From NCBI RefSeq assembly GCF_030291075.1, contig NZ_CP127407.1, forward strand, positions 3,160,001-3,224,000: DNA of 64,000 bases. The letters run 5' to 3'. Below the pieces are notes generated by a model. The model worked only from the letters and a program-made list of their open reading frames with translations. It ran no database searches and was not told where the DNA came from. Origin of the DNA: Stenotrophomonas sp. 57. GTDB taxonomy: Bacteria > Pseudomonadota > Gammaproteobacteria > Xanthomonadales > Xanthomonadaceae. The position numbers and the translations under genes were made by a program. Shown here in pieces: positions 1 to 64,000 of the stretch; the first letter of the stretch is position 1; every line of letters starts with the position of its first letter.

Positions 1-1242
1 GCGCCCGCGGCCGGCGACCGCATGGCCGAGGAAATGCTGCCGATCCCGCAGATCGCCGCCAGTGCGGCCGCCATCGGCCATACCGACGTGGAAGTGGACG
101 GTGATGGTGTGGCCCGCGGCGTCTATCTGCACGCTGGCATCGGCAAGGCCCACTGGCCGGCGCTGGGGCTGGCCCTTGCCGGACTGCCGGCCGGCGCCGC
201 ACGCGGGCTGCCCGACCCAGACCCGGAGGTGGATTCCCCGTATCAATGGCGGCGGGACGACTACGTGCGGGTGCGCTATGCCGGGCCACCCGAACGGCTG
301 CCACAGGTGTCCTATGCCGACGTACTGGATGGTCACGTGGACATGGCGATGCTGCATGGCCGCCGCATCGTGGTGGGCATGACCGCCAGCGGCATCGCAC
401 CACGGCTGCTGACCCCGACCACCCGCGAGTTCTGGATGAGCGGCAGCGAGTACCAGGCCAACATCGCCTCGATGCTGCTGCAGCACAAGCAGATCGACGT
501 GCTGCCACGCCCCTGGCAACACGTGATCAGTGCCGTCCTGGTGGCGCTGTGCGTGATCCTGCTCGGTCTGCGCCTGCCCTGGCTGGTGGCGCTGATGTCG
601 CTGCCCGCGGCGCCGCTGCTGAGCTGGCTGCTGCTGCGGGCCGGTGACCTGTGGTGGGCGCCGGCCACCGCCCTGCTGGGCATCGTGCTGGTGCTGCTGT
701 GCTGGGCGATCTGGAGGATCTCGGCCTGGCACCGCCAGGCCAACCGCGATGCCCTGACCGGCCTTGGCAACCGGCTGCGCTTCGAGCAGTCGCTGCAGCA
801 GGAGTGCGATGCCGCACGACGCAGCGGCAAGCCACTGAGCCTGGCGTTGATCGACGTCGACCACTTCAAGCGCCACAACGACCGCCACGGCCACCAGGTC
901 GGCGACCGCGTGCTGCGGGACGTTGCCCAGCTGATTGGCGCGCATGCACGCCGGCCGCGCGACATGGCTGCACGCTACGGCGGCGACGAATTCGCGCTGG
1001 TGCTGCCCGATACCCCGGCCGAAGGTGCGCGGCAGGTGATCCAGGATCTGATCGACTGCGTGCGTACGCTGCCCGCCCATGGCGATGGCAGCGACGACCG
1101 GGTCACGCTCACCATCGGCGTGTTCACCCGCGTGCCCGGCGCCGAGCTGCAGCCACACCATTTCGTCGAAGGCGCCGACGCCGCCCTGTACCAGGCCAAG
1201 GCCAATGGCCGCGACGGGTATGTGGTCGACGGCGAAGCGTGA
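1..1242 (+). CDS. CHASE2/GGDEF diguanylate cyclase, 5' end cut by window edge
   Basis: The frame is open to the first base, so the N-terminus is missing; the first in-frame ATG, at 22, is internal. The visible part has the end of a CHASE2-like periplasmic sensor domain, about two or three hydrophobic helices (nt 520-710), then a GGDEF domain that begins at the DALTGLGNR motif. The active-site motif GGDEF is intact (nt 979-993). An RxxD inhibitory site (RPRD, nt 952-963) lies five residues before it, so feedback inhibition by c-di-GMP is expected. Predicted role: inner-membrane synthesis of c-di-GMP from two GTP in response to a periplasmic signal. No EAL domain follows. Confidence 0.9.
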   Translation, partial: APAAGDRMAEEMLPIPQIAASAAAIGHTDVEVDGDGVARGVYLHAGIGKAHWPALGLALAGLPAGAARGLPDPDPEVDSPYQWRRDDYVRVRYAGPPERLPQVSYADVLDGHVDMAMLHGRRIVVGMTASGIAPRLLTPTTREFWMSGSEYQANIASMLLQHKQIDVLPRPWQHVISAVLVALCVILLGLRLPWLVALMSLPAAPLLSWLLLRAGDLWWAPATALLGIVLVLLCWAIWRISAWHRQANRDALTGLGNRLRFEQSLQQECDAARRSGKPLSLALIDVDHFKRHNDRHGHQVGDRVLRDVAQLIGAHARRPRDMAARYGGDEFALVLPDTPAEGARQVIQDLIDCVRTLPAHGDGSDDRVTLTIGVFTRVPGAELQPHHFVEGADAALYQAKANGRDGYVVDGEA

Positions 1243-1280
1243 CCGGCGTCACCGGGGCGCAACATACGCATGCGAATGGT

Positions 1281-1286
1281 TAGACT
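1281..1286 (+). promoter_or_regulatory. -10-like element TAGACT before the DUF4442 gene
   Basis: TAGACT lies 30 bp before the ATG at 1316. No good -35 is visible. Xanthomonad promoters often show only a recognisable -10, so this is tentative. Confidence 0.3.
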
Positions 1287-1315
1287 GGGCGCCTCGCCCA
1301 GCGCCCCGGATCCGC

Positions 1316-1768
1316 ATGAACGCCCGCCTGTTCCGCTTCGGCATCAACCTCTGGCCGCCGTTCCTGTTCACCGGGATCCACGTCACCCGCATCACGCCCG
1401 ACTATCGGCAGATCGACGTCGCGCTGCGCCTGAGGCCGTGGAACCGCAACTACGTCGGCACCCACTTCGGTGGCAGCCTGTTCGCGATGACCGATCCGTT
1501 CTGGATGCTGGGCCTGCTGCACATCCTCGGCCGCGACTACTACGTGTGGGACCGCGCAGGCGCCATCGACTTCCTCAAGCCCGGCCGCGGCACGGTGCGC
1601 ACCTCCTTCCGCATCGACGACACGCTGCTGGATGAGCTGCGTGCCGAAGCCGCCAATGGTGACAAGGTGCTGCGCTGGTTCAGCAACGACGTGGTTGATG
1701 AAAGCGGCGAGGTGGTGGCCCAGGTGCGCAAGCAGGTCTACCTGCGGTTGAAGCCCCACGCGCGCTGA
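1316..1768 (+). CDS. DUF4442-type hotdog-fold thioesterase-like protein
   Basis: This encodes 150 aa starting MNARLFRFGINLWPPFLFTG. The N-terminal pattern (inhibitory-looking amphipathic start, then ITPDYRQIDVALRL and NYVGTHFGGSLFAM) is characteristic of the DUF4442 branch of hotdog-fold acyl-CoA thioesterase-like proteins. The GTHFGGS segment is where related hotdog enzymes bind the acyl-CoA thioester. No signal peptide is present, so it should be cytoplasmic. The substrate is unknown. It stands alone between the GGDEF gene and an exported protein of unknown function. The start was chosen because the upstream in-frame extension has no family similarity. Confidence 0.75.
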   Translation: MNARLFRFGINLWPPFLFTGIHVTRITPDYRQIDVALRLRPWNRNYVGTHFGGSLFAMTDPFWMLGLLHILGRDYYVWDRAGAIDFLKPGRGTVRTSFRIDDTLLDELRAEAANGDKVLRWFSNDVVDESGEVVAQVRKQVYLRLKPHAR

Positions 1769-1784
1769 CCCCGTGCGCGGGCGC

Positions 1785-1790
1785 TATCCT
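1785..1790 (+). promoter_or_regulatory. -10-like element TATCCT
   Basis: TATCCT lies 25 bp before the ATG at 1816 in the short gap after the DUF4442 gene; no clear -35. Tentative. Confidence 0.3.
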
Positions 1791-1815
1791 CTGCCTCCCT
1801 GCCATGGAGGCTCCG

Positions 1816-2820
1816 ATGCGCCCGTCCGCCGTTGCCGCACTGCTGACCGCCCTGCCCTTTGCGGCCCATTCCCTCGACCTGCCGCCTGTGCAGTACCCGA
1901 CGCTGCCGGCACAGGCCGCCAATGCGGCCGGCTTCGTGCCCAACGGCTGGACGCTTGAATCCAGCATCGAAGGCGATCTCGACCAGGATGGCCGCGCTGA
2001 TCTGGTCCTGGTACTGCGCCAGCAGGACCCGCGCAACGTCATCGAGCACGATGGCTTCGGCCCATCGCCGTACGACAGCAACCCCCGCATTCTCGCCGTT
2101 GCGTGGTCACGCCCGGCCGGCTATGTGCTGGCGGTGCAGGACCACCAGCTGATTCCGCGCCCGGACAACCCGGTGATGAGCGACCCGCTTGAGGATGGCG
2201 GTGTCAGCATCCAGCGCGGCACGTTGAGGGTAGCCCTGTTTTCCTTCTCCAGCGCGGGAAGCTGGTCGATGGGGACCACCGCCTTCACCTTCCGGTGGCA
2301 GGACGATGCCTTCGCGCTGATCGGCTACGACCAGAACTCGGTGATGCGCAATTCCGGACAGACCACCTCGGTGAGCGTGAACTTTTCCACGCGCAAGGTG
2401 AAACGTACCGAGGGCAGCATCGAGGACGACAAGGAGAGCGTGCGCTGGCACCCACTGCGCAGCAGCCAGCGCTGGACGCTGCAGAGCGTGGGCGATGGCT
2501 GGGCATTCGATCCGCTGGCCGGCGCCGACCAGGGTTCTGCTCAGTCGCGGGCGCGGGCGGTTGCGGTTGCTGTTGCGGCGTCAGCGGCCACCAGTGGCAC
2601 CGACAGCCATGGGCTTTCGTCGTTGCCGCGGGTGGGCGAGCGACGCGGCACCTGCAGGGAACGCCCGTCGGCGGCGAGCTGCGGCACCCGCACCGGCGAG
2701 GCGAACTGCGCCGGCAACCGTTGCAGCGCATCCATCGGGTCTCCCGCCTGCTGCCGCAGCCAGCGTTGCGCGCCCAGCAGGCGCAGCATCGCCGCGGCAT
2801 CCTGGGTGCGTGACGAATAG
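1816..2820 (+). CDS. Exported protein of unknown function, C-terminal third antisense to the next gene
   Basis: The ATG at 1816 is preceded by GGAGG with 5-nt spacing; an in-frame ATG at 1804 has no such site. The predicted 334-aa product starts with a signal peptide (RPSAVAALLTALPFAAHSLD). The mature part carries a calcium-loop-like DLDQDGRADLVLVL segment, as in VCBS/FG-GAP style repeats. Residues up to about AFDPLAGAD look like a normal globular domain with beta-rich composition. After that the frame runs on for about 90 residues rich in Ala, Arg, Ser and Cys, lying entirely antisense to the C-terminus of the convergent gene. That tail is probably not a folded domain; an original stop may have been lost near 2535. 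Confidence 0.65.
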   Translation: MRPSAVAALLTALPFAAHSLDLPPVQYPTLPAQAANAAGFVPNGWTLESSIEGDLDQDGRADLVLVLRQQDPRNVIEHDGFGPSPYDSNPRILAVAWSRPAGYVLAVQDHQLIPRPDNPVMSDPLEDGGVSIQRGTLRVALFSFSSAGSWSMGTTAFTFRWQDDAFALIGYDQNSVMRNSGQTTSVSVNFSTRKVKRTEGSIEDDKESVRWHPLRSSQRWTLQSVGDGWAFDPLAGADQGSAQSRARAVAVAVAASAATSGTDSHGLSSLPRVGERRGTCRERPSAASCGTRTGEANCAGNRCSASIGSPACCRSQRCAPSRRSIAAASWVRDE

Positions 2821-3869
2821 GCGGGATAGACCGGGCCAGCGATGTCGGTCAGCACGCAGCCCATCACGTTCGACAGGCACCCGAAGTCATGCTGCAGCGG
2901 TGCCGCTACCGGCAGTGGGCGATCCGCCTCCAGTGCCACGGTCGCTGCCGCCCCACAGGCCCAACCCAGATTGCCGGCCGCGCGCGCCAGCGTGCTGCTG
3001 CGGTCCAGCACCAGGACCCCGCCAAATTCCCGGGCCGAAGACTCGATTGCCGCGCGGCTCATCGCGTACTCGCCCTGCATTGCACGGCACAGGCTCTGCT
3101 CGTCGGCCAGCATCGGCTGCATGGCACGTTCACATTCGTCCGGCAGCGGGTGGTCGGCAGGCAATTCCACCAGCATGTCGGCCAGCAGCTGCGCATTGGC
3201 CTGCACCAGGCTGGCGCCGATGATGCTCTCGACCAGATAGCTGCCACCGGGCACCAGCCGACGACCCAGCTGCAGGCCACGGCAGCTGCCACGCAGCGCG
3301 CCATCGATATCGCCCTGCACATAGGCCAGCGCACGTGCACTGGTGGCATCGAGCATCAGCCCGTAGGTCGGCAGCGGCACCATCATCCCGTCGCCCTTCG
3401 GCCGGAACGGCGACACGAAGTGGTCCGCGTCGGCCAGCGCGTCCAGCCGTGCGTGCAGCTGGTGGTGGCCGGCATGGGCGTCGGCAAACCGCTGCGGGTC
3501 GGCCCGCACCTGTGCCAGGCAGTCGCGGGCGCTGGGCCCGCAGCTGGCGGACGCCCGCGCGCGCAGTTCACGATGGTTCGCCGCAAGGTGCGACGGCGTG
3601 AGCCTGTCACCGCGCGGGTCGGCCTCCCAGCGCCGCACGTCCTCGGCCAGCGCCTGCTCGCGCTGGCGGCTATCCAGGTCGTCAAACGCCAGCGTCCACA
3701 GCAGCGGATAGCCATTGCGCCCGATCGCCGGCAGCCGCGCTTCCAGCCGTTGCTGCGCCTGCAGCCGCGATTCGGGCACCGGCCACATGCGTGAGGCGCA
3801 CCACACCACGATGGCCAGCACCAGCACGCCCGCCAGGGTCCAGCCCAGTCCGCGCAGAATCCTCAACAC
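2541..3869 (-). CDS. Membrane-anchored protein of unknown function
   Basis: 442 aa with a GTG start, preceded by an AAGGGA-like ribosome site. Residues about 8-25 form a single transmembrane or signal-anchor helix (TLAGVLVLAIVVWCASRMW); the rest looks periplasmic and helical, with several cysteines. I recognise no family motif. The C-terminus ends in a low-complexity Ala-Thr-Ala-Arg tail encoded by GCAACAGCAACC-like triplets, and it overlaps the convergent gene by 280 bp. It is divergent from the DUF502 gene. Function unknown. Confidence 0.65.
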   Translation of the reverse strand: MLRILRGLGWTLAGVLVLAIVVWCASRMWPVPESRLQAQQRLEARLPAIGRNGYPLLWTLAFDDLDSRQREQALAEDVRRWEADPRGDRLTPSHLAANHRELRARASASCGPSARDCLAQVRADPQRFADAHAGHHQLHARLDALADADHFVSPFRPKGDGMMVPLPTYGLMLDATSARALAYVQGDIDGALRGSCRGLQLGRRLVPGGSYLVESIIGASLVQANAQLLADMLVELPADHPLPDECERAMQPMLADEQSLCRAMQGEYAMSRAAIESSAREFGGVLVLDRSSTLARAAGNLGWACGAAATVALEADRPLPVAAPLQHDFGCLSNVMGCVLTDIAGPVYPAYSSRTQDAAAMLRLLGAQRWLRQQAGDPMDALQRLPAQFASPVRVPQLAADGRSLQVPRRSPTRGNDESPWLSVPLVAADAATATATARARD

Positions 3870-3933
3870 AGCTTCCCTTCCATGTGCCGTTGCCGCTGTC
3901 GATTGCCCAGCGTAATCGACCGGTACTGACCGC

Positions 3934-3939
3934 TACAAT
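3934..3939 (+). promoter_or_regulatory. -10 element TACAAT placed for a leaderless transcript
   Basis: TACAAT ends 6 bp before the ATG at 3946. If used, transcription would start at or next to the start codon, giving a leaderless or nearly leaderless mRNA; no Shine-Dalgarno is seen. Confidence 0.4.
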
Positions 3940-3945
3940 GCACAC

Positions 3946-4629
3946 ATGTCGCTCGAAGCCCCCGCCCTGGTTCCCCGTCCCTCCCTGCAGCGCCTGTTCC
4001 TGACCGGCCTGCTGACCCTGCTGCCGATCTGGCTGACCTGGGTCGTGGTCAAGTTCGTGTTCGTGCTGCTGTCGGGCATCTCCAGCCCGCTGGTGGTGCC
4101 GCTGTCCGAACAGATCGCGACCAGCTTCCCGCATTACCTCGGCTGGGTCCGTGCCGAGTGGATCCAGGACACCATCGCCCTGCTGGCCACCCTGCTGGTG
4201 ATCCTGGCGGTGGGCGTGGCCAGCCGCCGCGTGCTCGGCCAGCGCCTGCTGCGCTGGGTCGGCGCGGTCATCAAGCGCATTCCGCTGGCCAGCATCATCT
4301 ACGACAGCGCCAAGAAGCTGCTGGACATGCTGCAGACCGAACCGGGCAGCACCCAGCGCGTGGTGCTGATCGACTTCCCGCACCGCGACATGAAATCGGT
4401 CGGCCTGGTGACCCGCGTCATCAAGGAACACGGCACCGACCGTGAGCTGGCCGCGGTATACGTGCCGACCACGCCGAACCCGACCTCGGGCTATCTGGAA
4501 ATCGTGCCGGTGGAGCTGCTCACCCCCACCGACTGGACCGTGGACCAGGCGATGAGCTTCATCATTTCCGGTGGCGCCGTGGCACCGGCCAGCGTGCCGT
4601 TCACCCGCGCTGGCGAACGCACCGCATGA
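3946..4629 (+). CDS. DUF502 family inner-membrane protein
   Basis: 227 aa. There are two hydrophobic segments, roughly residues 18-45 and 75-95, followed by a soluble C-terminal domain with the DUF502 hallmarks (RIPLASIIYDSAKKLLDML, then YVPTTPNPTSGYLEIVP). The biochemical role of the family is not settled. The stop codon overlaps the start of the next gene by ATGA, so the two are translationally coupled. No ribosome-binding site is visible upstream; a TACAAT -10 sits close enough to suggest a leaderless message. Confidence 0.85.
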   Translation: MSLEAPALVPRPSLQRLFLTGLLTLLPIWLTWVVVKFVFVLLSGISSPLVVPLSEQIATSFPHYLGWVRAEWIQDTIALLATLLVILAVGVASRRVLGQRLLRWVGAVIKRIPLASIIYDSAKKLLDMLQTEPGSTQRVVLIDFPHRDMKSVGLVTRVIKEHGTDRELAAVYVPTTPNPTSGYLEIVPVELLTPTDWTVDQAMSFIISGGAVAPASVPFTRAGERTA

Positions 4630-5411
4630 CACCGGCGCCGATCGAGCGCCCGCTGCAGGATCGTGCGGTCCTGCTGTTCATCGTGCTGGCTGCGTTCTTC
4701 TGCGGCAACGCGGTGCTGGCCGAACTGATCGGGGTGAAGATCTTCGCCCTGGAAGACACCCTCGGCATCGACCCGCTGAACTGGAACCTGTTCGGCCAGA
4801 CCGGCTCGCTCAGCTTCACCGCCGGTACGCTGCTGTGGCCGGTGGTGTTCATCATGACCGACACCATCAACGAGTTCTTCGGCAAGCGCGGGGTGCGTTT
4901 CATCTCGTGGCTGGCGGTGGTGCTGATCGGCTACGGCTTCCTGTTCGCGTTCGCGGCCATCTCGCTGGCGCCGGCCAGCTGGTGGGTCACCTCGATGGAT
5001 GCCCACGGCGTGCCCGATTACCAGGCCGCGTTCGCCGCCGTGTTCGGCCAGGGCATGTGGACCATCGCCGGGTCGCTGGTGGCCTTCCTGCTCGGCCAAC
5101 TGATCGACGTGGCGGTGTTCCATCGCATCCGCCAGGCCACCGGCGAACGCCATGTGTGGCTGCGCGCCACCGGTTCGACCGCGATCTCGCAGGTGGTGGA
5201 CAGCTTCGTGGTGATCTGGATCGCCTTTGTGCTCGGCCCGCAGCACTGGCCGACCTCGCTGTTCCTGGCGGTCGCCAGCGTCAACTACGTCTACAAGATG
5301 GGGTTCGCGATCGCCCTGATTCCGTTGCTGTACCTGATGCGGCGCGCGATCACCCGCTATCTGGGCGCCGACCGCGCGGGCGCGCTGCGTGCCGCCGCCG
5401 CGGCTGACTGA
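4626..5411 (+). CDS. Queuosine precursor transporter (YhhQ/VUT family)
   Basis: 261 aa, polytopic with about six hydrophobic segments. Family signatures are visible: NAVLAELIGVKIF near the start, TDTINEFFGKR after the third segment, and QVVDSFVVIWIAF in the C-terminal half. By family knowledge (E. coli YhhQ), it imports preQ0/preQ1 for queuosine tRNA modification; the substrate here is inferred. The gene overlaps the DUF502 gene by 4 bp and is probably cotranscribed with it. Confidence 0.85.
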   Translation: MTPAPIERPLQDRAVLLFIVLAAFFCGNAVLAELIGVKIFALEDTLGIDPLNWNLFGQTGSLSFTAGTLLWPVVFIMTDTINEFFGKRGVRFISWLAVVLIGYGFLFAFAAISLAPASWWVTSMDAHGVPDYQAAFAAVFGQGMWTIAGSLVAFLLGQLIDVAVFHRIRQATGERHVWLRATGSTAISQVVDSFVVIWIAFVLGPQHWPTSLFLAVASVNYVYKMGFAIALIPLLYLMRRAITRYLGADRAGALRAAAAAD

Positions 5412-5504
5412 AGGCCCAGCAGCGAAACGCTGACTGCGCCTTCACGCTGGCCGTACGCGGCCGGATCGTGCAAGCTCCACGTCTGTGTTCCACGGAAGCT
5501 CCTG

Positions 5505-7445
5505 ATGCCGCATCCCACTCGCGTCCTGGCCGCCGCCATCGCCGCGTTGTTCCTGTTCAGCGCCGTGCCGTCGGCCGAAGCAGCGAAGAAGAAGGCCAGC
5601 CGCCCTGCCGCCGCGCAGACCCGCCAGGCTGCCAAACCCAAGGCCAGGCCCGCCCGCGCCACCGCGCCGGCCCGCGGCAGCTCGGCGCGCCGCGCCGCGC
5701 CGCGTCCGGTCGCGCCGGCCCGCGCCGTACCCAAGCAGGTGCAGCTGGAACGCCTGTACGACGAATACTGGGATGCCTCGATGCGGTTGAACCCGCTGCA
5801 GGCCACCTTCCAGGGCGAGACCCGCTACAACGACCAGCTGCCCAACATCCTGTCCGCCGCCTGGCGCCAGCAGTCGCACGACTTCACCACCCAATGGCTG
5901 GGCAAAGTGGAAAAAGTCGGTAGCGACGGACTGCAGGGCCAGGACCTGCTCAGCTACGAGATCTTCGTGCGCGACGCGCGCGCCTCGCTCGCCGCCGAGC
6001 GTTACCCGAGCTGGATGATGCCGATCAGCCAGTACTACAACATCGGCAGCATCATGGCGATCCTCGGTGCCGGCGCCGGCGCGCAGCCCTTCAACACCGT
6101 GCAGGACTACGACACCTGGTCGCGCCGCTCGCTCGGCATTCCCGAGCTGTTCGACCAGGCCATCGACAACATGCGCCAGGGCATGAAGGCGGGCGTGGTC
6201 CAGCCGCGCGACCTGATGGAAAAGGTGCTGCCGCAGCTGGATGCGGTGATCAAGCCGACCGCGGAAGAGAGCATCTTCTGGTCGCCGATCCGCACCATGC
6301 CGAACACCATCGCGGCTGAAGACAAGGCCCGCATCAGCGCCGAGTACAAGCGCATGATCGAACTGCGCATCATGCCGGCCTACCGCGCCCTGCGCGGCTT
6401 CATCGCCACCGAGTACCTGCCCGCCACGCGCGCCAGCAGTGGCCTGGGCGCGCTGCCCGATGGCCAGGCGTGGTACGCCAACCTGATCGTGCAGACCACC
6501 GCCAGCGACCAGACCGCCGCGCAGCTGCACGCGCTGGGCGAGCAGCGCGTGCAGGAACTGCAGGCGCAGATCGCCACGGTGATGAAGGATGCCAAGCTGC
6601 GTGGCACGCCGGCCAAGCTGCTGCGCAGCATGCGCAACGACCGCCAGTTCCAGTACGGCGATGCCAATGCGCTGATCAACCGCTACCGCCAGGTACAGCA
6701 ACAGGTCAACGCGCGCCTGCCGCAGGTGCTGGATACCTTGCCGAAGGCACCGCTGGAGGTCCGTGCGGTGGAGCCGGAGCGCGCACTGACCGCCGCTGCT
6801 GCCGCCTACCAGCCGTCGGCGGCCGGGCAACCGGGCGTGCTGTACATCAACACCCGCGACCTGCCGAGCCGCAAGCGCTGGAACGTGCCGGTGCAGTACC
6901 TGCATGAAGCGGTTCCCGGCCATCACGTGCAGCTGGGCCTGCAACAGGAACTGGCCAAGCTGCCGCGCTTCCGTCGCCTCGGTGGCGATCTTGCGTTCGT
7001 CGAAGGCTGGGGACTGTACGCCGAAACGCTGGGCGAAGACCTCGGCGTCTACACCGATCCCTACGACCGTATCGGCTACCTGTACTCGCGACTGCTGCGC
7101 GCCGCGCGCGTGGTGGCCGACACCGGCGTCAATGCCCAGGGCTGGAGCAAGCAGCAGGCCGTGGCCTACCTGCAGAAGACCGTGGACATGAGCAGCGATG
7201 ACGCCAACGCCGAAGTCGAGCGGATCATGGCCCAGCCCGGCCAGGCGCTGTCCAACGTGGCCGGCCTGACCACCATCGTCGCCCTGCGCGACAGGGCCAA
7301 GGCCCGCCAAGGCGCCGCCTTCGACCTGCGTCGCTTCCACGCCGAGCTGCTGAAGGACGGCTCGATGCCGCTGGATGTGCTGGGCCGCAAGATGGACCGC
7401 TGGATGGCGCAGCCCGCCAGCAGCCCCCCCGCCCCTTCGCCCTGA
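5505..7445 (+). CDS. DUF885 family secreted metallopeptidase-like protein
   Basis: 646 aa. A signal peptide (residues 1-26, ending AEA) is followed by a Lys/Ala/Arg/Pro-rich linker to about residue 75, then a large helical DUF885 domain. The zinc-site-like motif HEAVPGHH is at residues 467-474, with EGWGLYAE at 500-507, an arrangement resembling gluzincin/M32-like peptidases. Expected to act in the periplasm on peptides; the true substrate is not known. It lies 16 bp upstream of the beta-lactamase-like gene, so the two may share a transcript. Confidence 0.85.
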   Translation: MPHPTRVLAAAIAALFLFSAVPSAEAAKKKASRPAAAQTRQAAKPKARPARATAPARGSSARRAAPRPVAPARAVPKQVQLERLYDEYWDASMRLNPLQATFQGETRYNDQLPNILSAAWRQQSHDFTTQWLGKVEKVGSDGLQGQDLLSYEIFVRDARASLAAERYPSWMMPISQYYNIGSIMAILGAGAGAQPFNTVQDYDTWSRRSLGIPELFDQAIDNMRQGMKAGVVQPRDLMEKVLPQLDAVIKPTAEESIFWSPIRTMPNTIAAEDKARISAEYKRMIELRIMPAYRALRGFIATEYLPATRASSGLGALPDGQAWYANLIVQTTASDQTAAQLHALGEQRVQELQAQIATVMKDAKLRGTPAKLLRSMRNDRQFQYGDANALINRYRQVQQQVNARLPQVLDTLPKAPLEVRAVEPERALTAAAAAYQPSAAGQPGVLYINTRDLPSRKRWNVPVQYLHEAVPGHHVQLGLQQELAKLPRFRRLGGDLAFVEGWGLYAETLGEDLGVYTDPYDRIGYLYSRLLRAARVVADTGVNAQGWSKQQAVAYLQKTVDMSSDDANAEVERIMAQPGQALSNVAGLTTIVALRDRAKARQGAAFDLRRFHAELLKDGSMPLDVLGRKMDRWMAQPASSPPAPSP

Positions 7446-7461
7446 CCCGTCCGGAGCCGCC

Positions 7462-8532
7462 ATGCGCCCTGCCGTCGCCCTGTTCGCCGTCGTGCTGGGC
7501 CTGCTGCCGCTGGCCGCCTCCGCCGCACCGGTGCTGACCCCACCGGATGCGGGTATCGACGGCCTGATGCGGGCCTACGATGGCCAGGTGCCCGGCGCCG
7601 CAGTGCTGGTGCTGCATGACGGACAACCGGTGTTCCGCCGCGGCTACGGCCTGGCGGTGGTGGAAGACGGTACTGCGGTGACCGCCGCCAGCAACTTCCG
7701 GCTGGCCTCGGTCAGCAAGCAGTTCACCGCCGCAGCGGTGTTGCTGCTGGTGGAAGACGGCCGGCTTGGGCTGGACCAGACCGCCCGCCAGTGGCTGCCC
7801 GAGCTGCCGCCGGCAGCGGCGGCCATCACCGTCCGCCAGCTGCTGTCGCATACCAGCGGCCTGCTCGACTACGAAGACCTGATGGACCCGGCCGACACCC
7901 GCCAGGTGCATGACGCCGATGTGCTGACCCTGCTGTCGGGCCAGGATCGCCTGAACTTTGCACCCGGCACGCAGTACCGCTACAGCAACAGCGGCTATGC
8001 ACTGCTCGCGCTCATCGTCGGCCGCGCGTCCGGCCAGGATTTCGCCGCCTTCCTGCAGCAGCGCATCTTCGCGCCGCTGGGCATGGCCCGCACCGTGGCC
8101 CACCAGGACGGTATTGATACAGTGGCGGCACGTGCCTATGGCTACAGCCTGATTGACGGCCGCTGGCAGCGCACCGACCAGAGCACCACCAGCGCCGTGC
8201 TCGGCGACGGCGGCATCTATTCCTCGCTGGACGATCTCGCCCGCTGGGACGCCGCACTGTATGACGACCGCCTGCTGTCGAAAGCTTCGCGCCGCGCGAT
8301 GTTCAGCCCGGCCACGACCACGTCGGAACCGGACGTGCCGCATTACGGTTTCGGCTGGCGCTTGAACGGCCAGGTGCAATGGCACAGCGGCGAGAGCATC
8401 GGCTTCCGCAACGTGATCGTGCGCCACCCGGAAAAGCACCTGACCGTGATCGTGCTGACCAACCGCAATGACCCCGAACCCTATCCGCTGGCGCAGAAGA
8501 TCGCCCAGCGCTGGCTGGACATCCTGCAATGA
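7462..8532 (+). CDS. Serine beta-lactamase-like hydrolase (class C/PBP4* fold)
   Basis: 356 aa with a signal peptide (residues 1-22). Catalytic motifs of the penicillin-binding/class C fold are present: SVSK at 83-86, YSN at 174-176, and HSG at 308-310 in place of KTG. HSG is common in esterase and D-aminopeptidase members, so this is more likely a periplasmic esterase/peptidase than a true beta-lactamase. Start chosen at the ATG after CCGGAGCC; upstream in-frame codons overlap the DUF885 gene. Its TGA overlaps the next gene's ATG. Confidence 0.85.
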   Translation: MRPAVALFAVVLGLLPLAASAAPVLTPPDAGIDGLMRAYDGQVPGAAVLVLHDGQPVFRRGYGLAVVEDGTAVTAASNFRLASVSKQFTAAAVLLLVEDGRLGLDQTARQWLPELPPAAAAITVRQLLSHTSGLLDYEDLMDPADTRQVHDADVLTLLSGQDRLNFAPGTQYRYSNSGYALLALIVGRASGQDFAAFLQQRIFAPLGMARTVAHQDGIDTVAARAYGYSLIDGRWQRTDQSTTSAVLGDGGIYSSLDDLARWDAALYDDRLLSKASRRAMFSPATTTSEPDVPHYGFGWRLNGQVQWHSGESIGFRNVIVRHPEKHLTVIVLTNRNDPEPYPLAQKIAQRWLDILQ

Positions 8533-8933
8533 CCGCTGCGTCCGACACCCTGCTGGGCATCCACCACGCCGCCCTGATCTGCAGCGACTACGCGCGCTCG
8601 AAGGACTTCTACGTGCGCATCCTCGGCCTGCGCGTGCTGGCCGAGAACTACCGTGCCGCGCGCGACTCCTGGAAGCTGGACCTGGCCCTGCCCGACGGCG
8701 GCCAGCTGGAACTGTTCTCCTTCCCCTCGCCACCGCCACGCCCCAGCCGCCCCGAAGCCCAGGGCCTGCGCCACCTCGCGTTCCGCGTGGCCACACTGGA
8801 ACCGTTCATCCAGCGCCTGGCAGAGCACAGCGTGGACTGCGAACCGATCCGGGTGGACGAATACACCGGCCGCCGTTTCACCTTCTTGGCCGATCCGGAT
8901 GGTCTGCCGCTGGAGCTTTACGAAGTCGGTTGA
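8529..8933 (+). CDS. VOC family (glyoxalase-like, YaeR type) protein
   Basis: 134 aa. The two beta-alpha-beta-beta-beta halves of a vicinal-oxygen-chelate fold can be traced. Metal-ligand-like residues are HHAAL (His12/13), ELFSF, GLRHLAF and LELYEVG. The closest recognisable group is YaeR/GloA2-type lyases whose reaction is not established. It overlaps the preceding hydrolase gene by ATGA, implying coupled translation, though a functional link is not obvious. Confidence 0.8.
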   Translation: MTAASDTLLGIHHAALICSDYARSKDFYVRILGLRVLAENYRAARDSWKLDLALPDGGQLELFSFPSPPPRPSRPEAQGLRHLAFRVATLEPFIQRLAEHSVDCEPIRVDEYTGRRFTFLADPDGLPLELYEVG

Positions 8934-8952
8934 GCGTTCTTCAATCGTGATT

Positions 8953-8996
8953 CATCCATGCACGGCGTGGATCTACGTGTCGACCAAGGTCGACAC
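8953..8996 (-). repeat. Two abutting SMAG-like stem-loops
   Basis: On the minus strand a GTAG-headed hairpin with arms ATCCACGC/GCATGGAT (8953-8976) is preceded by GTGTCGACC..GGTCGACAC (8977-8996). GTAG-headed short palindromes are the hallmark of S. maltophilia SMAG repeats. Confidence 0.65.
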
Positions 8997-9040
8997 CCAC
9001 CAAGAGCAGGCCGTTCCATTTCGGCAGATCGCAGGACTCT

Positions 9041-9215
9041 GTCGAAGGTGGGGCGGGTCCGTTTGCGGGGGTGTCCGCGGCATGGATGCCGCGGCCAAGC
9101 CCCCAGGGACGGGTTCACGGCGTCCCCCGCAACCGCACCCACCCCGCCATCCCGCGGAGTGCTGGCTGTTGCTGTTGCCTTCGCCTCTGCGGGTGCCGGG
9201 TGCAACCCGGCCAAC
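9041..9215. repeat. Two-stem palindromic element, copy A, with tail
   Basis: Outer arms at 9048-9072 and 9124-9148 are imperfectly complementary. The inner hairpin CCGCGGCATGGATGCCGCGG is at 9075-9094. The one-sided segment containing CCCAGGGACGGGTTCACGGC (from 9102) is unpaired. A tail with GTTGCTGTTGCC triplets follows to about 9215. The whole 364-bp gene-free stretch (8934-9297) is accounted for by the SMAG pair, this element, and a short promoter region before 9298. Confidence 0.75.
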
Positions 9216-9297
9216 GCCCCCTTCCCCATACCCCGCCGAATGGGTATACAGTCGACCTGTACCGGCATCGTGCCGGAATGAACCCTGGGAGGGGACC

Positions 9298-9741
9298 ATG
9301 CGCAAGACCTTCAAGACCCTGCTGCTGGCGCTGCCGCTGTGCCTGGCCGCGCTCTCCGCGCAGGCCGCCGACAGTGCCGCCGGCCGCTGGAAGACCATCG
9401 ATGACAAGACCGGCAAGGTGAAGTCGATCGTCGAGATCAGCCAGGCCGCCAATGGCACCCTGACCGGCAAGGTGGTCGAGATCCTGCATTCGGACAAGGG
9501 CCCGAACCCGATCTGCGATGGCTGCGAAGGCGCCAACAGGAACAAGCCGGTCAAGGGCATGACCATCCTCTGGAACCTGAAGTCCGACGGCGGCAACAAG
9601 TGGTCCGGCGGCACCATCCTCGATCCGGCCAACGGCAAGACCTACAAATCGAAGATGGAACTGCAGACCGGCGGCACCAAGCTGGACGTGGCCGGCTGCA
9701 TCGCCTTCATCTGCCGTACCCAGACCTGGGTGCGCGAGTAA
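9298..9741 (+). CDS. DUF2147 family secreted protein
   Basis: 147 aa with a clear signal peptide cleaved after AQA (residue 23). The mature part starts SAAGRWKTIDDKTGKVKSIV and has the family's GKVVEILH and CDGCEG/KGMTILW blocks, with a C-terminal Cys pair (CIAFIC). DUF2147 proteins are small periplasmic beta-barrel-like proteins of unknown function. The ATG is preceded by a strong GGGAGGGG site. A longer in-frame extension upstream lies in repeat DNA and is not credible. Confidence 0.85.
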   Translation: MRKTFKTLLLALPLCLAALSAQAADSAAGRWKTIDDKTGKVKSIVEISQAANGTLTGKVVEILHSDKGPNPICDGCEGANRNKPVKGMTILWNLKSDGGNKWSGGTILDPANGKTYKSKMELQTGGTKLDVAGCIAFICRTQTWVRE

Positions 9742-9766
9742 CCGCCCCGGCCCGCGCAGAACCCCC

Positions 9767-9790
9767 GTGACCCGGCCCCGGCCGGGTCAC
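9767..9790. terminator. Perfect GC hairpin after the DUF2147 gene
   Basis: GTGACCCGGCC / GGCCGGGTCAC with a 2-nt loop, 25 bp after the stop. No clear T-run follows, so it may be a pause or processing hairpin rather than a classical terminator. Confidence 0.5.
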
Positions 9791-9843
9791 CTCGTTGCGG
9801 GCATGCGATACTCTGCGGTTCCCCTCGGCTTCACCCCGCGACC

Positions 9844-11925
9844 ATGACCCGTACCGCGCTCGTCACCACCGCCCTGCCCTACGCCAACGGCCCGCTGCAC
9901 CTGGGCCACCTGGTCGGCTACATCCAGGCCGACATCTGGGTGCGCGCGCGGCGAATGAGCGGCGGCAAGGCCTGGTTCGTGTGCGCCGACGACACCCATG
10001 GCACGCCGATCATGCTGGCCGCGGAAAAGGCCGGGGTCACCCCGGAAACCTTCATCGCCAACATCCAGGCCAGCCACGAACGTGACTTCGCCGCCTTTGG
10101 CGTGGCCTTCGACCACTACGACTCGACCAACTCGGCAGCCAACAAGGCGCTGACCGAGCAGTTCTACCTGAAGCTGGAAGCGGCCGGCCACATCAGCCGC
10201 CGTTCGGTGGCGCAGTTCTACGACCCGGCCAAGGGCATGTTCCTGCCCGACCGCTACGTCAAGGGCATCTGCCCGAACTGCGGCAGCCCCGACCAGTACG
10301 GCGACAACTGCGAAGTCTGCGGCGCCACCTATGCGCCGACCGACCTGAAGGAGCCGCGTTCGGTGATCTCCGGTGCCACGCCGGAAATGCGCGATTCGGA
10401 GCACTTCTTCTTCGAGGTGGGCCATTTCGATGCGTTCCTGCGCGAATGGCTGGCCGGCGACGTCGCCCTGCCGGGCGTGAAGGCCAAGCTGGGTGAGTGG
10501 CTCAATGCCGAAGGTGGCCTGCGCGCGTGGGACATCTCGCGCGATGCACCGTATTTCGGTTTCCAGATTCCCGGCCAGCCGGGCAAGTACTTCTATGTCT
10601 GGCTGGACGCGCCGATCGGCTACCTGTCCAGCTTCCAGACCCTGTGCGGCAATCTCGGCGAAGACTTCGAATCGCACCTGCGTGCCGGTACCAGCACCGA
10701 GCTGCACCACTTCATCGGCAAGGACATCGTCAACTTCCACGGCCTGTTCTGGCCGGCGGTGCTGCACGGTACCGGCCACCGCGCGCCGACCCGCCTGCAC
10801 GTCAACGGCTACCTGACCGTGGACGGCGCCAAGATGAGCAAGTCGCGCGGCACCTTCGTCATGGCGCGCACCTTCCTCGACGCGGGGCTGGAACCGGAAG
10901 CACTGCGTTACTACTACGCAGCCAAGTCCGGCGGTGGCGTCGATGATCTCGACCTGAACCTGGGTGACTTCATCGCCCGCGTCAACGCCGACCTGGTCGG
11001 CAAGTTCGTCAACCTGGCCAGCCGCTGCGCCGGCTTCATCAGCAAGCGCTTCGACGGCCAGCTGGCCGCGCAGCTGCCCGATGCCGCGCAGTACCAGCGC
11101 TTCGTCGATGGGCTGGCGCCGATCCGTGAAGCCTACGAGCGCAACGACCCGGCCGCGGCGATCCGACTGACCATGACCCTGGCCGACGAAGCCAACCGCT
11201 ACATCGACGACGTCAAGCCGTGGGTGATCGCCAAGCAGGAAGGCGCCGACGCGCAGCTGCAGGCGGTGTGCAGCCAGGGCCTGAACCTGTTCCGCGTGCT
11301 GGTCACCGCCCTGAAGCCGGTGTTGCCGGCCACCGCCGCGCAGGCCGAGGCCTTCCTGGCCGCGCCGGTGAACGACTGGACCGAGCTGGCGCAGCCGCTG
11401 CTGGGCCACCGCATCACCGACTACACCCCCCTGTTCACCCGTATCGACCCGAAGAAGATTGACGCCATGATCGACGCCTCCAAGGACACCCTGCAGCCGG
11501 CCGCTGCCGCCGCCCCCGCCGCCAGGACCGAAGCGGTCAAGCCGGCCGCACCGGCACCGGCCAAGGACGAAGCCAAGGGCGCCGACGCCCCGGCCTACAT
11601 CGGCATCGACGATTTCGCCAAGCTCGACCTGCGCATCGGCAAGGTGCTGGTCTGCGAGTTCGTGGACGGTTCGGACAAGCTGCTGCGCTTCGAACTGGAC
11701 GCCGGCGAGCTGGGCAAGCGCCAGATCTTCTCCGGCATCCGTGGCAGCTACGGCGAGCCGGAGAAGCTGGTGGGCCGCAGCGTGGTGTTCATCGCCAACC
11801 TGGCCCCGCGCAAGATGCGCTTCGGCCTGAGCGAAGGCATGATCCTGTCGGCCGGTTTCGACGGTGGCGCGCTGGCGCTGCTGGACGCCGACAGCGGCGC
11901 GCAGCCGGGCATGCCGGTCCGCTGA
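9844..11925 (+). CDS. metG: Methionyl-tRNA synthetase
   Basis: 693 aa, the usual length for the long dimeric form. The class I signature PLHLGHLVG is at residues 17-25 and KMSKS at 330-334. A zinc knuckle is made by Cys143, Cys146, Cys156 and Cys159. An Ala/Pro/Lys-rich linker (about 550-585) leads to the C-terminal EMAP/OB-fold tRNA-binding and dimerisation domain (DFAKLDLRIGKVL onward). It charges tRNA-Met with methionine in the cytoplasm. No Shine-Dalgarno is obvious at the ATG; a GATACT-like -10 lies about 35 bp upstream. Confidence 0.98.
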   Translation: MTRTALVTTALPYANGPLHLGHLVGYIQADIWVRARRMSGGKAWFVCADDTHGTPIMLAAEKAGVTPETFIANIQASHERDFAAFGVAFDHYDSTNSAANKALTEQFYLKLEAAGHISRRSVAQFYDPAKGMFLPDRYVKGICPNCGSPDQYGDNCEVCGATYAPTDLKEPRSVISGATPEMRDSEHFFFEVGHFDAFLREWLAGDVALPGVKAKLGEWLNAEGGLRAWDISRDAPYFGFQIPGQPGKYFYVWLDAPIGYLSSFQTLCGNLGEDFESHLRAGTSTELHHFIGKDIVNFHGLFWPAVLHGTGHRAPTRLHVNGYLTVDGAKMSKSRGTFVMARTFLDAGLEPEALRYYYAAKSGGGVDDLDLNLGDFIARVNADLVGKFVNLASRCAGFISKRFDGQLAAQLPDAAQYQRFVDGLAPIREAYERNDPAAAIRLTMTLADEANRYIDDVKPWVIAKQEGADAQLQAVCSQGLNLFRVLVTALKPVLPATAAQAEAFLAAPVNDWTELAQPLLGHRITDYTPLFTRIDPKKIDAMIDASKDTLQPAAAAAPAARTEAVKPAAPAPAKDEAKGADAPAYIGIDDFAKLDLRIGKVLVCEFVDGSDKLLRFELDAGELGKRQIFSGIRGSYGEPEKLVGRSVVFIANLAPRKMRFGLSEGMILSAGFDGGALALLDADSGAQPGMPVR

Positions 11926-12001
11926 TGCCTGCAGCGGGCGTGGTTGCGGCCACGCCCGCCGGCGGCACCGGCCACGGGGCAACGCGATGGGAGGCAACGG
12001 A

Positions 12002-12592
12002 ATGGAACTGGCGCTGTTCGACTTCGACCACACCGTGACCACCTGCGATACCTATGGCCGTTTCCTGCGCCGCGTGGCCACTGCCGAACAGCTGGCGCAG
12101 GCCTGGTGGAAGGTCGGCCCGTGGCTGCTCGCGTACAAGCTGAAGCTGATCTCGGCCGAACGTATCCGTGCGCGGGTCACCCGCCTGACCTTCAGCGACC
12201 GCCACAGTGACGACATCGCCACCCTTGCCGCCGGCTTCTCGCGCGAGTTCCTGCCCGACGTGGTGCGCCCGGAAATGCTGGAGCAGATCCGCTGGCACAA
12301 GGAACAGCAGCACACCGTGGTGATCGTGTCCGGCTCGCTGGACCTGTACCTGCGGCCGTGGTGCGAGCAGCTGGGCCTGCAGTTGATCTGCAACCGGCTG
12401 GAAAGCCAGGACGGACGCTTGACCGGCCGCTACGCCGGTGGCGACTGTGGCCCGCGCAAGGTCGAGCACATCCGTCGCCAGTTCGATCTGTCGCGTTACG
12501 TGCGCATCCATGCCTACGGTGACAGTTCCGAAGACAAGCCGATGCTGGCGCTGGCCCACGAGCGCTGGTTCCGCGGCAAACCCCTGAAGTAA
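12002..12592 (+). CDS. HAD-IB family phosphatase
   Basis: 196 aa. The nucleophile motif is FDFDHTVT with Asp7 and Asp9, motif II is VVIVSGS, and the acidic motif is GDSSEDKPML near the C-terminus. The long helical cap after motif I fits the IB subfamily (phosphoserine phosphatase / PGP-phosphatase-like). The substrate cannot be assigned from sequence. The ATG at 12002 has GGGAGG seven bases upstream; an in-frame ATG at 11987 falls before that site and is rejected. It follows metG by 76 bp. Confidence 0.85.
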   Translation: MELALFDFDHTVTTCDTYGRFLRRVATAEQLAQAWWKVGPWLLAYKLKLISAERIRARVTRLTFSDRHSDDIATLAAGFSREFLPDVVRPEMLEQIRWHKEQQHTVVIVSGSLDLYLRPWCEQLGLQLICNRLESQDGRLTGRYAGGDCGPRKVEHIRRQFDLSRYVRIHAYGDSSEDKPMLALAHERWFRGKPLK

Positions 12593-12616
12593 CCCAACGC
12601 GCAGCCTTCGCCACGC

Positions 12617-13030
12617 ATGAGCCTGATCCCGCCCCTCACCGAACGCCTCGACCGCCTGCTGCCGCAGACCCAATGCGGGCAATGCGGCTACGAGGGTTGC
12701 CGACCGTATGCGCAGGCGATGGCGCGTGGCGAGGCGGGCGTGGACCGCTGCCCGCCCGGTGGCGATGCGGGAGCGCGCGCACTGGCGCAGGTACTGGGCG
12801 TACCTGCCATTCCCTTCGATCGATCGCGCGGCGCGCACAAGGCGCCGCAGGTGGCGCTGATCGTGGAAGCCGACTGCATCGGCTGCACCAAGTGCATCCA
12901 GGCCTGTCCGGTGGACGCCATCGTCGGCGGCGCCAAGTACATGCACACCGTGATTGCCGACCTGTGCACCGGCTGCGAGCTGTGCATCCCGCCGTGCCCG
13001 GTGGACTGCATCGAGCTGCTGCCCCTGTAA
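12617..13030 (+). CDS. RnfB/RsxB-like iron-sulfur protein, standing alone
   Basis: 137 aa, much shorter than full RnfB because the N-terminal membrane helix is absent. An RnfB-type 4Fe-4S motif is formed by Cys20, Cys23, Cys28 and Cys45. Two ferredoxin clusters follow: Cys87/90/93/97 and Cys117/120/123/127, giving three predicted 4Fe-4S clusters. No other rnf genes are nearby, so it may be a soluble electron carrier rather than a complex subunit. It follows the HAD gene by 24 bp and ends at a strong hairpin shared with the convergent ridA-like gene. Confidence 0.85.
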
Positions 13031-13033
13031 CAA

Positions 13034-13074
13034 GGGGCCAGATCCCTTTTCCGTGGAAAAAGGGATCTGGCCCC
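13034..13074. terminator. GGGGCCAGATCCCTTTTCC hairpin between convergent genes
   Basis: Two complementary arms of about 19 bp, separated by a 2-nt loop, sit between the RnfB-like and RidA genes. The arms end in TTTT on each strand, so it could terminate both. The core GGGG(T/C)CAGATCC resembles hairpins at 26332 and 55722, suggesting a dispersed repeat recruited as terminator. Confidence 0.6.
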
Positions 13075-13083
13075 GTACAAGGG

Positions 13084-13431
13084 TTACGGCACGGCCGCTG
13101 TCACCACGATCTCGACCTTCCACTCGGCGTGGGCCAGCTTGGCTTCGAACGTCGCGCGGGCCGGGGTCGCACCCTCGACCACCCACTCGTCCCACGCCTT
13201 GTTCATGCCGTCGAAGTCGGCGATGTCGGCCAGGAATACCTCGGCGCGCAGCACGTGCTGGCGGTCACTGGCCACCAGCGCCAGCAGCTTGTCGATCTCG
13301 GCCAGCACCTGCCGGGTCTGCCCGGTGATGTCCTGGCTGGTGTCTTCCGGAATCTGGCCGGAGAGGTAGGCGACCTTGTTGTACACGGTCATTTCGGACA
13401 TGCGCGGTCCGACGTCGTAACGCTCCATCAT
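13084..13431 (-). CDS. RidA family protein
   Basis: 115 aa. The YjgF/RidA fold is recognisable: AYLSGQIPEDTSQDITGQTRQVL, then RAEVFLADIADFDGMNKAWDEW, and the conserved C-terminal ARATFEAKLAHAEWKVEI (Arg that binds carboxylates in RidA). The family deaminates reactive enamines/imines such as 2-aminoacrylate; some paralogues lack activity. Start is the first of two consecutive ATGs because AGGAG is eight bases before it. Confidence 0.9.
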   Translation of the reverse strand: MMERYDVGPRMSEMTVYNKVAYLSGQIPEDTSQDITGQTRQVLAEIDKLLALVASDRQHVLRAEVFLADIADFDGMNKAWDEWVVEGATPARATFEAKLAHAEWKVEIVVTAAVP

Positions 13432-13623
13432 GGGCGTGGCTCCTGCGGGTGATCAGGCCTGCATTGTCCTCCAAACCGGTCGACGGTGGGTGCAGGGCCG
13501 CCATCCACGCACGGTCACTACCGGCTTCCGACAGCGACGCTGGTCAAATGCCAGCGACAGGCGCACGATGCGCCACGGCTGCATTGACACCGCCCTCGCC
13601 CTCCCTGACGCACGCTTGCGCCG

Positions 13624-16188
13624 ATGACCGAAACCACCGACCCCGCCACCGCTCCCTCCACCCCGGCATGGAAGCGGGTCCTCACCATCGTCGTCCCCCT
13701 GCTGATTCTCGCCCTGGCGCTGCACGGCCTGGCCAACGAGTTCGATGAGAACGGCTACCGCGCGATCCGCCATGCCTTCCACCACCTCAGTGGCACGCAG
13801 ATCGCGCTCACCGTCGTGCTGGGCCTGGCCAGCTATGCCTGCCTGATCGGCTTTGATGCCATCGGCCTGCGCCGCAGCGGCATCCGTGTGCATCCGGCGC
13901 GCATCGGCATTACGGCGTTTCTTGCACACACGCTCGGCCAGACCGTGGGCTTTGCCGCGCTGACCGGTGGCGCGGTGCGCCTGCGCGGCTACCGCACCGC
14001 CGGCCTGGACCTTGCGCAGATCGGCCAGGTGGTGCTGATGAGCACGCTCGGCTTCGTGTTCGGTGCGTGGCTGCTGATCAGCGTGGCCTTGTGCATGGAA
14101 CCGGCGGCCGCGGCGCTGGCGCTACCCCTCGATCCGGAAGCGGTGCGCGTGGTCGGCATCGTCGCGCTGCTCGCCTATGCGGCCACCCTGCTGCTGGTCG
14201 GTCGTGAGGGGCGTCAGTTCAGCGTCCTCGGGCACGCCTTGTGGCTGCCTGACCGTCGCACCATGATCGGCGTCACCGTGCTCAGCGTGATCGAGCTGGT
14301 GCTGGCCAGCGCCGCGTTCTACGTACTGCTGCCGGACTCGACACCGACCGGCCTGCCCGGCTTCGTCGGCCTGTACCTGGTTGCGGTGCTGGCCGGCCTG
14401 GTCTCGACCGTTCCCGCCGGCCTGGGCGTGTTCGAATGGAGCCTGCTGAAGCTGCTGCCACAGGTGGCACCGGCGGCGGTACTCGCCGCTGCGCTGATCT
14501 ACCGCGTCACCTATTACGTGCTGCCACTGGTATTGGCCACGCTGCTTGCGCTGGCACCCGCACTGCGGCAGCCGCTGCAGGCTGGCGCCGGGGCAACCCG
14601 GGCCGGCTGGAACGCGCTGCGCCCGTGGCTGCCGCAGATCATCGCGCTGGCAGCGTTCAGCATCGGCGCCGCGCTGGTCATCGACGGCACGCTGCCGACG
14701 CCACGCCGTCATCTGGTCAACGCCTCGCTGCCGATCCTGGAAACCTCGCATCTGATCGGCAGTCTCAGCGGCGTGGCGCTGCTGCTGATCGGCCAGGGCC
14801 TGGCCCGCCGCAGCCATGCGGCGTGGATGCTGGCGATGGCGGTGTGCGTGATCACCCCGCTGCCGCTGTGGCTGCGCGGTGGCCAGCCGCTGATCGCGGT
14901 GTCCGCACTGCTGGTGGCAATGGCCCTGTGGGCCGCACGCCGCGAGTTCTACCGCCAGGGTGCGCTGCTGGACGAGGCCTGGTCATGGCCGTGGCTGCGC
15001 AACCTCGGCCTGGTGCTGGTGGCGGTCACGTGGCTGCTGTTCTTCACCTACAGTCACGTCGAATACCAGAACGAGTTGTGGTGGGAATTCGCCCTGTCCG
15101 GCAACGCGCCACGTGCGCTGCGTGCGCTGCTGGTGGTGGCCATCGCACTGGTGATGTTCGGACTGGCGCGGCTGCTGCACAGCACGCGCAGCCCGCTGCC
15201 GGCGGCCGACGAACCCACGCTGCAATCGCTGGCGCTGGTCCTGGCCGGTGCCACCGATACCCAGGCCTGCCTGGTGCTGACCGCGGACAAGGCAGTGCTG
15301 CGCGACGATGCCAAACAGGGCTTCGTGATGATGCAGCGCTATGGCGGCTCGCTGATCGCGATGGGCGATCCGGTCGGGCCGCCGGAGGTCGCGCGCGCGT
15401 TGATCTGGCGCTTCCGCGAGGAAGCCGATCGGCTCGGTCTTCGCCCGGTGTTCTACCAGGTTGGCGAGACCTACTGGCAGACCTATCTCGACCTCGGCCT
15501 GGGCCTGGTCAAGCTGGGCGAGGAAGCCATAGTGCCGCTGCATGACTTCGGGCTGGAAGGCCGCGAACGTGCCGACCTGCGCCAGGCCTGGAACCGCGGC
15601 AAGCGCAGCGGCCTGTCGTTCCGCGTGGCGCCGGTGGAGGAGATTCCCAGCCTGCTGCCGCGCCTGCATGCAATTTCCAATGCCTGGCTGGAAGACAAGG
15701 CCGGCGACGAGAAGGGCTTCTCGCTGGGCAGCTACGACCCGGATTACCTGGCGCGCTTCCCGGTGGCACTGGTCGAAGCCGAGGGCCAGATCGTGGCCTT
15801 CGCCAACCTGTGGCAGGCCCCGGCCGGTGCCGAGCTGTCGGTGGACCTGATGCGCCACGTCAGCGAGGCGCCGAAGGGAACGATGGATTTCCTGTTCATC
15901 GAGCTGTTCCTGTGGGGACGGGCACAGGGCTATGCGCGCTTCTCGCTGGGCATGGCCCCACTGTCCGGCCTGGCCCAGCATCGCCTGGCCGGTCGCTGGA
16001 ACCGGCTGGCCGGCCTGCTGGCGCGGCACGGCGAACGCTTCTACGGGTTCAGTGGCCTGCGCCGCTTCAAGTCGAAGTTCGACCCGCAGTGGCGGCCGCG
16101 CTACCTGGCCGCACCGGGCGGCATGCATCTGCCGGCCGCGCTGCTCGATGCCACGCGGTTGATCTCGCTGGACCCGCGGCGTAACTGA
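13624..16188 (+). CDS. mprF: Bifunctional lysylphosphatidylglycerol synthase/flippase
   Basis: 854 aa, full length for the family. The N-terminal two-thirds has about 14 hydrophobic helices forming the flippase (UPF0104-like) and central membrane domain. The cytosolic C-terminal part from about residue 535 is the DUF2156/GNAT-like aminoacyl transferase (YGGSLIAMGDPVG, then FYQVGETYWQ, and GRWNRLAGLL near the end). It moves an amino acid, usually lysine, from aminoacyl-tRNA to phosphatidylglycerol and exposes the product to the outer leaflet side, lowering net negative charge. It converges on an AcvB/VirJ-like gene. Confidence 0.93.
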   Translation: MTETTDPATAPSTPAWKRVLTIVVPLLILALALHGLANEFDENGYRAIRHAFHHLSGTQIALTVVLGLASYACLIGFDAIGLRRSGIRVHPARIGITAFLAHTLGQTVGFAALTGGAVRLRGYRTAGLDLAQIGQVVLMSTLGFVFGAWLLISVALCMEPAAAALALPLDPEAVRVVGIVALLAYAATLLLVGREGRQFSVLGHALWLPDRRTMIGVTVLSVIELVLASAAFYVLLPDSTPTGLPGFVGLYLVAVLAGLVSTVPAGLGVFEWSLLKLLPQVAPAAVLAAALIYRVTYYVLPLVLATLLALAPALRQPLQAGAGATRAGWNALRPWLPQIIALAAFSIGAALVIDGTLPTPRRHLVNASLPILETSHLIGSLSGVALLLIGQGLARRSHAAWMLAMAVCVITPLPLWLRGGQPLIAVSALLVAMALWAARREFYRQGALLDEAWSWPWLRNLGLVLVAVTWLLFFTYSHVEYQNELWWEFALSGNAPRALRALLVVAIALVMFGLARLLHSTRSPLPAADEPTLQSLALVLAGATDTQACLVLTADKAVLRDDAKQGFVMMQRYGGSLIAMGDPVGPPEVARALIWRFREEADRLGLRPVFYQVGETYWQTYLDLGLGLVKLGEEAIVPLHDFGLEGRERADLRQAWNRGKRSGLSFRVAPVEEIPSLLPRLHAISNAWLEDKAGDEKGFSLGSYDPDYLARFPVALVEAEGQIVAFANLWQAPAGAELSVDLMRHVSEAPKGTMDFLFIELFLWGRAQGYARFSLGMAPLSGLAQHRLAGRWNRLAGLLARHGERFYGFSGLRRFKSKFDPQWRPRYLAAPGGMHLPAALLDATRLISLDPRRN

Positions 16189-16198
16189 CGCCCCCGGA

Positions 16199-16262
16199 GG
16201 CGCCGGGCATGGCCCGGCGCTACCGGCTCGCTCTGGTGGGTGCGAACCGCTGGTTCGCCCGC
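16199..16262. repeat. SMAG repeat plus a second degenerate hairpin
   Basis: On the minus strand, GTAGCGCCGGGCCATGCCCGGCG (16201-16223, GTAG at the head) is a canonical SMAG stem-loop. A second weaker palindrome, GGTGGGTGCGAACC..GGTTCGCCC, follows. It lies between the convergent mprF and virJ-like genes and may stabilise their 3' ends. Confidence 0.7.
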
Positions 16263-16270
16263 TTTCCGGT

Positions 16271-17617
16271 TTACGCGCCGCCCTTGAGGATCACCTCGGC
16301 CAGGCGGTCGTAATCACCATTGAAGTGATGGTCGCCCGGCAGCTTCACCTTCTGCACGCCGTCGTTGGCCGGCAGGTCCGGGCACAGCGCGTCGTCATCC
16401 TTGTCGCCATACACGCAGAGGGTCTTCGCCGCCGGCAGCTTCGCCACTTCCGGCGCGATCGGCAGACCGTCGCCGCCGCCCCCCAGCCAGTTGCTGACAT
16501 GGAATTCGAAGTCGGCCTTCTTCCCCACCGACAGCAGCACGATACGGTCCAGCGCCTCGCGGGTGCTGGCATCGAGCTGGTTGATGGTGGCCGGCAGCAC
16601 GTCGGCGCCCTGCGAGAAGCCGATCAGCATCACCTTGTCGCGGTGCCACTGCTGGCGGTAGTGGTCGATGATCTTCTGCAGGTCAGCGGCGAAGCCCTTC
16701 GGCGTGCGCTCGCTCCAGAAGTAGCGCAGCGAGTCGATGCCGACCACGGCCACGCCATGCTCGTTGAGCGAGGATGCCACGTCCTTGTCCAAACCCGCCC
16801 AGCCACCATCGCCGGAAACGAATACGGCCAGCGTGTCGCCATTGCCGGCAGCCGGCACCTCTACCACCGGCAGGCCCTTCAGCGCGGCCGGGGGCGGTGC
16901 CAGGCTGACGCCCGCCTGCGCGCCCATCACCCGCGCCGCCGCCACCAGCCCCGGTGAAGCATCGCCGCGCGCGGTGCGCTTGAACTCGCGCGCCATCGCC
17001 ACCTGCTGTACGAACCGGGCGGCTTCACCCACCTTGCAGCCGTGGTCGCCGGCGGCGCTCAACCACGGGAAGTTCAGTTCGGCCGGCTGCAGCCTGTTCC
17101 GCTTCACACCGTCGCCGCAGACCATGCGCTCGTGGCTGTGGTCCGGGCAGAAGCCGGTGGTCAGCAGGCCGGCGAACACCTGGGTATCGGCCTGTGCCGC
17201 CAGCGAATAGGCCATCTCGGCGCCTTCGCCGTCACCACCGACCAGCGGCAGGTGGTAGCCGGGCAGATGCAAGGACGCCTGCAGCCAGCGCGAGAAGTTC
17301 TCGACGTCGCCGGAACCGAACGAACAGATCGGATCACCCTCGCGCTTGAGCACGCCGCGCAGATGCGCGATGTCCACGGCCGCGACCATCGCGCCATCAG
17401 CACGCAGGGCCTCGATCGGCAGGCGGCTGGTATCACCACCGGCGGTGGGTTCATGGAACCAGATCACCACCCGCTGCGGCGTGCCGGCTGGCATGTGCAC
17501 CGGAATCTGCTCGAACCGCCCGTGGCTGAACTGCTGCACGTTGGCCGCCGCCATTGCCGGCAGCGCCGCCAGCGCCAGAACCACACCCATTGCCCTGCCC
17601 AGCCCTGCACGCTTCAT
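16271..17617 (-). CDS. AcvB/VirJ-like periplasmic serine hydrolase
   Basis: 448 aa with signal peptide (MKRAGLGRAMGVVLALAALP, cleavage after AMA). Two alpha/beta-hydrolase-like halves are visible; the second has the nucleophile elbow GFSQG within VMLIGFSQGADVLPATINQL, and FVSGDGGWAGLDKDVASSL earlier, both typical of AcvB/VirJ. In Agrobacterium, AcvB hydrolyses lysyl-phosphatidylglycerol and is encoded with the MprF homologue LpiA. Here the gene faces mprF tail to tail, supporting the same substrate by inference. Start at 17617 was preferred over the longer ORF because it begins the signal peptide. Confidence 0.85.
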   Translation of the reverse strand: MKRAGLGRAMGVVLALAALPAMAAANVQQFSHGRFEQIPVHMPAGTPQRVVIWFHEPTAGGDTSRLPIEALRADGAMVAAVDIAHLRGVLKREGDPICSFGSGDVENFSRWLQASLHLPGYHLPLVGGDGEGAEMAYSLAAQADTQVFAGLLTTGFCPDHSHERMVCGDGVKRNRLQPAELNFPWLSAAGDHGCKVGEAARFVQQVAMAREFKRTARGDASPGLVAAARVMGAQAGVSLAPPPAALKGLPVVEVPAAGNGDTLAVFVSGDGGWAGLDKDVASSLNEHGVAVVGIDSLRYFWSERTPKGFAADLQKIIDHYRQQWHRDKVMLIGFSQGADVLPATINQLDASTREALDRIVLLSVGKKADFEFHVSNWLGGGGDGLPIAPEVAKLPAAKTLCVYGDKDDDALCPDLPANDGVQKVKLPGDHHFNGDYDRLAEVILKGGA

Positions 17618-17695
17618 ATCGCGTCCCCGATGGAATGCGCACACGATACGCCGCCGCCGCGTGCACGGCACGTACCGGCGCAGGCCGTTGGGGAT

Positions 17696-18313
17696 TCAGT
17701 GGGCCACGGTGCGGCGACTGCGCCGGTACAGCGCCAGCGCCAGGTACGACAGCCAGCCCACGATCACGACGATCACGGCCTTCTGGCCCAGCCCGCGTGG
17801 CGGACCGGCGCGCCACAGCACATGCAGCCACAACAGAACGAACGCCAGCCAGGCCCAGCCCCAGAGCAGGCCGGCGGCAGACTGCCAGCCCGGTTCGCGG
17901 CGCAGGTACCAGGCCTGCAGCAGCATGCCCACGCTGGCACACAGGAACGCGGTGTTGGCCGCCAACCCATGGATGAACGGTGCAAGCAGCGGGGTTGCTT
18001 CCGGCAGCCAGCTGTCACCGATGGCGACGGTGGACAGGCCCAGCGCGGAAAGGGTGAACAGCAGCGGTGCGGCGGCGCTGCGGCGTGGGCCGATGCTGCC
18101 GCGATACAGCGCAATGCCGAGTACCGCGATGGCCAGCGCCAGCACGCAGTACGCCGCGCGCAACGCCAGCCCCCACGGGCCATGCAGGTAGAGGCTGAGC
18201 GTGGCCCGCATCCAGTCCAGGTCGGTGCGTGCGAACTGGGTCCACAGCGCAGTGGCCACGAACAGCAGCAACGCCACCAGTGCCAGCACTGCCGCCAGGC
18301 GTGCACGGCTCAT
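17696..18313 (-). CDS. DUF998 family membrane protein
   Basis: 205 aa with about six transmembrane segments spread across the whole protein. The family pattern includes DLDWMRATLSLYLHGPWG after the first helix and a C-terminal Arg-rich tail (YRRSRRT). Function of DUF998 is not known. The ATG overlaps the stop of the upstream 57-aa gene by 4 bp (ATGA), so the two are an operon. Confidence 0.8.
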   Translation of the reverse strand: MSRARLAAVLALVALLLFVATALWTQFARTDLDWMRATLSLYLHGPWGLALRAAYCVLALAIAVLGIALYRGSIGPRRSAAAPLLFTLSALGLSTVAIGDSWLPEATPLLAPFIHGLAANTAFLCASVGMLLQAWYLRREPGWQSAAGLLWGWAWLAFVLLWLHVLWRAGPPRGLGQKAVIVVIVGWLSYLALALYRRSRRTVAH

Positions 18314-18483
18314 GGCGTTGCCTCCGGATGCCGTGCCTTCCATTCGGCCAACGCCTTGCGATAGCGCTGCAGCTCATCGGCATACAGGTCCAGCACGCAC
18401 AGCGGACAGCCGCTGCCGCAGCACTCGTTGGGACCGGGCTCTTCGGGTGGCAGCGGGCGGGGATCGGGATCGGGAACGGACAC
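18310..18483 (-). CDS. Small oxidoreductase-like domain protein
   Basis: 57 aa with a GTG start (SVPDPDPRPLPPEEPGPNEC). The core ECCGSGCPLCVLDLYADELQ is the signature of the short oxidoreductase-like (PF09791-type) domain, with CC-x-SGC-x-x-C cysteines able to bind a metal or disulfide. The GTG was chosen because the following residues match the usual N-terminus of these proteins; an alternative TTG lies 15 nt upstream. No Shine-Dalgarno is evident. It is coupled to the DUF998 gene by ATGA. Confidence 0.7.
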   Translation of the reverse strand: MSVPDPDPRPLPPEEPGPNECCGSGCPLCVLDLYADELQRYRKALAEWKARHPEATP

Positions 18484-18530
18484 GGTTGGAAGCGACAATA
18501 GGGAGACAGGCCCCAGTGTAACGGCCCGGC

Positions 18531-19133
18531 TCAGGCGCCCAGCTGGCGGCGCAGGTTTTCCCGCGCGGCCGCGTCCAGGCGCTGGTGGAAGAAGTCGCTG
18601 AGGAAGATGCGCGGCGCACGCAGCAGGCCCTGCAGGAAGCGACGACGGCCGGCGCGGTAGAGGAAACCCGGCACCACGCCCTTGTATTCCTCGGCCACGC
18701 CACGATCGTAAGCGGCGAACACCGGCTCGGGCGCGGCCAGGATCGCCATGTCGCAGTCCAGGAACAGGGCGGCCTCGGCATCCACATCCGCCGCGCCGAG
18801 CGCGCCATGCCGGGCGGTCAGCAGGATCAACTGCTCGACCCGGGCCGCGTCGACCCCGGCCAGTTCCGGCGCCCGGGCGATCGCCTGCAACGCCAGCGCC
18901 GCCGAACGCGCCTCGTTGTCCTTGCGGCCGGCCTCGTAGATCGCGTCGTGGTAGAGCACGGCCAGGTAGACCTCGGCCGGCTGCTGCCAGCCCGGGCCAT
19001 CGGCCACGTCCTGGCAGTGCTGCAGCACAGCACGCACGTGTCCGAAGTGGTGGTAGGCGCGTGGCGGCGTGGCATAGGCATCCTGCAGCGTCTGCCATTG
19101 CGCCGGTGCAATCGGGATCGGGGCGAAGTCCAT
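18531..19133 (-). CDS. HD-domain metal-dependent phosphohydrolase
   Basis: 200 aa. Metal-binding HD residues are visible: YHHFGH with His32, the HD doublet His62-Asp63 in LYHDAIYE, and a later Asp in FLDCDMAIL. The group is a predicted metal-dependent HD hydrolase, sometimes called N-methyl-D-aspartate receptor NMDAR2C-like in databases. The substrate is unknown; nucleotides are typical for the superfamily. It is the first gene of a minus-strand group with the 57-aa and DUF998 genes, 47 bp upstream. Confidence 0.8.
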   Translation of the reverse strand: MDFAPIPIAPAQWQTLQDAYATPPRAYHHFGHVRAVLQHCQDVADGPGWQQPAEVYLAVLYHDAIYEAGRKDNEARSAALALQAIARAPELAGVDAARVEQLILLTARHGALGAADVDAEAALFLDCDMAILAAPEPVFAAYDRGVAEEYKGVVPGFLYRAGRRRFLQGLLRAPRIFLSDFFHQRLDAAARENLRRQLGA

Positions 19134-19225
19134 GCGGCGATCATCCTGCCAGCGACCGCGCCGGGCAAGCTGGACAATTTTTCACCAGCCCCTCACATCG
19201 CTTGCGGGGCAACGCTGCGATGCGG

Positions 19226-19271
19226 TTGTCCACAGCTTTGTCGAGGGCTGGTCCACACCACGTGTGGATGA
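19226..19271. promoter_or_regulatory. Cluster of three DnaA-box-like 9-mers
   Basis: TTGTCCACA (19226-19234), TGGTCCACA (19249-19257) and TCATCCACA on the minus strand (19271-19263) each differ from TTATCCACA at one or two positions. The last two form the palindrome TCCACA..TGTGGA. They lie in the divergent gap between the HD and TPR genes. Binding is untested. Confidence 0.35.
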
Positions 19272-19316
19272 ACCGGCGACCGACCGGCGGTAGATGCGGG
19301 GCCCCTGCCGCGGGTC

Positions 19317-19322
19317 TACACT
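19317..19322 (+). promoter_or_regulatory. -10-like element TACACT before the TPR gene
   Basis: TACACT lies 39 bp before the ATG at 19362; no convincing -35. A GGCGGGAGCGCC hairpin-like stretch follows in the leader. Confidence 0.35.
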
Positions 19323-19361
19323 GCCGCCAGGCGGGAGCGCCCGCCGTCGCCGGGAACCGCC

Positions 19362-20516
19362 ATGCGCCGTCTTGCCGCTTGCTTCCTTGCCCCGTTGCTG
19401 GCGATCGCCTGCACGCCCATCGCCCAGGCCCAGGAGCCGCCACCGCCGGCCCCCTACGTGGCGCCAGCCACGCCGCCCAGCGTGGCGACCGTACCAACGC
19501 CGGAACAGGTACTGGCCATTCCGCCGCAACTGCGTGAGATGCTGCAGAAACAGGTGATCGCCCGCCACAACGCGCGCGAGCAGCGCCTGCAGGCGCTGGT
19601 TGAAATGATCTTCGGTGCGCAGGCGCTGGACCTGCAGTACGACCCCAACGCGACCTACACCGTGTCGGAGATCTGGCAGCACCGGCGCGCCAACTGCCTG
19701 GCCTTCACCCTGCTGTTCGTGACCCTGGCACGCGAGGCACGCATCCAGGCGCGCGTACAGGAAGTGGACCGGGTGGTGTCCTGGTACCAGGACCAGAACC
19801 AGGGCGTGGTCTACAGCGTGGGGCACGTCAACGTGGGCGTGCTCGTGGAGGGGCGCAACGGCACCGTCGATCTGGACCGCAACATCCTGTACGACCGCCG
19901 CGGCCCACACCCGATCAGTGGTGAGCGGGCGCTGGCGCACTTCTACAACAACCGCGGCGCCGAACGCATGGCCGTGGGCGACCTGGCGGGCGCGCGTGCA
20001 TTCTTCGATGCGGCGCTGGCCCAGGATGCGGACTTTTCGGCAACCTGGAACAACCTGGGCGTGCTCGACAGCCGCCAGGGCGATCTGGCCGGCGCACGGG
20101 CAGCGCTGGAAAAGGCGCTGCGCGTGGACGACCGCCAGGACGCGGCACTGACCAATGCCAGCGTGCTGTACCGCCGGATGGGCCTGACCACGCAGGCACT
20201 GGTACTGGAACGGCGCCTGGCGTCGGTGCAGCGGGAAGATCCCTTCGTGCAGTACATGCAGGGGGCGGCGGCCGAGCGTCGTGGCGATCTGGCCACGGCC
20301 ATCCGCTATTACCGGCGCGCGGTGCAACTGTATGAAAACGCGCACCAGTTCCATTTCGGGCTGGCGCGCGCGTACTTCCTCAGCGGCCAGGTCGCCCGTG
20401 CCGACCGCGAGCTGCTGCGCGCGCGGTCGCTGGGTGGAACCACTGAACAGGCGCGTTACCAGGCCAAGCTGGACAGCCTGGCGCGCCTGCGCAGCCAGCA
20501 ACAGGCGCGACGCTGA
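19362..20516 (+). CDS. Exported transglutaminase-like/TPR protein
   Basis: 384 aa. A signal peptide ends around AQA (residue 23) and is followed by a Pro-rich linker. Residues about 75-185 form a transglutaminase-like core with Cys112 (RRANCLAF), His155 (VGHVNVGV) and Asp170, a plausible catalytic triad. From about 190 at least four TPR units follow (YNNRGAERMAVGDLAGARAF, WNNLGVLDSRQGDLAGARAA and others). The layout suggests a periplasmic scaffold or peptidase acting with partner proteins; no substrate can be named. It is divergent from the HD-domain gene across a region with DnaA-box-like sites. Confidence 0.75.
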   Translation: MRRLAACFLAPLLAIACTPIAQAQEPPPPAPYVAPATPPSVATVPTPEQVLAIPPQLREMLQKQVIARHNAREQRLQALVEMIFGAQALDLQYDPNATYTVSEIWQHRRANCLAFTLLFVTLAREARIQARVQEVDRVVSWYQDQNQGVVYSVGHVNVGVLVEGRNGTVDLDRNILYDRRGPHPISGERALAHFYNNRGAERMAVGDLAGARAFFDAALAQDADFSATWNNLGVLDSRQGDLAGARAALEKALRVDDRQDAALTNASVLYRRMGLTTQALVLERRLASVQREDPFVQYMQGAAAERRGDLATAIRYYRRAVQLYENAHQFHFGLARAYFLSGQVARADRELLRARSLGGTTEQARYQAKLDSLARLRSQQQARR

Positions 20517-20522
20517 AGGCGA

Positions 20523-20858
20523 TCAGGCCTTCTTGAGGAAGCAGGTCTTCAGCACCAGGCCCTTGATCTTGTCCGAGTTGCCTTCGATGTGCTCGGCATC
20601 GTCCTCGACCAGACGGATGTTGCGGATCACCGTGCCCTGCTTGAGCGGGATCGACGAGCCCTTCACCTTCAGGTCCTTGATCACGGTGACGGTGTCGCCG
20701 GCCTGCAGGGTATTGCCGTTGCTGTCACGCACGACCAGGGCCGAACCGGCGCTTTCCTCGACGGTCCATTCGAAACCGCAATCGGCGCAGATCCACAGCG
20801 CGCCATCGGCGTAGGTGTTTTCCAGGGTGCACTGCGGGCAGGCGGGAACAGACGACAT
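20523..20858 (-). CDS. yjdM: YjdM/PhnA-like zinc-ribbon protein
   Basis: 111 aa. An N-terminal zinc ribbon is made by Cys7, Cys10, Cys24 and Cys27 (CPQC..CADC). A small beta domain follows with the family's VVRDSNGNTLQAGDTVTVIKDLKVKG and LKTCFLKKA ending. Historically called PhnA, but it is not phosphonoacetate hydrolase and its role is unknown. The start at 20858 has GAGG nine bases upstream; the longer ORF start is rejected. It converges on the TPR gene with a 6-bp gap. Confidence 0.9.
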   Translation of the reverse strand: MSSVPACPQCTLENTYADGALWICADCGFEWTVEESAGSALVVRDSNGNTLQAGDTVTVIKDLKVKGSSIPLKQGTVIRNIRLVEDDAEHIEGNSDKIKGLVLKTCFLKKA

Positions 20859-21039
20859 CGGCAAGTACCTCAAAGTGAATCAACAGTGGCTATTGTAACC
20901 GGCCAGCCCTCGGCGCCCTTTCCCCGCCGGTGCGCTGCCGCCGCAATGGCCGCAGTGGGAGCAGCGTGATGCCGGAACTTGCAGTCGGCGGCGAACTGCA
21001 GCAGAGTGCGCGGCCCCTGATCGCCCCCGGAACTCACCC

Positions 21040-22401
21040 ATGCGCCTCGGCATCGACTTCGGTACCAGCAACTCCGCCGCCGCCATCGTGCATGAGGGGA
21101 AACTGCTGCCGATCCGCTTCGGCGACGCCGAGCAGTTCCGCACCAGCGTGTATTTCCCTGGCGTGGTACCCGACCCGGACGACTTCCAGCTTGATGACGG
21201 CCAGGAAAACCAGCTGCAGCAGATGATCGACAGTGCCGCGCGCGCAGCCCGTGCCGCCGGCCAGGAACGCACGCCGCAGGCGCTGCGCCGCGAAGCCCTG
21301 CGTGCCCTGCGCCGTGAATGGATGGAAGCCCGCGCCGGCAAGGAACGCAGCGCCAGCGACCTGCTGCAGAACGCGGTCTACGGTGACGAAGCGCTGGAAG
21401 CCTATTTCGAGGAACACGAAGGCAACCTGGTGCAGAGCCCGAAGTCGATGCTGGGCTACAACCTCCACCCGCGTGCGAAGCAGACCATCACCGGTATCGC
21501 GGCGCACATCCTCGAACATATCCGACTGACCGCCAGCGCCCAGCTCGGCCAGCCGCTGCGCGCGGCCCTGCTCGGTCGCCCGGTGCAGTTCCGCAGCTCG
21601 ATCGGTGCGGCCGGCAACGACCAGGCGCTGGACATCCTGCGCGAGGCCGCCACCCAGGCCGGCTTCGACCAGATCGATTTCCTCGAGGAACCGGCTGCGG
21701 CGGCCATGCATTACCACGCCGAAAGCCGCGAGCGGCACCAGGCGGTGATCGTCGACATCGGTGGCGGTACCACCGACATCGCGCATGCCGAAGTCGGCGG
21801 CGACGACGCCCCGCGCATCCACCGCGCCTGGGGTATCGCCCGCGGCGGTACCGACATCGATCTGGCGCTGAGCCTGTCCAGCTACATGCCGCTGTTCGGT
21901 CGCGGCATCACCCGCGTGCCCGCCCACCACTACGTGGAAGCGGCCACGGTGCAGGACATGACCCGCCAGCGCGAGTTCCGCCTGCACAAGTACGATCATG
22001 TGGACGCACCGTGGGGCGACCGCCTGCAGGCGCTGCAGGACACCGGCAATACCGCCCGCCTGTACCGCGATGTCGAACGCGCCAAGATCGCCCTGAGTGC
22101 TGCAAGCGAGCATCGCAGCACGCTGGACTACATCGCCCGCGACCTGCATGCCGACAGCAGCGCCGACGGCCTGGCCGCCGCCGCCCATGGCTACCTGGAG
22201 CAGATCCGCGAACTCCTGGCCCAGGTCCGCAGCGACATCGGTGGCGACCCGGATGCGGTGTTCCTGACCGGCGGCATGTCCCGTGCCGGCTACCTGCGCC
22301 AGGCCGTGGCCGAGGCATTCCCGGGCGCCCGCATGGTCCACGGCGAGCCCTCGCTGGGCGTGGTCCAGGGCCTGGCGCTGGCTGCGGCCAGCCAGGATTA
22401 A
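21040..22401 (+). CDS. Hsp70-family protein (YegD-like)
   Basis: 453 aa, containing only the actin-like ATPase part of Hsp70. Phosphate-1 loop MRLGIDFGTSNSAAAIV, the connector EEPAAAAMHY, phosphate-2 VDIGGGTTDIAHAEV, and the adenosine motif FLTGGMSRAGYL are all present. There is no substrate-binding C-terminal domain, as in E. coli YegD, so it may be a partial or specialised chaperone. Substrates are unknown. It stands alone; an AT-rich TATTGT stretch 150 bp upstream could be part of a promoter. Confidence 0.85.
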   Translation: MRLGIDFGTSNSAAAIVHEGKLLPIRFGDAEQFRTSVYFPGVVPDPDDFQLDDGQENQLQQMIDSAARAARAAGQERTPQALRREALRALRREWMEARAGKERSASDLLQNAVYGDEALEAYFEEHEGNLVQSPKSMLGYNLHPRAKQTITGIAAHILEHIRLTASAQLGQPLRAALLGRPVQFRSSIGAAGNDQALDILREAATQAGFDQIDFLEEPAAAAMHYHAESRERHQAVIVDIGGGTTDIAHAEVGGDDAPRIHRAWGIARGGTDIDLALSLSSYMPLFGRGITRVPAHHYVEAATVQDMTRQREFRLHKYDHVDAPWGDRLQALQDTGNTARLYRDVERAKIALSAASEHRSTLDYIARDLHADSSADGLAAAAHGYLEQIRELLAQVRSDIGGDPDAVFLTGGMSRAGYLRQAVAEAFPGARMVHGEPSLGVVQGLALAAASQD

Positions 22402-22535
22402 CAAAACGTTACGCGGTCTAAGTTACTCTTGGTCGGCTAGATTCCAGCTGCACCTTCCACCGGCCACGCCGGTGTGTCCACCCTGCAGCCCGGCCCGCCC
22501 TGCGGGCCTAGCGGCCATGCCTTCCTGGCTCGTTC

Positions 22536-22922
22536 ATGGTCCGCGCACTACCGGAGCCGCCATCGAGACCCGCTTTGGGCACCCGCCAGGCCCCTGAGGC
22601 CTTACAACCTGACGCAGCACCTGCACCCATCGACTGCCGCCGTTGTGACGCGGTCTGTTGCCGGTTGCCCGTGCTGCTGCAGCCCGGCGACCAGGTACCC
22701 GGCCAGTTCCTCGCGCGCGACGCGCACGGCCGTGCCGTGATGGCGCGCAACGAGGAAGGCTGGTGCGCGGCGATCGATCCCTATCACCTGCGCTGCACGA
22801 TCTATTCGCAGCGCCCGGCGATCTGCCGCCAGTTCTCAATGGGCGGCGATGACTGCCGCCGCGAGCGGCAGGACTACCTGCGCCAGGCCGATGCCTGCGC
22901 GCTTTCCTCCCCTTCCACCTGA
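22536..22922 (+). CDS. YkgJ-type cysteine-cluster protein
   Basis: 128 aa. The cluster Cys34, Cys37, Cys41, Cys42 (CRRCDAVCC) is followed by spaced Cys77, Cys87, Cys97 and Cys107, the pattern of the YkgJ/CxxCxxCC family that may coordinate zinc or iron-sulfur. The conserved YSQRPAICRQF block confirms the family. The first 25 residues are not conserved-looking, so a later start is possible. Followed after 11 bp by a small gene. Confidence 0.75.
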   Translation: MVRALPEPPSRPALGTRQAPEALQPDAAPAPIDCRRCDAVCCRLPVLLQPGDQVPGQFLARDAHGRAVMARNEEGWCAAIDPYHLRCTIYSQRPAICRQFSMGGDDCRRERQDYLRQADACALSSPST

Positions 22923-22933
22923 CAGGAGCAACC

Positions 22934-23116
22934 ATGCCCCGCAAGGCAAAGACCCCCGCGAAGGCCAGCAACAGCATCCGCAGCGAACGCAAGGGCGCGG
23001 CCGCCAGCACCGTGGTCAGCAGCGATTCGATCGCTTCGGACCTGGCAGCGTTCCGCAAGGCCGGTGGCAAGATCGAAGTCCTCGGCACCACCTGGGCGCT
23101 GAAGAAAGCCAGCTGA
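22934..23116 (+). CDS. 60-aa basic protein of unknown function
   Basis: 60 aa, rich in Lys, Ala and Ser (MPRKAKTPAKASNSIRSERK at the N-terminus), then a more structured end (DLAAFRKAGGKIEVLGTTWALKK). A strong ribosome site GACAGGAG lies seven bases before the ATG, and the codon use matches the neighbours, so I consider it a real gene. The basic N-terminus could bind nucleic acid; that is inference only. It sits 11 bp after the cysteine-cluster gene and is probably cotranscribed. Confidence 0.65.
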   Translation: MPRKAKTPAKASNSIRSERKGAAASTVVSSDSIASDLAAFRKAGGKIEVLGTTWALKKAS

Positions 23117-23127
23117 CCCAGCCCCGA

Positions 23128-23150
23128 CCGCGGCGGCGCTGCCGCCGCGG
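23128..23150. terminator. GC-rich perfect hairpin between convergent genes
   Basis: CCGCGGCGGC / GCCGCCGCGG with a 3-nt loop, between the 60-aa gene and the end of the DUF4097 gene. No T-run; possible bidirectional 3'-end stabiliser. Confidence 0.5.
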
Positions 23151-23165
23151 CCTGCCGGACCGTGC

Positions 23166-24047
23166 TCAGCGGTCCAGGCGTACCCGCACACTGCCCGAAT
23201 GCGACTGGATGCGGATGTCACCGTCGCCGCCGCCCAGCCGCGTGTCGAGGTGGCTGCCCGGCCCGTAGCGTGGCCGCTCCACCTGGCCGGCATCGCTGTT
23301 GATCGAGCCGCTGAAGCTGTTCACCGACAGCTGTGCCGACACTGCGCGCGGCAGGCTCAGCGTGACCGAGGCACTGACCGATTCAACATTGATGCGGCCG
23401 CCGGGCGCCAACCCGGCTGCTGCCAGGTCGATGCTGCCTGAGACGGTCTCCACCCCCAGCCGCTGCACGCGCCCGGCGTCGACCTCGACCCGGCCGGACA
23501 CCGTCTGCGCACCGATATCACCGGACACGCCGCCGCCGGCCTGGATCCGGCCACTGACCGTGTTCACATCCAGCTTCGGCGTCTGCAGGCGTGCGCTGAC
23601 GCTGCCACTGACCGTGTTGAGCTTGCTGTCGCCACTGCGGCCAGCCGCGCTCAGGCTGCCGCTGACCGTGTCGGCCTGCAGCCGTCGCACATCGATGCCA
23701 CTGATGTCCTGGCTGGCACTGACCGTGCTCAGCAGCAACTCCACCGAACGCGGCACGTTCAGCACCAGCGTCGCGCCGCCGTTGTTGTTGCGGCGGGGGT
23801 ATTCGATCTCCCAGCGCACACGGTTGGCGCTCTTCTCCTGGCGCAGCTGCAGGCCGTCGCTGAGCGTACCGGTGAGCTGCACGTCATTGCGGTCCCAACC
23901 ACGCACGGTGACCTTGCCAGCGACGTTGCTCAGCTCGATGCGACCGCCCGCGGCCAGGGTGTGGCGCTCGTCGATACGGGTGTCGGCCAGCGCCACGGCG
24001 GGGGCCAGCAGCAGCGCGACGCAGCAGGAAATCAGGGTTCGGGTCAT
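23166..24047 (-). CDS. Secreted DUF4097 beta-helix-like protein of an ECF operon
   Basis: 293 aa with signal peptide (ends VALA, residue 21). The rest is a long run of short beta-strand repeats with a recurring VSGS/VSGR core (DTVSGSLSAAG, LNTVSGSVSARLQT, QTVSGRVEVDAG, ETVSGSIDLAA), the DUF4097 putative-adhesin pattern. Predicted location is the periplasm or cell surface. It is the third gene of the sigma/anti-sigma operon, 11 bp after the anti-sigma gene with a GAGGAG ribosome site, so it is likely an output of that regulator. Confidence 0.8.
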   Translation of the reverse strand: MTRTLISCCVALLLAPAVALADTRIDERHTLAAGGRIELSNVAGKVTVRGWDRNDVQLTGTLSDGLQLRQEKSANRVRWEIEYPRRNNNGGATLVLNVPRSVELLLSTVSASQDISGIDVRRLQADTVSGSLSAAGRSGDSKLNTVSGSVSARLQTPKLDVNTVSGRIQAGGGVSGDIGAQTVSGRVEVDAGRVQRLGVETVSGSIDLAAAGLAPGGRINVESVSASVTLSLPRAVSAQLSVNSFSGSINSDAGQVERPRYGPGSHLDTRLGGGDGDIRIQSHSGSVRVRLDR

Positions 24048-24058
24048 GGGGGGTCTCC

Positions 24059-24592
24059 TCAGGTCGTCAGGCCGGACTCGGCGGCATAGGCCGCCTGCCG
24101 GGTCAGTTCCAGCCGCAGCGCGTAGGTGCGCTTGAGCTGGCCAAGCAGGTGCGGCGCACGCGGGTCCTGCGCCAAGGCGGCACGGATCTGCGCCGCGCTT
24201 TCATCCAGTTCATGCAGGGCCGGCTGCCATTCCGGCGCCCGGCCATCGGGCAGCGCGGCCACGGCCTGCTGGTACTGTTCGGTCATCGCCGCTGCCTGCA
24301 GCTGCAGCGCGGACGGCACCGGCGTGTCCGGCTGCGCGTGGCGCCACGGCGCCACCGCATACAGTGCCAGGCTGGCGGCCAGCGCGGCGCCCACCGGCAG
24401 CCACAAGCGGCGCCGCGAACGGGTTGGCAGGGCCACCACGTTGCCCGTTGGCGGAGGTGCTGCCTGCGGTTCGCGCGGCGGCAGCTGTGCCGACAGGCGC
24501 GCCCAACCATCGGTGGGGACATCGCGCTCGTTCGGCAGCCCGCGCAGCCGGGCCAGCAGGTCGTGATCGGAATCGTGTTCGTGTGTACTCAT
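24059..24592 (-). CDS. Putative anti-sigma factor, single-pass membrane protein
   Basis: 177 aa. There is an acidic N-terminus (STHEHDSDHDLLARLRGLP), one transmembrane helix at about residues 65-84 (WLPVGAALAASLALYAVAPW) and a periplasmic helical domain. No zinc-binding ZAS motif (HxxxCxxC) is present, so assignment as anti-sigma rests on topology and position. Its ATG overlaps the sigma gene's TGA by 4 bp, ensuring equal synthesis, as is usual for sigma/anti-sigma pairs. Confidence 0.7.
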   Translation of the reverse strand: MSTHEHDSDHDLLARLRGLPNERDVPTDGWARLSAQLPPREPQAAPPPTGNVVALPTRSRRRLWLPVGAALAASLALYAVAPWRHAQPDTPVPSALQLQAAAMTEQYQQAVAALPDGRAPEWQPALHELDESAAQIRAALAQDPRAPHLLGQLKRTYALRLELTRQAAYAAESGLTT

Positions 24593-25167
24593 GTCATGTC
24601 TCCCAGCCGTGCGCGCAACAGGCCGCGCGCACGATGCAGCTGTGCCTTGGAACTGCCGACGGCCATCTGCAGCTGCTCGGCGATTTCCTGGTGTTTCCAG
24701 CCTTCGATGTCGTGCAGCACCAGTACCGCACGCGCCCGTGGTGGCAGTGTCGACAGCGCGCGCTCAAGATCGCGCTCGGTCCCGGCACAACGGTCATGCA
24801 CCGCCAGTTCCTGCAGGCCGCCGTCGACATTGTCCAGGCTGTCGTGATCCTGCCCGGCCGCCCGGCCGCGCAGTTCCATCAGCGCGGCGTTGACGCCCAG
24901 CCGATGCAGCCAGGTGGACAGGCTGCTCTCGAAACGGAACCCCGGCAGTGCTTTCCAGGCCTGCAGGAAAGCCTCCTGCAGCGCATCCTCGGCACGTGCC
25001 TGCTGGCCGCCACACAATCGCCACAGCACAGCGAATACACGCGGCGCGTGACGCCGGTACAGCAGTTCATAGGCAGCGGTGTCGCCCGCGGCCGCCGCCC
25101 GCACCAGGGCGGGTTCGTCGGCGGCGTCGTTGGCGGCAGGCGGCGCGGGCATGGTGGTGTCGAGCAT
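24589..25167 (-). CDS. ECF-type RNA polymerase sigma factor
   Basis: 192 aa. Region 2 is DTAAYELLYRRHAPRVFAVL with the core-binding and -10-recognition helix (RAEDALQEAFLQAWKAL, STWLHRLGVNAAL). Region 4 has LPPRARAVLVLHDIEGWKH and the helix-turn-helix EIAEQLQMAVGSSKAQLHRARG. The start at 25167 is preferred; ATG at 25152 is the alternative. Immediately upstream lies a bipartite motif, also present facing the other way, that probably is its own promoter. It heads a sigma / anti-sigma / DUF4097 operon. Confidence 0.88.
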   Translation of the reverse strand: MLDTTMPAPPAANDAADEPALVRAAAAGDTAAYELLYRRHAPRVFAVLWRLCGGQQARAEDALQEAFLQAWKALPGFRFESSLSTWLHRLGVNAALMELRGRAAGQDHDSLDNVDGGLQELAVHDRCAGTERDLERALSTLPPRARAVLVLHDIEGWKHQEIAEQLQMAVGSSKAQLHRARGLLRARLGDMT

Positions 25168-25173
25168 ATCGCT

Positions 25174-25199
25174 TGGATGCGGCGACCCGGGAAAAGGTT
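25174..25199 (-). promoter_or_regulatory. Putative ECF promoter for the sigma operon
   Basis: Reading on the minus strand: AACCTTTT (25199-25192), 8 bp, then GCCGCATCCA (25183-25174). AACCTT resembles ECF -35 elements. The same two blocks with the same spacing occur divergently at 25228-25253. The end lies only 6 bp before the ATG at 25167, so the transcript would be leaderless or use ATG 25152. Confidence 0.65.
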
Positions 25200-25227
25200 T
25201 AGAACCGATCGATGATCGATGGCATGC

Positions 25228-25253
25228 AACCTTTTTTGCCGCTGCCGCATCCA
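25228..25253 (+). promoter_or_regulatory. Putative ECF promoter for the divergent small gene
   Basis: AACCTTTT (25228-25235), 8 bp, GCCGCATCCA (25244-25253): an exact match in both blocks and spacing to the minus-strand motif before the sigma gene. Between the two copies is a near-palindrome ATCGATGATCGAT (25209-25221). Confidence 0.65.
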
Positions 25254-25293
25254 TGGATGGTCCTTCGCGAAACTACCGTCCGGGAGTCCTGCC

Positions 25294-25473
25294 ATGTCCA
25301 GCCCAACCTGCGCCGCCCTGCTGGTGATCGCCGCCTGCGTCGTGCTGCAGGCATTGGGGCTGTCGCTGCAGCTGCGCCCCGACAACGGCCGCGCCTGCCT
25401 GCAGCAGCATCGCCAGGAGCTGGTGTGCCTGGCCTGGGCCCCGGCGGTCGAATCCACGGCACGCGCCGGGTAA
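25294..25473 (+). CDS. 59-aa exported peptide, likely ECF regulon member
   Basis: 59 aa with a hydrophobic N-terminal helix (CAALLVIAACVVLQALGLSL) and a short polar end containing two cysteines (ACLQQHRQELVCL). It could be a signal-anchored or secreted peptide. GGGAG lies seven bases before the ATG. It is transcribed divergently from the sigma operon and carries the same bipartite promoter-like motif, so I infer control by that sigma factor. No family recognised. Confidence 0.6.
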   Translation: MSSPTCAALLVIAACVVLQALGLSLQLRPDNGRACLQQHRQELVCLAWAPAVESTARAG

Positions 25474-25509
25474 CATCGAAGGTCGTTACTGCCACCTGTT
25501 GTCGCCCCC

Positions 25510-26103
25510 ATGATGTTGTCGCTGAAGGATCACCTGCCGGCCTGGACCTACCCTTGGCTCCACGACGCGGGTATCGCCGTGAAGATCCTGCTCACCCTGC
25601 TGGCCGCGTGGCTGCTGCGGGTGATGGCGCGGCGCTTGATCCGCCGCTTCGCCGAGCACTACACGCTGCCGCCTGAGATGGCGATGGGCGCGCGCCGGAT
25701 CAGCAGTTTCGTGGTTTATTTCAGCGCAGTGCTGTACATCCTCAGCTTGCTCGGCGCCTCGCCGTCGGTGTTGTGGACCGCGTTCACCGGCTTCGCGGCC
25801 GTGGGTGCGGTGGCCTTCTTCGCAGCGTGGAGCGTGCTGTCCAACATCTTCTGCACGCTGCTGATCTTCACCACCCGCCCGTTCCGCCTGCATGACTACA
25901 TCGAAGTGCTGGAGAACGGCGAGAAGCCGGGCCTGAAGGGCCGGGTGATCGACGTGAACCTGATCTACACGACGCTGCAGGAAACCGGCGACGGCCACGA
26001 AGGCACGGTGCTGCAGCTGCCGAACAACCTGTTCTTCCAGCGCACGGTGCGCCGCTGGCGCGACCCGGGACAAGCGCCAGGCGGCATCCAGGGCGACGGC
26101 TAA
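25510..26103 (+). CDS. Small MscS-family mechanosensitive channel
   Basis: 197 aa, shorter than E. coli MscS (286 aa). Three hydrophobic helices are visible: about residues 20-40, 63-83 and 88-122. The third has the Gly/Ala-rich pore pattern (GFAAVGAVAFFAAWSVLSNIF), followed by the beta domain (RPFRLHDYIEVLE, then GRVIDVNLIYTTLQ and LPNNLFFQ). The C-terminal alpha/beta vestibule is largely missing. Expected to be an inner-membrane osmotic safety valve. It follows the 59-aa gene by 36 bp. Confidence 0.85.
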   Translation: MMLSLKDHLPAWTYPWLHDAGIAVKILLTLLAAWLLRVMARRLIRRFAEHYTLPPEMAMGARRISSFVVYFSAVLYILSLLGASPSVLWTAFTGFAAVGAVAFFAAWSVLSNIFCTLLIFTTRPFRLHDYIEVLENGEKPGLKGRVIDVNLIYTTLQETGDGHEGTVLQLPNNLFFQRTVRRWRDPGQAPGGIQGDG

Positions 26104-26117
26104 GGTTGGGGGATTCG

Positions 26118-26295
26118 GCAGGGCTGCGCCCTGCACCCGCAGATGCTTCAAACCAAGGCAAAGGCAACAGCAAAAGCATGCTATCCGTGGCATGGCGGGG
26201 TGGGTCCGGTTGCGGGAGACGCCGTGAACCCATCCGTGGGGGCTTGGCCGCGGCATCCATGCCGCGGACACTCCCGCAACCGGACCCACCCCGCC
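26118..26295. repeat. Two-stem palindromic element, copy B, with tail
   Basis: Outer arms 26194-26218 and 26271-26295 are a perfect 25-bp inverted repeat. The inner hairpin CCGCGGCATCCATGCCGCGG lies near 26248-26267. The conserved one-sided segment (here in the opposite orientation to copy A) is at about 26219-26247. The tail at 26118-26180 holds a terminal hairpin GGCAGGGC..GCCCTGC and GGCAACAGCAAAAGC triplets. The gene-free stretch 26104-26627 is filled by copies B and C, a central hairpin and a SMAG-like palindrome. Confidence 0.8.
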
Positions 26296-26331
26296 TTCGA
26301 CAGTTTCCTGCGGTCTGTTGGACATGCCGAT

Positions 26332-26372
26332 GGGGTCAGATCCGTTTTCCTGCGGAAAACGGATCTGACCCC
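26332..26372. repeat. GGGGTCAGATCCGTTTTCC hairpin
   Basis: A perfect inverted repeat of 19 bp arms with a 3-nt loop, positioned between copies B and C of the two-stem element. A nearly identical hairpin sits in the same place between copies E and F (55722-55761). Confidence 0.8.
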
Positions 26373-26398
26373 GATTTATTTCGATATCTGACAGATTT

Positions 26399-26424
26399 CA
26401 TCCACGCATGGCGTGGATCCACCC
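26399..26424 (-). repeat. Degenerate SMAG-like palindrome
   Basis: ATCCACGC / GCGTGGAT arms with GTGG in place of the GTAG head. Same stem as the palindromes at 8953 and 28989. Confidence 0.5.
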
Positions 26425-26444
26425 GATCGCGGAAATCTGTCAGA

Positions 26445-26618
26445 GGTGGGGCGGTGTGGGTAGGCAGGACCGTTGGCGCCATGGATGGCGCCATCGAGCC
26501 CCCAGGGACGGGTTTACGGCGTGTCCTGCCTACCCACACCGCCCCGCCAACCCACGGAATGCCCGCTTTTGACGTTGACGTTGACGTTGCTTCGGCAGGT
26601 GCAGGGCGCAGCCCTGCC
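26445..26618. repeat. Two-stem palindromic element, copy C, with tail
   Basis: Outer arms 26445-26470 and 26523-26548 match at 25 of 26 positions, but their sequence differs from copies A, B, D and E. The inner hairpin is TGGCGCCATGGATGGCGCCA, also different yet self-complementary. The conserved one-sided segment CCCCCAGGGACGGGTTTACG is at about 26499-26518. The tail carries a GACGTTGACGTTGACGTTGC triplet tract and a terminal GGGCGCAGCCC hairpin. Confidence 0.8.
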
Positions 26619-26627
26619 GAACAACCT

Positions 26628-26894
26628 TTACCTCAACTGGCTGTCCTTGCTGCCACGCCGGTTGTAGCCGGCATGCGCCTGTTCTTCGTCGTCACGCGCC
26701 TGCTGGCACGCCACGCACAGCCGGACACCGGGCACGGCCTGGCGCCGCGCCAACGGGATCGGCGCGTCGCATTCCTCACAGTGTTCCAGACCGGGGCCCT
26801 CGCGCAGCTGCCGCCGCGCGCGGGCGATCGCATCGTCGACGGTGGCGTCGATCTGGTCCTGGACCGCGCCGTCTCCCGCCCAACCGGTGGCCAT
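26628..26894 (-). CDS. DksA/TraR-type zinc-finger protein (YbiI-like)
   Basis: 88 aa. The N-terminus MATGWAGDGAVQDQIDATVD closely resembles E. coli YbiI. A C4 zinc finger is formed by Cys39, Cys42, Cys60 and Cys63 (CEEC..CVAC) with the family's APIPLARRQAVPGVRLC between. DksA relatives bind RNA polymerase through the secondary channel; short YbiI-type members have no established role. The second ATG (26894) is chosen because GGAGG is six bases before it; the ATG at 26900 abuts GGAGG directly. Confidence 0.85.
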   Translation of the reverse strand: MATGWAGDGAVQDQIDATVDDAIARARRQLREGPGLEHCEECDAPIPLARRQAVPGVRLCVACQQARDDEEQAHAGYNRRGSKDSQLR

Positions 26895-26950
26895 GGCCAT
26901 CCTCCGCAGGTGTGTCGCCTGATATGGGGACGATACACTGCGCCGCAAAC

Positions 26951-26974
26951 GGTAGCGCCGGGCCGTGCCCGGCG
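26951..26974 (+). repeat. SMAG repeat
   Basis: GGTAGCGCCGGGCCGTGCCCGGCG: GTAG head followed by a 9-bp stem, between the YbiI-like and DUF2058 genes. Same subfamily as 16201 and 38295. Confidence 0.75.
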
Positions 26975-27000
26975 GGCGTAGCGGCCGGTTCAGCCGCGCC

Positions 27001-27558
27001 TTACCAGACCAGGTCGTCGGGTACCTGGAACTGGGCGTAGTAGGCGTCGTCCTCGGCGTTGCCGGTGGAGATCTCAGCGGTCGAGCCCGGCTGGCCGTGG
27101 TCGACGATGATCGCCTCCGGGGCGCGTTCACGTACCTTCTCGGCGGCGGCACGCGGCAGCAGGGCGTAGCCGTCGCCGTGGGCAACGATGACCAGTACAC
27201 CGACCGACAGCGCCTTGCGCAGCTTGGGGTCGATCAGCAGGGTGCGGATCGCTGCGCCATCGCTGAAGCGATACTCGTCATCGCCCTTGTGAGGCACGGC
27301 ATGGGCGCTGATGATCTGCCGGGCCTGGGCTTTCTGCTCAGCCTGACGGGCCTGCGCATTGCGCTCGGCAGCCAGCGCGCGGTCACGCTCGACCTTCTCG
27401 GCACGGGCCCGCTCGGCCTCGCGCTGGACCTCGGCCGAGGTCGATTCGGCCTTGCCCTGGCGGGCCTTGGCCTGCGCGCTCGCGGCGGCGCTTGCCTGGG
27501 ACTTCTTGGCCAGGCCGGCCTTGAGCAATTGTTCCTGCAGCGCGTTGGGCTTTGCCAT
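27001..27558 (-). CDS. DUF2058 family protein (YaiL-like)
   Basis: 185 aa. The N-terminus NALQEQLLKAGLAKKSQ begins a long charged Lys/Glu/Ala/Gln-rich coiled-coil (to about residue 95). The C-terminal domain has the DUF2058 blocks INAHAVP-like (ISAHAVPHKGDDEYRF) and LVIVAHGDGYALLPR, ending in DAYYAQFQVPDDLVW. The family's function is unknown; related nucleoprotein/polynucleotide-associated annotations exist. It is divergent from the YgjP-like gene. Confidence 0.85.
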   Translation of the reverse strand: MAKPNALQEQLLKAGLAKKSQASAAASAQAKARQGKAESTSAEVQREAERARAEKVERDRALAAERNAQARQAEQKAQARQIISAHAVPHKGDDEYRFSDGAAIRTLLIDPKLRKALSVGVLVIVAHGDGYALLPRAAAEKVRERAPEAIIVDHGQPGSTAEISTGNAEDDAYYAQFQVPDDLVW

Positions 27559-27620
27559 GGTCGATGTGTACCGCGTGTAATCTTGGATGCCCCATTCTAC
27601 CGACGCCCCGCCGCCCCTGC

Positions 27621-28121
27621 ATGGCAGTCCTGAAGTACCTCACCGGCTATCCCGAACCCCTGGTCGCCCAGGTCAGCGAACTGCTGGCGCAGGGCAAGCT
27701 CGGCCCCTGGCTGCAACAGCGCTACCCCGACCCGCACGAGGTACGCAGCGACCGCCAGCTGTACGACTACACGCAGGACCTGAAGGACCGCTACCTGCGC
27801 AAGTCGGTGCCGCTCAACAAGGTCTGCTACGACAACACGCTGGAAGTGATCAAGCATGCGCTGGGCACCCACACCGCCATTTCCCGCGTGCACGGTGGCC
27901 GCCTCAAGGCCAGCCGCGAGATCCGCATCGCCACCGTGTTCCGCCAGGCCCCGGCGGCGTTCCTGCGCATGATCGTGGTGCATGAACTGGCCCACCTGAA
28001 GGAAGCCGACCACAACAAGGCCTTCTACCAGCTGTGCCAGCACATGGAGCCGGATTACCTGCAACTGGAGTTCGATACCCGCCTGTACCTGACCGAGCTG
28101 GCCAACCGCAGCCAGCGCTGA
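27621..28121 (+). CDS. YgjP-like M48/SprT-type metallopeptidase-fold protein
   Basis: 166 aa. Zinc motif HELAH at residues 121-125 followed by His131 within EADHNKAFYQL, the DUF45/YgjP arrangement. The upstream block PLNKVCYDNTLEVIKHALGT and the end MEPDYLQLEFDTRLYL fit the family. Peptidase activity is predicted but some relatives are reported with other activities. The start MAVLKYLTGYPE was chosen; the longer ORF upstream runs antisense into the DUF2058 start. Confidence 0.85.
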   Translation: MAVLKYLTGYPEPLVAQVSELLAQGKLGPWLQQRYPDPHEVRSDRQLYDYTQDLKDRYLRKSVPLNKVCYDNTLEVIKHALGTHTAISRVHGGRLKASREIRIATVFRQAPAAFLRMIVVHELAHLKEADHNKAFYQLCQHMEPDYLQLEFDTRLYLTELANRSQR

Positions 28122-28136
28122 CCGGCCGCAGCAGCT

Positions 28137-28142
28137 ACACTG
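28137..28142 (+). promoter_or_regulatory. -10-like element TACACT
   Basis: TACACT begins 15 bp after the YgjP-like stop and 27 bp before the pseudouridine synthase ATG; no clear -35. Tentative. Confidence 0.35.
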
Positions 28143-28168
28143 CGCGCCCCCTGCCCGACCTGCCCGCC

Positions 28169-28867
28169 ATGGAACCGATCCGTCTCGACAAACGCCTGTC
28201 CGCCCTGCTCGGCATCCCGCGCGGCGAAGCGCGGCGCTACATCGAAGGTGGCTGGGTCACCGTCAATGGCGAGGTGGTGGAACAGCCGCAGCGCCCGGTC
28301 GATGACAGCGCGGTGATCGTGGTGGCCCAGCAGGCCAGTGACGAAAAGACCGAACGGGTCAGCATGCTGTTGAACAAGCCGGCCGGTGTCGCCGCTGAAA
28401 CCCTGTGCGCGTTGGTCAGCAGTGACAGCCGCAGCGAGCTCGATGCCAGCGACATCCGACCGCTGCAGCGGCATTTCCACGGCCTGCAGCTGGCCGCATC
28501 ACTGCCTGCGGCCGATAGCGGCCTGGTCGTGGTCAGCCAGGATCCGGCCACGCTGGCGCATCTGCAGCGCAATCTGGGCCGCACTGAGCAGGAATACCTG
28601 ATCGAAGTGGCCGAGGGCGGCCCGGAGCGTGGGCCATGGCTGATGGCACGTTTGCAGCAGGAGGCCGGCGGCGGCAAGGTCAGCTGGCAGAGCGAGCAGC
28701 GGCTGCGGTTCGCCGGCAAGGGGCTGACCGCCAAGGGCCTGCGTTCGGCGGTGACAACCGCCGGGTTGCAGGTAATCGGGGTGCGCCGGCTGCGTATCGG
28801 CCGCGTGGCGCTGGGGCCGCTGTCGCCGGGTCAGTGGCGTTACCTGGGCAGCGACGAGCGCTTCTGA
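28169..28867 (+). CDS. rRNA pseudouridine synthase (RsuA/RluF family)
   Basis: 232 aa. An N-terminal S4 RNA-binding domain (IRLDKRLSALLGIPRGEARRYIEGGWVTVNG) leads to a catalytic domain with LLNKPAG, the region around AADSGLVVVSQD that carries the likely catalytic Asp, and QEYLIEVAEGG, ending in RRLRIGRVALGPLSPGQWRYL. The usual GRLDxxTxGL motif is replaced by a weaker LPAADSGLVV, so the target uridine cannot be assigned. It follows the YgjP-like gene by 47 bp. Confidence 0.85.
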   Translation: MEPIRLDKRLSALLGIPRGEARRYIEGGWVTVNGEVVEQPQRPVDDSAVIVVAQQASDEKTERVSMLLNKPAGVAAETLCALVSSDSRSELDASDIRPLQRHFHGLQLAASLPAADSGLVVVSQDPATLAHLQRNLGRTEQEYLIEVAEGGPERGPWLMARLQQEAGGGKVSWQSEQRLRFAGKGLTAKGLRSAVTTAGLQVIGVRRLRIGRVALGPLSPGQWRYLGSDERF

Positions 28868-28874
28868 GGCTCCC

Positions 28875-28967
28875 GGGTCAGAGCCCTTTCCTGTGAAAAG
28901 GGGGCCGACCCCATCCGTGACGCCCGCCGGGGTCGGCCCCCTTGCCGCAGGCAATGGCTCTGAGCCC
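28875..28967. repeat. Nested GGGTCAGAGCC / GGGGTCGGCCCCC hairpins
   Basis: An outer pair GGGTCAGAGCC (28875-28885) and GGCTCTGAGCCC (28956-28967) encloses an inner near-perfect pair, AAGGGGGCCGACCCC (28898-28912) and GGGGTCGGCCCCCTT (28929-28943). It lies between two plus-strand genes and resembles the other GGGGTCAGA elements in the window. Confidence 0.65.
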
Positions 28968-28988
28968 GGATTGATCCTGCAGATCTTC

Positions 28989-29012
28989 TTCCACGCATGA
29001 CGTGGATCTACC
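28989..29012 (-). repeat. SMAG-like palindrome overlapping the phospholipase gene start region
   Basis: On the minus strand GGTAGATCCACGTCATGCGTGGA: GTAG head and ATCCACG arms. It contains an ATG (28997) in frame with the next gene, which is why the longer start is rejected. Confidence 0.65.
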
Positions 29013-29020
29013 ATCGGGGC

Positions 29021-30586
29021 ATGAGCCTGTCCAAGCCCTTCTGGCGACGCCTGCTGCGCATCGCTGCAATCATTCTCGCTGCGCTGTTGCTGCTGGTGCT
29101 GTCCGGCCTGCTGCTGGCCGACCATCTCACGCCGCAGGCACGGGGCACACCCTCGCAGGTGCTGCCACTGCAGCCGGCGCAGACCCGCATCGACCAGCAG
29201 ATCGTGCCATTGCAGGAGGCCCATCCCGGGCAGTCCGGCGTGGCTTTCCTCAGTGATGGCATGGATGCCTTCGCCGCACGCGCAATGATCACCGCACAGG
29301 CTGGCCGGAGCCTGGACCTGCAGTACTACATCTGGCACGACGACCTGGTCGGCCACCTGATGGCCAAGGCGCTGTACGACGCCGCAGAGCGTGGGGTGCG
29401 TGTGCGCATCCTGCTCGACGACATGAACGCCAAGGACAAGGACGCCTTGATGATGGCGCTCGATGCACATCCCAACATCGAGCTGCGCCTGTACAACCCG
29501 TTCCGCAACCGCAGCGGCATCGCGCGCACGCTGGAGCTGGTGCAACGCGCCTTCAGCGTGAACCACCGCATGCACAACAAGAGCTGGATCGCCGATGGCC
29601 GCATTGCGATCGTCGGTGGCCGCAACATCGGCGAGGAGTACTTCAGCGCGCGTGACGACGTGAACTTCCAGGATCTGGACCTGGTCGTGGCCGGGCCGGC
29701 CGTGCAGCAGGCCAACCGGATCTTCGACGACTACTGGAACAGCAGCGCGGCCATCCCGATTTCCGCGCTGGCGTCCTACACCGATGCACAGTTGCGGCAG
29801 CTGGTGCGCCAGTCGGACCTGGATGCGATGCATGCCAAGGCGCAGCCTTACCTGCAGCGCGTGGCCGAATCACGCCAGCGGCAACGGCCCAGCCCGGAAC
29901 CGCTGCACTGGAGCGCGCACGTGCGGATCGCGTCCGATCCACCGATGAAGCACCGCGACGATGATCGCCGCAGCTGGCTGGTCAGCACGCTCAGCGAGGA
30001 ACTGCGCAGCACCCGCCGCAGTGCGCTGTTGATTTCGCCCTATTTCGTGCCCGGCCACGACGGCGTCGAGGCACTTTCGACGCTGGCCACACGTGGCGCG
30101 CAGGTTGGCGTGGTCACCAATTCACTGGCTGCCAACGACGTGGCGGCCGTGCATGGCGGCTACATGGGCTACCGCGTGCCGCTGCTGCAGGCCGGCGTGC
30201 AGCTGTACGAACTGAAGGCGCATGGCCGGCCCGATGCCAGCCTGTTCGGCAGCAGCGGCGCCAGCCTGCACACCAAGGCATTCGTGGTCGACAACCGCCG
30301 TGGCTTCGTCGGCTCGTTCAATCTCGACCCGCGCTCGGCCTATCTCAACACCGAAATGGGCGTGCTGTTCGATGACCCGGTGCTCGGCGCGCAGCTGCGC
30401 GACGAGTACCTGCGCCTGGCCAGCCCTGCGTACAGCTGGTGGCTGGCCCTGGGCCACAACGATGCGCTGCGCTGGCTGGAACGGCAACCGCCTCCTCACT
30501 GGGTGGAGACCGAGCCCGGTGCCAGCCTCGGCAAACGCTGGACCGCACGGGTGATCAGCTGGCTGCCGGTGGAATCGCAGCTGTAG
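29021..30586 (+). CDS. Phospholipase D/cardiolipin synthase-family protein
   Basis: 521 aa. An N-terminal membrane helix (LLRIAAIILAALLLLVLSGL) is followed by two HKD catalytic motifs: His185-x-Lys187 in HNKSWIADGRIAIVGGRNIG and His417-x-Lys419 in LHTKAFVVDNRRGFVGSFNLD. The long periplasm-facing or membrane-tethered form with these motifs resembles ClsC-type enzymes that make cardiolipin by transphosphatidylation; activity is inferred. The start at 29021 avoids eight residues encoded by a SMAG palindrome. Confidence 0.88.
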   Translation: MSLSKPFWRRLLRIAAIILAALLLLVLSGLLLADHLTPQARGTPSQVLPLQPAQTRIDQQIVPLQEAHPGQSGVAFLSDGMDAFAARAMITAQAGRSLDLQYYIWHDDLVGHLMAKALYDAAERGVRVRILLDDMNAKDKDALMMALDAHPNIELRLYNPFRNRSGIARTLELVQRAFSVNHRMHNKSWIADGRIAIVGGRNIGEEYFSARDDVNFQDLDLVVAGPAVQQANRIFDDYWNSSAAIPISALASYTDAQLRQLVRQSDLDAMHAKAQPYLQRVAESRQRQRPSPEPLHWSAHVRIASDPPMKHRDDDRRSWLVSTLSEELRSTRRSALLISPYFVPGHDGVEALSTLATRGAQVGVVTNSLAANDVAAVHGGYMGYRVPLLQAGVQLYELKAHGRPDASLFGSSGASLHTKAFVVDNRRGFVGSFNLDPRSAYLNTEMGVLFDDPVLGAQLRDEYLRLASPAYSWWLALGHNDALRWLERQPPPHWVETEPGASLGKRWTARVISWLPVESQL

Positions 30587-30589
30587 CGC

Positions 30590-31666
30590 TCACGGTACCG
30601 GACGGCCCTGCGCCTGCCCGGCTTCGTCCAGCGTTTCCACGCTGCGCCCATGCAGGCGCCGCCAGATCCAGCGCAGTGCATGCGGCGGTGCCGACGGCAG
30701 TTGTTCCAGCAGCGCCAGCATGCGGTTCTGGCTGGCGTGGCCATGCCGGCACAGCAGGCTGGCCGCTGCCGCCGCACGGGCCAGGCGCAGGCTGTCGGCG
30801 AGCGGGCCGTCCGCCTCCGGCGCCAACGCCTGGTGCACCGGCTCGGGCAGCTCCCAGGCTGCAGCCACGCGTTGTGCCAGTGGCAACGACCACTGCTGCA
30901 GCAGCTGCAGGGCCAGCGCCGGCTCTACGGTTTCGCCGCGTGCCTGCGCTTCCTGCAGCAACTGCCGCATCACCAGTGCCGAGCCCAGTCCCTGCACCAG
31001 CCCCAGCCACTGGGCGGCGAAAGCGTCGCCGAAGGTGACCGTGCGCGCGTGATCGGCCGCCGCACGCGACGCCAGCAGGGCGTGCTCCCAGATGATCGTG
31101 CTGAACTGCGGAAACACCTCGCACTGCACCTGCATCACCGGCTGCACCAGCACCGCGCTGATGATCTGGCGCACGCCTTCGGTACCGACCAGGGTCACCG
31201 CCCGCTGCAGGCTTTCCACCGGCCGCTCATGCACTTTGTAGGCCGGGCTGTTGGCGATGCGCAGCAGGTTGCCGGTCAGCACCGGGTCCTGGCCGATGAT
31301 GGCCGCCATCACCCGCGCCGAGGCCGCATCGTCGTTCACCGTCTGGATCAGCTGCGGCAGCAGCTGCGGGCGGCGCGGCAGCTGCCGGGCCGCCCAGTCG
31401 CGGTCCTGCAGCGCACGCGCCACCGCCTCGCCCAGCGCCGACGCCTGGAGCGGGGCGGGCTCGCCAGCCAGCCGCGGATACAGCGCCAGCGCATGCAGAC
31501 CGCGCTGCAGATGTGCGGCGATCTCGCCGGCCGGCAACGCCTCGCCCTGCAGGCTGGCCGCAGCGGCCGCCACGGCCTGTCGTGATACGGCCGCCAAGCG
31601 TGACGGTGCTGCCCCGGTCGAGCGCGCCAGCCAGCCGCGCAACCTTCGCCACCAGGCCGGCGTCAT
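30590..31666 (-). CDS. HDOD-domain protein
   Basis: 358 aa. Residues about 90-300 form an HDOD domain (LPQLIQTVNDDAASARVMAAI, DPVLTGNLLRIANSPAY, SLQRAVTLVGTEGVRQII, then WEHALLASRAAADHAR). HDOD proteins usually transmit signals in motility, c-di-GMP or stress networks and lack catalytic HD residues. There is no attached GGDEF or EAL domain. It converges on the phospholipase gene, with only 3 bp between the stops. Partner unknown. Confidence 0.85.
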   Translation of the reverse strand: MTPAWWRRLRGWLARSTGAAPSRLAAVSRQAVAAAAASLQGEALPAGEIAAHLQRGLHALALYPRLAGEPAPLQASALGEAVARALQDRDWAARQLPRRPQLLPQLIQTVNDDAASARVMAAIIGQDPVLTGNLLRIANSPAYKVHERPVESLQRAVTLVGTEGVRQIISAVLVQPVMQVQCEVFPQFSTIIWEHALLASRAAADHARTVTFGDAFAAQWLGLVQGLGSALVMRQLLQEAQARGETVEPALALQLLQQWSLPLAQRVAAAWELPEPVHQALAPEADGPLADSLRLARAAAAASLLCRHGHASQNRMLALLEQLPSAPPHALRWIWRRLHGRSVETLDEAGQAQGRPVP

Positions 31667-31824
31667 CGCCGCCCGCCCTGTCGTTGTGGTGCCCTTGCCG
31701 TCACTGACCGCCCTGCCTCTTCACGCGAATCCGGCCACCCGCCGTCGTCGCAGCATCGGCCGCACTTTCATCTTCTTTAACCGGACGGTCGCCGATGTCG
31801 ACGGCAGCGACCGGGCGAATGGAC

Positions 31825-31830
31825 TAGAAT
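31825..31830 (+). promoter_or_regulatory. -10-like TAGAAT before leucine dehydrogenase
   Basis: TAGAAT lies 115 bp before the ATG at 31945; the leader contains a T-rich stretch GCTTTTTTTGTTTTG near 31868. The 278-bp gap 31667-31944 holds no other feature I can support. Confidence 0.35.
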
Positions 31831-31944
31831 GGCGCCGCGCGACCCGTCCCCCTGCACCGACGACGTCGCTTTTTTTGTTTTGGGACCCTACCGTTCACTG
31901 GCCGTTCGCTGCAGTTCGCCGCTGTTCGCGCCATCGGAGACGCC

Positions 31945-33042
31945 ATGCTATTCGAAACCCTCGCCACCACCGGCCACGAACAAGTGGTGTTCTGCCACAA
32001 CCACGATGCCGGCCTGAAGGCGATCATCGCCATCCACAACACCACCCTGGGCCCGGCCCTGGGCGGCGTGCGCATGCGCCCCTACGCCAGTACCGACGAG
32101 GCGCTGGCCGACGTGCTGCGGCTGAGCCGGACGATGACCTACAAGAATGCGCTGGCCGGCCTCAACGTGGGTGGCGGCAAGGCGGTCATCATCGGCGACC
32201 CGAAGGTGGACAAGACCGAGGTGCTGTTCCGCGCCTTCGGCCGCTATGTCGATTCGCTGGGCGGGCGCTACATCACCGCCGAGGACGTCGGCACCGACGT
32301 CAACGACATGGAAAACATCTACCTGGAGAGCCAGTTCGTGACCGGCGTGCACCAGGTCCATGGCGGCTCCGGCGACCCGGCGCCTTTCACGGCCTACGGT
32401 GCACTGCAGGCACTGATGGCATCGATGCGCTTCAAGTTCGGCCACGAGGAAGTGGGCAAGACCAGCATCGCGGTGCAGGGCCTGGGCCATATCGGCATGG
32501 AACTGGTGAAGCTGCTGCGTGACCGCGGTGCCAAGCTGTACGTCACCGACCTGGACAGTGCGCTGGTGGATCGCGCGGTCAGCGATTTCGGCGCCGAAGC
32601 GGTCAAGCCGGACGAGATCCATGAAGTGAACGCCGACGTGTTCGCGCCGTGCGCGCTGGAAGGCGCGATCAACGCCGATACCCTGCCGCGGATCAAGGCG
32701 AAGATCATCTGCGGCACCGCAAACAACCAGCTGTCGAGCCTGGAGATCGGCGACGAACTGCACGCGCGCGGCATTCTCTACGCGCCGGACTACGCGGTCA
32801 ACGCCGGCGGCGTGATGAACGTGTCGCTGGAGATCGACGGCTACAACCGCGAACGCGCGATGCGCCTGATCCGCAGCATCTACCACAACCTTACCCGCAT
32901 CTTCGAACTGTCGCAGCGCGAGAACATCGCGCCGCAGCGCGCAGCCGACCGCATCGCCGAAAGCCGCATCCTGTCGATCGGCAAGCTGAAGATGCCGCTG
33001 GGCCGCAGCACGCCGCGCCTGGGCAACCTGCGCGGCGGCTGA
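31945..33042 (+). CDS. Leucine/Glu/Phe/Val dehydrogenase
   Basis: 365 aa, the normal length for octameric leucine dehydrogenase. Substrate lysine K67 (TYKNALAGLN) and catalytic K79 (GGGKAV) are present, with the GPALGGVRM block before them. The NAD-binding motif is QGLGHIGMELV, and YAPDYAVNAGGVMNV is the conserved hinge. It deaminates branched-chain amino acids to 2-keto acids in the cytoplasm, which in xanthomonads feed iso-branched fatty acid synthesis. CATCGGAGACG before the ATG provides a ribosome site. Confidence 0.93.
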   Translation: MLFETLATTGHEQVVFCHNHDAGLKAIIAIHNTTLGPALGGVRMRPYASTDEALADVLRLSRTMTYKNALAGLNVGGGKAVIIGDPKVDKTEVLFRAFGRYVDSLGGRYITAEDVGTDVNDMENIYLESQFVTGVHQVHGGSGDPAPFTAYGALQALMASMRFKFGHEEVGKTSIAVQGLGHIGMELVKLLRDRGAKLYVTDLDSALVDRAVSDFGAEAVKPDEIHEVNADVFAPCALEGAINADTLPRIKAKIICGTANNQLSSLEIGDELHARGILYAPDYAVNAGGVMNVSLEIDGYNRERAMRLIRSIYHNLTRIFELSQRENIAPQRAADRIAESRILSIGKLKMPLGRSTPRLGNLRGG

Positions 33043-33087
33043 GCCTGCAGGTGTCGCGCCGGGAGTCTTCCCGGCGCGACCGATGGC

Positions 33088-35925
33088 TCAGAACCCGGTG
33101 CTGTAGCGCAACGCGGCCTGCCGCGCGCCCTCGCCACCGACGCGCTGGTCGAAGCCGACGCTCAGGCGGCCATTGCGGCCCCACCACGATTCCAGCGCCA
33201 CGCCGATCAACGCACTGCCGCGCGGCGCATTCCAGCCTGCCAGTGGCGCCCAGGCATCCACGCCGACAAAGCTGGCCTGCCAATCGGCGTCACCGCCGTC
33301 CAGCCGCTGCTGCCACTCGGCATGTCCACGCAGCGTCCAACGCCCCCAGCCACGCTCCCCCCGGATGCCGGCCAGCATCTGGCTGCGCTGCACGCCGGTG
33401 GCATCTCCCCGCAGGCCGAAGCCGAAACCGCCCAGTTCATTGAAGGCATCGGTATCGACACGCGTGGTGCTGGCGCCCAGGTAGGGGGTCAATGAAGCGC
33501 CGGCGCGGCCCAGGCGATATCCGCCTTCGACGCTGGCACTGCTGAAACGACCGCCATAGCGCGAAGAAACGCCGTACGCGCCTGCGCCCAGCAGCAGCTG
33601 GCGATCCAGCGCGCGGGTGAACTGGCCACTGCCGAGCTGGGCCAGCGCATAGCCACGCCCCAGGCTCCATCCGGCGTACAGCTGCGCCTGTGCCTGACGA
33701 TCACGCCCGCGATCACCACCGAAGCTGCTGCCTCCATTGCTGCGGGTCTCGCCGAAGGCCACGCCCATCAGGCCGTTGCTGCCCAATGGCAGGTCCTGGC
33801 CGGCCATCCAGCCACGGCTGTCGGCGCTGTTGCCGGCGAAGCTGCCCTGCCCGGCTTCGCCCAGCGCCTCCTGCCAGCTGCCGCGCAGCCGTGGCGTGGC
33901 CTGTACGCGATCGAAGCGCTCGGCAATCGCACGCCGCGACATGTCGATGCTGTCGAACGTGGCGGCCTCGGCACGCGCATGCGCCTGTCCGGACAGGCTC
34001 TGCAGACTGTCCGCCAGGCCCTGCTGGCCCCCGCCGGCCCACTGCAGCGCGCCGGCCGCCGTACCGAAGGGCGATCCCTGCAGGCCGGGGTTGCCGTCGA
34101 GCACCGCGAATGCGCCTTCCAGACGCTGCGCCGCCGCCTGCGCAGATGCGCCCAGTCCACTGGCCGCGGCGGTGACGCTGACCTGGGTCACGTTCAACCA
34201 GGCGTTGTTGCTGTCGTAGCCATAGCTGCTCTGAAGCAGGGACAGCCCCTGCAGACCGGTCGAGCTGGCCGGGGTGCTGAAGGTGCCGTTCAGGCCCCCC
34301 GCGGCGTGGATGAGGTCCTGGCGCGTGCCGTTCTGCGGGACGTAGCCGGACACAAAGCCGTGTACGCGCACGCCACCGTCGATCGTGGCGTTGCCGGTGA
34401 CCTGCAGCGCGTTGGCACCGAGCGCGATCACCAGCTGTGCACCGGCTTGCTGGGTGTAGTTGCCCTCGATGGTGCCGGTGGTGTTGCCGGTGGTGAGGAA
34501 CACGCTGCTGCCGTTGATCACGTTGCCGATCACCCGTGGCGTGCCTCCATTGAACTGCAGGCCGGTGGAGTCCGGGTCGGCCTGGGGCAGGATCGTCACG
34601 TTGGAGCGGATGACGCCGCCGTTCTGCAGCGACAGGATGCCGCGCTCGATGCGGGTGGCGCCGGAATAGCTGTTGTTGCCGGCCAGTACCAGCTTGCCCC
34701 CGCCCTGCTTGACCAGGCCACCGTTGCCGGTGATGTCGTTGCTCCACATCGAGTTGGTCGAGCCGGCATCGACGTTGGCAACCACATCGCCCCAGTCGAA
34801 GCGGCCGGGTCCGTTGATCGCGCGGCCGATGTCGAGCAGGCCGTAGCCGAACACCGGATCCACCCCGGGCGCACCGATGTCCTTGGCGGTGCCCAGCAGG
34901 GTCTGCCGCACCAGATCGTTGTTGAAGTAGGGGAAACGTTGCCAGACCAGCGCCGCCGCACCGGAGACCAGCGGCGCGGCGAACGAGGTGCCGTAGTTCC
35001 AGTAGTAGCTGCCACCGTTGGCATCCGGGTAAACCGCGCTGCCCGGTGCTGCCAGGCAGTAGCGTGCCGCCTGGCCGCAGGCATTGGCATAGCTGGCCAA
35101 TGCGCCCGGCGTATACGGATCCACCGCCGTGGCCACCAGCCAGCCGCGTTCCAGATCAGCCGCCGGCAGCGTGCCGGCCACGCCCTTCTGGCTGGGCAGC
35201 GCGGCCAGGCTGCTCGGCTCGCTGCGGCCATCGTTGCCGGCAGCGAAGACAACCAGGCCACGGTGGTTGATCACGAACGGCCGGTATTCGGCGGCCACCT
35301 GCGCGGTGGTCGGCAGGTCGGTCCAGTACAGGCCGCCCCACGAATTGTTCATCACCTTCACGTTGTAGTTGATCAGGTCCTGGTGAACCTGGGCCACGCC
35401 CAGCGGCCCACTGAAGGCATTGCCCTGGCCACTGCCGTCATCGCTCGGCGGTTTGTCGGAAATGATCCGCGCCGAGACGATCTGCGCACCCGGCGCGATG
35501 CCGCCCGGCCACGATCCCACCGCCGCACCGGCGGCGAGGCTGGCCACGGCGGTGCCATGACCGACCACGTCGTCGACCGCCAGATTGTTCCTGGCGGGAT
35601 CGATGTAGTTCAGGTTCGCGAGCACCCGTCCATTCAGCGCCACCGCGTTGCGCTGCACGCCCGAATCGACGATGCCGATGCGCACGCCCTGCCCGGTCAG
35701 GCCGGCCGCCTGAGCAGCACGCGCGTTGGTGACTGAAAGATGCGCATCGAAGGCCGGCTCCTGCGGCTTGGCCGGCGGTGGTGTCGTCGGCGGAGGCGGG
35801 GTGGGCGGCGTGGTCGGTGGCGGGTCGACACGGATGTTGCTGCCGCCCCCGCCGCCGCCACAGGCCGTCAGTGCCACCGCCAGCGCCGTTGCCAGCCCGG
35901 ACCTCACCTTCATCATGCGTTCCAT
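33088..35925 (-). CDS. S8 serine protease autotransporter with lipobox
   Basis: 945 aa. The N-terminus ends in a lipobox-like LTAC with Cys22, then a Gly-rich and Pro/Thr-rich linker (to about 55). The subtilisin domain has Asp87 (GIVDSGV), His123 (VGHGTAVAS) and Ser314 (YGTSFAAP). A passenger-associated repeat (KQGGGKLVLAGNNSYSGATR) and a C-terminal beta-barrel of about 280 residues ending in Phe follow. Predicted to be surface-displayed or released, and possibly lipid-anchored like NalP/SphB1. Start 35925 has AAGGA upstream; the longer frame is rejected. Confidence 0.9.
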   Translation of the reverse strand: MERMMKVRSGLATALAVALTACGGGGGGSNIRVDPPPTTPPTPPPPTTPPPAKPQEPAFDAHLSVTNARAAQAAGLTGQGVRIGIVDSGVQRNAVALNGRVLANLNYIDPARNNLAVDDVVGHGTAVASLAAGAAVGSWPGGIAPGAQIVSARIISDKPPSDDGSGQGNAFSGPLGVAQVHQDLINYNVKVMNNSWGGLYWTDLPTTAQVAAEYRPFVINHRGLVVFAAGNDGRSEPSSLAALPSQKGVAGTLPAADLERGWLVATAVDPYTPGALASYANACGQAARYCLAAPGSAVYPDANGGSYYWNYGTSFAAPLVSGAAALVWQRFPYFNNDLVRQTLLGTAKDIGAPGVDPVFGYGLLDIGRAINGPGRFDWGDVVANVDAGSTNSMWSNDITGNGGLVKQGGGKLVLAGNNSYSGATRIERGILSLQNGGVIRSNVTILPQADPDSTGLQFNGGTPRVIGNVINGSSVFLTTGNTTGTIEGNYTQQAGAQLVIALGANALQVTGNATIDGGVRVHGFVSGYVPQNGTRQDLIHAAGGLNGTFSTPASSTGLQGLSLLQSSYGYDSNNAWLNVTQVSVTAAASGLGASAQAAAQRLEGAFAVLDGNPGLQGSPFGTAAGALQWAGGGQQGLADSLQSLSGQAHARAEAATFDSIDMSRRAIAERFDRVQATPRLRGSWQEALGEAGQGSFAGNSADSRGWMAGQDLPLGSNGLMGVAFGETRSNGGSSFGGDRGRDRQAQAQLYAGWSLGRGYALAQLGSGQFTRALDRQLLLGAGAYGVSSRYGGRFSSASVEGGYRLGRAGASLTPYLGASTTRVDTDAFNELGGFGFGLRGDATGVQRSQMLAGIRGERGWGRWTLRGHAEWQQRLDGGDADWQASFVGVDAWAPLAGWNAPRGSALIGVALESWWGRNGRLSVGFDQRVGGEGARQAALRYSTGF

Positions 35926-36108
35926 CGATTCCTTCCCATGAACGTTGTCCTGCCCTCGGCCTGGCAGGTGTGCGGCCGCGCCCAGCGGCGGCCCTTCGCG
36001 ACCCTCTATACTGGGGCCGACCCCCACGCAGTCTGCCGGGAAACCGGGACGTATCCAACGGCCCCCGGTCTCCTTTCCGAACATTGCTTACGCATCAACG
36101 AGATTGCC

Positions 36109-37284
36109 ATGTCCAACATCGTCATCGCCGCCGCCAAGCGCACCGCCATCGGCTCCTTCCTCGGCCAGTTCAACGGCGTGCCCACCCCCACCCTCGGCGC
36201 GGCCGCCATCGCCGCCGCCCTGGAACAATCGGGTGTGCCGGCCAGCGACGTTTCCGAAGTCCTGATGGGCTGCGTGCTGCCGGCCAACCTCGGCCAGGCG
36301 CCCGCCCGCCAGGCCGCGATCGCCGCCGGCATTCCGCTGTCGACCGGTGCCACCACGCTGAACAAGGTGTGCGGCTCGGGCATGAAGACCATCATGCTCG
36401 GGCATGACCTGATCAAGGCCGGTTCGGCCAGGGTCGTGGTCGCCGGCGGCATGGAATCGATGTCCAACGCCCCGCACATGCTGCCCAATTCGCGCACCGG
36501 CAACCGCTTCGGCAACTTCCAGGCGGTCGACCACATGGCCCACGATGGCCTGGTCAATGCCTATGACGGCAAGGCCATGGGCGAATTCGCCGAGTGCGCG
36601 GTGGACAAGTACAAGTTCAGCCGCGAAGAGCAGGACGCCTACGCCATCGAGTCGGTCAGGCGCGCGCAGGCGGCGCAGGCCAACGGTGCGTTCGCCGACG
36701 AGATCGTTGCGGTGAAGGTCGCCACCCGCAAGGGCGAGGTCGAGGTCGCCACCGACGAGCAGCCGGGCCGTTCCGACATCGCCAAGATCCCGACCCTGCG
36801 TCCGGCCTTCAAGAAGGACGGCAGCGTGACCGCAGCCAGCTCTTCCAGCATTTCCGACGGCGCCGCCGCGGTGGTCCTGCTGACCGAGGAAGATGCGGCC
36901 GCGCGTGGCATCACCCCGCTGGCGCGCATCGTTGGCCATGCCACCCATTCGCAGGAACCGGAATGGTTCACCACCGCCCCGATCGGCGCGCTGCACACGC
37001 TGCTGGCCAAGACCGGCTGGTCGCTCGACCAGGTCGACCTGTTCGAAATCAACGAAGCCTTTGCCGTGGTCGCGATGGCACCGATGCGCGAACTGGGCAT
37101 CCCGCACGACAAGCTCAACGTGAATGGTGGCGCCTGCGCGCTGGGTCATCCGATCGGTGCATCCGGTGCACGGCTGGTGGTGACCCTGGTCAATGCCCTG
37201 CGCACGCGCGGTGGCAAGCGCGGCATTGCCACCCTCTGCATCGGCGGCGGCGAAGCAACTGCAATTGCCATCGAGTTGATTTAA
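36109..37284 (+). CDS. Acetyl-CoA C-acyltransferase (thiolase)
   Basis: 391 aa. The nucleophile is Cys88 (LNKVCGSGMK), with His347 (ALGHPIGASGAR) and Cys377 (LCIGGGEA) completing the active site, plus NEAFAVV. Length and motifs fit a biosynthetic acetoacetyl-CoA thiolase (AtoB/PhaA type), though a degradative role cannot be excluded. It is divergent from the autotransporter gene; both starts share a 183-bp gap. No phaB or other beta-oxidation gene lies next to it. Confidence 0.93.
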   Translation: MSNIVIAAAKRTAIGSFLGQFNGVPTPTLGAAAIAAALEQSGVPASDVSEVLMGCVLPANLGQAPARQAAIAAGIPLSTGATTLNKVCGSGMKTIMLGHDLIKAGSARVVVAGGMESMSNAPHMLPNSRTGNRFGNFQAVDHMAHDGLVNAYDGKAMGEFAECAVDKYKFSREEQDAYAIESVRRAQAAQANGAFADEIVAVKVATRKGEVEVATDEQPGRSDIAKIPTLRPAFKKDGSVTAASSSSISDGAAAVVLLTEEDAAARGITPLARIVGHATHSQEPEWFTTAPIGALHTLLAKTGWSLDQVDLFEINEAFAVVAMAPMRELGIPHDKLNVNGGACALGHPIGASGARLVVTLVNALRTRGGKRGIATLCIGGGEATAIAIELI

Positions 37285-37326
37285 AAAGATTTAACGATGA
37301 TTTCGCAAAAATGAATGCGGGATCGC

Positions 37327-37332
37327 TTGACA
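37327..37332 (+). promoter_or_regulatory. -35 hexamer TTGACA before the first Ala-rich lipoprotein
   Basis: A perfect TTGACA in an unusually AT-rich gap after the thiolase gene. The -10 17 bp downstream (ATCATG) is poor, so the exact promoter is uncertain, but a vegetative promoter here would fit an abundant lipoprotein. Confidence 0.45.
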
Positions 37333-37406
37333 CCCAATCTTGGCTTGTCATCATGTTGCCGGCGCGCAGTTGCGCGTTGCCTAATCTAACGACGAGGATT
37401 CACACA

Positions 37407-37748
37407 ATGAGCATCAACAAGCTGCTGGTCGCGATGTCCCTGGCTCTGGCCCTGGCCGCCTGCTCGAAGCAGGAAGCTGCCCAGGACGCCGCTGCTTCGG
37501 CCAACGAAGCCGCCACCGAAGCCCAGGCTGCTGCCGACCAGGCCGCCGCTGCCGGCGCCCAGACCGCCGACGCTGCCCAGCAGGCCGCTGACACCGCCGC
37601 CACCGCTGCTGACGCTGCCACCGACGCCGCTGCCCAGACCGCCGGTGCTGCCACCGACGCTGCTGCCGGCGCCGCTGCTGACGCTGCCAAGGCTGCTGAA
37701 GGCACCGCCGAGAAGGCCAAGGACGCTGCTGAAGAAGCCAAGAAGTAA
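37407..37748 (+). CDS. Ala-rich lipoprotein, tandem copy 1
   Basis: 113 aa. The lipoprotein signal ends LALALAAC-S with Cys19. The mature part is almost entirely Ala, Asp, Glu, Gln, Thr and Lys, predicted fully helical, with loose AADAATDAAAQ-type repeats. GAGGA precedes the ATG by eight bases. Such proteins resemble Braun-type or LEA-like helical lipoproteins; actual role is unknown. It has its own strong terminator and is followed by a similar gene, so a duplication is likely. Confidence 0.8.
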   Translation: MSINKLLVAMSLALALAACSKQEAAQDAAASANEAATEAQAAADQAAAAGAQTADAAQQAADTAATAADAATDAAAQTAGAATDAAAGAAADAAKAAEGTAEKAKDAAEEAKK

Positions 37749-37774
37749 TAACTTCTTTCTTCACGCTGTTCTGG

Positions 37775-37804
37775 AAAAGCCGCTGGTTCGCCAGCGGCTT
37801 TTTC
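37775..37804 (+). terminator. Rho-independent terminator
   Basis: AAAAGCCGCTGG / CCAGCGGCTTTTT with a 4-nt TTCG loop and T-run, 26 bp after the first lipoprotein gene. Confidence 0.9.
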
Positions 37805-37871
37805 TTTGCCCGGTCTTCACAATGGCATGAATAGGCTGGCGTCCCCATCCATTGCAGCACCGGAGACCGCC

Positions 37872-38282
37872 ATGAAGATTCGTCCGATCACCACCACCCT
37901 GCTGGCCGCCTCCCTGCTGCTGGCCCTGGCCGCCTGCAAGGGCCCGGAAGCCGAACAGGCCAAGCAGGACGCGCAGCAGGCCGCTGACAGTGCCGGTGCT
38001 GCCGCCCGCGATGCCGTCGACAAGGCCGCCGCTGCCACCCGGGAAGCCGCCGACAAGACCGCCGCCGCTTCCGAACAGGCCGCCGCCGATACCCAGCAGG
38101 CGCTGGACAAGGCCGCCGACGCCACTGCCAACGCCGCCGACAAGGCCAAGGACGCTGCAACCGACGCCGCCGCACACGCCAGCGACGCCACCGCCAACGC
38201 TGCGCAGAAGGTCGCCGACAAGGCACGTGATGTCGCCAATGACGCCAAGGCCAATGCCGCCAAGGAAGAAGCCAAGCACTGA
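37872..38282 (+). CDS. Ala-rich LEA-like lipoprotein, tandem copy 2
   Basis: 136 aa. The lipobox is LALAAC with Cys22. The mature protein is built of roughly 11-residue amphipathic units (for example DKAADATANAADKAKDAATD) with K-x-x-A-D spacing, similar to group 3 LEA proteins. It shares composition and design with the preceding gene but is longer and more regular. Expected to be anchored to a membrane by lipid at Cys22; a stress-protective or spacer function is only inference. CCGGAGACC precedes the ATG. Confidence 0.8.
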   Translation: MKIRPITTTLLAASLLLALAACKGPEAEQAKQDAQQAADSAGAAARDAVDKAAAATREAADKTAAASEQAAADTQQALDKAADATANAADKAKDAATDAAAHASDATANAAQKVADKARDVANDAKANAAKEEAKH

Positions 38283-38294
38283 GGTCTCCGCGTT

Positions 38295-38346
38295 CGCCGG
38301 GTATGACCCGGCGCTACCAGCCAGCCGAGCATCGGCTCGGCGCTAC
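38295..38346 (-). repeat. Two tandem SMAG repeats
   Basis: On the minus strand, GTAGCGCCGGGTCATACCCGGCG (38317-38295) and GTAGCGCCGAGCCGATGCTCGG (38346-38325) sit in the same orientation after the lipoprotein gene. The gene-free stretch 38283-38589 contains these, a terminator and copy D of the two-stem element. Confidence 0.75.
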
Positions 38347-38349
38347 AGG

Positions 38350-38376
38350 AAAAGCCGCGGCACTGCCGCGGCTTTT
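38350..38376 (+). terminator. Rho-independent terminator
   Basis: AAAAGCCGCGGCA / TGCCGCGGCTTTT stem followed by CGCTTTTCGC; ends the second lipoprotein transcript after the SMAG pair. Confidence 0.85.
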
Positions 38377-38440
38377 CGCTTTTCGCTCTCCGCTTTTCCT
38401 GTTTACTCCGTGGTGGACGGCACGGAAACCGTCCAAGGCC

Positions 38441-38536
38441 ACGCGGGTGGGTTGCGCAGGGGTGTCCGCGGCGTGGGTGCCGCGGCCAAGCTCCCAGGGA
38501 CGGGTTCACGGCGCCCCCTGCGCAACCCACTCGCGC
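38441..38536. repeat. Two-stem palindromic element, copy D (no tail)
   Basis: Outer arms 38443-38463 and 38513-38535 pair with about two mismatches and differ in sequence from the other copies. The inner hairpin is CCGCGGCGTGGGTGCCGCGG and the one-sided segment CTCCCAGGGACGGGTTCACG is conserved. The triplet tail and terminal hairpin seen in A, B, C, E and F are missing. Confidence 0.75.
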
Positions 38537-38589
38537 GGTCACCGCCGCTATCAGCGCCCATCACGAGGGGCTCCGCCGTCGGCCATTCC

Positions 38590-40227
38590 CTACGGCAGCG
38601 CACGCACCAGCATCGCCGACAGATCCAACCCGGCCGGCAACGTCCCGAATGCCAGCCCATGTTCACCGTCCAGCCGGCTGCGCACGAACGCCTCCGCCAT
38701 CGGACTGCGCGCATGCAGCAGCAGTGCCGCCTGCAGCAGCAGCGCAGTGCGCTCGCAGAACTGCCGCGCCTGCGCCTCCTCCGGCGGTGGCGCCGCTGCC
38801 CAGCGCTGCAATGCCGCTGCATAGCGCGCATCGCGATCGGCCACCGCCGCCAACTCACCGCGCAGCGCCGCCATCGCCTCCGGCTCACGCGCCAGCGCGC
38901 GCAGAACGTCCAGGCACTGGATGTTGCCGCTGCCCTCCCAGATCGAATTCAATGGCGCCTGGCGGTACAGCCGCGGCAGCATCGACTCCTCCACATAGCC
39001 TGCGCCACCCAGGCATTCCTGCGCTTCGTTGACGAACGCCGGCGCGCGCTTGCACAGCCAGTACTTGCCCAGTGCCGTCCCCAATCGTGCCAACGCGGCT
39101 TCGTTGGCATCCATGCCGGCACGGTCCACCGCACGCGCGATGCGCATGGCCAGCACCGTGGCCGCTTCCGACTCCAGCGCCAGATCAGCCAGTACGTTGG
39201 CCATCAGCGCATGCTCCACCAGCAGCTTGCCGAACGTGCGCCGGTGGCGCGCATGGTGCAACGCCTGCGCCAGCGCCATGCGCATCTCCGCCGCCGCACC
39301 GAGCATGCAGTCCAGGCGGGTCATCATCACCATGCCGATGATGGTGGCCACGCCGCGTCCCTCCTCGCCCACGCGCCAGGCCTGCGCGCCACAGAACTCG
39401 ACCTCGCTGGACGCATTGGCCCAATCGCCCAGCTTGTCCTTCAGCCGCATCAGCCGGAACGCATTGCGGTCGCCATCGGCCAGCCGGCGCGGCATCAGCA
39501 GGCAGGTCAGTCCGCCGGGTGCCTGCGCCAGCACCAGGAAGCCATCGCACATCGGCGCGGAAAAGAACCACTTGTGGCCCACCAGGCGATAGCGCTCGCC
39601 ATCGATCGGTTCGGCGCGCGTGCTGTTGGCGCGCACGTCCGAACCGCCCTGCTTCTCGGTCATGCCCATGCCCAGGGTGATGCCGGTCTTGTCGGTTGCC
39701 GGCACATCGCGTGGGTCGTAGACCGGCGCGGCCGCCTTGCGCGCCCATTCGGCCAGGTGCGGCTGCGACTGCAGCACCGCCACTGCCGCATGGGTCATGG
39801 TCAAGGGGCAACTGGTGCCGGCTTCGGCCTGGTGATGCAGATAGCTCAGTGCCGCACGCGCCACGTGCGCGCCAGGCTGCGGCTCGTGCCAGGACAATCC
39901 CGCCACGCCATGCTGCTTCGCGGCGCCCATCAGCTGGTGGTACGCAGGGTGGAACTCCACCGTGTCGATGCGATGGCCCTGCGCATCGTGCGTGCGCAGC
40001 CGCGGGCGATCACGGTTGGCGTCGAAGCCGAGCCGGTACAACTCGTCGCCGGCCAGGGCCCCGTACACGGCCAGGCGTGGCGCAAAGGCTCCGGCCCCCT
40101 CGCGCTGCACCGCCTCCATCAACGCCACGTCGTCGGTCCACAGCTGGCGGCCCGCGAACGGTGGCGGCTGGTTCAGCACCACGTGGGTTTCAAACGGCGC
40201 GCTGCTGCTGAAGCTGGGTCCACTCAT
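38590..40227 (-). CDS. AidB-like acyl-CoA dehydrogenase family protein
   Basis: 545 aa, the length of E. coli AidB (541). The N-terminal ETHVVLNQPPPFAGRQLWTDD, the flavin block GMGMTEKQGGSDVRANST, and the C-terminal SLNSIWEGSGNIQCLDVLRAL-like region (PLNSIWEGSGNIQ) are typical of the AidB group rather than metabolic acyl-CoA dehydrogenases. AidB is FAD-bound, binds DNA and is tied to resistance to alkylating agents in E. coli. Start at 40227 has AGGA eight bases upstream; ATG 40236 abuts that site. It is divergent from the ligase-associated repair cassette. Confidence 0.87.
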   Translation of the reverse strand: MSGPSFSSSAPFETHVVLNQPPPFAGRQLWTDDVALMEAVQREGAGAFAPRLAVYGALAGDELYRLGFDANRDRPRLRTHDAQGHRIDTVEFHPAYHQLMGAAKQHGVAGLSWHEPQPGAHVARAALSYLHHQAEAGTSCPLTMTHAAVAVLQSQPHLAEWARKAAAPVYDPRDVPATDKTGITLGMGMTEKQGGSDVRANSTRAEPIDGERYRLVGHKWFFSAPMCDGFLVLAQAPGGLTCLLMPRRLADGDRNAFRLMRLKDKLGDWANASSEVEFCGAQAWRVGEEGRGVATIIGMVMMTRLDCMLGAAAEMRMALAQALHHARHRRTFGKLLVEHALMANVLADLALESEAATVLAMRIARAVDRAGMDANEAALARLGTALGKYWLCKRAPAFVNEAQECLGGAGYVEESMLPRLYRQAPLNSIWEGSGNIQCLDVLRALAREPEAMAALRGELAAVADRDARYAAALQRWAAAPPPEEAQARQFCERTALLLQAALLLHARSPMAEAFVRSRLDGEHGLAFGTLPAGLDLSAMLVRALP

Positions 40228-40340
40228 CCGGTCCATCCTGGCGGCAAGAGGTATGCGGTCCGATTGTGCCGCATGCCCCGCCAAGCCCGTGTTCAGGCCG
40301 GTTCTCACCCCGTGCACGAGGCGCACGCCACAGTGGCCGC

Positions 40341-41339
40341 ATGGCAGGCAATGATGATCTGGTGGTGCTGCGCCCGGAAGGGCTGTACTGCGCAGCTGGC
40401 GATTTCCATATCGATCCGTGGCGCCCTGTTCCGCGCGCGGTCATCACCCATGGCCACGGCGACCACGCGCGCCCGGGCATGGGCGAGTACCACTGCAGCG
40501 AAGGCAGCCTGCCCATCCTGCGCTGGCGGCTGGGCGATGTGCCGGTGCAGGTGCATGCCGAGGGCGTGCCCTTCCGGCTGGGACAGGTGCAGGTATCGCT
40601 GCATCCTGCCGGTCATGTGCTCGGCTCGTCGCAGGTGCGCATCGACGATGGCGGACAGGTCTGGGTGGCATCCGGCGACTACAAGCGCCAACCGGACCCG
40701 ACCTGCACACCCTTCGAAGTGGTGCCCTGCGACACGTTCATCACCGAAGCGACGTTCGCCCTGCCGATCTACCGCTGGCCGGACACGCCTGCGGTGGCTG
40801 CGGAAATCGTGGCGTGGCGCCGCGAATGCGAGCAACGTGGCGAAGCGGCGATCCTGCTGTGCTATGCACTCGGCAAGGCGCAGCGGGTGCTGGGCGAGCT
40901 GTTGCCACTGGACGACCGCCCAGCCTGGCTGCATGGCGCCATCGCCAACGGCGTGGCGGTGTACCGGCAGGCCAGCATTCCGATGCTGGAAACGCTCACC
41001 GTTGCCGAGCAGGGGCGCCAACCCGATGCCGCAGGCCAGCTGATCCTCGCCCCTCCTTCGGCGGCCGGCACGCCCTGGATGCGCCGCTTCGGCCGCCATC
41101 AGCTCGGCTTCGCCTCGGGCTGGATGCAGCTGCGCGGCAATCGGCGGCGACGCAACGTCGACCGTGGCTTCGTCATTTCCGATCACGCTGATTGGCCCGC
41201 GCTGCTGCAGACCATTGAGCAGACCGGCGCACGGCGGGTCATCGCCACCCATGGCAATACCGATGCGTTGATCCCGTTCCTGCGCGAGCGCGGCGTGGCG
41301 GCTGAAGCCTTCCGCACCGATTTCGGGAGCGAGGAATGA
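40341..41339 (+). CDS. Ligase-associated DNA exonuclease, MBL fold
   Basis: 332 aa. The metallo-beta-lactamase/beta-CASP motif HGHGDH lies at His37-His42, with AGHVLGSSQV and the beta-CASP-type EATFALPIYRWP and LCYALGKAQR following, and a late His in ATHGNTDALI. The family forms the exonuclease of the Lhr-Core/ligase/MPE gene cluster and trims DNA ends. It overlaps the ligase gene by ATGA and is the first gene of the operon. Confidence 0.92.
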   Translation: MAGNDDLVVLRPEGLYCAAGDFHIDPWRPVPRAVITHGHGDHARPGMGEYHCSEGSLPILRWRLGDVPVQVHAEGVPFRLGQVQVSLHPAGHVLGSSQVRIDDGGQVWVASGDYKRQPDPTCTPFEVVPCDTFITEATFALPIYRWPDTPAVAAEIVAWRRECEQRGEAAILLCYALGKAQRVLGELLPLDDRPAWLHGAIANGVAVYRQASIPMLETLTVAEQGRQPDAAGQLILAPPSAAGTPWMRRFGRHQLGFASGWMQLRGNRRRRNVDRGFVISDHADWPALLQTIEQTGARRVIATHGNTDALIPFLRERGVAAEAFRTDFGSEE

Positions 41340-42943
41340 AGAGCTTCGCCGCGCTCTACCAGCGTCTGGACCGCAGCACCGCCACGCTGGACAAGCGTGC
41401 GGCGCTGGTCGACTACTTCCGCCAGGCGCGCGCGCATGACGCGGCCTGGGCGCTGTACCTGCTCAGCGGCGGCAAGGTGGGCGGCGCACGCCGGAAGATC
41501 GCCGCCAGCGGCGAACTGCGCGCGTGGGTGAGCGAGGAATCGGGCCTGCCGCCATGGCTGGTGGAGGACAGCTATGCGCAGGTGGGCGACCTGGCCGAAA
41601 CGTTGACCCTGCTGCTGGATGATCCGGCGCAGGTTGCCCCCGACCGCCCGCTGGCCGACTGGATCGAACAGCACCTGCTGGCCGTCGCCAACCGGCCCGA
41701 GGAGGAACGCCGGGCCGCCGTGCTCGCGGGGTGGCGACAATTGCCGGCCAGCGAACGCCTGGTGTTCAACAAGCTGCTGACAGGCGCCCTGCGGGTGGGT
41801 GTCTCGCAACGCCTGGTACAGCAGGCACTGGCCGAATGGTCCGGCCTGGACATCGCACGCATTGCCCAGCGCATGCTCGGCGAGTGGGTGCCCTCGCCGG
41901 GCGTGCTGTCCCAGCTGTTGTCGCCGGGCGAGCTGCCATCGGACCGGCAGCAGCCCTACCCGTTCTTCCTCGCCTCGCCGCTCGAAGGCGATCCGGCCGA
42001 GCGCCTCGGGCCCATCGACGACTGGCTGCTGGAGTGGAAATGGGACGGCATCCGCCTGCAGCTGCTGCGCCGCCGTGGCGAGGTGGCGCTGTGGTCGCGC
42101 GGCGAGGAACGACTGGATGGCCGCTTTCCCGAGATCGAGCACGCAGCGCTGGCGCTGCCGGAGGGCTGCGTGCTGGACGGTGAGCTGCTGGCGTGGGACG
42201 AAGCAGGCAACCTGCCGCGCGCGTTCACTGCACTGCAGACCCGCATCCAGCGCCGCAAGCCGGGCGCGGCGACGTTGCGCAATACGCCGGTGCGCGTACT
42301 GGCGTACGATCTGCTGGAACGCAACAGCGAGGATCTGCGCGGGCTGCCGCTTCAGCAACGGCGTGCACAGTTGGCCGAGGTCATCGGTGCGCTGGATGAT
42401 GCGCGGATCCAGCTTTCGCCCGACGTCGCAGCAGACGACTGGCCGCAGGCCGCCGCGATGCGCGATGTTGCACGCGAACGCGGCGTGGAGGGGTTGATGC
42501 TGAAACGGCGCACGTCCTCCTACCAGAGCGGACGCCGCCGCGGCGACTGGTGGAAATGGAAGGTCGATCCGCTCACCCTCGATGCGGTGCTGCTGTACGC
42601 CCAGGCCGGCCATGGGCGGCGCAGCACGCTGTACACCGACTACACCTTCGGGGTCTGGGACGGCGACACGCTGGTGCCGGTCGCCAAGGCCTACTCGGGC
42701 CTGGATGACAAGGATATCCTCGCGCTCGACCGCTGGATCCGCGCCAATACCCGCGAGCGCTTCGGCCCGGTGCGCAGCGTGCGTGCCGAGCAGGTGTTTG
42801 AGCTGGGCTTCGAGGCGGTCAACCGCAGCTCACGGCACAAGTCGGGCATCGCCGTGCGCTTTCCACGCATCCTGCGCTGGCGCCACGACAAGCCGGCCAG
42901 CGAAGCCGACCAGCTCGCCGCCCTGCAGGCCCTGGCGCGATGA
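41336..42943 (+). CDS. ATP-dependent DNA ligase of repair cassette
   Basis: 535 aa. Adenylation lysine K235 lies in LEWKWDGIRLQLL (motif I), with motif III-like AYDLLERNSEDLRG, motif IV EGLMLKRRTSSY and motif V WWKWKVDPLTLDAVLLYAQ. An N-terminal helical DNA-binding domain covers about residues 1-200 and a C-terminal OB domain ends the protein. It seals nicks using ATP, in addition to the housekeeping NAD ligase expected elsewhere. Overlaps at both ends (ATGA) show tight coupling with the exonuclease and helicase genes. Confidence 0.95.
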   Translation: MKSFAALYQRLDRSTATLDKRAALVDYFRQARAHDAAWALYLLSGGKVGGARRKIAASGELRAWVSEESGLPPWLVEDSYAQVGDLAETLTLLLDDPAQVAPDRPLADWIEQHLLAVANRPEEERRAAVLAGWRQLPASERLVFNKLLTGALRVGVSQRLVQQALAEWSGLDIARIAQRMLGEWVPSPGVLSQLLSPGELPSDRQQPYPFFLASPLEGDPAERLGPIDDWLLEWKWDGIRLQLLRRRGEVALWSRGEERLDGRFPEIEHAALALPEGCVLDGELLAWDEAGNLPRAFTALQTRIQRRKPGAATLRNTPVRVLAYDLLERNSEDLRGLPLQQRRAQLAEVIGALDDARIQLSPDVAADDWPQAAAMRDVARERGVEGLMLKRRTSSYQSGRRRGDWWKWKVDPLTLDAVLLYAQAGHGRRSTLYTDYTFGVWDGDTLVPVAKAYSGLDDKDILALDRWIRANTRERFGPVRSVRAEQVFELGFEAVNRSSRHKSGIAVRFPRILRWRHDKPASEADQLAALQALAR

Positions 42944-45399
42944 CGCGCAGCCAGGCGCTGCGCCGGCTGGAAGACTGGTTCGCCGGTCGCGGCTGGCGTT
43001 CGCTGCCGTTCCAGCGCGCGATGTGGCGTCACTATCTCGCTGGCGAATCCGGCTTGCTGCATACGCCTACGGGCAGCGGCAAGACACTGGCGATGTTCGG
43101 TGGGCCGCTGCTGCAGGCGATGATCGATCCGCCACCGCCACTCCGCCGCGCCAGTGCAGTGCGGCCACTGCAGGTGCTGTGGGTGACGCCGCTGCGCGCA
43201 CTGGCCAGCGACACCGCGCGCGCGCTGCAGACGGTGGTCGATGGACTGGGGCTGGGCTGGCGGGTCGGCCTGCGCAGCGGCGATGCCAGCAGCCGCGAGC
43301 GACGACAGGCACGCGAGGGCCGCGTCGACGTGCTGGTGACCACGCCGGAATCGCTGGCGCTGCTGCTGAGCTATCCCGATACGCTGCCCCGCATGCGCCA
43401 GCTCCGCTGTGTAGTGGTGGACGAATGGCACGAACTGCTGGGCAACAAGCGTGGGGTGCTGCTGCAGTTGAACCTGGCCGTGCTGCGCGAAGCCGCCCCT
43501 TCGTTGCAGCTGTGGGGCCTGTCGGCCACGCTGGGCAATCTGCCCCAGGCCCGCGACGTGCTGCTGCCTGACCAGCCGGATGCACCGATCGTGCAGGGCG
43601 TTCGCCCGCGCGCGATCAGCGTGCGCAGCCTGCTGCCGGAACCCGGCGAACGTTTTCCGTGGGCCGGGCACCTGGGGCTGGCACAGCTGTCGCGCGTGCT
43701 GGATGCGCTGATGCAGGCGCGCAGCAGCCTGCTGTTCACCAATACCCGGGCGCAGGCCGAACTGTGGCACCAGGCATTGGCGGCGGTCTGGCCGGAAGCC
43801 CCCGATACGCTGGCACTGCATCACGGCTCGCTGGACCCGGCACTGCGCCAACAGGTGGAGGACGGCCTGCGCGCGGGCACGCTGCGTTGCGTCGTCGCCA
43901 CGTCCAGCCTCGACCTGGGCGTCGACTTCCCGGAGGTCGACCAGGTGCTGCAGCTGGGTAGCCCGAAGGGCGTTGCCCGGCTGCGCCAGCGTGCCGGGCG
44001 TGCACGCCACCGCCCCGGCGCCCGCGGCGCCATCCTGTGCATCCCCAGCCATGCGCTGGAGCTGGCCGAGTACGCCGCCGTGCGCCGTGCACTGGCCGAA
44101 GGCGTGGTCGAAGCACGCAGGCCGCCGACGCTGTCGCTGGATGTGCTGGCCCAACATGCGGTCAGCCGCGCACTGGCCGGCGGCTTCGACGGTGACGCGC
44201 TGCTGGCGCAGGTGCGGCGTACGCATGCCTTCGCGTCGCTCGGCGATGCCTCATGGCAGGCCGTGCTGACGTTCATCGTGCAAGGCGGCCAGGCCCTGGC
44301 CCAGTACCCCGATTTCCACAAAGTCGTGCGTGACGCCGATGGCTGCTACCGCATGCACGATCGTCGGCAGGCGCTGCGGCACCGGTTGTCGATCGGAACC
44401 ATCAGCAGCGATGGCAGCGTGCGCGTGCAGTTCCTGCGTGGAGGCGGCCTGGGCGCAGTGGAAGAACAGTTCGCCAGCCGCCTGCGTCGCGGCGACCGCT
44501 TCCAGTTCGCAGGGCGCCTGCTGGAACTGGTGCAGCTGCGCGACATGACTGCGTTCGTGCGGCTGGCACGCGGGCGCGGTGACGGTGTGGTGCCGCGCTG
44601 GCAAGGGGGCCAGCTGCCGTTGTCGATGGCGCTCGGCCGCGAACTGGAAGCGGTACTGTCCGGTCGCGATGACAGCGCGGAATCACGCTGGCTGGCGCCC
44701 CTGCTGGCACTGCAGGCACGCCTGTCCGCACGCCCCGGTGCGGATCATCTGCTGCTGGAAGACGTGAGGCGCCGCGACGGCCAGTTCCTGTTCGTCTATC
44801 CCTTTGCCGGCCGCCACTTGCACGAAGCGTTGGCGGCACTGTTGGCGCTGCGCTGCACCCGCCAGCAACGCAACAGCATCGGCTATGCGGTGAACGATCA
44901 CGGCCTGGTGCTGGCACCGGCGCAGACCATCGATCTGGATGCGGCGCAGTGGCGCGCGTTGTTCAGCAACGACCAGTTGCTGGATGATCTGCGCGCGGCG
45001 GTGAACCTGGGCGAGCTGGCGCGACGCCAGTTCCGTGGCATCGCGCGCGTGGCGGGCCTGCTGGTACCCAGCCTGCCCGGAGGCATGCCACGGTCACTGC
45101 GCCAGCTGCAGGCGTCCGCAGGCCTGCTGTACGACGTGCTGCGCGAACACGATCCGGATCACCTGCTGCTGGCGCTGGCGGAACGTGAAGTGCTGTACGA
45201 CAGCCTCGACCTGCCGGGCCTGCAGCAGGTACTGGAGCGCATCGGCACGCAACGGTTGTCGGTGCAGCGCCCTTCCTCACTCACGCCACTGGGCTTTCCA
45301 CTGTGGGCCGAACGCCTGCGCGGCCAGTTCAGCAACGAAGACTGGCGTACACGCGTACAACGCGCGGCGCAGCAGCTGGAGCGCCGCCATGGCCGATGA
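42940..45399 (+). CDS. Ligase-associated DEXH helicase (Lhr-Core type)
   Basis: 819 aa. Walker A Lys48 lies in HTPTGSGKTLAMFGG and the Walker B/DEXH box is DEWH at 161-164. Motif III SATLGN and motif VI QRAGRARHR are present, followed by the winged-helix and Lhr-specific domains. It is the Lhr-Core helicase of the four-gene repair cluster, a 3'-5' ATP-driven translocase on single-stranded DNA in studied homologues. It overlaps the ligase gene by 4 bp and the PdeM gene by 11 bp. Confidence 0.93.
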   Translation: MTRSQALRRLEDWFAGRGWRSLPFQRAMWRHYLAGESGLLHTPTGSGKTLAMFGGPLLQAMIDPPPPLRRASAVRPLQVLWVTPLRALASDTARALQTVVDGLGLGWRVGLRSGDASSRERRQAREGRVDVLVTTPESLALLLSYPDTLPRMRQLRCVVVDEWHELLGNKRGVLLQLNLAVLREAAPSLQLWGLSATLGNLPQARDVLLPDQPDAPIVQGVRPRAISVRSLLPEPGERFPWAGHLGLAQLSRVLDALMQARSSLLFTNTRAQAELWHQALAAVWPEAPDTLALHHGSLDPALRQQVEDGLRAGTLRCVVATSSLDLGVDFPEVDQVLQLGSPKGVARLRQRAGRARHRPGARGAILCIPSHALELAEYAAVRRALAEGVVEARRPPTLSLDVLAQHAVSRALAGGFDGDALLAQVRRTHAFASLGDASWQAVLTFIVQGGQALAQYPDFHKVVRDADGCYRMHDRRQALRHRLSIGTISSDGSVRVQFLRGGGLGAVEEQFASRLRRGDRFQFAGRLLELVQLRDMTAFVRLARGRGDGVVPRWQGGQLPLSMALGRELEAVLSGRDDSAESRWLAPLLALQARLSARPGADHLLLEDVRRRDGQFLFVYPFAGRHLHEALAALLALRCTRQQRNSIGYAVNDHGLVLAPAQTIDLDAAQWRALFSNDQLLDDLRAAVNLGELARRQFRGIARVAGLLVPSLPGGMPRSLRQLQASAGLLYDVLREHDPDHLLLALAEREVLYDSLDLPGLQQVLERIGTQRLSVQRPSSLTPLGFPLWAERLRGQFSNEDWRTRVQRAAQQLERRHGR

Positions 45400-46030
45400 A
45401 CTGCCGCTGCGGCTTGCCGGAGAGTCCGTGGTTCTGCTGGGCGCGCGTGCGCTGTACTGGCCCGCGCGGCAGGCACTGCTGATCGCAGACCTGCACCTTG
45501 GCAAGGCCGATGTATTCCGACGTGCCGGCATCGCGCTGCCCAGCGGCGGCACCGGCGAAGACCTGCAACGCCTGCAGCGGCTTCTGGACCTGCATGCCTG
45601 CCGCGAACTGTGGATCCTGGGCGACATCCTGCATGGACCGGCGCATCGCGCCGCGTGGTACCAGCAGTGGCTGGGATGGCGCGAACGCAACGCATCGCTG
45701 GACGTACACGTCATTCGCGGCAACCACGACCGGCAGCTGCCGCATGCACAGCTGCAGGTTCAGATCCACGATGACGTACAGCTGCCACCGTTCCTGCTTC
45801 GCCATGAGCCGGCGCCCGATGCAGCGTTGCACGTGATCGCAGGACATCTGCATCCGCAGATCGCTCTGGCGCCCTTGCGAAGGCGCTTCCCCGCATTCTG
45901 GTTGCGTGACCGGACGACGATCCTGCCGGCGTTCTCCGCATTCACTGCCGGAATCGTGCCTGTGCCCGCTCGCGGCGAACAGATGGTCGCCTGCGTGGAA
46001 AGCGGCTTGGTGGAACTGCCGGTCGCCTGA
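45389..46030 (+). CDS. pdeM: Ligase-associated phosphoesterase PdeM
   Basis: 213 aa. The calcineurin-like metal-binding motifs are complete: DLH at 34-36, GD at 78-79 (WILGDILHG), GNHD at 111-114, His139, and GHLHP starting at 152. Homologues (MPE) are manganese-dependent DNA endonuclease/phosphodiesterases found in the same gene cluster. Last gene of the operon; the ATG lies inside the helicase gene. Confidence 0.92.
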   Translation: MADELPLRLAGESVVLLGARALYWPARQALLIADLHLGKADVFRRAGIALPSGGTGEDLQRLQRLLDLHACRELWILGDILHGPAHRAAWYQQWLGWRERNASLDVHVIRGNHDRQLPHAQLQVQIHDDVQLPPFLLRHEPAPDAALHVIAGHLHPQIALAPLRRRFPAFWLRDRTTILPAFSAFTAGIVPVPARGEQMVACVESGLVELPVA

Positions 46031-46031
46031 C

Positions 46032-46301
46032 TCAGGCCGGGCGGATGTCCAGCTGCGGCATCAGCTGGAAATCGGGCGTGTCATCCTCGCGCCGGCGCGG
46101 CAGGGACTGGACCGTCGCCAGCATCTCCTGCGCGCAGGTGCGGATGCGTGCGTGGTGTTCCGGTGACGCATGGCTGATCAGGCTGCCAACGTGGAACTCG
46201 AACACGTCTTCCAGTACGTCGGGCTGGTCCTCGTGCAGCATCTGCAGCAGGCCGCGCAGCTTGCAGATTTCCGATTCCAGCTCCTGGACCGCGAACAACA
46301 T
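46032..46301 (-). CDS. 89-aa acidic protein of unknown function
   Basis: 89 aa (MLFAVQELESEICKLRGLLQ at the N-terminus, ending MPQLDIRPA). The first 30 residues look like a short coiled coil; the rest is helical with FHVGSLISHASPEHHARI. A strong GAGGAGG site lies five bases before the ATG, supporting the gene and this start over a longer ORF. No family recognised. It converges on the repair operon with 1 bp between stops. Confidence 0.65.
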   Translation of the reverse strand: MLFAVQELESEICKLRGLLQMLHEDQPDVLEDVFEFHVGSLISHASPEHHARIRTCAQEMLATVQSLPRRREDDTPDFQLMPQLDIRPA

Positions 46302-46481
46302 GGCATCCTCCTCTTCAACATCAGGCGGCACGTCCGGGCCGCAACAGGCCGCAACGGCAGCGCAGCCCGGGCCACGCGCGATGTTGATCACGGAAAGGAA
46401 AACGGGCGACGCGCGATCGCGTGCAACCTACTTCTCGCACACCTGCGGTGAGGCAACCGTTAATTCACGTGACGGCATGCT

Positions 46482-47747
46482 TCACGCACTGGCGGTGATC
46501 GCGCTGATGCGAGGCGTCGCCACCATCGCCATTGCGTCGACAAAGGCCGGTTGCAATGCGAGCGCACCGAACCAGCCATGCTGCGTGCCACTGAGCACAC
46601 GCAGCATGTGGCCACGGCCTCCGGGCAGGCGCCCCATCGGGCCCAGCAGCACATCGCGCGCCTTCGCCCAAGCGTCGCGGTCGGACTGGAACAGCGGCGT
46701 CAACCAACGGCTCCAGCGCTGGTAGACCGCAACGTGTGCCCTGCGTTGCGCCTGATACGCCTGCAACGCTTCGGCACCACCGCCATGCGTGCGAACGGCA
46801 TCGCGCAATGCCAACGCATCGAGCAGTGCCATGTTCACGCCCTGCCCCAGTTGCGGGCTCATCGCGTGCGCGGCATCGCCTGCCAGCACCATGCGGCCCT
46901 GGTGCCAACGCGTCATCACTGCATCGCGATAGACCGCGCGCGCCAGCTGGCCGGCATCGCGCAAGTGGGTGAAGCGCGCGCTGGCCTGCGGCCACAGTGC
47001 ATGCAGCTCGTCCAGCCAAGGCGTCATGCCATCGGCCTGCCAGCGCTCGAAATCAGCACGTGGCAGGCTCCAGAAGAAGCTCAGGCGCGGCGTGTCATCG
47101 CCCGGGCGCGTACCAACCGGCAGCAGGCCAATCATCTTGCGCGCGGCCACGTAGCGCTGCCGCAGCTCCTGCACGTGCGGCCAGTCTTCGGCCGGCAACA
47201 GGCACCACAGCGCTCCCCACGGATACACGCGATCCAGCCCGGCACCACCGGCGATCGTGCCGCGCAGCGTAGAAGCCGCGCCATCGGCGGCCACCACCAG
47301 ATCGAACGGGCCGTGCATGCGGCCTTCACTGTCGCGCAGGCGGCCCTGCCCAGCGTCCACCGCCGTGATGGTGACGCCCGCATGCAGATGGCCTGCGCCC
47401 GCGCGCGCCTGATCCAGCAGCGAGAACAATGCGCCCCGCTGCATGCCCAGGCCATGCAGGCGCGCATCCAGGCCGTCGTAGCGCATGTCCATCACCGCGC
47501 GCTCGCACGGCGTGTCGCCATACAGGCGGTGCACCGGCGCGGCATACGCGCGCACCGCATCCAGCAGGCCCATCTGCCACAGCACCTGCAGGCCGCTGGG
47601 CTGCAGCAGGAAGCCGGCGCCCACCGGCCCCGGCGTGGGCACGCGTTCGAAGATCTCCACCTCGTGGCCATCACGGGTGAGCAGGATGGACACTGCCTGT
47701 CCAGCGGTGCCGTAGCCGATCACGGCGATGCGCAGTCGTTCCGTCAT
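46482..47747 (-). CDS. FAD-dependent monooxygenase
   Basis: 421 aa. The dinucleotide-binding motif GYGTAG occurs at residues 11-16 after IAVI. The DG motif is DLVVAADGAASTLRG, and the second FAD motif is LAGDAAHAMSPQLGQGVNMAL. This is the PHBH/UbiH-like group A flavin monooxygenase family; the aromatic substrate cannot be predicted. The start was moved to ATG 47747 (TERLRIAVIG) because the upstream extension is unrelated. It stands alone upstream of a 180-bp gap, separated from the csp gene by a strong terminator. Confidence 0.87.
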   Translation of the reverse strand: MTERLRIAVIGYGTAGQAVSILLTRDGHEVEIFERVPTPGPVGAGFLLQPSGLQVLWQMGLLDAVRAYAAPVHRLYGDTPCERAVMDMRYDGLDARLHGLGMQRGALFSLLDQARAGAGHLHAGVTITAVDAGQGRLRDSEGRMHGPFDLVVAADGAASTLRGTIAGGAGLDRVYPWGALWCLLPAEDWPHVQELRQRYVAARKMIGLLPVGTRPGDDTPRLSFFWSLPRADFERWQADGMTPWLDELHALWPQASARFTHLRDAGQLARAVYRDAVMTRWHQGRMVLAGDAAHAMSPQLGQGVNMALLDALALRDAVRTHGGGAEALQAYQAQRRAHVAVYQRWSRWLTPLFQSDRDAWAKARDVLLGPMGRLPGGRGHMLRVLSGTQHGWFGALALQPAFVDAMAMVATPRISAITASA

Positions 47748-47802
47748 GACTGCATTGTGCCCGAGGCGGGTGGATCGTGAACGGGCCGCGGGCATGCCGC
47801 GC

Positions 47803-47830
47803 AAAAAAAACCCCGCCGGAGCGGGGTTTT
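47803..47830. terminator. Bidirectional rho-independent terminator
   Basis: AAAAAAAACCCCGC / GCGGGGTTTT with a short loop and both an A-run and T-run, 20 bp after the end of the csp gene (minus strand). Confidence 0.9.
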
Positions 47831-47849
47831 CAACGCACTGTCGAGTGGA

Positions 47850-48056
47850 TCACTCGGCCGGCGTGATGTTCGAAGCCTGGGCGCCCTTCGGGCCCTGGGT
47901 CACGTCATAGGTGACACGCTGGCCTTCCTGCAGGCTGCGGAAGCCCTTGGAGTTGATGGCGGAGAAGTGCGCGAACACGTCGGCGCTGCCATCCTCCGGC
48001 GAGATGAAGCCAAATCCCTTGGCGTCGTTGAACCACTTGACGGTACCGTTCGGCAT
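47850..48056 (-). CDS. CspA-family cold-shock protein
   Basis: 68 aa, a single cold-shock domain: [16 protein letters not shown] with RNP-1 KGFGFI (residues 13-18) and RNP-2 VFAHF (27-31). It binds single-stranded RNA/DNA as an RNA chaperone. The ATG lies about 88 bp below the next gene's stop, leaving a long leader, as is common for temperature-regulated csp mRNAs; the inducer is not known here. The only A/G-rich site (AAGG) is about 12 bases from the ATG. Confidence 0.93.
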
Positions 48057-48144
48057 GGTGATGCGAGACCTTATGCAATGAATGGGTGGTGTACGCTGAA
48101 CCCGCGCACAAGCTGAGTATGCAAAGCTTGCTCGGGGAAGACAA

Positions 48145-48891
48145 TCACCCCCGTGCCAATTCGCCCACCAGTTCCGGAAGTCCGTTGCTGGCCGCCTGCA
48201 CGTTGGCCAGCACTTCGGCCATCGTAATCTCCTCGCCATCACCGCAGCCCGCCGCCCAGTTGGCAATGATCGCCAGGCAGGCGTAATCCAGGCCCAGCTC
48301 CCGTGCCAGCGCCGCTTCGGGCATGCCGGTCATGCCCACCAGGTCGCAGCCGTCACGACGCATGCGGGCGATTTCAGCGATGGTTTCCAGGCGCGGGCCC
48401 TGCGTTGCGCCGTAGCAGCCACCGTCACGGACCGTGACACCGGTCACTTTGGCCGCTGCCAGGATTTTGCTGCGCAGCATGGGCGTGTAGGGGTGGCCGA
48501 AATCGACGTGGACCACGTCGGTGCCTTCTTCTTCACAGATGGTGCTGATGCGGCCCCAGGTGTAGTCGATGATCTGGTCCGGGCAGGCCAGCACGCGCGG
48601 ACCAAAGTGTTCGGTGATGCCGCCGACCGTGTTCAGTGCCAGCACGCGCTGCGCGCCCAGCTGCTGCAGCGCGGCCAGGTTGGCGCGGTAGTTGATCTTG
48701 TGCGGCGGCAGCGAGTGGCCTTCACCATGGCGCGCCAGGAAGGCGACGCGATGACCCAGCAGCGTGCCCACGCGCACCGGGCCGGACGGGCGGCCAAAGC
48801 GCGTATCGACCTCGTGGGTCTGCACGTCGTCGAGCTTGGCCAGGTTGTAGACACCGGTACCGCCGATCACGGCCAGGGCAATTTCTTGCAT
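48145..48891 (-). CDS. S-methyl-5'-thioinosine phosphorylase (MTAP/PNP family)
   Basis: 248 aa. The phosphate-binding start [14 protein letters not shown], the substrate block [19 protein letters not shown], and [20 protein letters not shown] identify the PNP/MTAP family. The purine-site loop reads IIANWAAG, with Asn where MTA phosphorylases have Asp (TDYD), which favours a 6-oxopurine such as methylthioinosine, as in Pseudomonas PA3004. It releases hypoxanthine, which the adjacent Hpt can salvage. The start has GGAG eight bases upstream. Confidence 0.88.
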
Positions 48892-48972
48892 TCGAAGCAC
48901 TCCATGAAAAGACGAACGCCGGCACCCGAGGATGCCGGCGGTGGAAAGGACGCGCCGCGGGCGGCTGCGCCG

Positions 48973-49527
48973 TTATTCCTTCATTGCGTAGATGGCCGGC
49001 ACACAGCGCAGGGTTTCATTGACGTCCATGCCGAAGCCGAACACGTAGCGGTCCGGCAGTTCGATGCCGGCATAGTCGGCGGTCACGTCCGGCAGCGCGC
49101 GGTCGTGCTTCTTCACCGTCATCGCGGCGATGCGCACGTCGGTCGCGCCCTGCTCCAGGCACCAGGTGCGCACGCCCTGCAGGGTGTAGCCCTCGTCGAG
49201 GATGTCATCGACCAGCAGCACGCGGCGGCCGAACAGCGAAGTGGCCGGCTTGTGCTTCCAGACCAGGTCGCCGCCGGTGGTTTCGCCACGGTAGCGGGTG
49301 GCGTGCAGGTAATCGAACTGCACGTCCTGGCCGCGTGCGCCCAGTTCCAGCGCCAGCTGGCCGGCAAAGGGCAACGCACCGTGCATGATCGACAGGAACA
49401 GCGGCACCTCGCCCTTGTAATCGCGCGCGATGGCGTCGGCGATACCGGCGATGGCCTTGTCGATGGTGGGACGGTCGACCAGCAGGTCAGCCTGGGCCAG
49501 GGCCTGGGAAATGGTGAGGTTGGGCAT
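48973..49527 (-). CDS. hpt: Hypoxanthine-guanine phosphoribosyltransferase
   Basis: 184 aa. The PRPP-binding motif is VLLVDDILDEGYTL (residues about 103-116), with the flexible loop region before it and VFGFGMDVNETLR near the end. It converts hypoxanthine or guanine plus PRPP to IMP or GMP. It lies between nagZ (1-bp overlap) and the methylthioinosine phosphorylase (81-bp gap), linking methylthioinosine breakdown to IMP. Confidence 0.93.
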   Translation of the reverse strand: MPNLTISQALAQADLLVDRPTIDKAIAGIADAIARDYKGEVPLFLSIMHGALPFAGQLALELGARGQDVQFDYLHATRYRGETTGGDLVWKHKPATSLFGRRVLLVDDILDEGYTLQGVRTWCLEQGATDVRIAAMTVKKHDRALPDVTADYAGIELPDRYVFGFGMDVNETLRCVPAIYAMKE

Positions 49528-50534
49528 CAGACGGTTCTTCCAAGGGTTTCAAGCAGACGGGATTGAGTGTCGCCATGGCGGACATCGGCCAGCAGGCCGT
49601 CCCAGCCAAGCGCGCCGCGGCCGAGAAGGCCCAGCAGCGCAGCGGTATTGAGTGAGCGCCCCTGCACCGCGTGCAGGGCTTCATCGACCAGCTCCGGGTG
49701 GCAGACCAGCACCACGTCGCAGCCGGCGTCCAGATGGGCGTGCACGCGCGCGGAAACACCGCCGGCGCGGTGCGAGGCGGCCATGCCGATGTCGTCAGAG
49801 AACACCACGCCACGGAAGCCGAGTTCGCCACGCAGGATGTCCTGGATCCAGCGCGGCGAATAGCCCGCCGGTTCCGGCGCTACCTGGGGGTAGATCACGT
49901 GCGCCATCATCACTGCATCGGCACCGGCGGCGATGCCGGCCTGGAACGGCACCAGGTCCTGCGCACGCAGTTCGTCCAGCGCGCGCGGGTCGATCGCGGT
50001 ATCGACGTGGGTGTCTTCGAGCACGGTGCCGTGGCCGGGGAAATGCTTGAGCGTGGCGGCCATGCCGACCGCGTGCATGCCGCGCACATAGGCGGCGGTG
50101 AACGCGGCCACCACCTGCGGGTCTTCACTGAAGGCACGGTTGCCGATGGCGCGGTTGCCGCGGCCGAGATCGACCACCGGGGCGAAGCTCAGGTCCAGGC
50201 CGCTGGCGCGCACCTCGCTGGCCATCAGCCAGGCGTGCTGTTCGGCCAGTGCCAAGGCCTGCTGCGGGTCGGTGGCGTACAGCGCACCGATGTCCTGCAG
50301 CGGCGGCAGATCGCTGTAACCCTCGCGGAAACGCTGCACGCGGCCGCCTTCCTGGTCCACGCAGATCAGCTGCGGGCGCGGCGCGGCGGCGCGGATGGCC
50401 GAACTCAGATCGGTCACCTGCTGGCGCGAGGCGAAGTTGCGCTTGAACAGCACCACTCCGGCCACGGCATCGTGCTGCAGCCAGTCACGTTCCTGGGCGG
50501 TCAGTTCGGTGCCGGCAACGCCGATCAGCAGCAT
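49527..50534 (-). CDS. nagZ: Beta-N-acetylhexosaminidase
   Basis: 335 aa, family GH3. The catalytic KHFPGHG loop spans residues 163-169, the acid/base dyad His176 and Asp174 is in EDTHVD, and the nucleophile Asp248 is in FSDDIGM, matching NagZ numbering. It removes GlcNAc from anhydro-muropeptides in the cytoplasm during peptidoglycan recycling; in S. maltophilia this pathway feeds AmpR-controlled beta-lactamase induction. Start at ATG 50534 (LLIGVAGTEL); the longer ORF is rejected. Its TGA shares a base with the hpt ATG. Confidence 0.95.
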   Translation of the reverse strand: MLLIGVAGTELTAQERDWLQHDAVAGVVLFKRNFASRQQVTDLSSAIRAAAPRPQLICVDQEGGRVQRFREGYSDLPPLQDIGALYATDPQQALALAEQHAWLMASEVRASGLDLSFAPVVDLGRGNRAIGNRAFSEDPQVVAAFTAAYVRGMHAVGMAATLKHFPGHGTVLEDTHVDTAIDPRALDELRAQDLVPFQAGIAAGADAVMMAHVIYPQVAPEPAGYSPRWIQDILRGELGFRGVVFSDDIGMAASHRAGGVSARVHAHLDAGCDVVLVCHPELVDEALHAVQGRSLNTAALLGLLGRGALGWDGLLADVRHGDTQSRLLETLGRTV

Positions 50535-50627
50535 GGTCGATCTCCACAACGCGCGCCCGCATGGCGCAGTGCCGCATTGTCGCAGAACCGGCCGACAGGC
50601 GCAGTGGTCAAGGCACAAGGAACGCGT

Positions 50628-50654
50628 GGGGTCTGACCCCGGGGTCGGATCCCC
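50628..50654. repeat. Short GGGGTC palindromes after the DsbA-family gene
   Basis: GGGGTCTGACCCC (50628-50640) is followed directly by GGGGTCGGATCCCC (50641-50654). They lie between the nagZ start and the DsbA-family stop (both minus strand) and resemble the GGGGTCAGA hairpins elsewhere. Confidence 0.5.
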
Positions 50655-50678
50655 GCAGGGGCCCTGCCCCCGCCCGGC

Positions 50679-51374
50679 TCAGACCTTGCAGCCGTCCGGG
50701 CCGCAGGCCTCGTCGCCGTCAGCCGAAGCTGCCGGGGCCCCCTGCTCGGCGGCGATCTGGCGCAGCGCATTGGCGAACGCCTCCGGCGGCTGCGCGCCGG
50801 AAATGGCCCACTTCCCATCGATGACGAAGGTCGGCACCGAGGAAATGCCCAGCGCATGGGCCTGTGCCAGCTTGGCGTCGACCTCGGCCAGGCCGCGATC
50901 GGAGGCCAGCATCTGCGCGATCTCACCCGCATCGAGACCGCCAGCGACGCCGGCCTTGATCAGCACCGCCGGGTCAGCCAGGTTCTGGCCCTGCTCGAAG
51001 TGGGCGCGGAACAGCGCCTCGCTCACCGCGTCCTGCACGTCGTGCTGCCCGGCCAGCCACAGCACCCGGTGCGCCGGCAGCGTGGTCACCCGCACCTGGC
51101 CCTGGTTGAAATCCATCGGCAGGCCCTCGGCCCGCGCGGTGGTCTGGGTCTGGCTGAGGATCTGCTCGGTACGTTCGGTGCCGCCGAACTTGCGCACATA
51201 AGCCTCGCGCAGCGGTACCGGGGTGGCGTCCGCGTCCGGATCCAGCTGGAACGGCTGCCAATGGACGTCGAGTTCAGGCGCATCGGCGCCCAGCAACTGC
51301 ACGCCCTGCTGGAAACGATGCTTGCCGATCCAGCACCAGGGGCAGACCACGTCAGAGTAGATGTCGATTCTCAT
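50679..51374 (-). CDS. DsbA-family oxidoreductase (FrnE-like)
   Basis: 231 aa. Active-site CPWC at residues 11-14 (VVCPWCWIGKHRF). The fold is interrupted by a helical insertion, and the cis-Pro loop is SSVPTFVIDGKW near the end, as in FrnE/2-hydroxychromene isomerase-like DsbA proteins. No signal peptide is seen, so it is cytoplasmic, where FrnE-type members help with redox stress. The tail ends ACGPDGCKV with an extra Cys pair. GTG 51383 is an alternative start nine bases upstream. Confidence 0.88.
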   Translation of the reverse strand: MRIDIYSDVVCPWCWIGKHRFQQGVQLLGADAPELDVHWQPFQLDPDADATPVPLREAYVRKFGGTERTEQILSQTQTTARAEGLPMDFNQGQVRVTTLPAHRVLWLAGQHDVQDAVSEALFRAHFEQGQNLADPAVLIKAGVAGGLDAGEIAQMLASDRGLAEVDAKLAQAHALGISSVPTFVIDGKWAISGAQPPEAFANALRQIAAEQGAPAASADGDEACGPDGCKV

Positions 51375-51408
51375 CCCAGCCACATGGGGCCCGCTCCCGC
51401 CGAATAAA

Positions 51409-51476
51409 GGGGACGGAGGGGATTAAGTCGCTTTCCACACAGGCGGGGTAAAGACGAGCTAATCCCCTCCGTCCCC
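51409..51476. repeat. 17-bp perfect inverted repeat with 34-bp spacer
   Basis: GGGGACGGAGGGGATTA (51409-51425) and its exact reverse complement (51460-51476). Located between the CYTH gene's 3' end and the DsbA-family start, both minus strand. Its form recalls REP-like hairpins mobilised by RAYT transposases, but none is encoded in the window. Confidence 0.6.
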
Positions 51477-51488
51477 CTTCTCAGGGTT

Positions 51489-51974
51489 TCACCACTGTGA
51501 ATAGGGGTGGCTGGCGAGCGCGACGTTGTAGTAGCGGGCGTCGTCGGTCACTTCCGCGCCCACCCAGTCCGGCAGGTCGATGATCTGGTCAGCGCTGTCC
51601 AGCTCGACCTCGGCTACCACCAGACCGGCGTTGTCGCCAAGGAATTCATCCACTTCCCAGGTCAGGCCGGCGTGTTCGACCAGATGACGGCGCTTGTCGA
51701 TCAGGCCGCCGACACACAGCGCCAGCAATGCGCGCGCATCGTCCACCGGGATCGGGTAGTCGAACTCCTGGCGGGTGTGGCCGATGGTGCGCGACTTCAG
51801 GTTCAGCGCAGCGTGATCGCCTTCGATGCGCACCCGCACCGAGGCGTTCTGGGTGCCGCGGTCGAGCGCACCCATGTCGTTGATGTAGCCCTGCGCCATC
51901 GGGATCACCCGGTGCGCGGCGGTGCGCCAGCCGTCACTGCTGACCAGGAATTTGCGTTCGATTTCGATGCCCAT
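51489..51974 (-). CDS. CYTH-domain triphosphate tunnel protein
   Basis: 161 aa. The CYTH signature ExExK is Glu4, Glu6, Lys8 (GIEIERKFLV). Further tunnel residues are NASVRVRIEGD, LNLKSRT and EVDEFLG, VVAEVELDSAD. Bacterial homologues are inorganic triphosphatases or of unknown substrate; adenylate cyclase activity is not implied. The start was set at the usual family N-terminus rather than the longer ORF. It ends a minus-strand group downstream of rlmD. Confidence 0.87.
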   Translation of the reverse strand: MGIEIERKFLVSSDGWRTAAHRVIPMAQGYINDMGALDRGTQNASVRVRIEGDHAALNLKSRTIGHTRQEFDYPIPVDDARALLALCVGGLIDKRRHLVEHAGLTWEVDEFLGDNAGLVVAEVELDSADQIIDLPDWVGAEVTDDARYYNVALASHPYSQW

Positions 51975-52007
51975 CGCGCCATTATGCGCGATGGGCATGA
52001 CAGCCTG

Positions 52008-53342
52008 TCAGCGCTTCTCGAACACCGCGATGCTTTCCACATGTGCGGTGTGCGGGAACATGTCCATGGCGCCGGCACTGACCAGGGTGAAGCCCTGCTC
52101 GTTGACCAGATAGCCGGCATCGCGCGCCAGCGAGCCCGGATGGCAGCTGACATAGACGATGCGCTTGAACTGCTTCAGCGGCAGCTGCTGCAGCACTTCG
52201 ATCGCGCCCGAACGCGGCGGGTCCAGCAGCAGCTTGTCGAAGCCTTGGCGCATCCACGGGGTGCTGCGCTGGTCCTGGGTCAGGTCGGCACTGAAGAACT
52301 GCGCGTTGGCCAGGCCATTGCGCTCGGCGTTCTCACGCGCACGCGCGACCAGGCCGGCGTCGCCTTCCACGCCGACCACTTCGCGCACGCGGCGCGCCAG
52401 CGGCAGGGTGAAGTTGCCCAGGCCGCAGAACAGGTCCAGCACGCGCTCGTCCTCACCCGGTTCCAGCAGGTCCAGGGCGTGGGCGATCATCTTCTCGTTG
52501 AGCTTGGCATTGACCTGGATGAAGTCCAGCGGGCGGAATGCCAGTTCCACGTCCCACGGCGCCAGACGGAACGACAGCGGCACGCCCTGCCCGTCCAGCG
52601 GCTGCACGGTGTCCACGCCGCCAGACTGCAGGTAGATCACGAAACCATGCTGCTGGCCGAAGGTGGCCCAGGCCGCACGGTCGGCATCGCTGAGCGGCTG
52701 CAGGTGGCGCACGGTCAGCACCACGGCCTGGTCGCCAGCGATGAACTCGATCTGCGGGATGTCACGCTTGCCATCGAGCGATTCGATGAAGGTGGACAGC
52801 GCCTCGACCTTGGTGCCGATCTCGGGGATCACGGTCAGGCACTGGCTGAGGTCGGCGACGAAGCGCGGATCCTGTTCACGGAAGCCCACCAGGGTCTTGT
52901 CCTTCTTTTCGACCCGGCGCACCGAGAAGCGGCCCTTGCGGCGGTAGCCCCAGCTCTCGCCCACCAGCGGCGGCAGCACGGCGCCCGGCTTCACATGGCC
53001 GATGCGTTCCAGGTTGTCCATCAGCACGCGCTGCTTGGCGACGATCTGCTGGTCTTCGTCCAGATGCTGCAGCACGCAGCCGGCGCAGGTGCCGAAGTGC
53101 GGGCACTTCGGGGCCACGCGCTGCGGCGAGGCCTGCAGCACCTCGATGGTGCGCGCCTCGTCGAAATGGCGGCTGCGGGCGGTCTGTTCCGCCATGACCA
53201 CCTCGCCCGGCAGGGCGCCGCTGACGAAGGTGACCTTGCCGCCCTCGCCTTCACGGCGGGCGACGCCGCGACCATCATGGCTGAGGTCGAGGATCTCGGT
53301 CTGGAACGGGGTACGGTCGATGCGGGAGCGGGATCGGGCCAC
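52008..53342 (-). CDS. rlmD: 23S rRNA (uracil-1939-C5)-methyltransferase
   Basis: 444 aa with a GTG start (ARSRSRIDRTPF). A TRAM domain (residues about 10-70) is followed by the 4Fe-4S ligands Cys80, Cys86, Cys89 and Cys168. The Rossmann SAM-binding motif is VLDLFCGLGNFTLPLA, with DPPRSGA and the catalytic Cys in IVYVSCHPGSLARD. It methylates U1939 in 23S rRNA. GTG was chosen because the longer frame upstream is antisense to the next gene. Confidence 0.93.
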   Translation of the reverse strand: MARSRSRIDRTPFQTEILDLSHDGRGVARREGEGGKVTFVSGALPGEVVMAEQTARSRHFDEARTIEVLQASPQRVAPKCPHFGTCAGCVLQHLDEDQQIVAKQRVLMDNLERIGHVKPGAVLPPLVGESWGYRRKGRFSVRRVEKKDKTLVGFREQDPRFVADLSQCLTVIPEIGTKVEALSTFIESLDGKRDIPQIEFIAGDQAVVLTVRHLQPLSDADRAAWATFGQQHGFVIYLQSGGVDTVQPLDGQGVPLSFRLAPWDVELAFRPLDFIQVNAKLNEKMIAHALDLLEPGEDERVLDLFCGLGNFTLPLARRVREVVGVEGDAGLVARARENAERNGLANAQFFSADLTQDQRSTPWMRQGFDKLLLDPPRSGAIEVLQQLPLKQFKRIVYVSCHPGSLARDAGYLVNEQGFTLVSAGAMDMFPHTAHVESIAVFEKR

Positions 53343-53469
53343 GTGGCGACTGGCTGCGGGCAAAAAAGGGGGCGTATTGTCGCAGATCCTGACCGGCAGG
53401 GTCCGGACCCGCTTGCGCCCGCCGCCGCCGTGCTTGATGATTGCACCAGCTGACATGGAGGCAGCCCTG

Positions 53470-54198
53470 ATGCAGATGACCCCGCGGGCCAGCCGGCCCC
53501 GCTTCCTGCTTGTCGAGGACGACATCATCAGCCGCGGTTTTTTCAAAGCGGCGTTGGAAACGTTACCGGCTGACGTGGACACCGCAGATTCCCTGGCCAG
53601 TGCCCTGGCCAGCGCCGAGCCCGGCGCGCATGACCTGTGGCTGATCGACGTCAACCTGCCGGACGGCAATGGCGCGCAACTGTTGCGCGAGCTGCGCCGT
53701 TCGCATCCCGATACCCCGGCGTTGGCGCATACCGCCGACGGCGACACCTCCATTCATGCCCGCCTGCGCGAAGCCGGCTTCAGCGACACGCTGGTCAAGC
53801 CGCTGGGCCGTGACCAGCTGCTGAAGGCGGTGCGGCGCGCGCTGGTGAACAGCCCGGCGGGGATCTTCGTTGCCCAGGCACCGGCAGCGGTCGAGCTGCA
53901 GGTGCAGGATTGGGACGAGACCGCGGCACTGGCCGCGCTCAATGGCCAGCGCAACCACCTGATCGCCCTGCGCGAGCTGTTCCTGGCCGAGTTGCCGGGG
54001 GTACGCGACGCGGTCGAGCAGGCGGTGGACCAGCACGACGAGCGCCAGCTGCGCAGCCAGCTGCACCGGTTGCAGGCCAGTTGTGGTTTTGTCGGGGCGG
54101 CACGGCTGGGACGCGCGGTGCGGCAGCTGCATCATGCGCCGGAGTCCGGGCAGGCCCAGGACGGGTTCCGCGCCGCGGTGGCAGCGCTCCTGCACTGA
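53470..54198 (+). CDS. Response-regulator receiver fused to HPt domain
   Basis: 242 aa. The receiver domain (11-125) has Asp17, Asp18, phospho-acceptor Asp60 (LIDVNLPDG), Thr88 and Lys110. A linker leads to a C-terminal histidine phosphotransfer helix bundle with His199 in HRLQASCGFVG. The protein could shuttle phosphate between a sensor kinase and another regulator, but no histidine kinase or output domain lies in the window. Start at 53470 is supported by GGAGG eight bases upstream. It is divergent from rlmD. Confidence 0.87.
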   Translation: MQMTPRASRPRFLLVEDDIISRGFFKAALETLPADVDTADSLASALASAEPGAHDLWLIDVNLPDGNGAQLLRELRRSHPDTPALAHTADGDTSIHARLREAGFSDTLVKPLGRDQLLKAVRRALVNSPAGIFVAQAPAAVELQVQDWDETAALAALNGQRNHLIALRELFLAELPGVRDAVEQAVDQHDERQLRSQLHRLQASCGFVGAARLGRAVRQLHHAPESGQAQDGFRAAVAALLH

Positions 54199-54204
54199 GG
54201 GGTG

Positions 54205-54366
54205 TTCGGCAGGGCTGCGCCCTGCACCCGCAGAGGCTTCAAGCCAAGGCAACGGCAACAGCAACAGCAAAAGCTGGCATTCCGTGGGTTGGCGGGGCGG
54301 TATCGGAGTGCGGGGACGCCGTAAACCCGTCCATGGGGGCTTGGCAGCCGCATCCATGCGGCTGAC
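54205..54366. repeat. Two-stem palindromic element, copy E, first part (cut by IS)
   Basis: The tail has GGCAGGGCTGCGCCCTGC and a GGCAACGGCAACAGCAACAGC tract. The 5' outer arm is 54291-54315 and the inner hairpin CAGCCGCATCCATGCGGCTG is 54345-54364. The IS3-family element begins at 54367. Confidence 0.8.
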
Positions 54367-54404
54367 TGATCTGGCCCCCTGAAAACGGACGCCATGAAGC
54401 CGTT

Positions 54405-55265
54405 TCATGCGACAGCCGGGAGCTGCCGGGCGTAGTTGTTAGGCGAGCGATAGCCCAGCGCCGAGTGTAGCCGGGCTGGATTATAGAAGCCGTGGATGTA
54501 AGCAGCGATGGATTGGCTGGCTTGTTCCCTACTGGCGTAAGGCTCGGCAGCCTCTTCTGTCTTGAGCGTCGCAAAGAAGCTCTCGGCCACCGCGTTGTCC
54601 CAGCAATTGCCAGGCCGGCTCATGCTTTGGACCACGTCATGGGACTGCAGCAGCTGGCGAAACTGGTTCCCCCAGTACTGCCCACCACGATCTGAATGGA
54701 AGATCAGGCCGGGTCGTTGTGGATGCAGAGCCCAAGCATTGGCAAATGCTTTCACCACCAGCTCTTCAGTCAGGCGCTTGGAAACGCTGTAGCCCAGCAC
54801 CTGCCGGGTCTGGACGCTGATGACCACGGCCAGATGCAGCCATCCCTGACGGGTGGGGACATACGTGATATCCCCGACCCACGCCGTCGGTCCGGTTCCG
54901 GGGGCAAATTGCCGATCCAGCAGGTTGGGGGCGAGCTGAGATGAGCCGCCGGAGGACTTGGGTCGAGATCGGCCTTTGGTCTTGCCCTGGATTCGCTCCT
55001 GGGCCATTAGCCGTGCCACGCGCTTGTGGCCGACCGGGTGATTCCTGGCTCGTAAGGCCTCGACCAGCCGACGTCGCCCATAACTGCGCTTGCTGGTCAC
55101 ATGAATGGCCCGAAGCTCGGTACGGAGGGCCGAATCGACATCGCACGTTTGGGCACACTGCCGGCGCAGGTAGTCATGGAATCCAGAGATAGAAACTCCA
55201 AGAACCCGACACAACAACCTAGTCGGGTAGTGAGTCCTTTGACTGGCGACGAAGGCGTACCTCAC
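54405..55265 (-). CDS. IS3-family transposase OrfB (integrase catalytic part)
   Basis: 286 aa counted from a GTG at 55265, the frame being open further upstream for fusion with OrfA. The DDE triad is visible: Asp in WVGDITYVPT, Asp in FHSDRGGQYWG, and Glu in AVAESFFATLK, 35 residues apart as in rve integrases. The N-terminal HTH_21-like region (SYGRRRLVEALRARNHPVGH) precedes it. It is made mainly as an OrfAB fusion by -1 frameshifting and catalyses IS excision and insertion. Confidence 0.93.
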   Translation of the reverse strand: MRYAFVASQRTHYPTRLLCRVLGVSISGFHDYLRRQCAQTCDVDSALRTELRAIHVTSKRSYGRRRLVEALRARNHPVGHKRVARLMAQERIQGKTKGRSRPKSSGGSSQLAPNLLDRQFAPGTGPTAWVGDITYVPTRQGWLHLAVVISVQTRQVLGYSVSKRLTEELVVKAFANAWALHPQRPGLIFHSDRGGQYWGNQFRQLLQSHDVVQSMSRPGNCWDNAVAESFFATLKTEEAAEPYASREQASQSIAAYIHGFYNPARLHSALGYRSPNNYARQLPAVA

Positions 55266-55555
55266 TTGGACTCTCTGGCAAAGAACGCCGCCGCTTTTTT
55301 TAGGATTTCCCGCTCCATCTTCAGATTGGCGTTCTCGGCCCGAAGGCGGCTGATCTCGCTTTCCAGATCGGTGGCCGGCCTGCGAGCCTCAGAGGTCAAC
55401 GACCGGCCAGCACGGACCGCGTCAAGCCAATTTGCCAGCGTCTTGACCGACATCTCTAGCTGACGGGCCGCTGCGGCAGGCCCGAGCGACTCGGCCAACT
55501 CCACGGCTTGGTGCTTGAACTCATCGGTGTAGCTACGACGGGTGAGACGGGACAT
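55262..55555 (-). CDS. IS3-family transposase OrfA
   Basis: 97 aa. A helix-turn-helix (RRSYTDEFKHQAVELAESLG, AAARQLEMSVKTLANW) is followed by a leucine-zipper region (ESEISRLRAENANLKMEREI). The end contains LKKAAAFFARE encoded across A7 (55301-55295), where a -1 slip enters the OrfB frame, which is open from that point. Binds the IS ends and regulates transposition. Confidence 0.93.
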   Translation of the reverse strand: MSRLTRRSYTDEFKHQAVELAESLGPAAAARQLEMSVKTLANWLDAVRAGRSLTSEARRPATDLESEISRLRAENANLKMEREILKKAAAFFARESK

Positions 55556-55619
55556 AAGGGACCTCCAAGTGCGATCAAAGTATCGCTTCTTGGCGTCCGC
55601 TGACGGGGGGCCAGATCAG

Positions 55620-55648
55620 ACACCCCGCACTCCGATACCGCCCCGCCT
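55620..55648. repeat. Two-stem palindromic element, copy E, second part
   Basis: The 3' outer arm 55624-55648 is the exact reverse complement of 54291-54315 (25 of 25). Bases 55620-55622 are the duplicated GAC. Unlike copies A-D and F, the one-sided conserved segment is on the other side of the IS. Confidence 0.85.
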
Positions 55649-55672
55649 TCGACAGGTTCACTCGGCTGTTGG

Positions 55673-55695
55673 TAGGTGTCGACCTTGGTCGACAC
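55673..55695 (+). repeat. SMAG-like palindrome
   Basis: GTAG head followed by GTGTCGACC..GGTCGACAC, the same stem as at 8977-8996. Located between copies E and F. The gene-free stretch 55556-55974 is otherwise filled by IS end, copy E remainder, a hairpin and copy F. Confidence 0.65.
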
Positions 55696-55721
55696 ATCCG
55701 TCAGATATCGAAATTCAAACT

Positions 55722-55761
55722 GGGGTCAGATCCGTTTTCCGAAGGAAAACGGATCTGACCC
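55722..55761. repeat. GGGGTCAGATCCGTTTTCC hairpin
   Basis: Arms of 18-19 bp around a short loop, differing from the hairpin at 26332 mainly in the loop. It has the same position relative to copies E and F as that one has to B and C. Confidence 0.8.
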
Positions 55762-55788
55762 TGTCGGCATGTCCAACAGCTCGCAAGA

Positions 55789-55972
55789 ATCTGTCGAAGG
55801 CGGGGTGGGTCCGGTTGCGGGAGTGTCCGCGGCATGGATGCCGCGGCCAAGCCCCAGGGACGGGTTTACGGCGTCTCCCGCAACCCGACCCACCCCGCCT
55901 ACCCACGGATAGCCAGCTTTTGCTGTTGCTTCGACTTCGGCAGGTGCAGGGCTGCAAGCCCTGCCCAACACC
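55789..55972. repeat. Two-stem palindromic element, copy F, with tail
   Basis: Outer arms 55799-55823 and 55875-55899 match at 24 of 25 positions. The 5' arm is identical to that of copy B. The inner hairpin is CCGCGGCATGGATGCCGCGG, the conserved one-sided segment is GCCCCAGGGACGGGTTTACG, and the tail has TTTTGCTGTTGCTTCG and a terminal hairpin (GGGCTGCAAGCCC). It ends within a few bases of the recO stop. Confidence 0.8.
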
Positions 55973-55974
55973 CC

Positions 55975-56694
55975 CTACCGTCGGGGAGCCAGCTGCTCCA
56001 GCAGTTCCCAGGACTTCAGGCCCTTGGCCCCCAGATGATGGGCCAGCACCCGCCGCATCGGCAGGCGCAGGCTGGCCAGGTCGGCTGCCTGGGGCTCCTC
56101 GTCGGCCGCCAACGCCAGCAATGCCGAGCCGGTGGCGGCGGCGCGGCGCTCGCCGCCGCGCTCGCTGAGCAGTCGTTGCGGCCCTTCCTGCGGGTCCAGT
56201 TCGTAACGTGCCGCCGGGTCGATCGGCTGGCCATCACTGGCACTGTCCAGCTCGAAGCCCAGGCCCAGTGCGGCCAGCAGTTCACGCTCGAAGCGCCGCA
56301 GGGTCCAGGCCAGGCCGGCGCCCACCGCCAACCGCGCGCGCGCTTCGCCGTAGGCCAGGTACAACTCAGGCAGGGGGTCCTGGCGCGGGGCCAGGCGCAG
56401 GGTCAGCTCACTCAGGTAGAAGCCGGCCAGCATCGCCTGGCCGACCAGCCGCGGTGCGGCATCCAGCGCCTCGGCGCCACGCAGCTGGGCCAGTTCACCG
56501 CGCTGCTGGGCACTGAAACGGATCCACTGCAGCGGCTGCAGGGCGGCGCGCAGCACCTGGCCCTTGGCCGTGGATACGCCACGCGCGAGCAGGCCGATAC
56601 GGCCGTGCTGCGCGCTCAGCACTTCGACCAGCAGGCTGGTCTCGCGGTAGGCCCGTGCATGCAGCACGAAGCCGGTGTCGTCCTCGATCATCAT
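55975..56694 (-). CDS. recO: DNA repair protein RecO
   Basis: 239 aa. The N-terminal OB fold ([38 protein letters not shown]) is followed by a helical domain and C-terminal region without clear zinc cysteines. RecO loads RecA on SSB-coated DNA with RecR in the RecFOR pathway. It is the last gene of the lepA-lepB-rnc-era-recO operon, 18 bp after era. The two consecutive ATGs at 56694/56691 leave the exact start ambiguous. Confidence 0.95.
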
Positions 56695-56712
56695 CGAAGC
56701 GACTGCAATGGC

Positions 56713-57609
56713 TTACTCGTAACCGAAGGCCTTCAGTGCGGCCTCGTCGTCGGACCAGCCTTCACGCACGCGCACCCAGGTCTCCAGGAACACCTTGGCA
56801 CCGAACAGACGTTCCATCTGCAAGCGGGACTTGGCGCCGATCTCCTTCAGGCGGGCGCCGCCCTTGCCGATCACGATGGCCTTCTGGCCTTCGCGCTCGA
56901 CCCAGATCACCGCACCGATGCGCAGCAGGTTGCCATCCTCGGTGAAACGCTCGATCTCCACGGTGGTGGCATAGGGCAGTTCTTCGCCCAGCTGGCGCAT
57001 CAGCTGCTCGCGCACCAGTTCGCCGGCCAGGAAACGCTGGCTGCGATCGGTGATCTCGTCCTCGCCGAACATCGGCGGGGCTTCCGGCAGCAGCTTCAGC
57101 ACGTCGCGCACCAGTGCTTCCAGGCCGTTGCGCTTCTGCGCGGAAATCGGGTGCACGGCGGCGAAATCGCGGCCCTCGGTCACCTGCTGCAGGAACGGCA
57201 GCAGTGCGCCCTTTTCCTTCAGGCGATCGATCTTGTTGACCACCAGCACCACGGGGATGCCGGCATCGCGCAGCACGTTGAAGGCGAGGCTGTCCTCTTC
57301 GTCCCAGCGGCCGGCTTCGATCACCAGCAGGCCGGCATCGACGCCTTCCAGCGAGCCGCGCGCGGCGCGGTTCATCACCCGGTTCATCGCCCGCTTCTGC
57401 ACCTTGTGCAGGCCGGGGGTGTCGACCAGCACCAGCTGGCCTTCCGGGTAGGTGGCGATGCCCAGCAGGCGATGACGCGTGGTCTGCGGGCGGTTGGAAA
57501 CGATGCTGACCTTGGCGCCGACCAGGGCATTGGTCAGGGTCGACTTGCCCACGTTCGGGCGGCCGATGACGGCCACGCTGCCGCAATGATGGGGAGTTTG
57601 TTCGCTCAC
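56713..57609 (-). CDS. era: GTPase Era
   Basis: 298 aa with a GTG start. G1 is GRPNVGKS (16-23), G3 DTPGLHKV, G4 NKID, and the C-terminal KH RNA-binding domain has [18 protein letters not shown]. Era binds the 3' end of 16S rRNA and is essential for 30S assembly. Its GTG overlaps the rnc TGA (GTGA), coupling it to RNase III, which processes the same rRNA. Confidence 0.97.
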
Positions 57610-58286
57610 TTGGAATCCAGTTGTTCTAGGACGGCCGCAGCCGCCTGTTGTTCGGCAAGCCGCCGCGAGGCGCCTTCGCCCTCGGTGCTGGCGGCCGGGT
57701 CGGCTACGTTGCAGCGTACCCGGAAGTGCTTGGCGTGGTCGTCACCGGATTCTGACACCAGTTCATACTGCGGCAACGCCTTCTGTCGGGCCTGCAGCCA
57801 TTCCTGCAGACGGGTCTTGGGGTCCTTCTCGGGGCGGCCGGAGGCCGGCAGTGCCTCGATCGAAGCACTGAACCAGGGCAGTACCACCGCCCGGCAGGCC
57901 TCGAAGCCGGCATCCAGGTAGATCGCGGCCACCACGGCTTCAACCGCATCGGCCAGGATCGAGTCGCGGCGATGGCCGCCCGACTTCATTTCGCCCGGGC
58001 CCAGGGTCAGCCGCTCGCCCAGCTGCAGGGTGCGCGCGATCACCGCCAACGCGCCTTCACGCACCAGCTCGGCACGGGCACGGGTCATCGCCCCTTCGTC
58101 GGCCTTGGGCCAGCGTCGGTACAGCGCCTCGGCCGCCATCATGTTGACGATGCTGTCGCCCAGGAACTCCAGGCGTTCGTTGTGTGGCGCGCCGGCACTG
58201 CGATGGGTCAGCGCCTGCTTGAGCAGGGCTTCATCGCGGAAGGGATGACCGATCAGGTCGCCACGTTGGAAAGGTTTATTCGGCAC
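57606..58286 (-). CDS. rnc: Ribonuclease III
   Basis: 226 aa with a GTG start that overlaps the DUF4845 gene by 11 bp. The endonuclease signature is [20 protein letters not shown] and the second acidic cluster is [16 protein letters not shown]. The C-terminal dsRNA-binding domain ([22 protein letters not shown] through [17 protein letters not shown]) is complete. It cleaves double-stranded RNA, including rRNA precursors. Confidence 0.97.
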
Positions 58287-58659
58287 CGCTTCGGGTCAGG
58301 TCCTGGGATGAATCGAATTTGCCAACCACATCGAGGTTGCCGATCAGCGGGCGGCGCACTTCGTAGTTGACCTTGAGGGTCCAGCCATTGTCGCGACGGT
58401 CGAACTTCACGTTGGCTGGCTTCACATTGTCCGAGTAGTTGATGTACAGACGCTTGAAGAACAGGTCCTGGATCCGCGACGGCTCCATGCTGCCCACGCC
58501 CGGCTCATTGGCCAGGCTCTTCATCGCCGAGCGCACGGCGTAGTACTCCTGGTACATCGGGAACAGCTTCATGCCGATGTAGAGGAAGAAACCGACCACG
58601 ATCAGGACCGTCAGGAACGAGGTCAGGGTCATGCCACGCTGCGTGTTCATCGTCTTCAT
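58276..58659 (-). CDS. DUF4845 family small membrane protein
   Basis: 127 aa. The N-terminus ([20 protein letters not shown]) reads like a pilin-type leader with one transmembrane helix (about residues 10-30), followed by a small periplasmic domain with [19 protein letters not shown]4845 genes are regularly found between lepB and rnc in gammaproteobacteria; function unknown. Start is supported by GGGGAG upstream. It overlaps rnc by 11 bp. Confidence 0.87.
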
Positions 58660-58711
58660 TGCGTTCTCCCCAGATACGCGTTGGATGTGAAGGTACTCGG
58701 TTGATGCCCGG

Positions 58712-59506
58712 TCAGTTGATGCTCGAGCCGATCCGCGACGGCTCGAAGCCATCCTTGCAGAACCAGCCCTGGCAGTTCAGCCAGATCAGGAAGGCCTTGC
58801 CGCGCAGGTTCTCTTCGGGCAGCAGGCCCCAGAAACGGCCGTCGTCGCTGTTGTCGCGATTGTCGCCCATCACCAGGTACTTGCCGGCCGGAACGGTCCA
58901 CTGGCCCTGGCCACGCGGGTAGTCGGTCTCCAGCACGGTGTGGGTGCGGCCCGGCAGGTGCTCGACCAGCAGGTTGGCGCCCTCGCCCTGGCCCTTGTGG
59001 CCGGCGTAGATGCCCTTGTTGTCGTACTTCAGCGGCTCGCCGTTGAGGATCACGCCGTCGCCTTCGAAGACCACGGTGTCACCCGGCACGCCGATCACGC
59101 GCTTGATGAAGTTCTCGCCCTTGGCCGGGTCGTTGTCGCTGTGGCCGGGGAAGTGGAACACCACCACGTCACCACGCGAGGGCTCGCCGAACGGCACGAT
59201 CTTGGTGTTGCTGATCGGCAGGCGCAGGCCGTAGGAGAACTTGTTGACCAGGATGAAATCGCCGATCAGCAGGTTCGGCATCATCGAGCTGGACGGGATC
59301 TTGTACGGTTCTGCAATGAAGCTGCGCACGATCAGCACGATCGCCAGCACCGGGAAGAACGCACGCGAATAGTCCACCAGCACCGGCTCGGAATCGAGCA
59401 GGCCCGCGCGCTGGGCGCGGCGCTTGGCGAGGTACAGCTTGTCCGCGAGCAGGATCAGGCCCGAGGCCAGGGTCAGCACGACCAGGAGGATCTCAAACAG
59501 TTTCAT
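58712..59506 (-). CDS. lepB: Signal peptidase I
   Basis: 264 aa. Two N-terminal membrane segments (4-22 and about 50-66) precede the catalytic serine S74 (PSSSMMPNLL) and lysine K135 (GENFIKRVIGVPGD). The later GDNRDNSDDGRFWG box is conserved. It removes signal peptides from exported proteins on the periplasmic side. It is 54 bp after lepA, in the classical lepA-lepB pair. Confidence 0.97.
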   Translation of the reverse strand: MKLFEILLVVLTLASGLILLADKLYLAKRRAQRAGLLDSEPVLVDYSRAFFPVLAIVLIVRSFIAEPYKIPSSSMMPNLLIGDFILVNKFSYGLRLPISNTKIVPFGEPSRGDVVVFHFPGHSDNDPAKGENFIKRVIGVPGDTVVFEGDGVILNGEPLKYDNKGIYAGHKGQGEGANLLVEHLPGRTHTVLETDYPRGQGQWTVPAGKYLVMGDNRDNSDDGRFWGLLPEENLRGKAFLIWLNCQGWFCKDGFEPSRIGSSIN

Positions 59507-59560
59507 TCAGGGTCCTTTGCAACGTCACCGGACGACCGGCCCCGCAGGGCCGGTGCGGGA

Positions 59561-61369
59561 TTACTTGTTGTCCATCTGCAGCACGGCCAGGAACGCTTCC
59601 TGCGGGATCTCCACACGGCCGACCTGCTTCATGCGCTTCTTGCCTTCCTTCTGCTTTTCCAGAAGTTTCTTCTTGCGCGAAACGTCGCCACCATAGCACT
59701 TGGCCAGCACGTTCTTGCGCATGGCCTTGACCGTGGTACGGGCGATGATCTGCGAGCCGACCGCGGCCTGGATGGCCACGTCGAACATCTGGCGCGGGAT
59801 CAGGTCCTTCATCTTCTCGCACAGCTCGCGGCCGCGGCGATCAGCATGGCTGCGGTGCACGATCAGCGACAGCGCGTCGACCTTGTCGCCGTTGATCAGC
59901 ACGTCCACGCGCACGAACGGGCCGGCGTCGAAGCGTACGAAGTGGTAGTCCAGCGAGGCATAGCCACGGCTGACCGACTTCAGCTTGTCGAAGAAGTCCA
60001 GCACCACTTCGGCCATCGGCAGCTCGTAGCTGATCTGCACCTGGCTGCCCAGGTAGTTGATGCCGATCTGACTGCCGCGCTTTTCTTCGCACAGCTTGAT
60101 GATGTTGCCGATGTACTCCTCGGGGGTGAGCACGTTGGCACGGATGATCGGCTCGCGGATCTCCTCGACCTGGTTCACCGGCGGCAGCTTGGCCGGGTTG
60201 TCCATGTTGATGATCGAGCCATCGGTCTTCAGGACTTCATACACCACCGTCGGCGCGGTGCTGATCAGGTCCAGGTTGTATTCGCGCTCCAGGCGCTCCT
60301 GCACGATTTCCATGTGCAGCATGCCCAGGAAGCCGCAGCGGAAGCCGAAGCCCATCGCCTCGGAGCTTTCCGGCTCGAAGCGCAGCGCGGCATCGTTCAG
60401 GCGCAGCTTGTCCAGCGCTTCGCGAAGGTCCGGGTAGTCCTCGGCGTCGACCGGGAACAGGCCGGCGAACACGCGCGGCTGCATTTCCTGGAAGCCCGGC
60501 AGCGGCTTCGGTGCCGGATCGCCGGCCAGGGTCAGGGTGTCGCCGACCGGCGCACCGTGCACGTCCTTGATGCTGGCGGTGACCCAGCCCACTTCACCGG
60601 CACGCAGCGCGGGCAGCACTTTCCGCTTGGGCGTGAATACGCCGACGTTGTCGACCTGGTGGTTGCGGCCGGTGGACATCACCTGCAGCTTGTCGCCGGC
60701 CTTGATCTCGCCCTGCATCACGCGCACCAGCGAGACCACGCCCAGGTAGTTGTCGAACCACGAGTCGATGATCAGCGCCTGCAGCTTCTCGGTGTCGCGC
60801 GGTGCCGGCGGCGGGATGCGATGCACGATCGCTTCCAGCACGTCCTGCACGTTCAGGCCGGTCTTGGCGCTGACCGGCACGGCATCGGAGGCGTCGATGC
60901 CGATCACGGCCTCGATCTCGGCCTTGGCGCGCTCGATGTCGGCAGTGGGCAGGTCGATCTTGTTGATCACCGGCACCACTTCCAGGCCCTGCTCCACTGC
61001 CGTGTAGCAGTTGGCCACCGACTGCGCTTCCACGCCCTGGGCCGCATCGACCACCAGCAGCGCGCCTTCGCAGGCGGCCAGCGAGCGGCTGACTTCATAG
61101 GAGAAGTCGACGTGGCCGGGGGTGTCGATGAAGTTCAGGTGGTAGGTCTGCCCGTCCTTGGCCAGGTACGGCAGCGACACCGACTGTGCCTTGATCGTGA
61201 TGCCACGCTCGCGCTCGATCGGGTTGGAGTCGAGCACCTGCGCTTCCATCTCGCGGGCCTGCAGGCCACCACAGAGCTGGATGATGCGGTCGGCCAGCGT
61301 GGACTTGCCGTGGTCGACATGGGCGATGATGGAGAAGTTGCGGATGTTCCGCATCGAATCAGAAGACAT
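59561..61369 (-). CDS. lepA: Elongation factor 4 (LepA)
   Basis: 602 aa. The G-domain has [13 protein letters not shown] (G1), [16 protein letters not shown] (G3) and NKIDLP (G4), with domains resembling EF-G, and the LepA-specific C-terminal domain ends [14 protein letters not shown]. LepA is a ribosome-bound GTPase associated with back-translocation and initiation. It starts 165 bp downstream of mucD. No Shine-Dalgarno is obvious. Confidence 0.98.
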
Positions 61370-61470
61370 AGGTGGCGGCGGCGCGCGGCGTCGTCAGGGT
61401 AACGGTCGATTATCGCATGCCCGGCGCCCCGCCGCGAAAGCAGCCTCATCGGGGCGGGCCGGGAACGGCC

Positions 61471-61494
61471 GAAGCCCCGCCAGGGCGGGGCTTC
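61471..61494. terminator. GC-rich hairpin between mucD and lepA
   Basis: GAAGCCCCGCC / GGCGGGGCTTC with a 2-nt loop, 40 bp after the mucD stop; followed by a G/C-rich run rather than T, so a partial terminator or processing site is more likely. Confidence 0.5.
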
Positions 61495-61534
61495 GGGGGA
61501 CGAACAAGGGCCGCGGGCGCGGCCCGGGCAGGCC

Positions 61535-63070
61535 TTACTGGCCGGCCTTGACCGCCACGAAGGCGCTGTTGCCGTTGCCGGTGCGCACCAGCAGCATTAC
61601 CACATCGTCCTTCTTGTAGCTGGACAGCGCCCGGTTCAGGCCCTCCACGCTGCCGACCGGGGTACGGCCGACCTGCAGGATCACCATGCCCGGAGACAGG
61701 CCGGCATCACGCGCGGCCTGGCCCTTGACCCCGGTGATGCGCACGCCTTCGTTGCCATCCAGGCCGAGCTGCTTGCGCTGCGGCGCGGTCAGGTCGCTCA
61801 CGTCCAGGCCCAGCAGGGCATTGGCGCCGGCCTGCGGTGCCGCATCAGCCTTGGCGGCAGCGGCCGCACGGGCATTGCCCTGCCCGTCTTCGTTCAGCGC
61901 CGTAAGGGTGGCGCTGAGGTCACGCGGCTTGCCGTCGCGGATCACGCCCAGGGTGACCCGGCTGCCCGGCGCCATCGCGCCGATCAGCGGCGGCAGGTCG
62001 GACCAGCTGTTGACCGGACTGCCATTGACCGAGCGCACCACATCGCCGATCTGCACACCGGCCTTCTCCGCGGCACTGCCCGGCACGATCTGGTTGACCA
62101 GCGCACCACGGCTGTCCGGCAGGCCCAGGCCCTGCGCCTTCAGCGCATCGATCGGTTCGACCACCGCGCCGAGCTGGCCGCGGGTGACCTTGCCACTCTT
62201 CTTGATCTGCTCGACCGCGCTCATCGCCAGGTCGATCGGGATCGCGAAGCTGATGCCCATGTAGCCGCCGGAGGCGGAGAAGATCTGCGAATTGATGCCG
62301 ACCACCTCACCGCGGGTGTTCAGCAACGGCCCCCCGGAATTGCCCTGGTTGATCGCCACGTCGGTCTGGATGAACGGCACGTAGCGCTGGTCGGCACCGC
62401 CGGTGCTGCGGCCCAGTGCGCTGACGATACCGGCAGTGACGGAATGGTCGAGGCCGAACGGCGAGCCGATCGCGACAACCCACTGGCCGGGCTTCAGCGT
62501 GTTGGAATCGCCCACGCGCACGGTCGGCAGGTTCTTGCCATCGATCTTCAGCAGCGCCACGTCGTACTGCTGGTCGCTGCCCACCACCTTGGCGTTGAAC
62601 TCACGGCTATCGCCCAGCTTGACCTTCACGTCACTGGCATCAGCCACCACGTGGTAGTTGGTCAGCACGTAGCCATCGGGCGAGATGATGAAGCCCGAAC
62701 CCATGCCACGGCCCTTGATGCTGGGGCCGCGGTCCTGCCCACCCGGCCCCTGTCCCGGCATCGGGAAGTCCGGGCCGAAGAAGCGGCGGAAGAACTCCGG
62801 CATGTCATCGTCACCGCCCATCGGGCCCCGCGAAGCCTGGCGGTTGTTGCGGACGATGGTGGTGTCGACGTTGACCACACCCGGCCCGACCTGTTCAACA
62901 AGGTTGGTGAAATCGGGCAGGCCGGTGACCAGCGGCTGTGCCGGTGCCCTCGGCGCGGCGGCCGGTGCAGCCTGGGGCGGAGCGGCCGGAGCCGGGGCCT
63001 GCGCGCAGGCCACCAGCGGCAGGGTCAGGGCCAGCAGGCCGATGGCCTGCGTGCGGAGTCGGGGAGTCAT
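61535..63070 (-). CDS. mucD: DegP/MucD-type periplasmic serine protease
   Basis: 511 aa. The signal sequence ends in a lipobox-like LVAC (Cys22), then a Pro/Ala-rich linker. The catalytic triad is His140 (TNYHVVADA), Asp170 (YDVALLKID) and Ser245 (QGNSGGPL), followed by two PDZ domains. It degrades or refolds misfolded envelope proteins. It lies 74 bp after an rseA-like anti-sigma gene, the usual rpoE-mucA-mucD layout, so it is a likely sigma-E target. Confidence 0.95.
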   Translation of the reverse strand: MTPRLRTQAIGLLALTLPLVACAQAPAPAAPPQAAPAAAPRAPAQPLVTGLPDFTNLVEQVGPGVVNVDTTIVRNNRQASRGPMGGDDDMPEFFRRFFGPDFPMPGQGPGGQDRGPSIKGRGMGSGFIISPDGYVLTNYHVVADASDVKVKLGDSREFNAKVVGSDQQYDVALLKIDGKNLPTVRVGDSNTLKPGQWVVAIGSPFGLDHSVTAGIVSALGRSTGGADQRYVPFIQTDVAINQGNSGGPLLNTRGEVVGINSQIFSASGGYMGISFAIPIDLAMSAVEQIKKSGKVTRGQLGAVVEPIDALKAQGLGLPDSRGALVNQIVPGSAAEKAGVQIGDVVRSVNGSPVNSWSDLPPLIGAMAPGSRVTLGVIRDGKPRDLSATLTALNEDGQGNARAAAAAKADAAPQAGANALLGLDVSDLTAPQRKQLGLDGNEGVRITGVKGQAARDAGLSPGMVILQVGRTPVGSVEGLNRALSSYKKDDVVMLLVRTGNGNSAFVAVKAGQ

Positions 63071-63144
63071 CGGACGGCAACCTCCGGAACGGATGGAAAG
63101 AGGAATACGGCCCCCGCCGACGGCGGGGCGTGAAAGCGCCCGGC

Positions 63145-64000
63145 TCAGTCGCGCGGGCGCGGCGGCACCGGCAGGTCATCCTGCAGGCGCGGCTCGAACG
63201 GGTAGAACGCGGCGCCACCGGCATGGGCCGGGAAGCTGGCATTGAGCGCGCCACCGGCGGCCGGCGCCAGGCTGGAGCGCGGCCACGGCCGGGCCTGCAG
63301 CCCACTGACCTCGCCGAACGGCAGGTTGCGGGTCGCGTTGGCCGGCACGGTTGGGGTCAGCGGCGCCTGTACTGTTGCCACCGCACGCTGCGGCACGTCC
63401 TCACGCTGGGCGGCACGCGCGGCCTGCTGGCTGCGGGTGGCACTCGCGCGGCGGGTGTCCTGGCGGCGACTGGCAGCGGCCATCGCCAGGGCGGGTGCCG
63501 CCGCCACGGCCATCGCGGCAGTGTCCGCCGAGGCGTCTGTCACCGGGGCGGGATCGGTCGGCGCGGCCGGCAGCTCGGCCTGGCTGGCGATCACCTGCGG
63601 TGCCAACGGTTCGCCCGGGGTGGCCTCCTTCAGCTTCTCGCCGCCCATGAACAACGCCACCGCCGCCACCGAAGCGGCCAGTGCGGCACCACCGCCCCAG
63701 GCACGCCAGCCACTGCGACGCACCTGACGGCGCGGCTCGGCCTGCGGCGCAGGCTCGGCGGCGATGGCGGCAGCCACGGCGGCACTGAAGCCGGCCGGCG
63801 CCAGTGCCGACGCCTGCCCGCGCATCACATCGCCCAGCAGCTGCCAGCGCTCCTGGCATCCGGCCAGCTCGGGGTCGTGTTCCATGCGGCGCAGCAGGAA
63901 GCGCGCTTCATCGGCGCCCAGCTCGCCATCGACCAGGGCCGACAGCTGCTCGCGATGGCGCTGGTCCAGGCGCTGCCCGGCGGGCGATTGATGGTTCTGC
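63145..64000 (-). CDS. RseA/MucA-like anti-sigma-E factor, 5' end cut by window edge
   Basis: The frame continues to the last base, so the true start is outside. The visible N-terminal part reads QLSALVDGELGADEARFLLRRM, the RseA N-terminal sigma-binding pattern. A transmembrane helix (about [20 protein letters not shown]) and a long Ala/Pro/Thr-rich periplasmic domain follow, ending DLPVPPRPRD. Predicted to hold sigma-E inactive at the membrane until DegS/RseP-type cleavage. The sigma gene should lie just upstream, off the window. Confidence 0.87.
   Translation of the reverse strand, partial: QNHQSPAGQRLDQRHREQLSALVDGELGADEARFLLRRMEHDPELAGCQERWQLLGDVMRGQASALAPAGFSAAVAAAIAAEPAPQAEPRRQVRRSGWRAWGGGAALAASVAAVALFMGGEKLKEATPGEPLAPQVIASQAELPAAPTDPAPVTDASADTAAMAVAAAPALAMAAASRRQDTRRASATRSQQAARAAQREDVPQRAVATVQAPLTPTVPANATRNLPFGEVSGLQARPWPRSSLAPAAGGALNASFPAHAGGAAFYPFEPRLQDDLPVPPRPRD

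Follow-up and report, generated by a model that had tools for sequence, protein, structure and literature searches.

Dedicated sRNAs such as CsrB, RsmY and RsmZ contain several to many hairpins, and the CsrA site is known in a fuller, CANGGANG hexaloop form, with a preferred spacing between sites. GGA lies in the hairpin loops of these RNAs and their sites are paired (available text of PMC4383904 and PMC4333381), CsrA/RsmA sites generally coming in pairs (PMC4383904, text available in part) and A(N)GGA being the consensus given in the published text available. The repeat element described here shares the paired GGA loops, but unlike CsrB, RsmY and RsmZ it has two hairpins per copy, many copies and no promoter that we could see. 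The nearest system in logic is TwoAYGGAY RNA (RF01731), also built of two hairpins, whose AYGGAY loops are one form of ANGGAN; it has a poorly conserved outer stem, was predicted from its motif to bind CsrA and, unlike the element, is not described as a dispersed repeat in the available text of PMC4333381.

Among dispersed repeats, YPAL/RU-2 of Yersinia is, like the element, intergenic and multi-copy, and its printed sequence (PMC2759123 Table 1b, text available in part), the core of which was compared by eye, likewise contains an ANGGAN-loop hairpin, CTCGAGCC, a second hairpin (TAC-ATGGAT-GTA) and TTTACGGCGT. The YPAL/RU-2 unit is however ca. 168 bp with an interrupted outer stem, whereas the spans bounded by the outer stem (P1) in our listed copies are mostly 102–118 nt (88–158 nt overall) and P1 is near-perfect. 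In the text available, YPAL/RU-2 is listed for Yersinia and Erwinia carotovora at ca. 168 bp (table in PMC2229807), is described as a MITE-like mobile element (PMC2759123, PMC2229807) that is mobile and co-translated with upstream genes (PMC2229807), and has targets that span or adjoin dyad symmetry (PMC2229807), with insertion accompanied by a 3–26 bp target duplication; a link to CsrA is absent from the same portions of both papers. Stenotrophomonas maltophilia carries further palindromic repeats, the SMAG/GTAG REPs and TIR families, some of them closely paired like copies of the element (PMC3733652, text available in part). SMAG/GTAG REPs are 20–40 bp palindromes with a GTAG head, whereas the element is ~100 nt and lacks that head (by eye), a distinction also drawn in a first-pass annotation of this DNA; TIR families flank a tyrosine transposase gene, which the element does not do at the three such genes found in this genome.

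A repeat family with one shared fold

The DNA analysed is a 64,000-nucleotide stretch of the Stenotrophomonas sp. 57 genome (the window), in which the first-pass annotation had described six copies of one palindromic design. All six are present (Table 1), and they belong to a family of ~100-base intergenic repeats with a single shared folded shape, found in Stenotrophomonas and many related bacteria. In this fold a long stem, P1, closes a three-way junction bearing two hairpins, P2 and P3, the order on the strand with the GGA loops (GGA strand) being P1 5′ arm, (A)CCGT, P2, CGAGCC, P3 (CCC-ANGGAN-GGG), TTYACGGCGT and P1 3′ arm. P3, the third helix, is formed by the first 12 bases of a conserved one-sided segment that had been taken for simply unpaired, and its stem varies in matching pairs: CCC/GGG, TAC/GTA and TCC/GGA among 150 listed hits, with GAC/GTC, ACC/GGT and CAC/GTG in addition in the wide set. 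As first reported, each copy has its own outer arms and inner hairpin, self-matching yet unlike those of other copies, although the arms of copy F pair at 25/26 rather than 24/25. In copy C the two GGA are separated by 20 nt. A covariance model of the family (R1) recovers all six copies, copy E partially, with E-values of 2.4e-24 to 5.6e-11, a description and not an independent test because R1 was built partly from copies in this genome.

Table 1 Features of the repeat copies in the window (window coordinates).
Feature	Position	Strand	Details
Copy A	9044..9151	+	P1 23/28, most worn
Terminator-like hairpin, left edge of block	26114..26135	+	adjoins MscS-family gene
Copy B	26194..26295	-	P1 25/25; P3 loop ACGGAT
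Copy C	26445..26548	+	P1 25/26, odd pair U·G; clearest copy
Copy C, P1 5′ arm	26445..26470	+	
Copy C, P2 hairpin	26474..26493	+	TGGCGCC-ATGGAT-GGCGCCA, ANGGAN loop; putative first CsrA/RsmA-like site
Copy C, P3 hairpin	26501..26512	+	CCC-AGGGAC-GGG, ANGGAN loop; putative second CsrA/RsmA-like site
Copy C, conserved junction strand	26513..26522	+	TTTACGGCGT
Copy C, P1 3′ arm	26523..26548	+	
Inverted copy of terminator-like hairpin, right edge of block	26600..26621	-	
Copy D	38443..38535	+	P1 22/24
Copy E	54291..55647	-	arms 54291–54315 / 55623–55647, 25/25; IS3-type insertion sequence inside
IS3-type insertion in copy E	~54368–55618		bounds judged by eye; rve, HTH_21
Copy F	55799..55899	+	P1 25/26

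Two further features were seen beside these copies. A 20-bp hairpin (GGGGTCAGATCCGTTTTC...) lies at 26331–26373, between copies B and C, and stretches resembling it adjoin other listed copies. IS3-type insertions, the one in copy E and those at genome positions 776743 and 3687726, have the same end at the same point in three element copies, between a P1 arm and P2, and the copies at 932153 and 1818957 hold short IS3-type remnants at that point; the IS3-type element looks site-specific for the repeat.

Abundance and spread

Searching the 4.44-Mb genome with CCCAGGGACGGGTTTACGGC and up to three mismatches returned 78 family matches, against none for a reversed-pattern control. In the genus, CCCANGGANGGGTTYACGGC with one mismatch matched 48 of 61 genomes (control 0), and across the order the CCCANGGANGGGTTYACGGC search matched 56 of 299, an upper figure because the reversed control hit once and, among 30 fetched loci, at least four (L133, L134, L140 and L141) are unlike the element. 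An exact scan of named genome contigs matched at least 119 stretches, in Stenotrophomonas, Xanthomonas, Arenimonas, Microbulbifer, Marinobacter, Rheinheimera, Methylotuvimicrobium, Saccharospirillum and Yersinia proxima, among others. At the level of the class, R1 (E up to 1e-4) found matches in 44 of 229 genomes and 39 of 195 sampled genera, with up to 18 candidates scored per genome, rough E-values, and in four of the 44 genomes just a single weak match (E 1.8e-5 to 5.2e-5). The family is not confined to Stenotrophomonas.

The Yersinia proxima copy (L168) is matched by R1 at 63 bits, and Rfam RF02770 Ysr224 matches it above gathering (L168 375–481, minus, 94 bits) on the strand opposite the GGA strand. 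With the YPAL/RU-2 core, this shows the earlier statement that no named element has this layout to be wrong. As the Ysr224 strand is opposite the one whose fold is conserved, the modelled strand may deserve review. Hits of Ysr224 to the window copies carry no weight, since they fall short of gathering and unrelated models of microRNA hairpins score at least as well. A known Rfam RNA was otherwise rejected as an identity: nothing in the window exceeded gathering, and 18 other loci gave only RNase P, three tRNAs and a TPP riboswitch. RF01731 was not among the Rfam matches listed at gathering, at E up to 10 (copies B and C) or at E up to 0.01, and the E-up-to-10 listing for these two copies contains neither CsrB nor RsmZ.

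Covariation across the family and at one locus

Alignment A1, comprising 51 sequences, one per arm cluster, gave a covariation score of 0.882 vs. 0.197 ± 0.011 when shuffled, and at most 0.18 when the structure was slid by one to three columns; both sides change in all 22 P1 pairs. Two of the five covariation measures, those that use only pair and type counts, did not exceed the shuffles (38/500 and 108/500 were as high); these count-only measures are saturated. A further 26 copies, drawn from 24 genomes, make up alignment A2, which was built on R1 and is thereby biased towards the R1 structure; it scored 1.037 vs. 0.215 ± 0.017 shuffled, with 98.8% paired, and two of the three P3 pairs change on both sides. 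The covariation in A1 is overwhelming.

To follow a single copy through the genus, that at genome position 1719874 was traced via its flanking DNA in 30 loci (our own and 29 others). The core is present in 27 of these and a paired 26–28-bp P1 in 25; L293 and L307 have the core with the 5′ side replaced, whilst of the three coreless loci L295 and L311 have an apparent 3′ arm alone and L302 is another site. Over their first 22 nt, the 3′ arms of these 27 take 12 distinct forms, and no fewer than five arm types are clearly different; some close relatives (L305/L309, L306/L310 and L296/L301) are separated by a single-step double change, and G·U pairs occur in L287, L299 and L308. The alignments and this locus support the proposal that compensatory change maintains the fold.

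The same locus bears on whether a fixed core has been inserted into many pre-existing palindromes, the arms being target sequence. The dyad-associated targets of YPAL, and the position of the window block at a terminator-like dyad, would suit such an origin, but one orthologous copy at 1719874 has these clearly different and still paired arm types, its arms differing because they evolve in pairs and not because they landed in different palindromes, and the apparent lone 3′ arms of L295 and L311 speak for deletion rather than an empty palindrome. Insertion into palindromes is contradicted at this locus by the paired arm changes, and we give it hardly any credence.

Asymmetry between the strands

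Mismatches in P1, read on the GGA strand, comprise 234 G·U and 48 A·C among the 225 elements with a clear P1, under equal penalties for all mismatches and with 53 of 278 elements excluded for a P1 score <14; this count supersedes an earlier, G·U-favouring scoring (227 vs. 33). The G·U:A·C ratio is 56:18 in this genome alone, 67:18 with one element per arm cluster (p = 8e-8) and 12:2 in A2, whilst the P2 stems (G·U 5, A·C 2) are too uniform to give a usable strand signal. A cruciform, or blind repair, predicts equality, so the excess of G·U indicates that one single strand folds; of the two forms first suggested, DNA cruciform or RNA, the cruciform is thereby set aside and the single-strand fold stands. 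The excess does not separate RNA from single-stranded DNA, because the latter also tolerates G·T wobbles, and strand-biased deamination would likewise predict it; were that cytosine deamination on the transcribed strand, the GGA strand would therefore be transcribed. RNA is the likelier form of the folded strand.

Arm identity is very high in many copies (e.g. 25/25 or 28/28), which is what template switching would produce if it copied arm onto arm, giving matching without selection on the fold. Such templated repair would be blind to the kind of mismatch, yet G·U exceeds A·C by ~5:1; this excess, and loops that remain fixed on varying stems, would need selection or strong strand-biased mutation, e.g. 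cytosine deamination on a transcribed strand. We consider templated repair very unlikely.

Loops and the CsrA/RsmA site pattern

When the 12 P3 positions were left free, the P3 loop read ANGGA in 146 of 150 listed hits from eight related genomes, with all four bases occurring at both N positions. The P2 hairpin, which was unused in any search and could be parsed in 242 of 278 elements, has GGA in its loop in 229 of those 242. The wide set shows six P3 stem types and ANGGAN in 23 of 24 parsed hairpins, the 24th resembling a chance match. Of at least 257 elements, 182 have their two GGA spaced by 20 nt. The element thus has what characterises CsrA/RsmA-binding RNAs, GGA in the loops of paired hairpins in the form A(N)GGA, and from this pattern it is likely to bind CsrA/RsmA. 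The first-pass annotation had proposed the unpaired bulge as a recognition site; the two ANGGAN hairpin loops are more likely to be the recognition sites than such a bulge.

The genome has a single csrA gene, whose product is close to solved CsrA/RsmE chains and has Leu4 and Arg44 (by eye), residues that we take to contact RNA. Across the class survey, CsrA was found in 40 of 44 carriers of the element vs. 154 of 185 other genomes (p = 0.25), i.e. no association, and one carrier (G539, 98% complete) gave no CsrA hit in a search run without a positive control. A literature search mostly confined to papers outside subscription, with PMC4383904 and PMC4333381 included as far as their text was available, showed no link between the element repeat and CsrA.

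A second repeat module, GGGTTGGGC-AGGAC-GCCCAACCC ... GTGTGCGC-AGGACA-GCGCACAC, was noticed in 15 distinct copies among the fetched loci (e.g. L032 1588, L080 1546 and L307 1454). It stands directly upstream of the element core in nine of the 15 cases and replaces the 5′ part of some copies; its loops contain GGA in 12 of 15 first hairpins and 15 of 15 second hairpins, the second on three stem types.

Elsewhere in this genome, an RsmZ search found nothing, without a true positive control, and a CsrB search gave one sub-threshold hit at a place other than the element. This CsrB/RsmB-like RNA (G000:C1:1057300-1057599; L378 801–1100, +) scores 26 bits to RF00018, below gathering, with E 2.4e-5 for 601 bases. 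It has eight GGA in hairpins, compared with a mean of 2.2 and maximum of 8 in 300 mononucleotide shuffles, whilst its plain GGA count, 12, falls in the ordinary range for shuffles (mean 7.9, max 14). It is a candidate for a dedicated RsmA decoy of Stenotrophomonas, so that a decoy may already exist in the genome.

Gene context and mobility

When this genome, the loci of the genus and those of other genera are pooled, convergent genes flank 70 copies and divergent genes 32. These counts use genes predicted by a codon-usage script and omit copies at locus edges, 12 copies that fell within a predicted gene, and the loci of the order-wide search; for this genome, 81 table rows stand for 78 copies. 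In this genome the 3′ side has a median distance of ~80 bp from the stop codon of the opposed gene. In tandem contexts the GGA strand is sense to its neighbours in 52 cases and antisense in 53, no sense bias, so there is no sign that it is preferentially read from neighbouring genes; no promoter-like site was found at 26060–26680, around copies B and C, and by eye no upstream sequence is common between genera.

The enrichment between convergent genes, and the short distance to the opposed stop codon, are what a bidirectional transcription terminator, or an mRNA 3′-end stabiliser, acting without CsrA would show. By eye, though, most listed copies have no T-run directly after P1, a terminator scan of 26060–26680 picked up no more than a spacer hairpin and, next to copy B, a weak stem of 5 bp, and the genes at the window locus are adjoined by terminator-like hairpins of their own. 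Such a role would also leave the ANGGAN loops unexplained, and we judge it highly improbable.

A comparison of sites between relatives, which the first-pass annotation had called for, shows that the window locus differs in its content of elements. We fetched 30 loci (our own and 29 others) downstream of the MscS-family gene: four (L349, L368, L371 and L372) have only 10–42 bp before the next gene, 16 have 272–1357 bp, in which the number of elements detected ranges from zero to two and their type changes, and in ten no next gene was found within the fetched stretch. At either edge of the block in the window stands a copy of a terminator-like hairpin, the two copies being inverted, whereas L349 has this hairpin once; a direct duplication, of the kind given for YPAL, was not identified. 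Copies <2 kb apart are arranged head to head (minus then plus) in nine of nine pairs, e.g. 26194–26548 in the window, and in seven of the nine the cores are 269–324 bp apart.

A block present in some relatives and absent from others, the head-to-head pairs, the equal tolerance of single-stranded DNA for G·T wobbles and the description of YPAL as MITE-like in the text available would all be expected of a purely selfish repeat with strand-specific single-stranded DNA hairpins, its loops being transposase contacts and RNA having no function in it. A link to a transposase, suggested earlier as a check, did not emerge for the Y1 family: the three Y1 transposase genes found in the genome are adjoined by other repeats and have no element match within 24 kb, for which reason we also rejected a self-complementary TIR family of S. 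maltophilia (PMC3733652, text available in part) as the identity of the element. Replication-strand bias is likewise absent (40 vs. 38, or 43 vs. 35 with another guess of the terminus, the origin being inferred by eye from position 1, where a DnaA-like protein is encoded). Which loop positions are free and which are fixed agrees with the CsrA/RsmA site, and one locus has been retained across many species with its arms compensated; a selfish repeat of this kind therefore seems unlikely.

Proposed function and significance

The best reading of these sequences is a mobile, widespread RNA repeat that would present a paired CsrA/RsmA site. We regard it as on balance probable that the repeats represent an old YPAL-type RNA element, mobile in part, whose two loops dock CsrA/RsmA, serving as a decoy or a local RsmA dock. 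Counting against this are the even split of sense and antisense copies, the failure to find a promoter-like site around B and C or upstream sequence common between genera, the opposite strand of Ysr224, the lack of association with CsrA, the carrier that gave no CsrA hit and the sub-threshold CsrB-like RNA, as well as the P2 stems with no usable strand signal and the two covariation measures that did not exceed the shuffles. On this proposal the GGA strand would be transcribed and fold into the long, near-perfect P1 and three-way junction, P2 and P3 would each expose a loop of CANGGANG type, the two GGAs usually lying 20 nt apart, and both loops could clamp one CsrA/RsmA dimer. Copies would have different yet matching arms because the P1 sequence drifts freely while pairing. 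Each transcribed copy might then be a small decoy, or a local RsmA dock on the transcript that carries it, and dozens of dispersed copies could form a distributed RsmA buffer; among these uses of CsrA/RsmA binding, the decoy is our best guess. Transcription, CsrA/RsmA binding, and titration or action in cis we infer from the fold and the loop pattern.

Bacterial intergenic repeats are mostly viewed as debris, terminators or DNA-level sites. In this repeat family a precise single-strand fold has been conserved through many genera whilst almost all of the stem sequence has turned over, and the loops suggest that mobile DNA has spread binding sites for the master regulator CsrA/RsmA. If binding is true, mobile repeats would be tied to this global regulator, a function would be on offer for YPAL, known in Yersinia since 2006, and the family would supply a natural set of covarying dual-site CsrA ligands. 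More tentatively, and with slightly less than even confidence, the family may be a Gammaproteobacteria-wide mobile repeat with a two-site CsrA/RsmA dock, acting as an evolvable RsmA sponge or placing host transcripts under RsmA control, so that transposition would rewire the post-transcriptional network.
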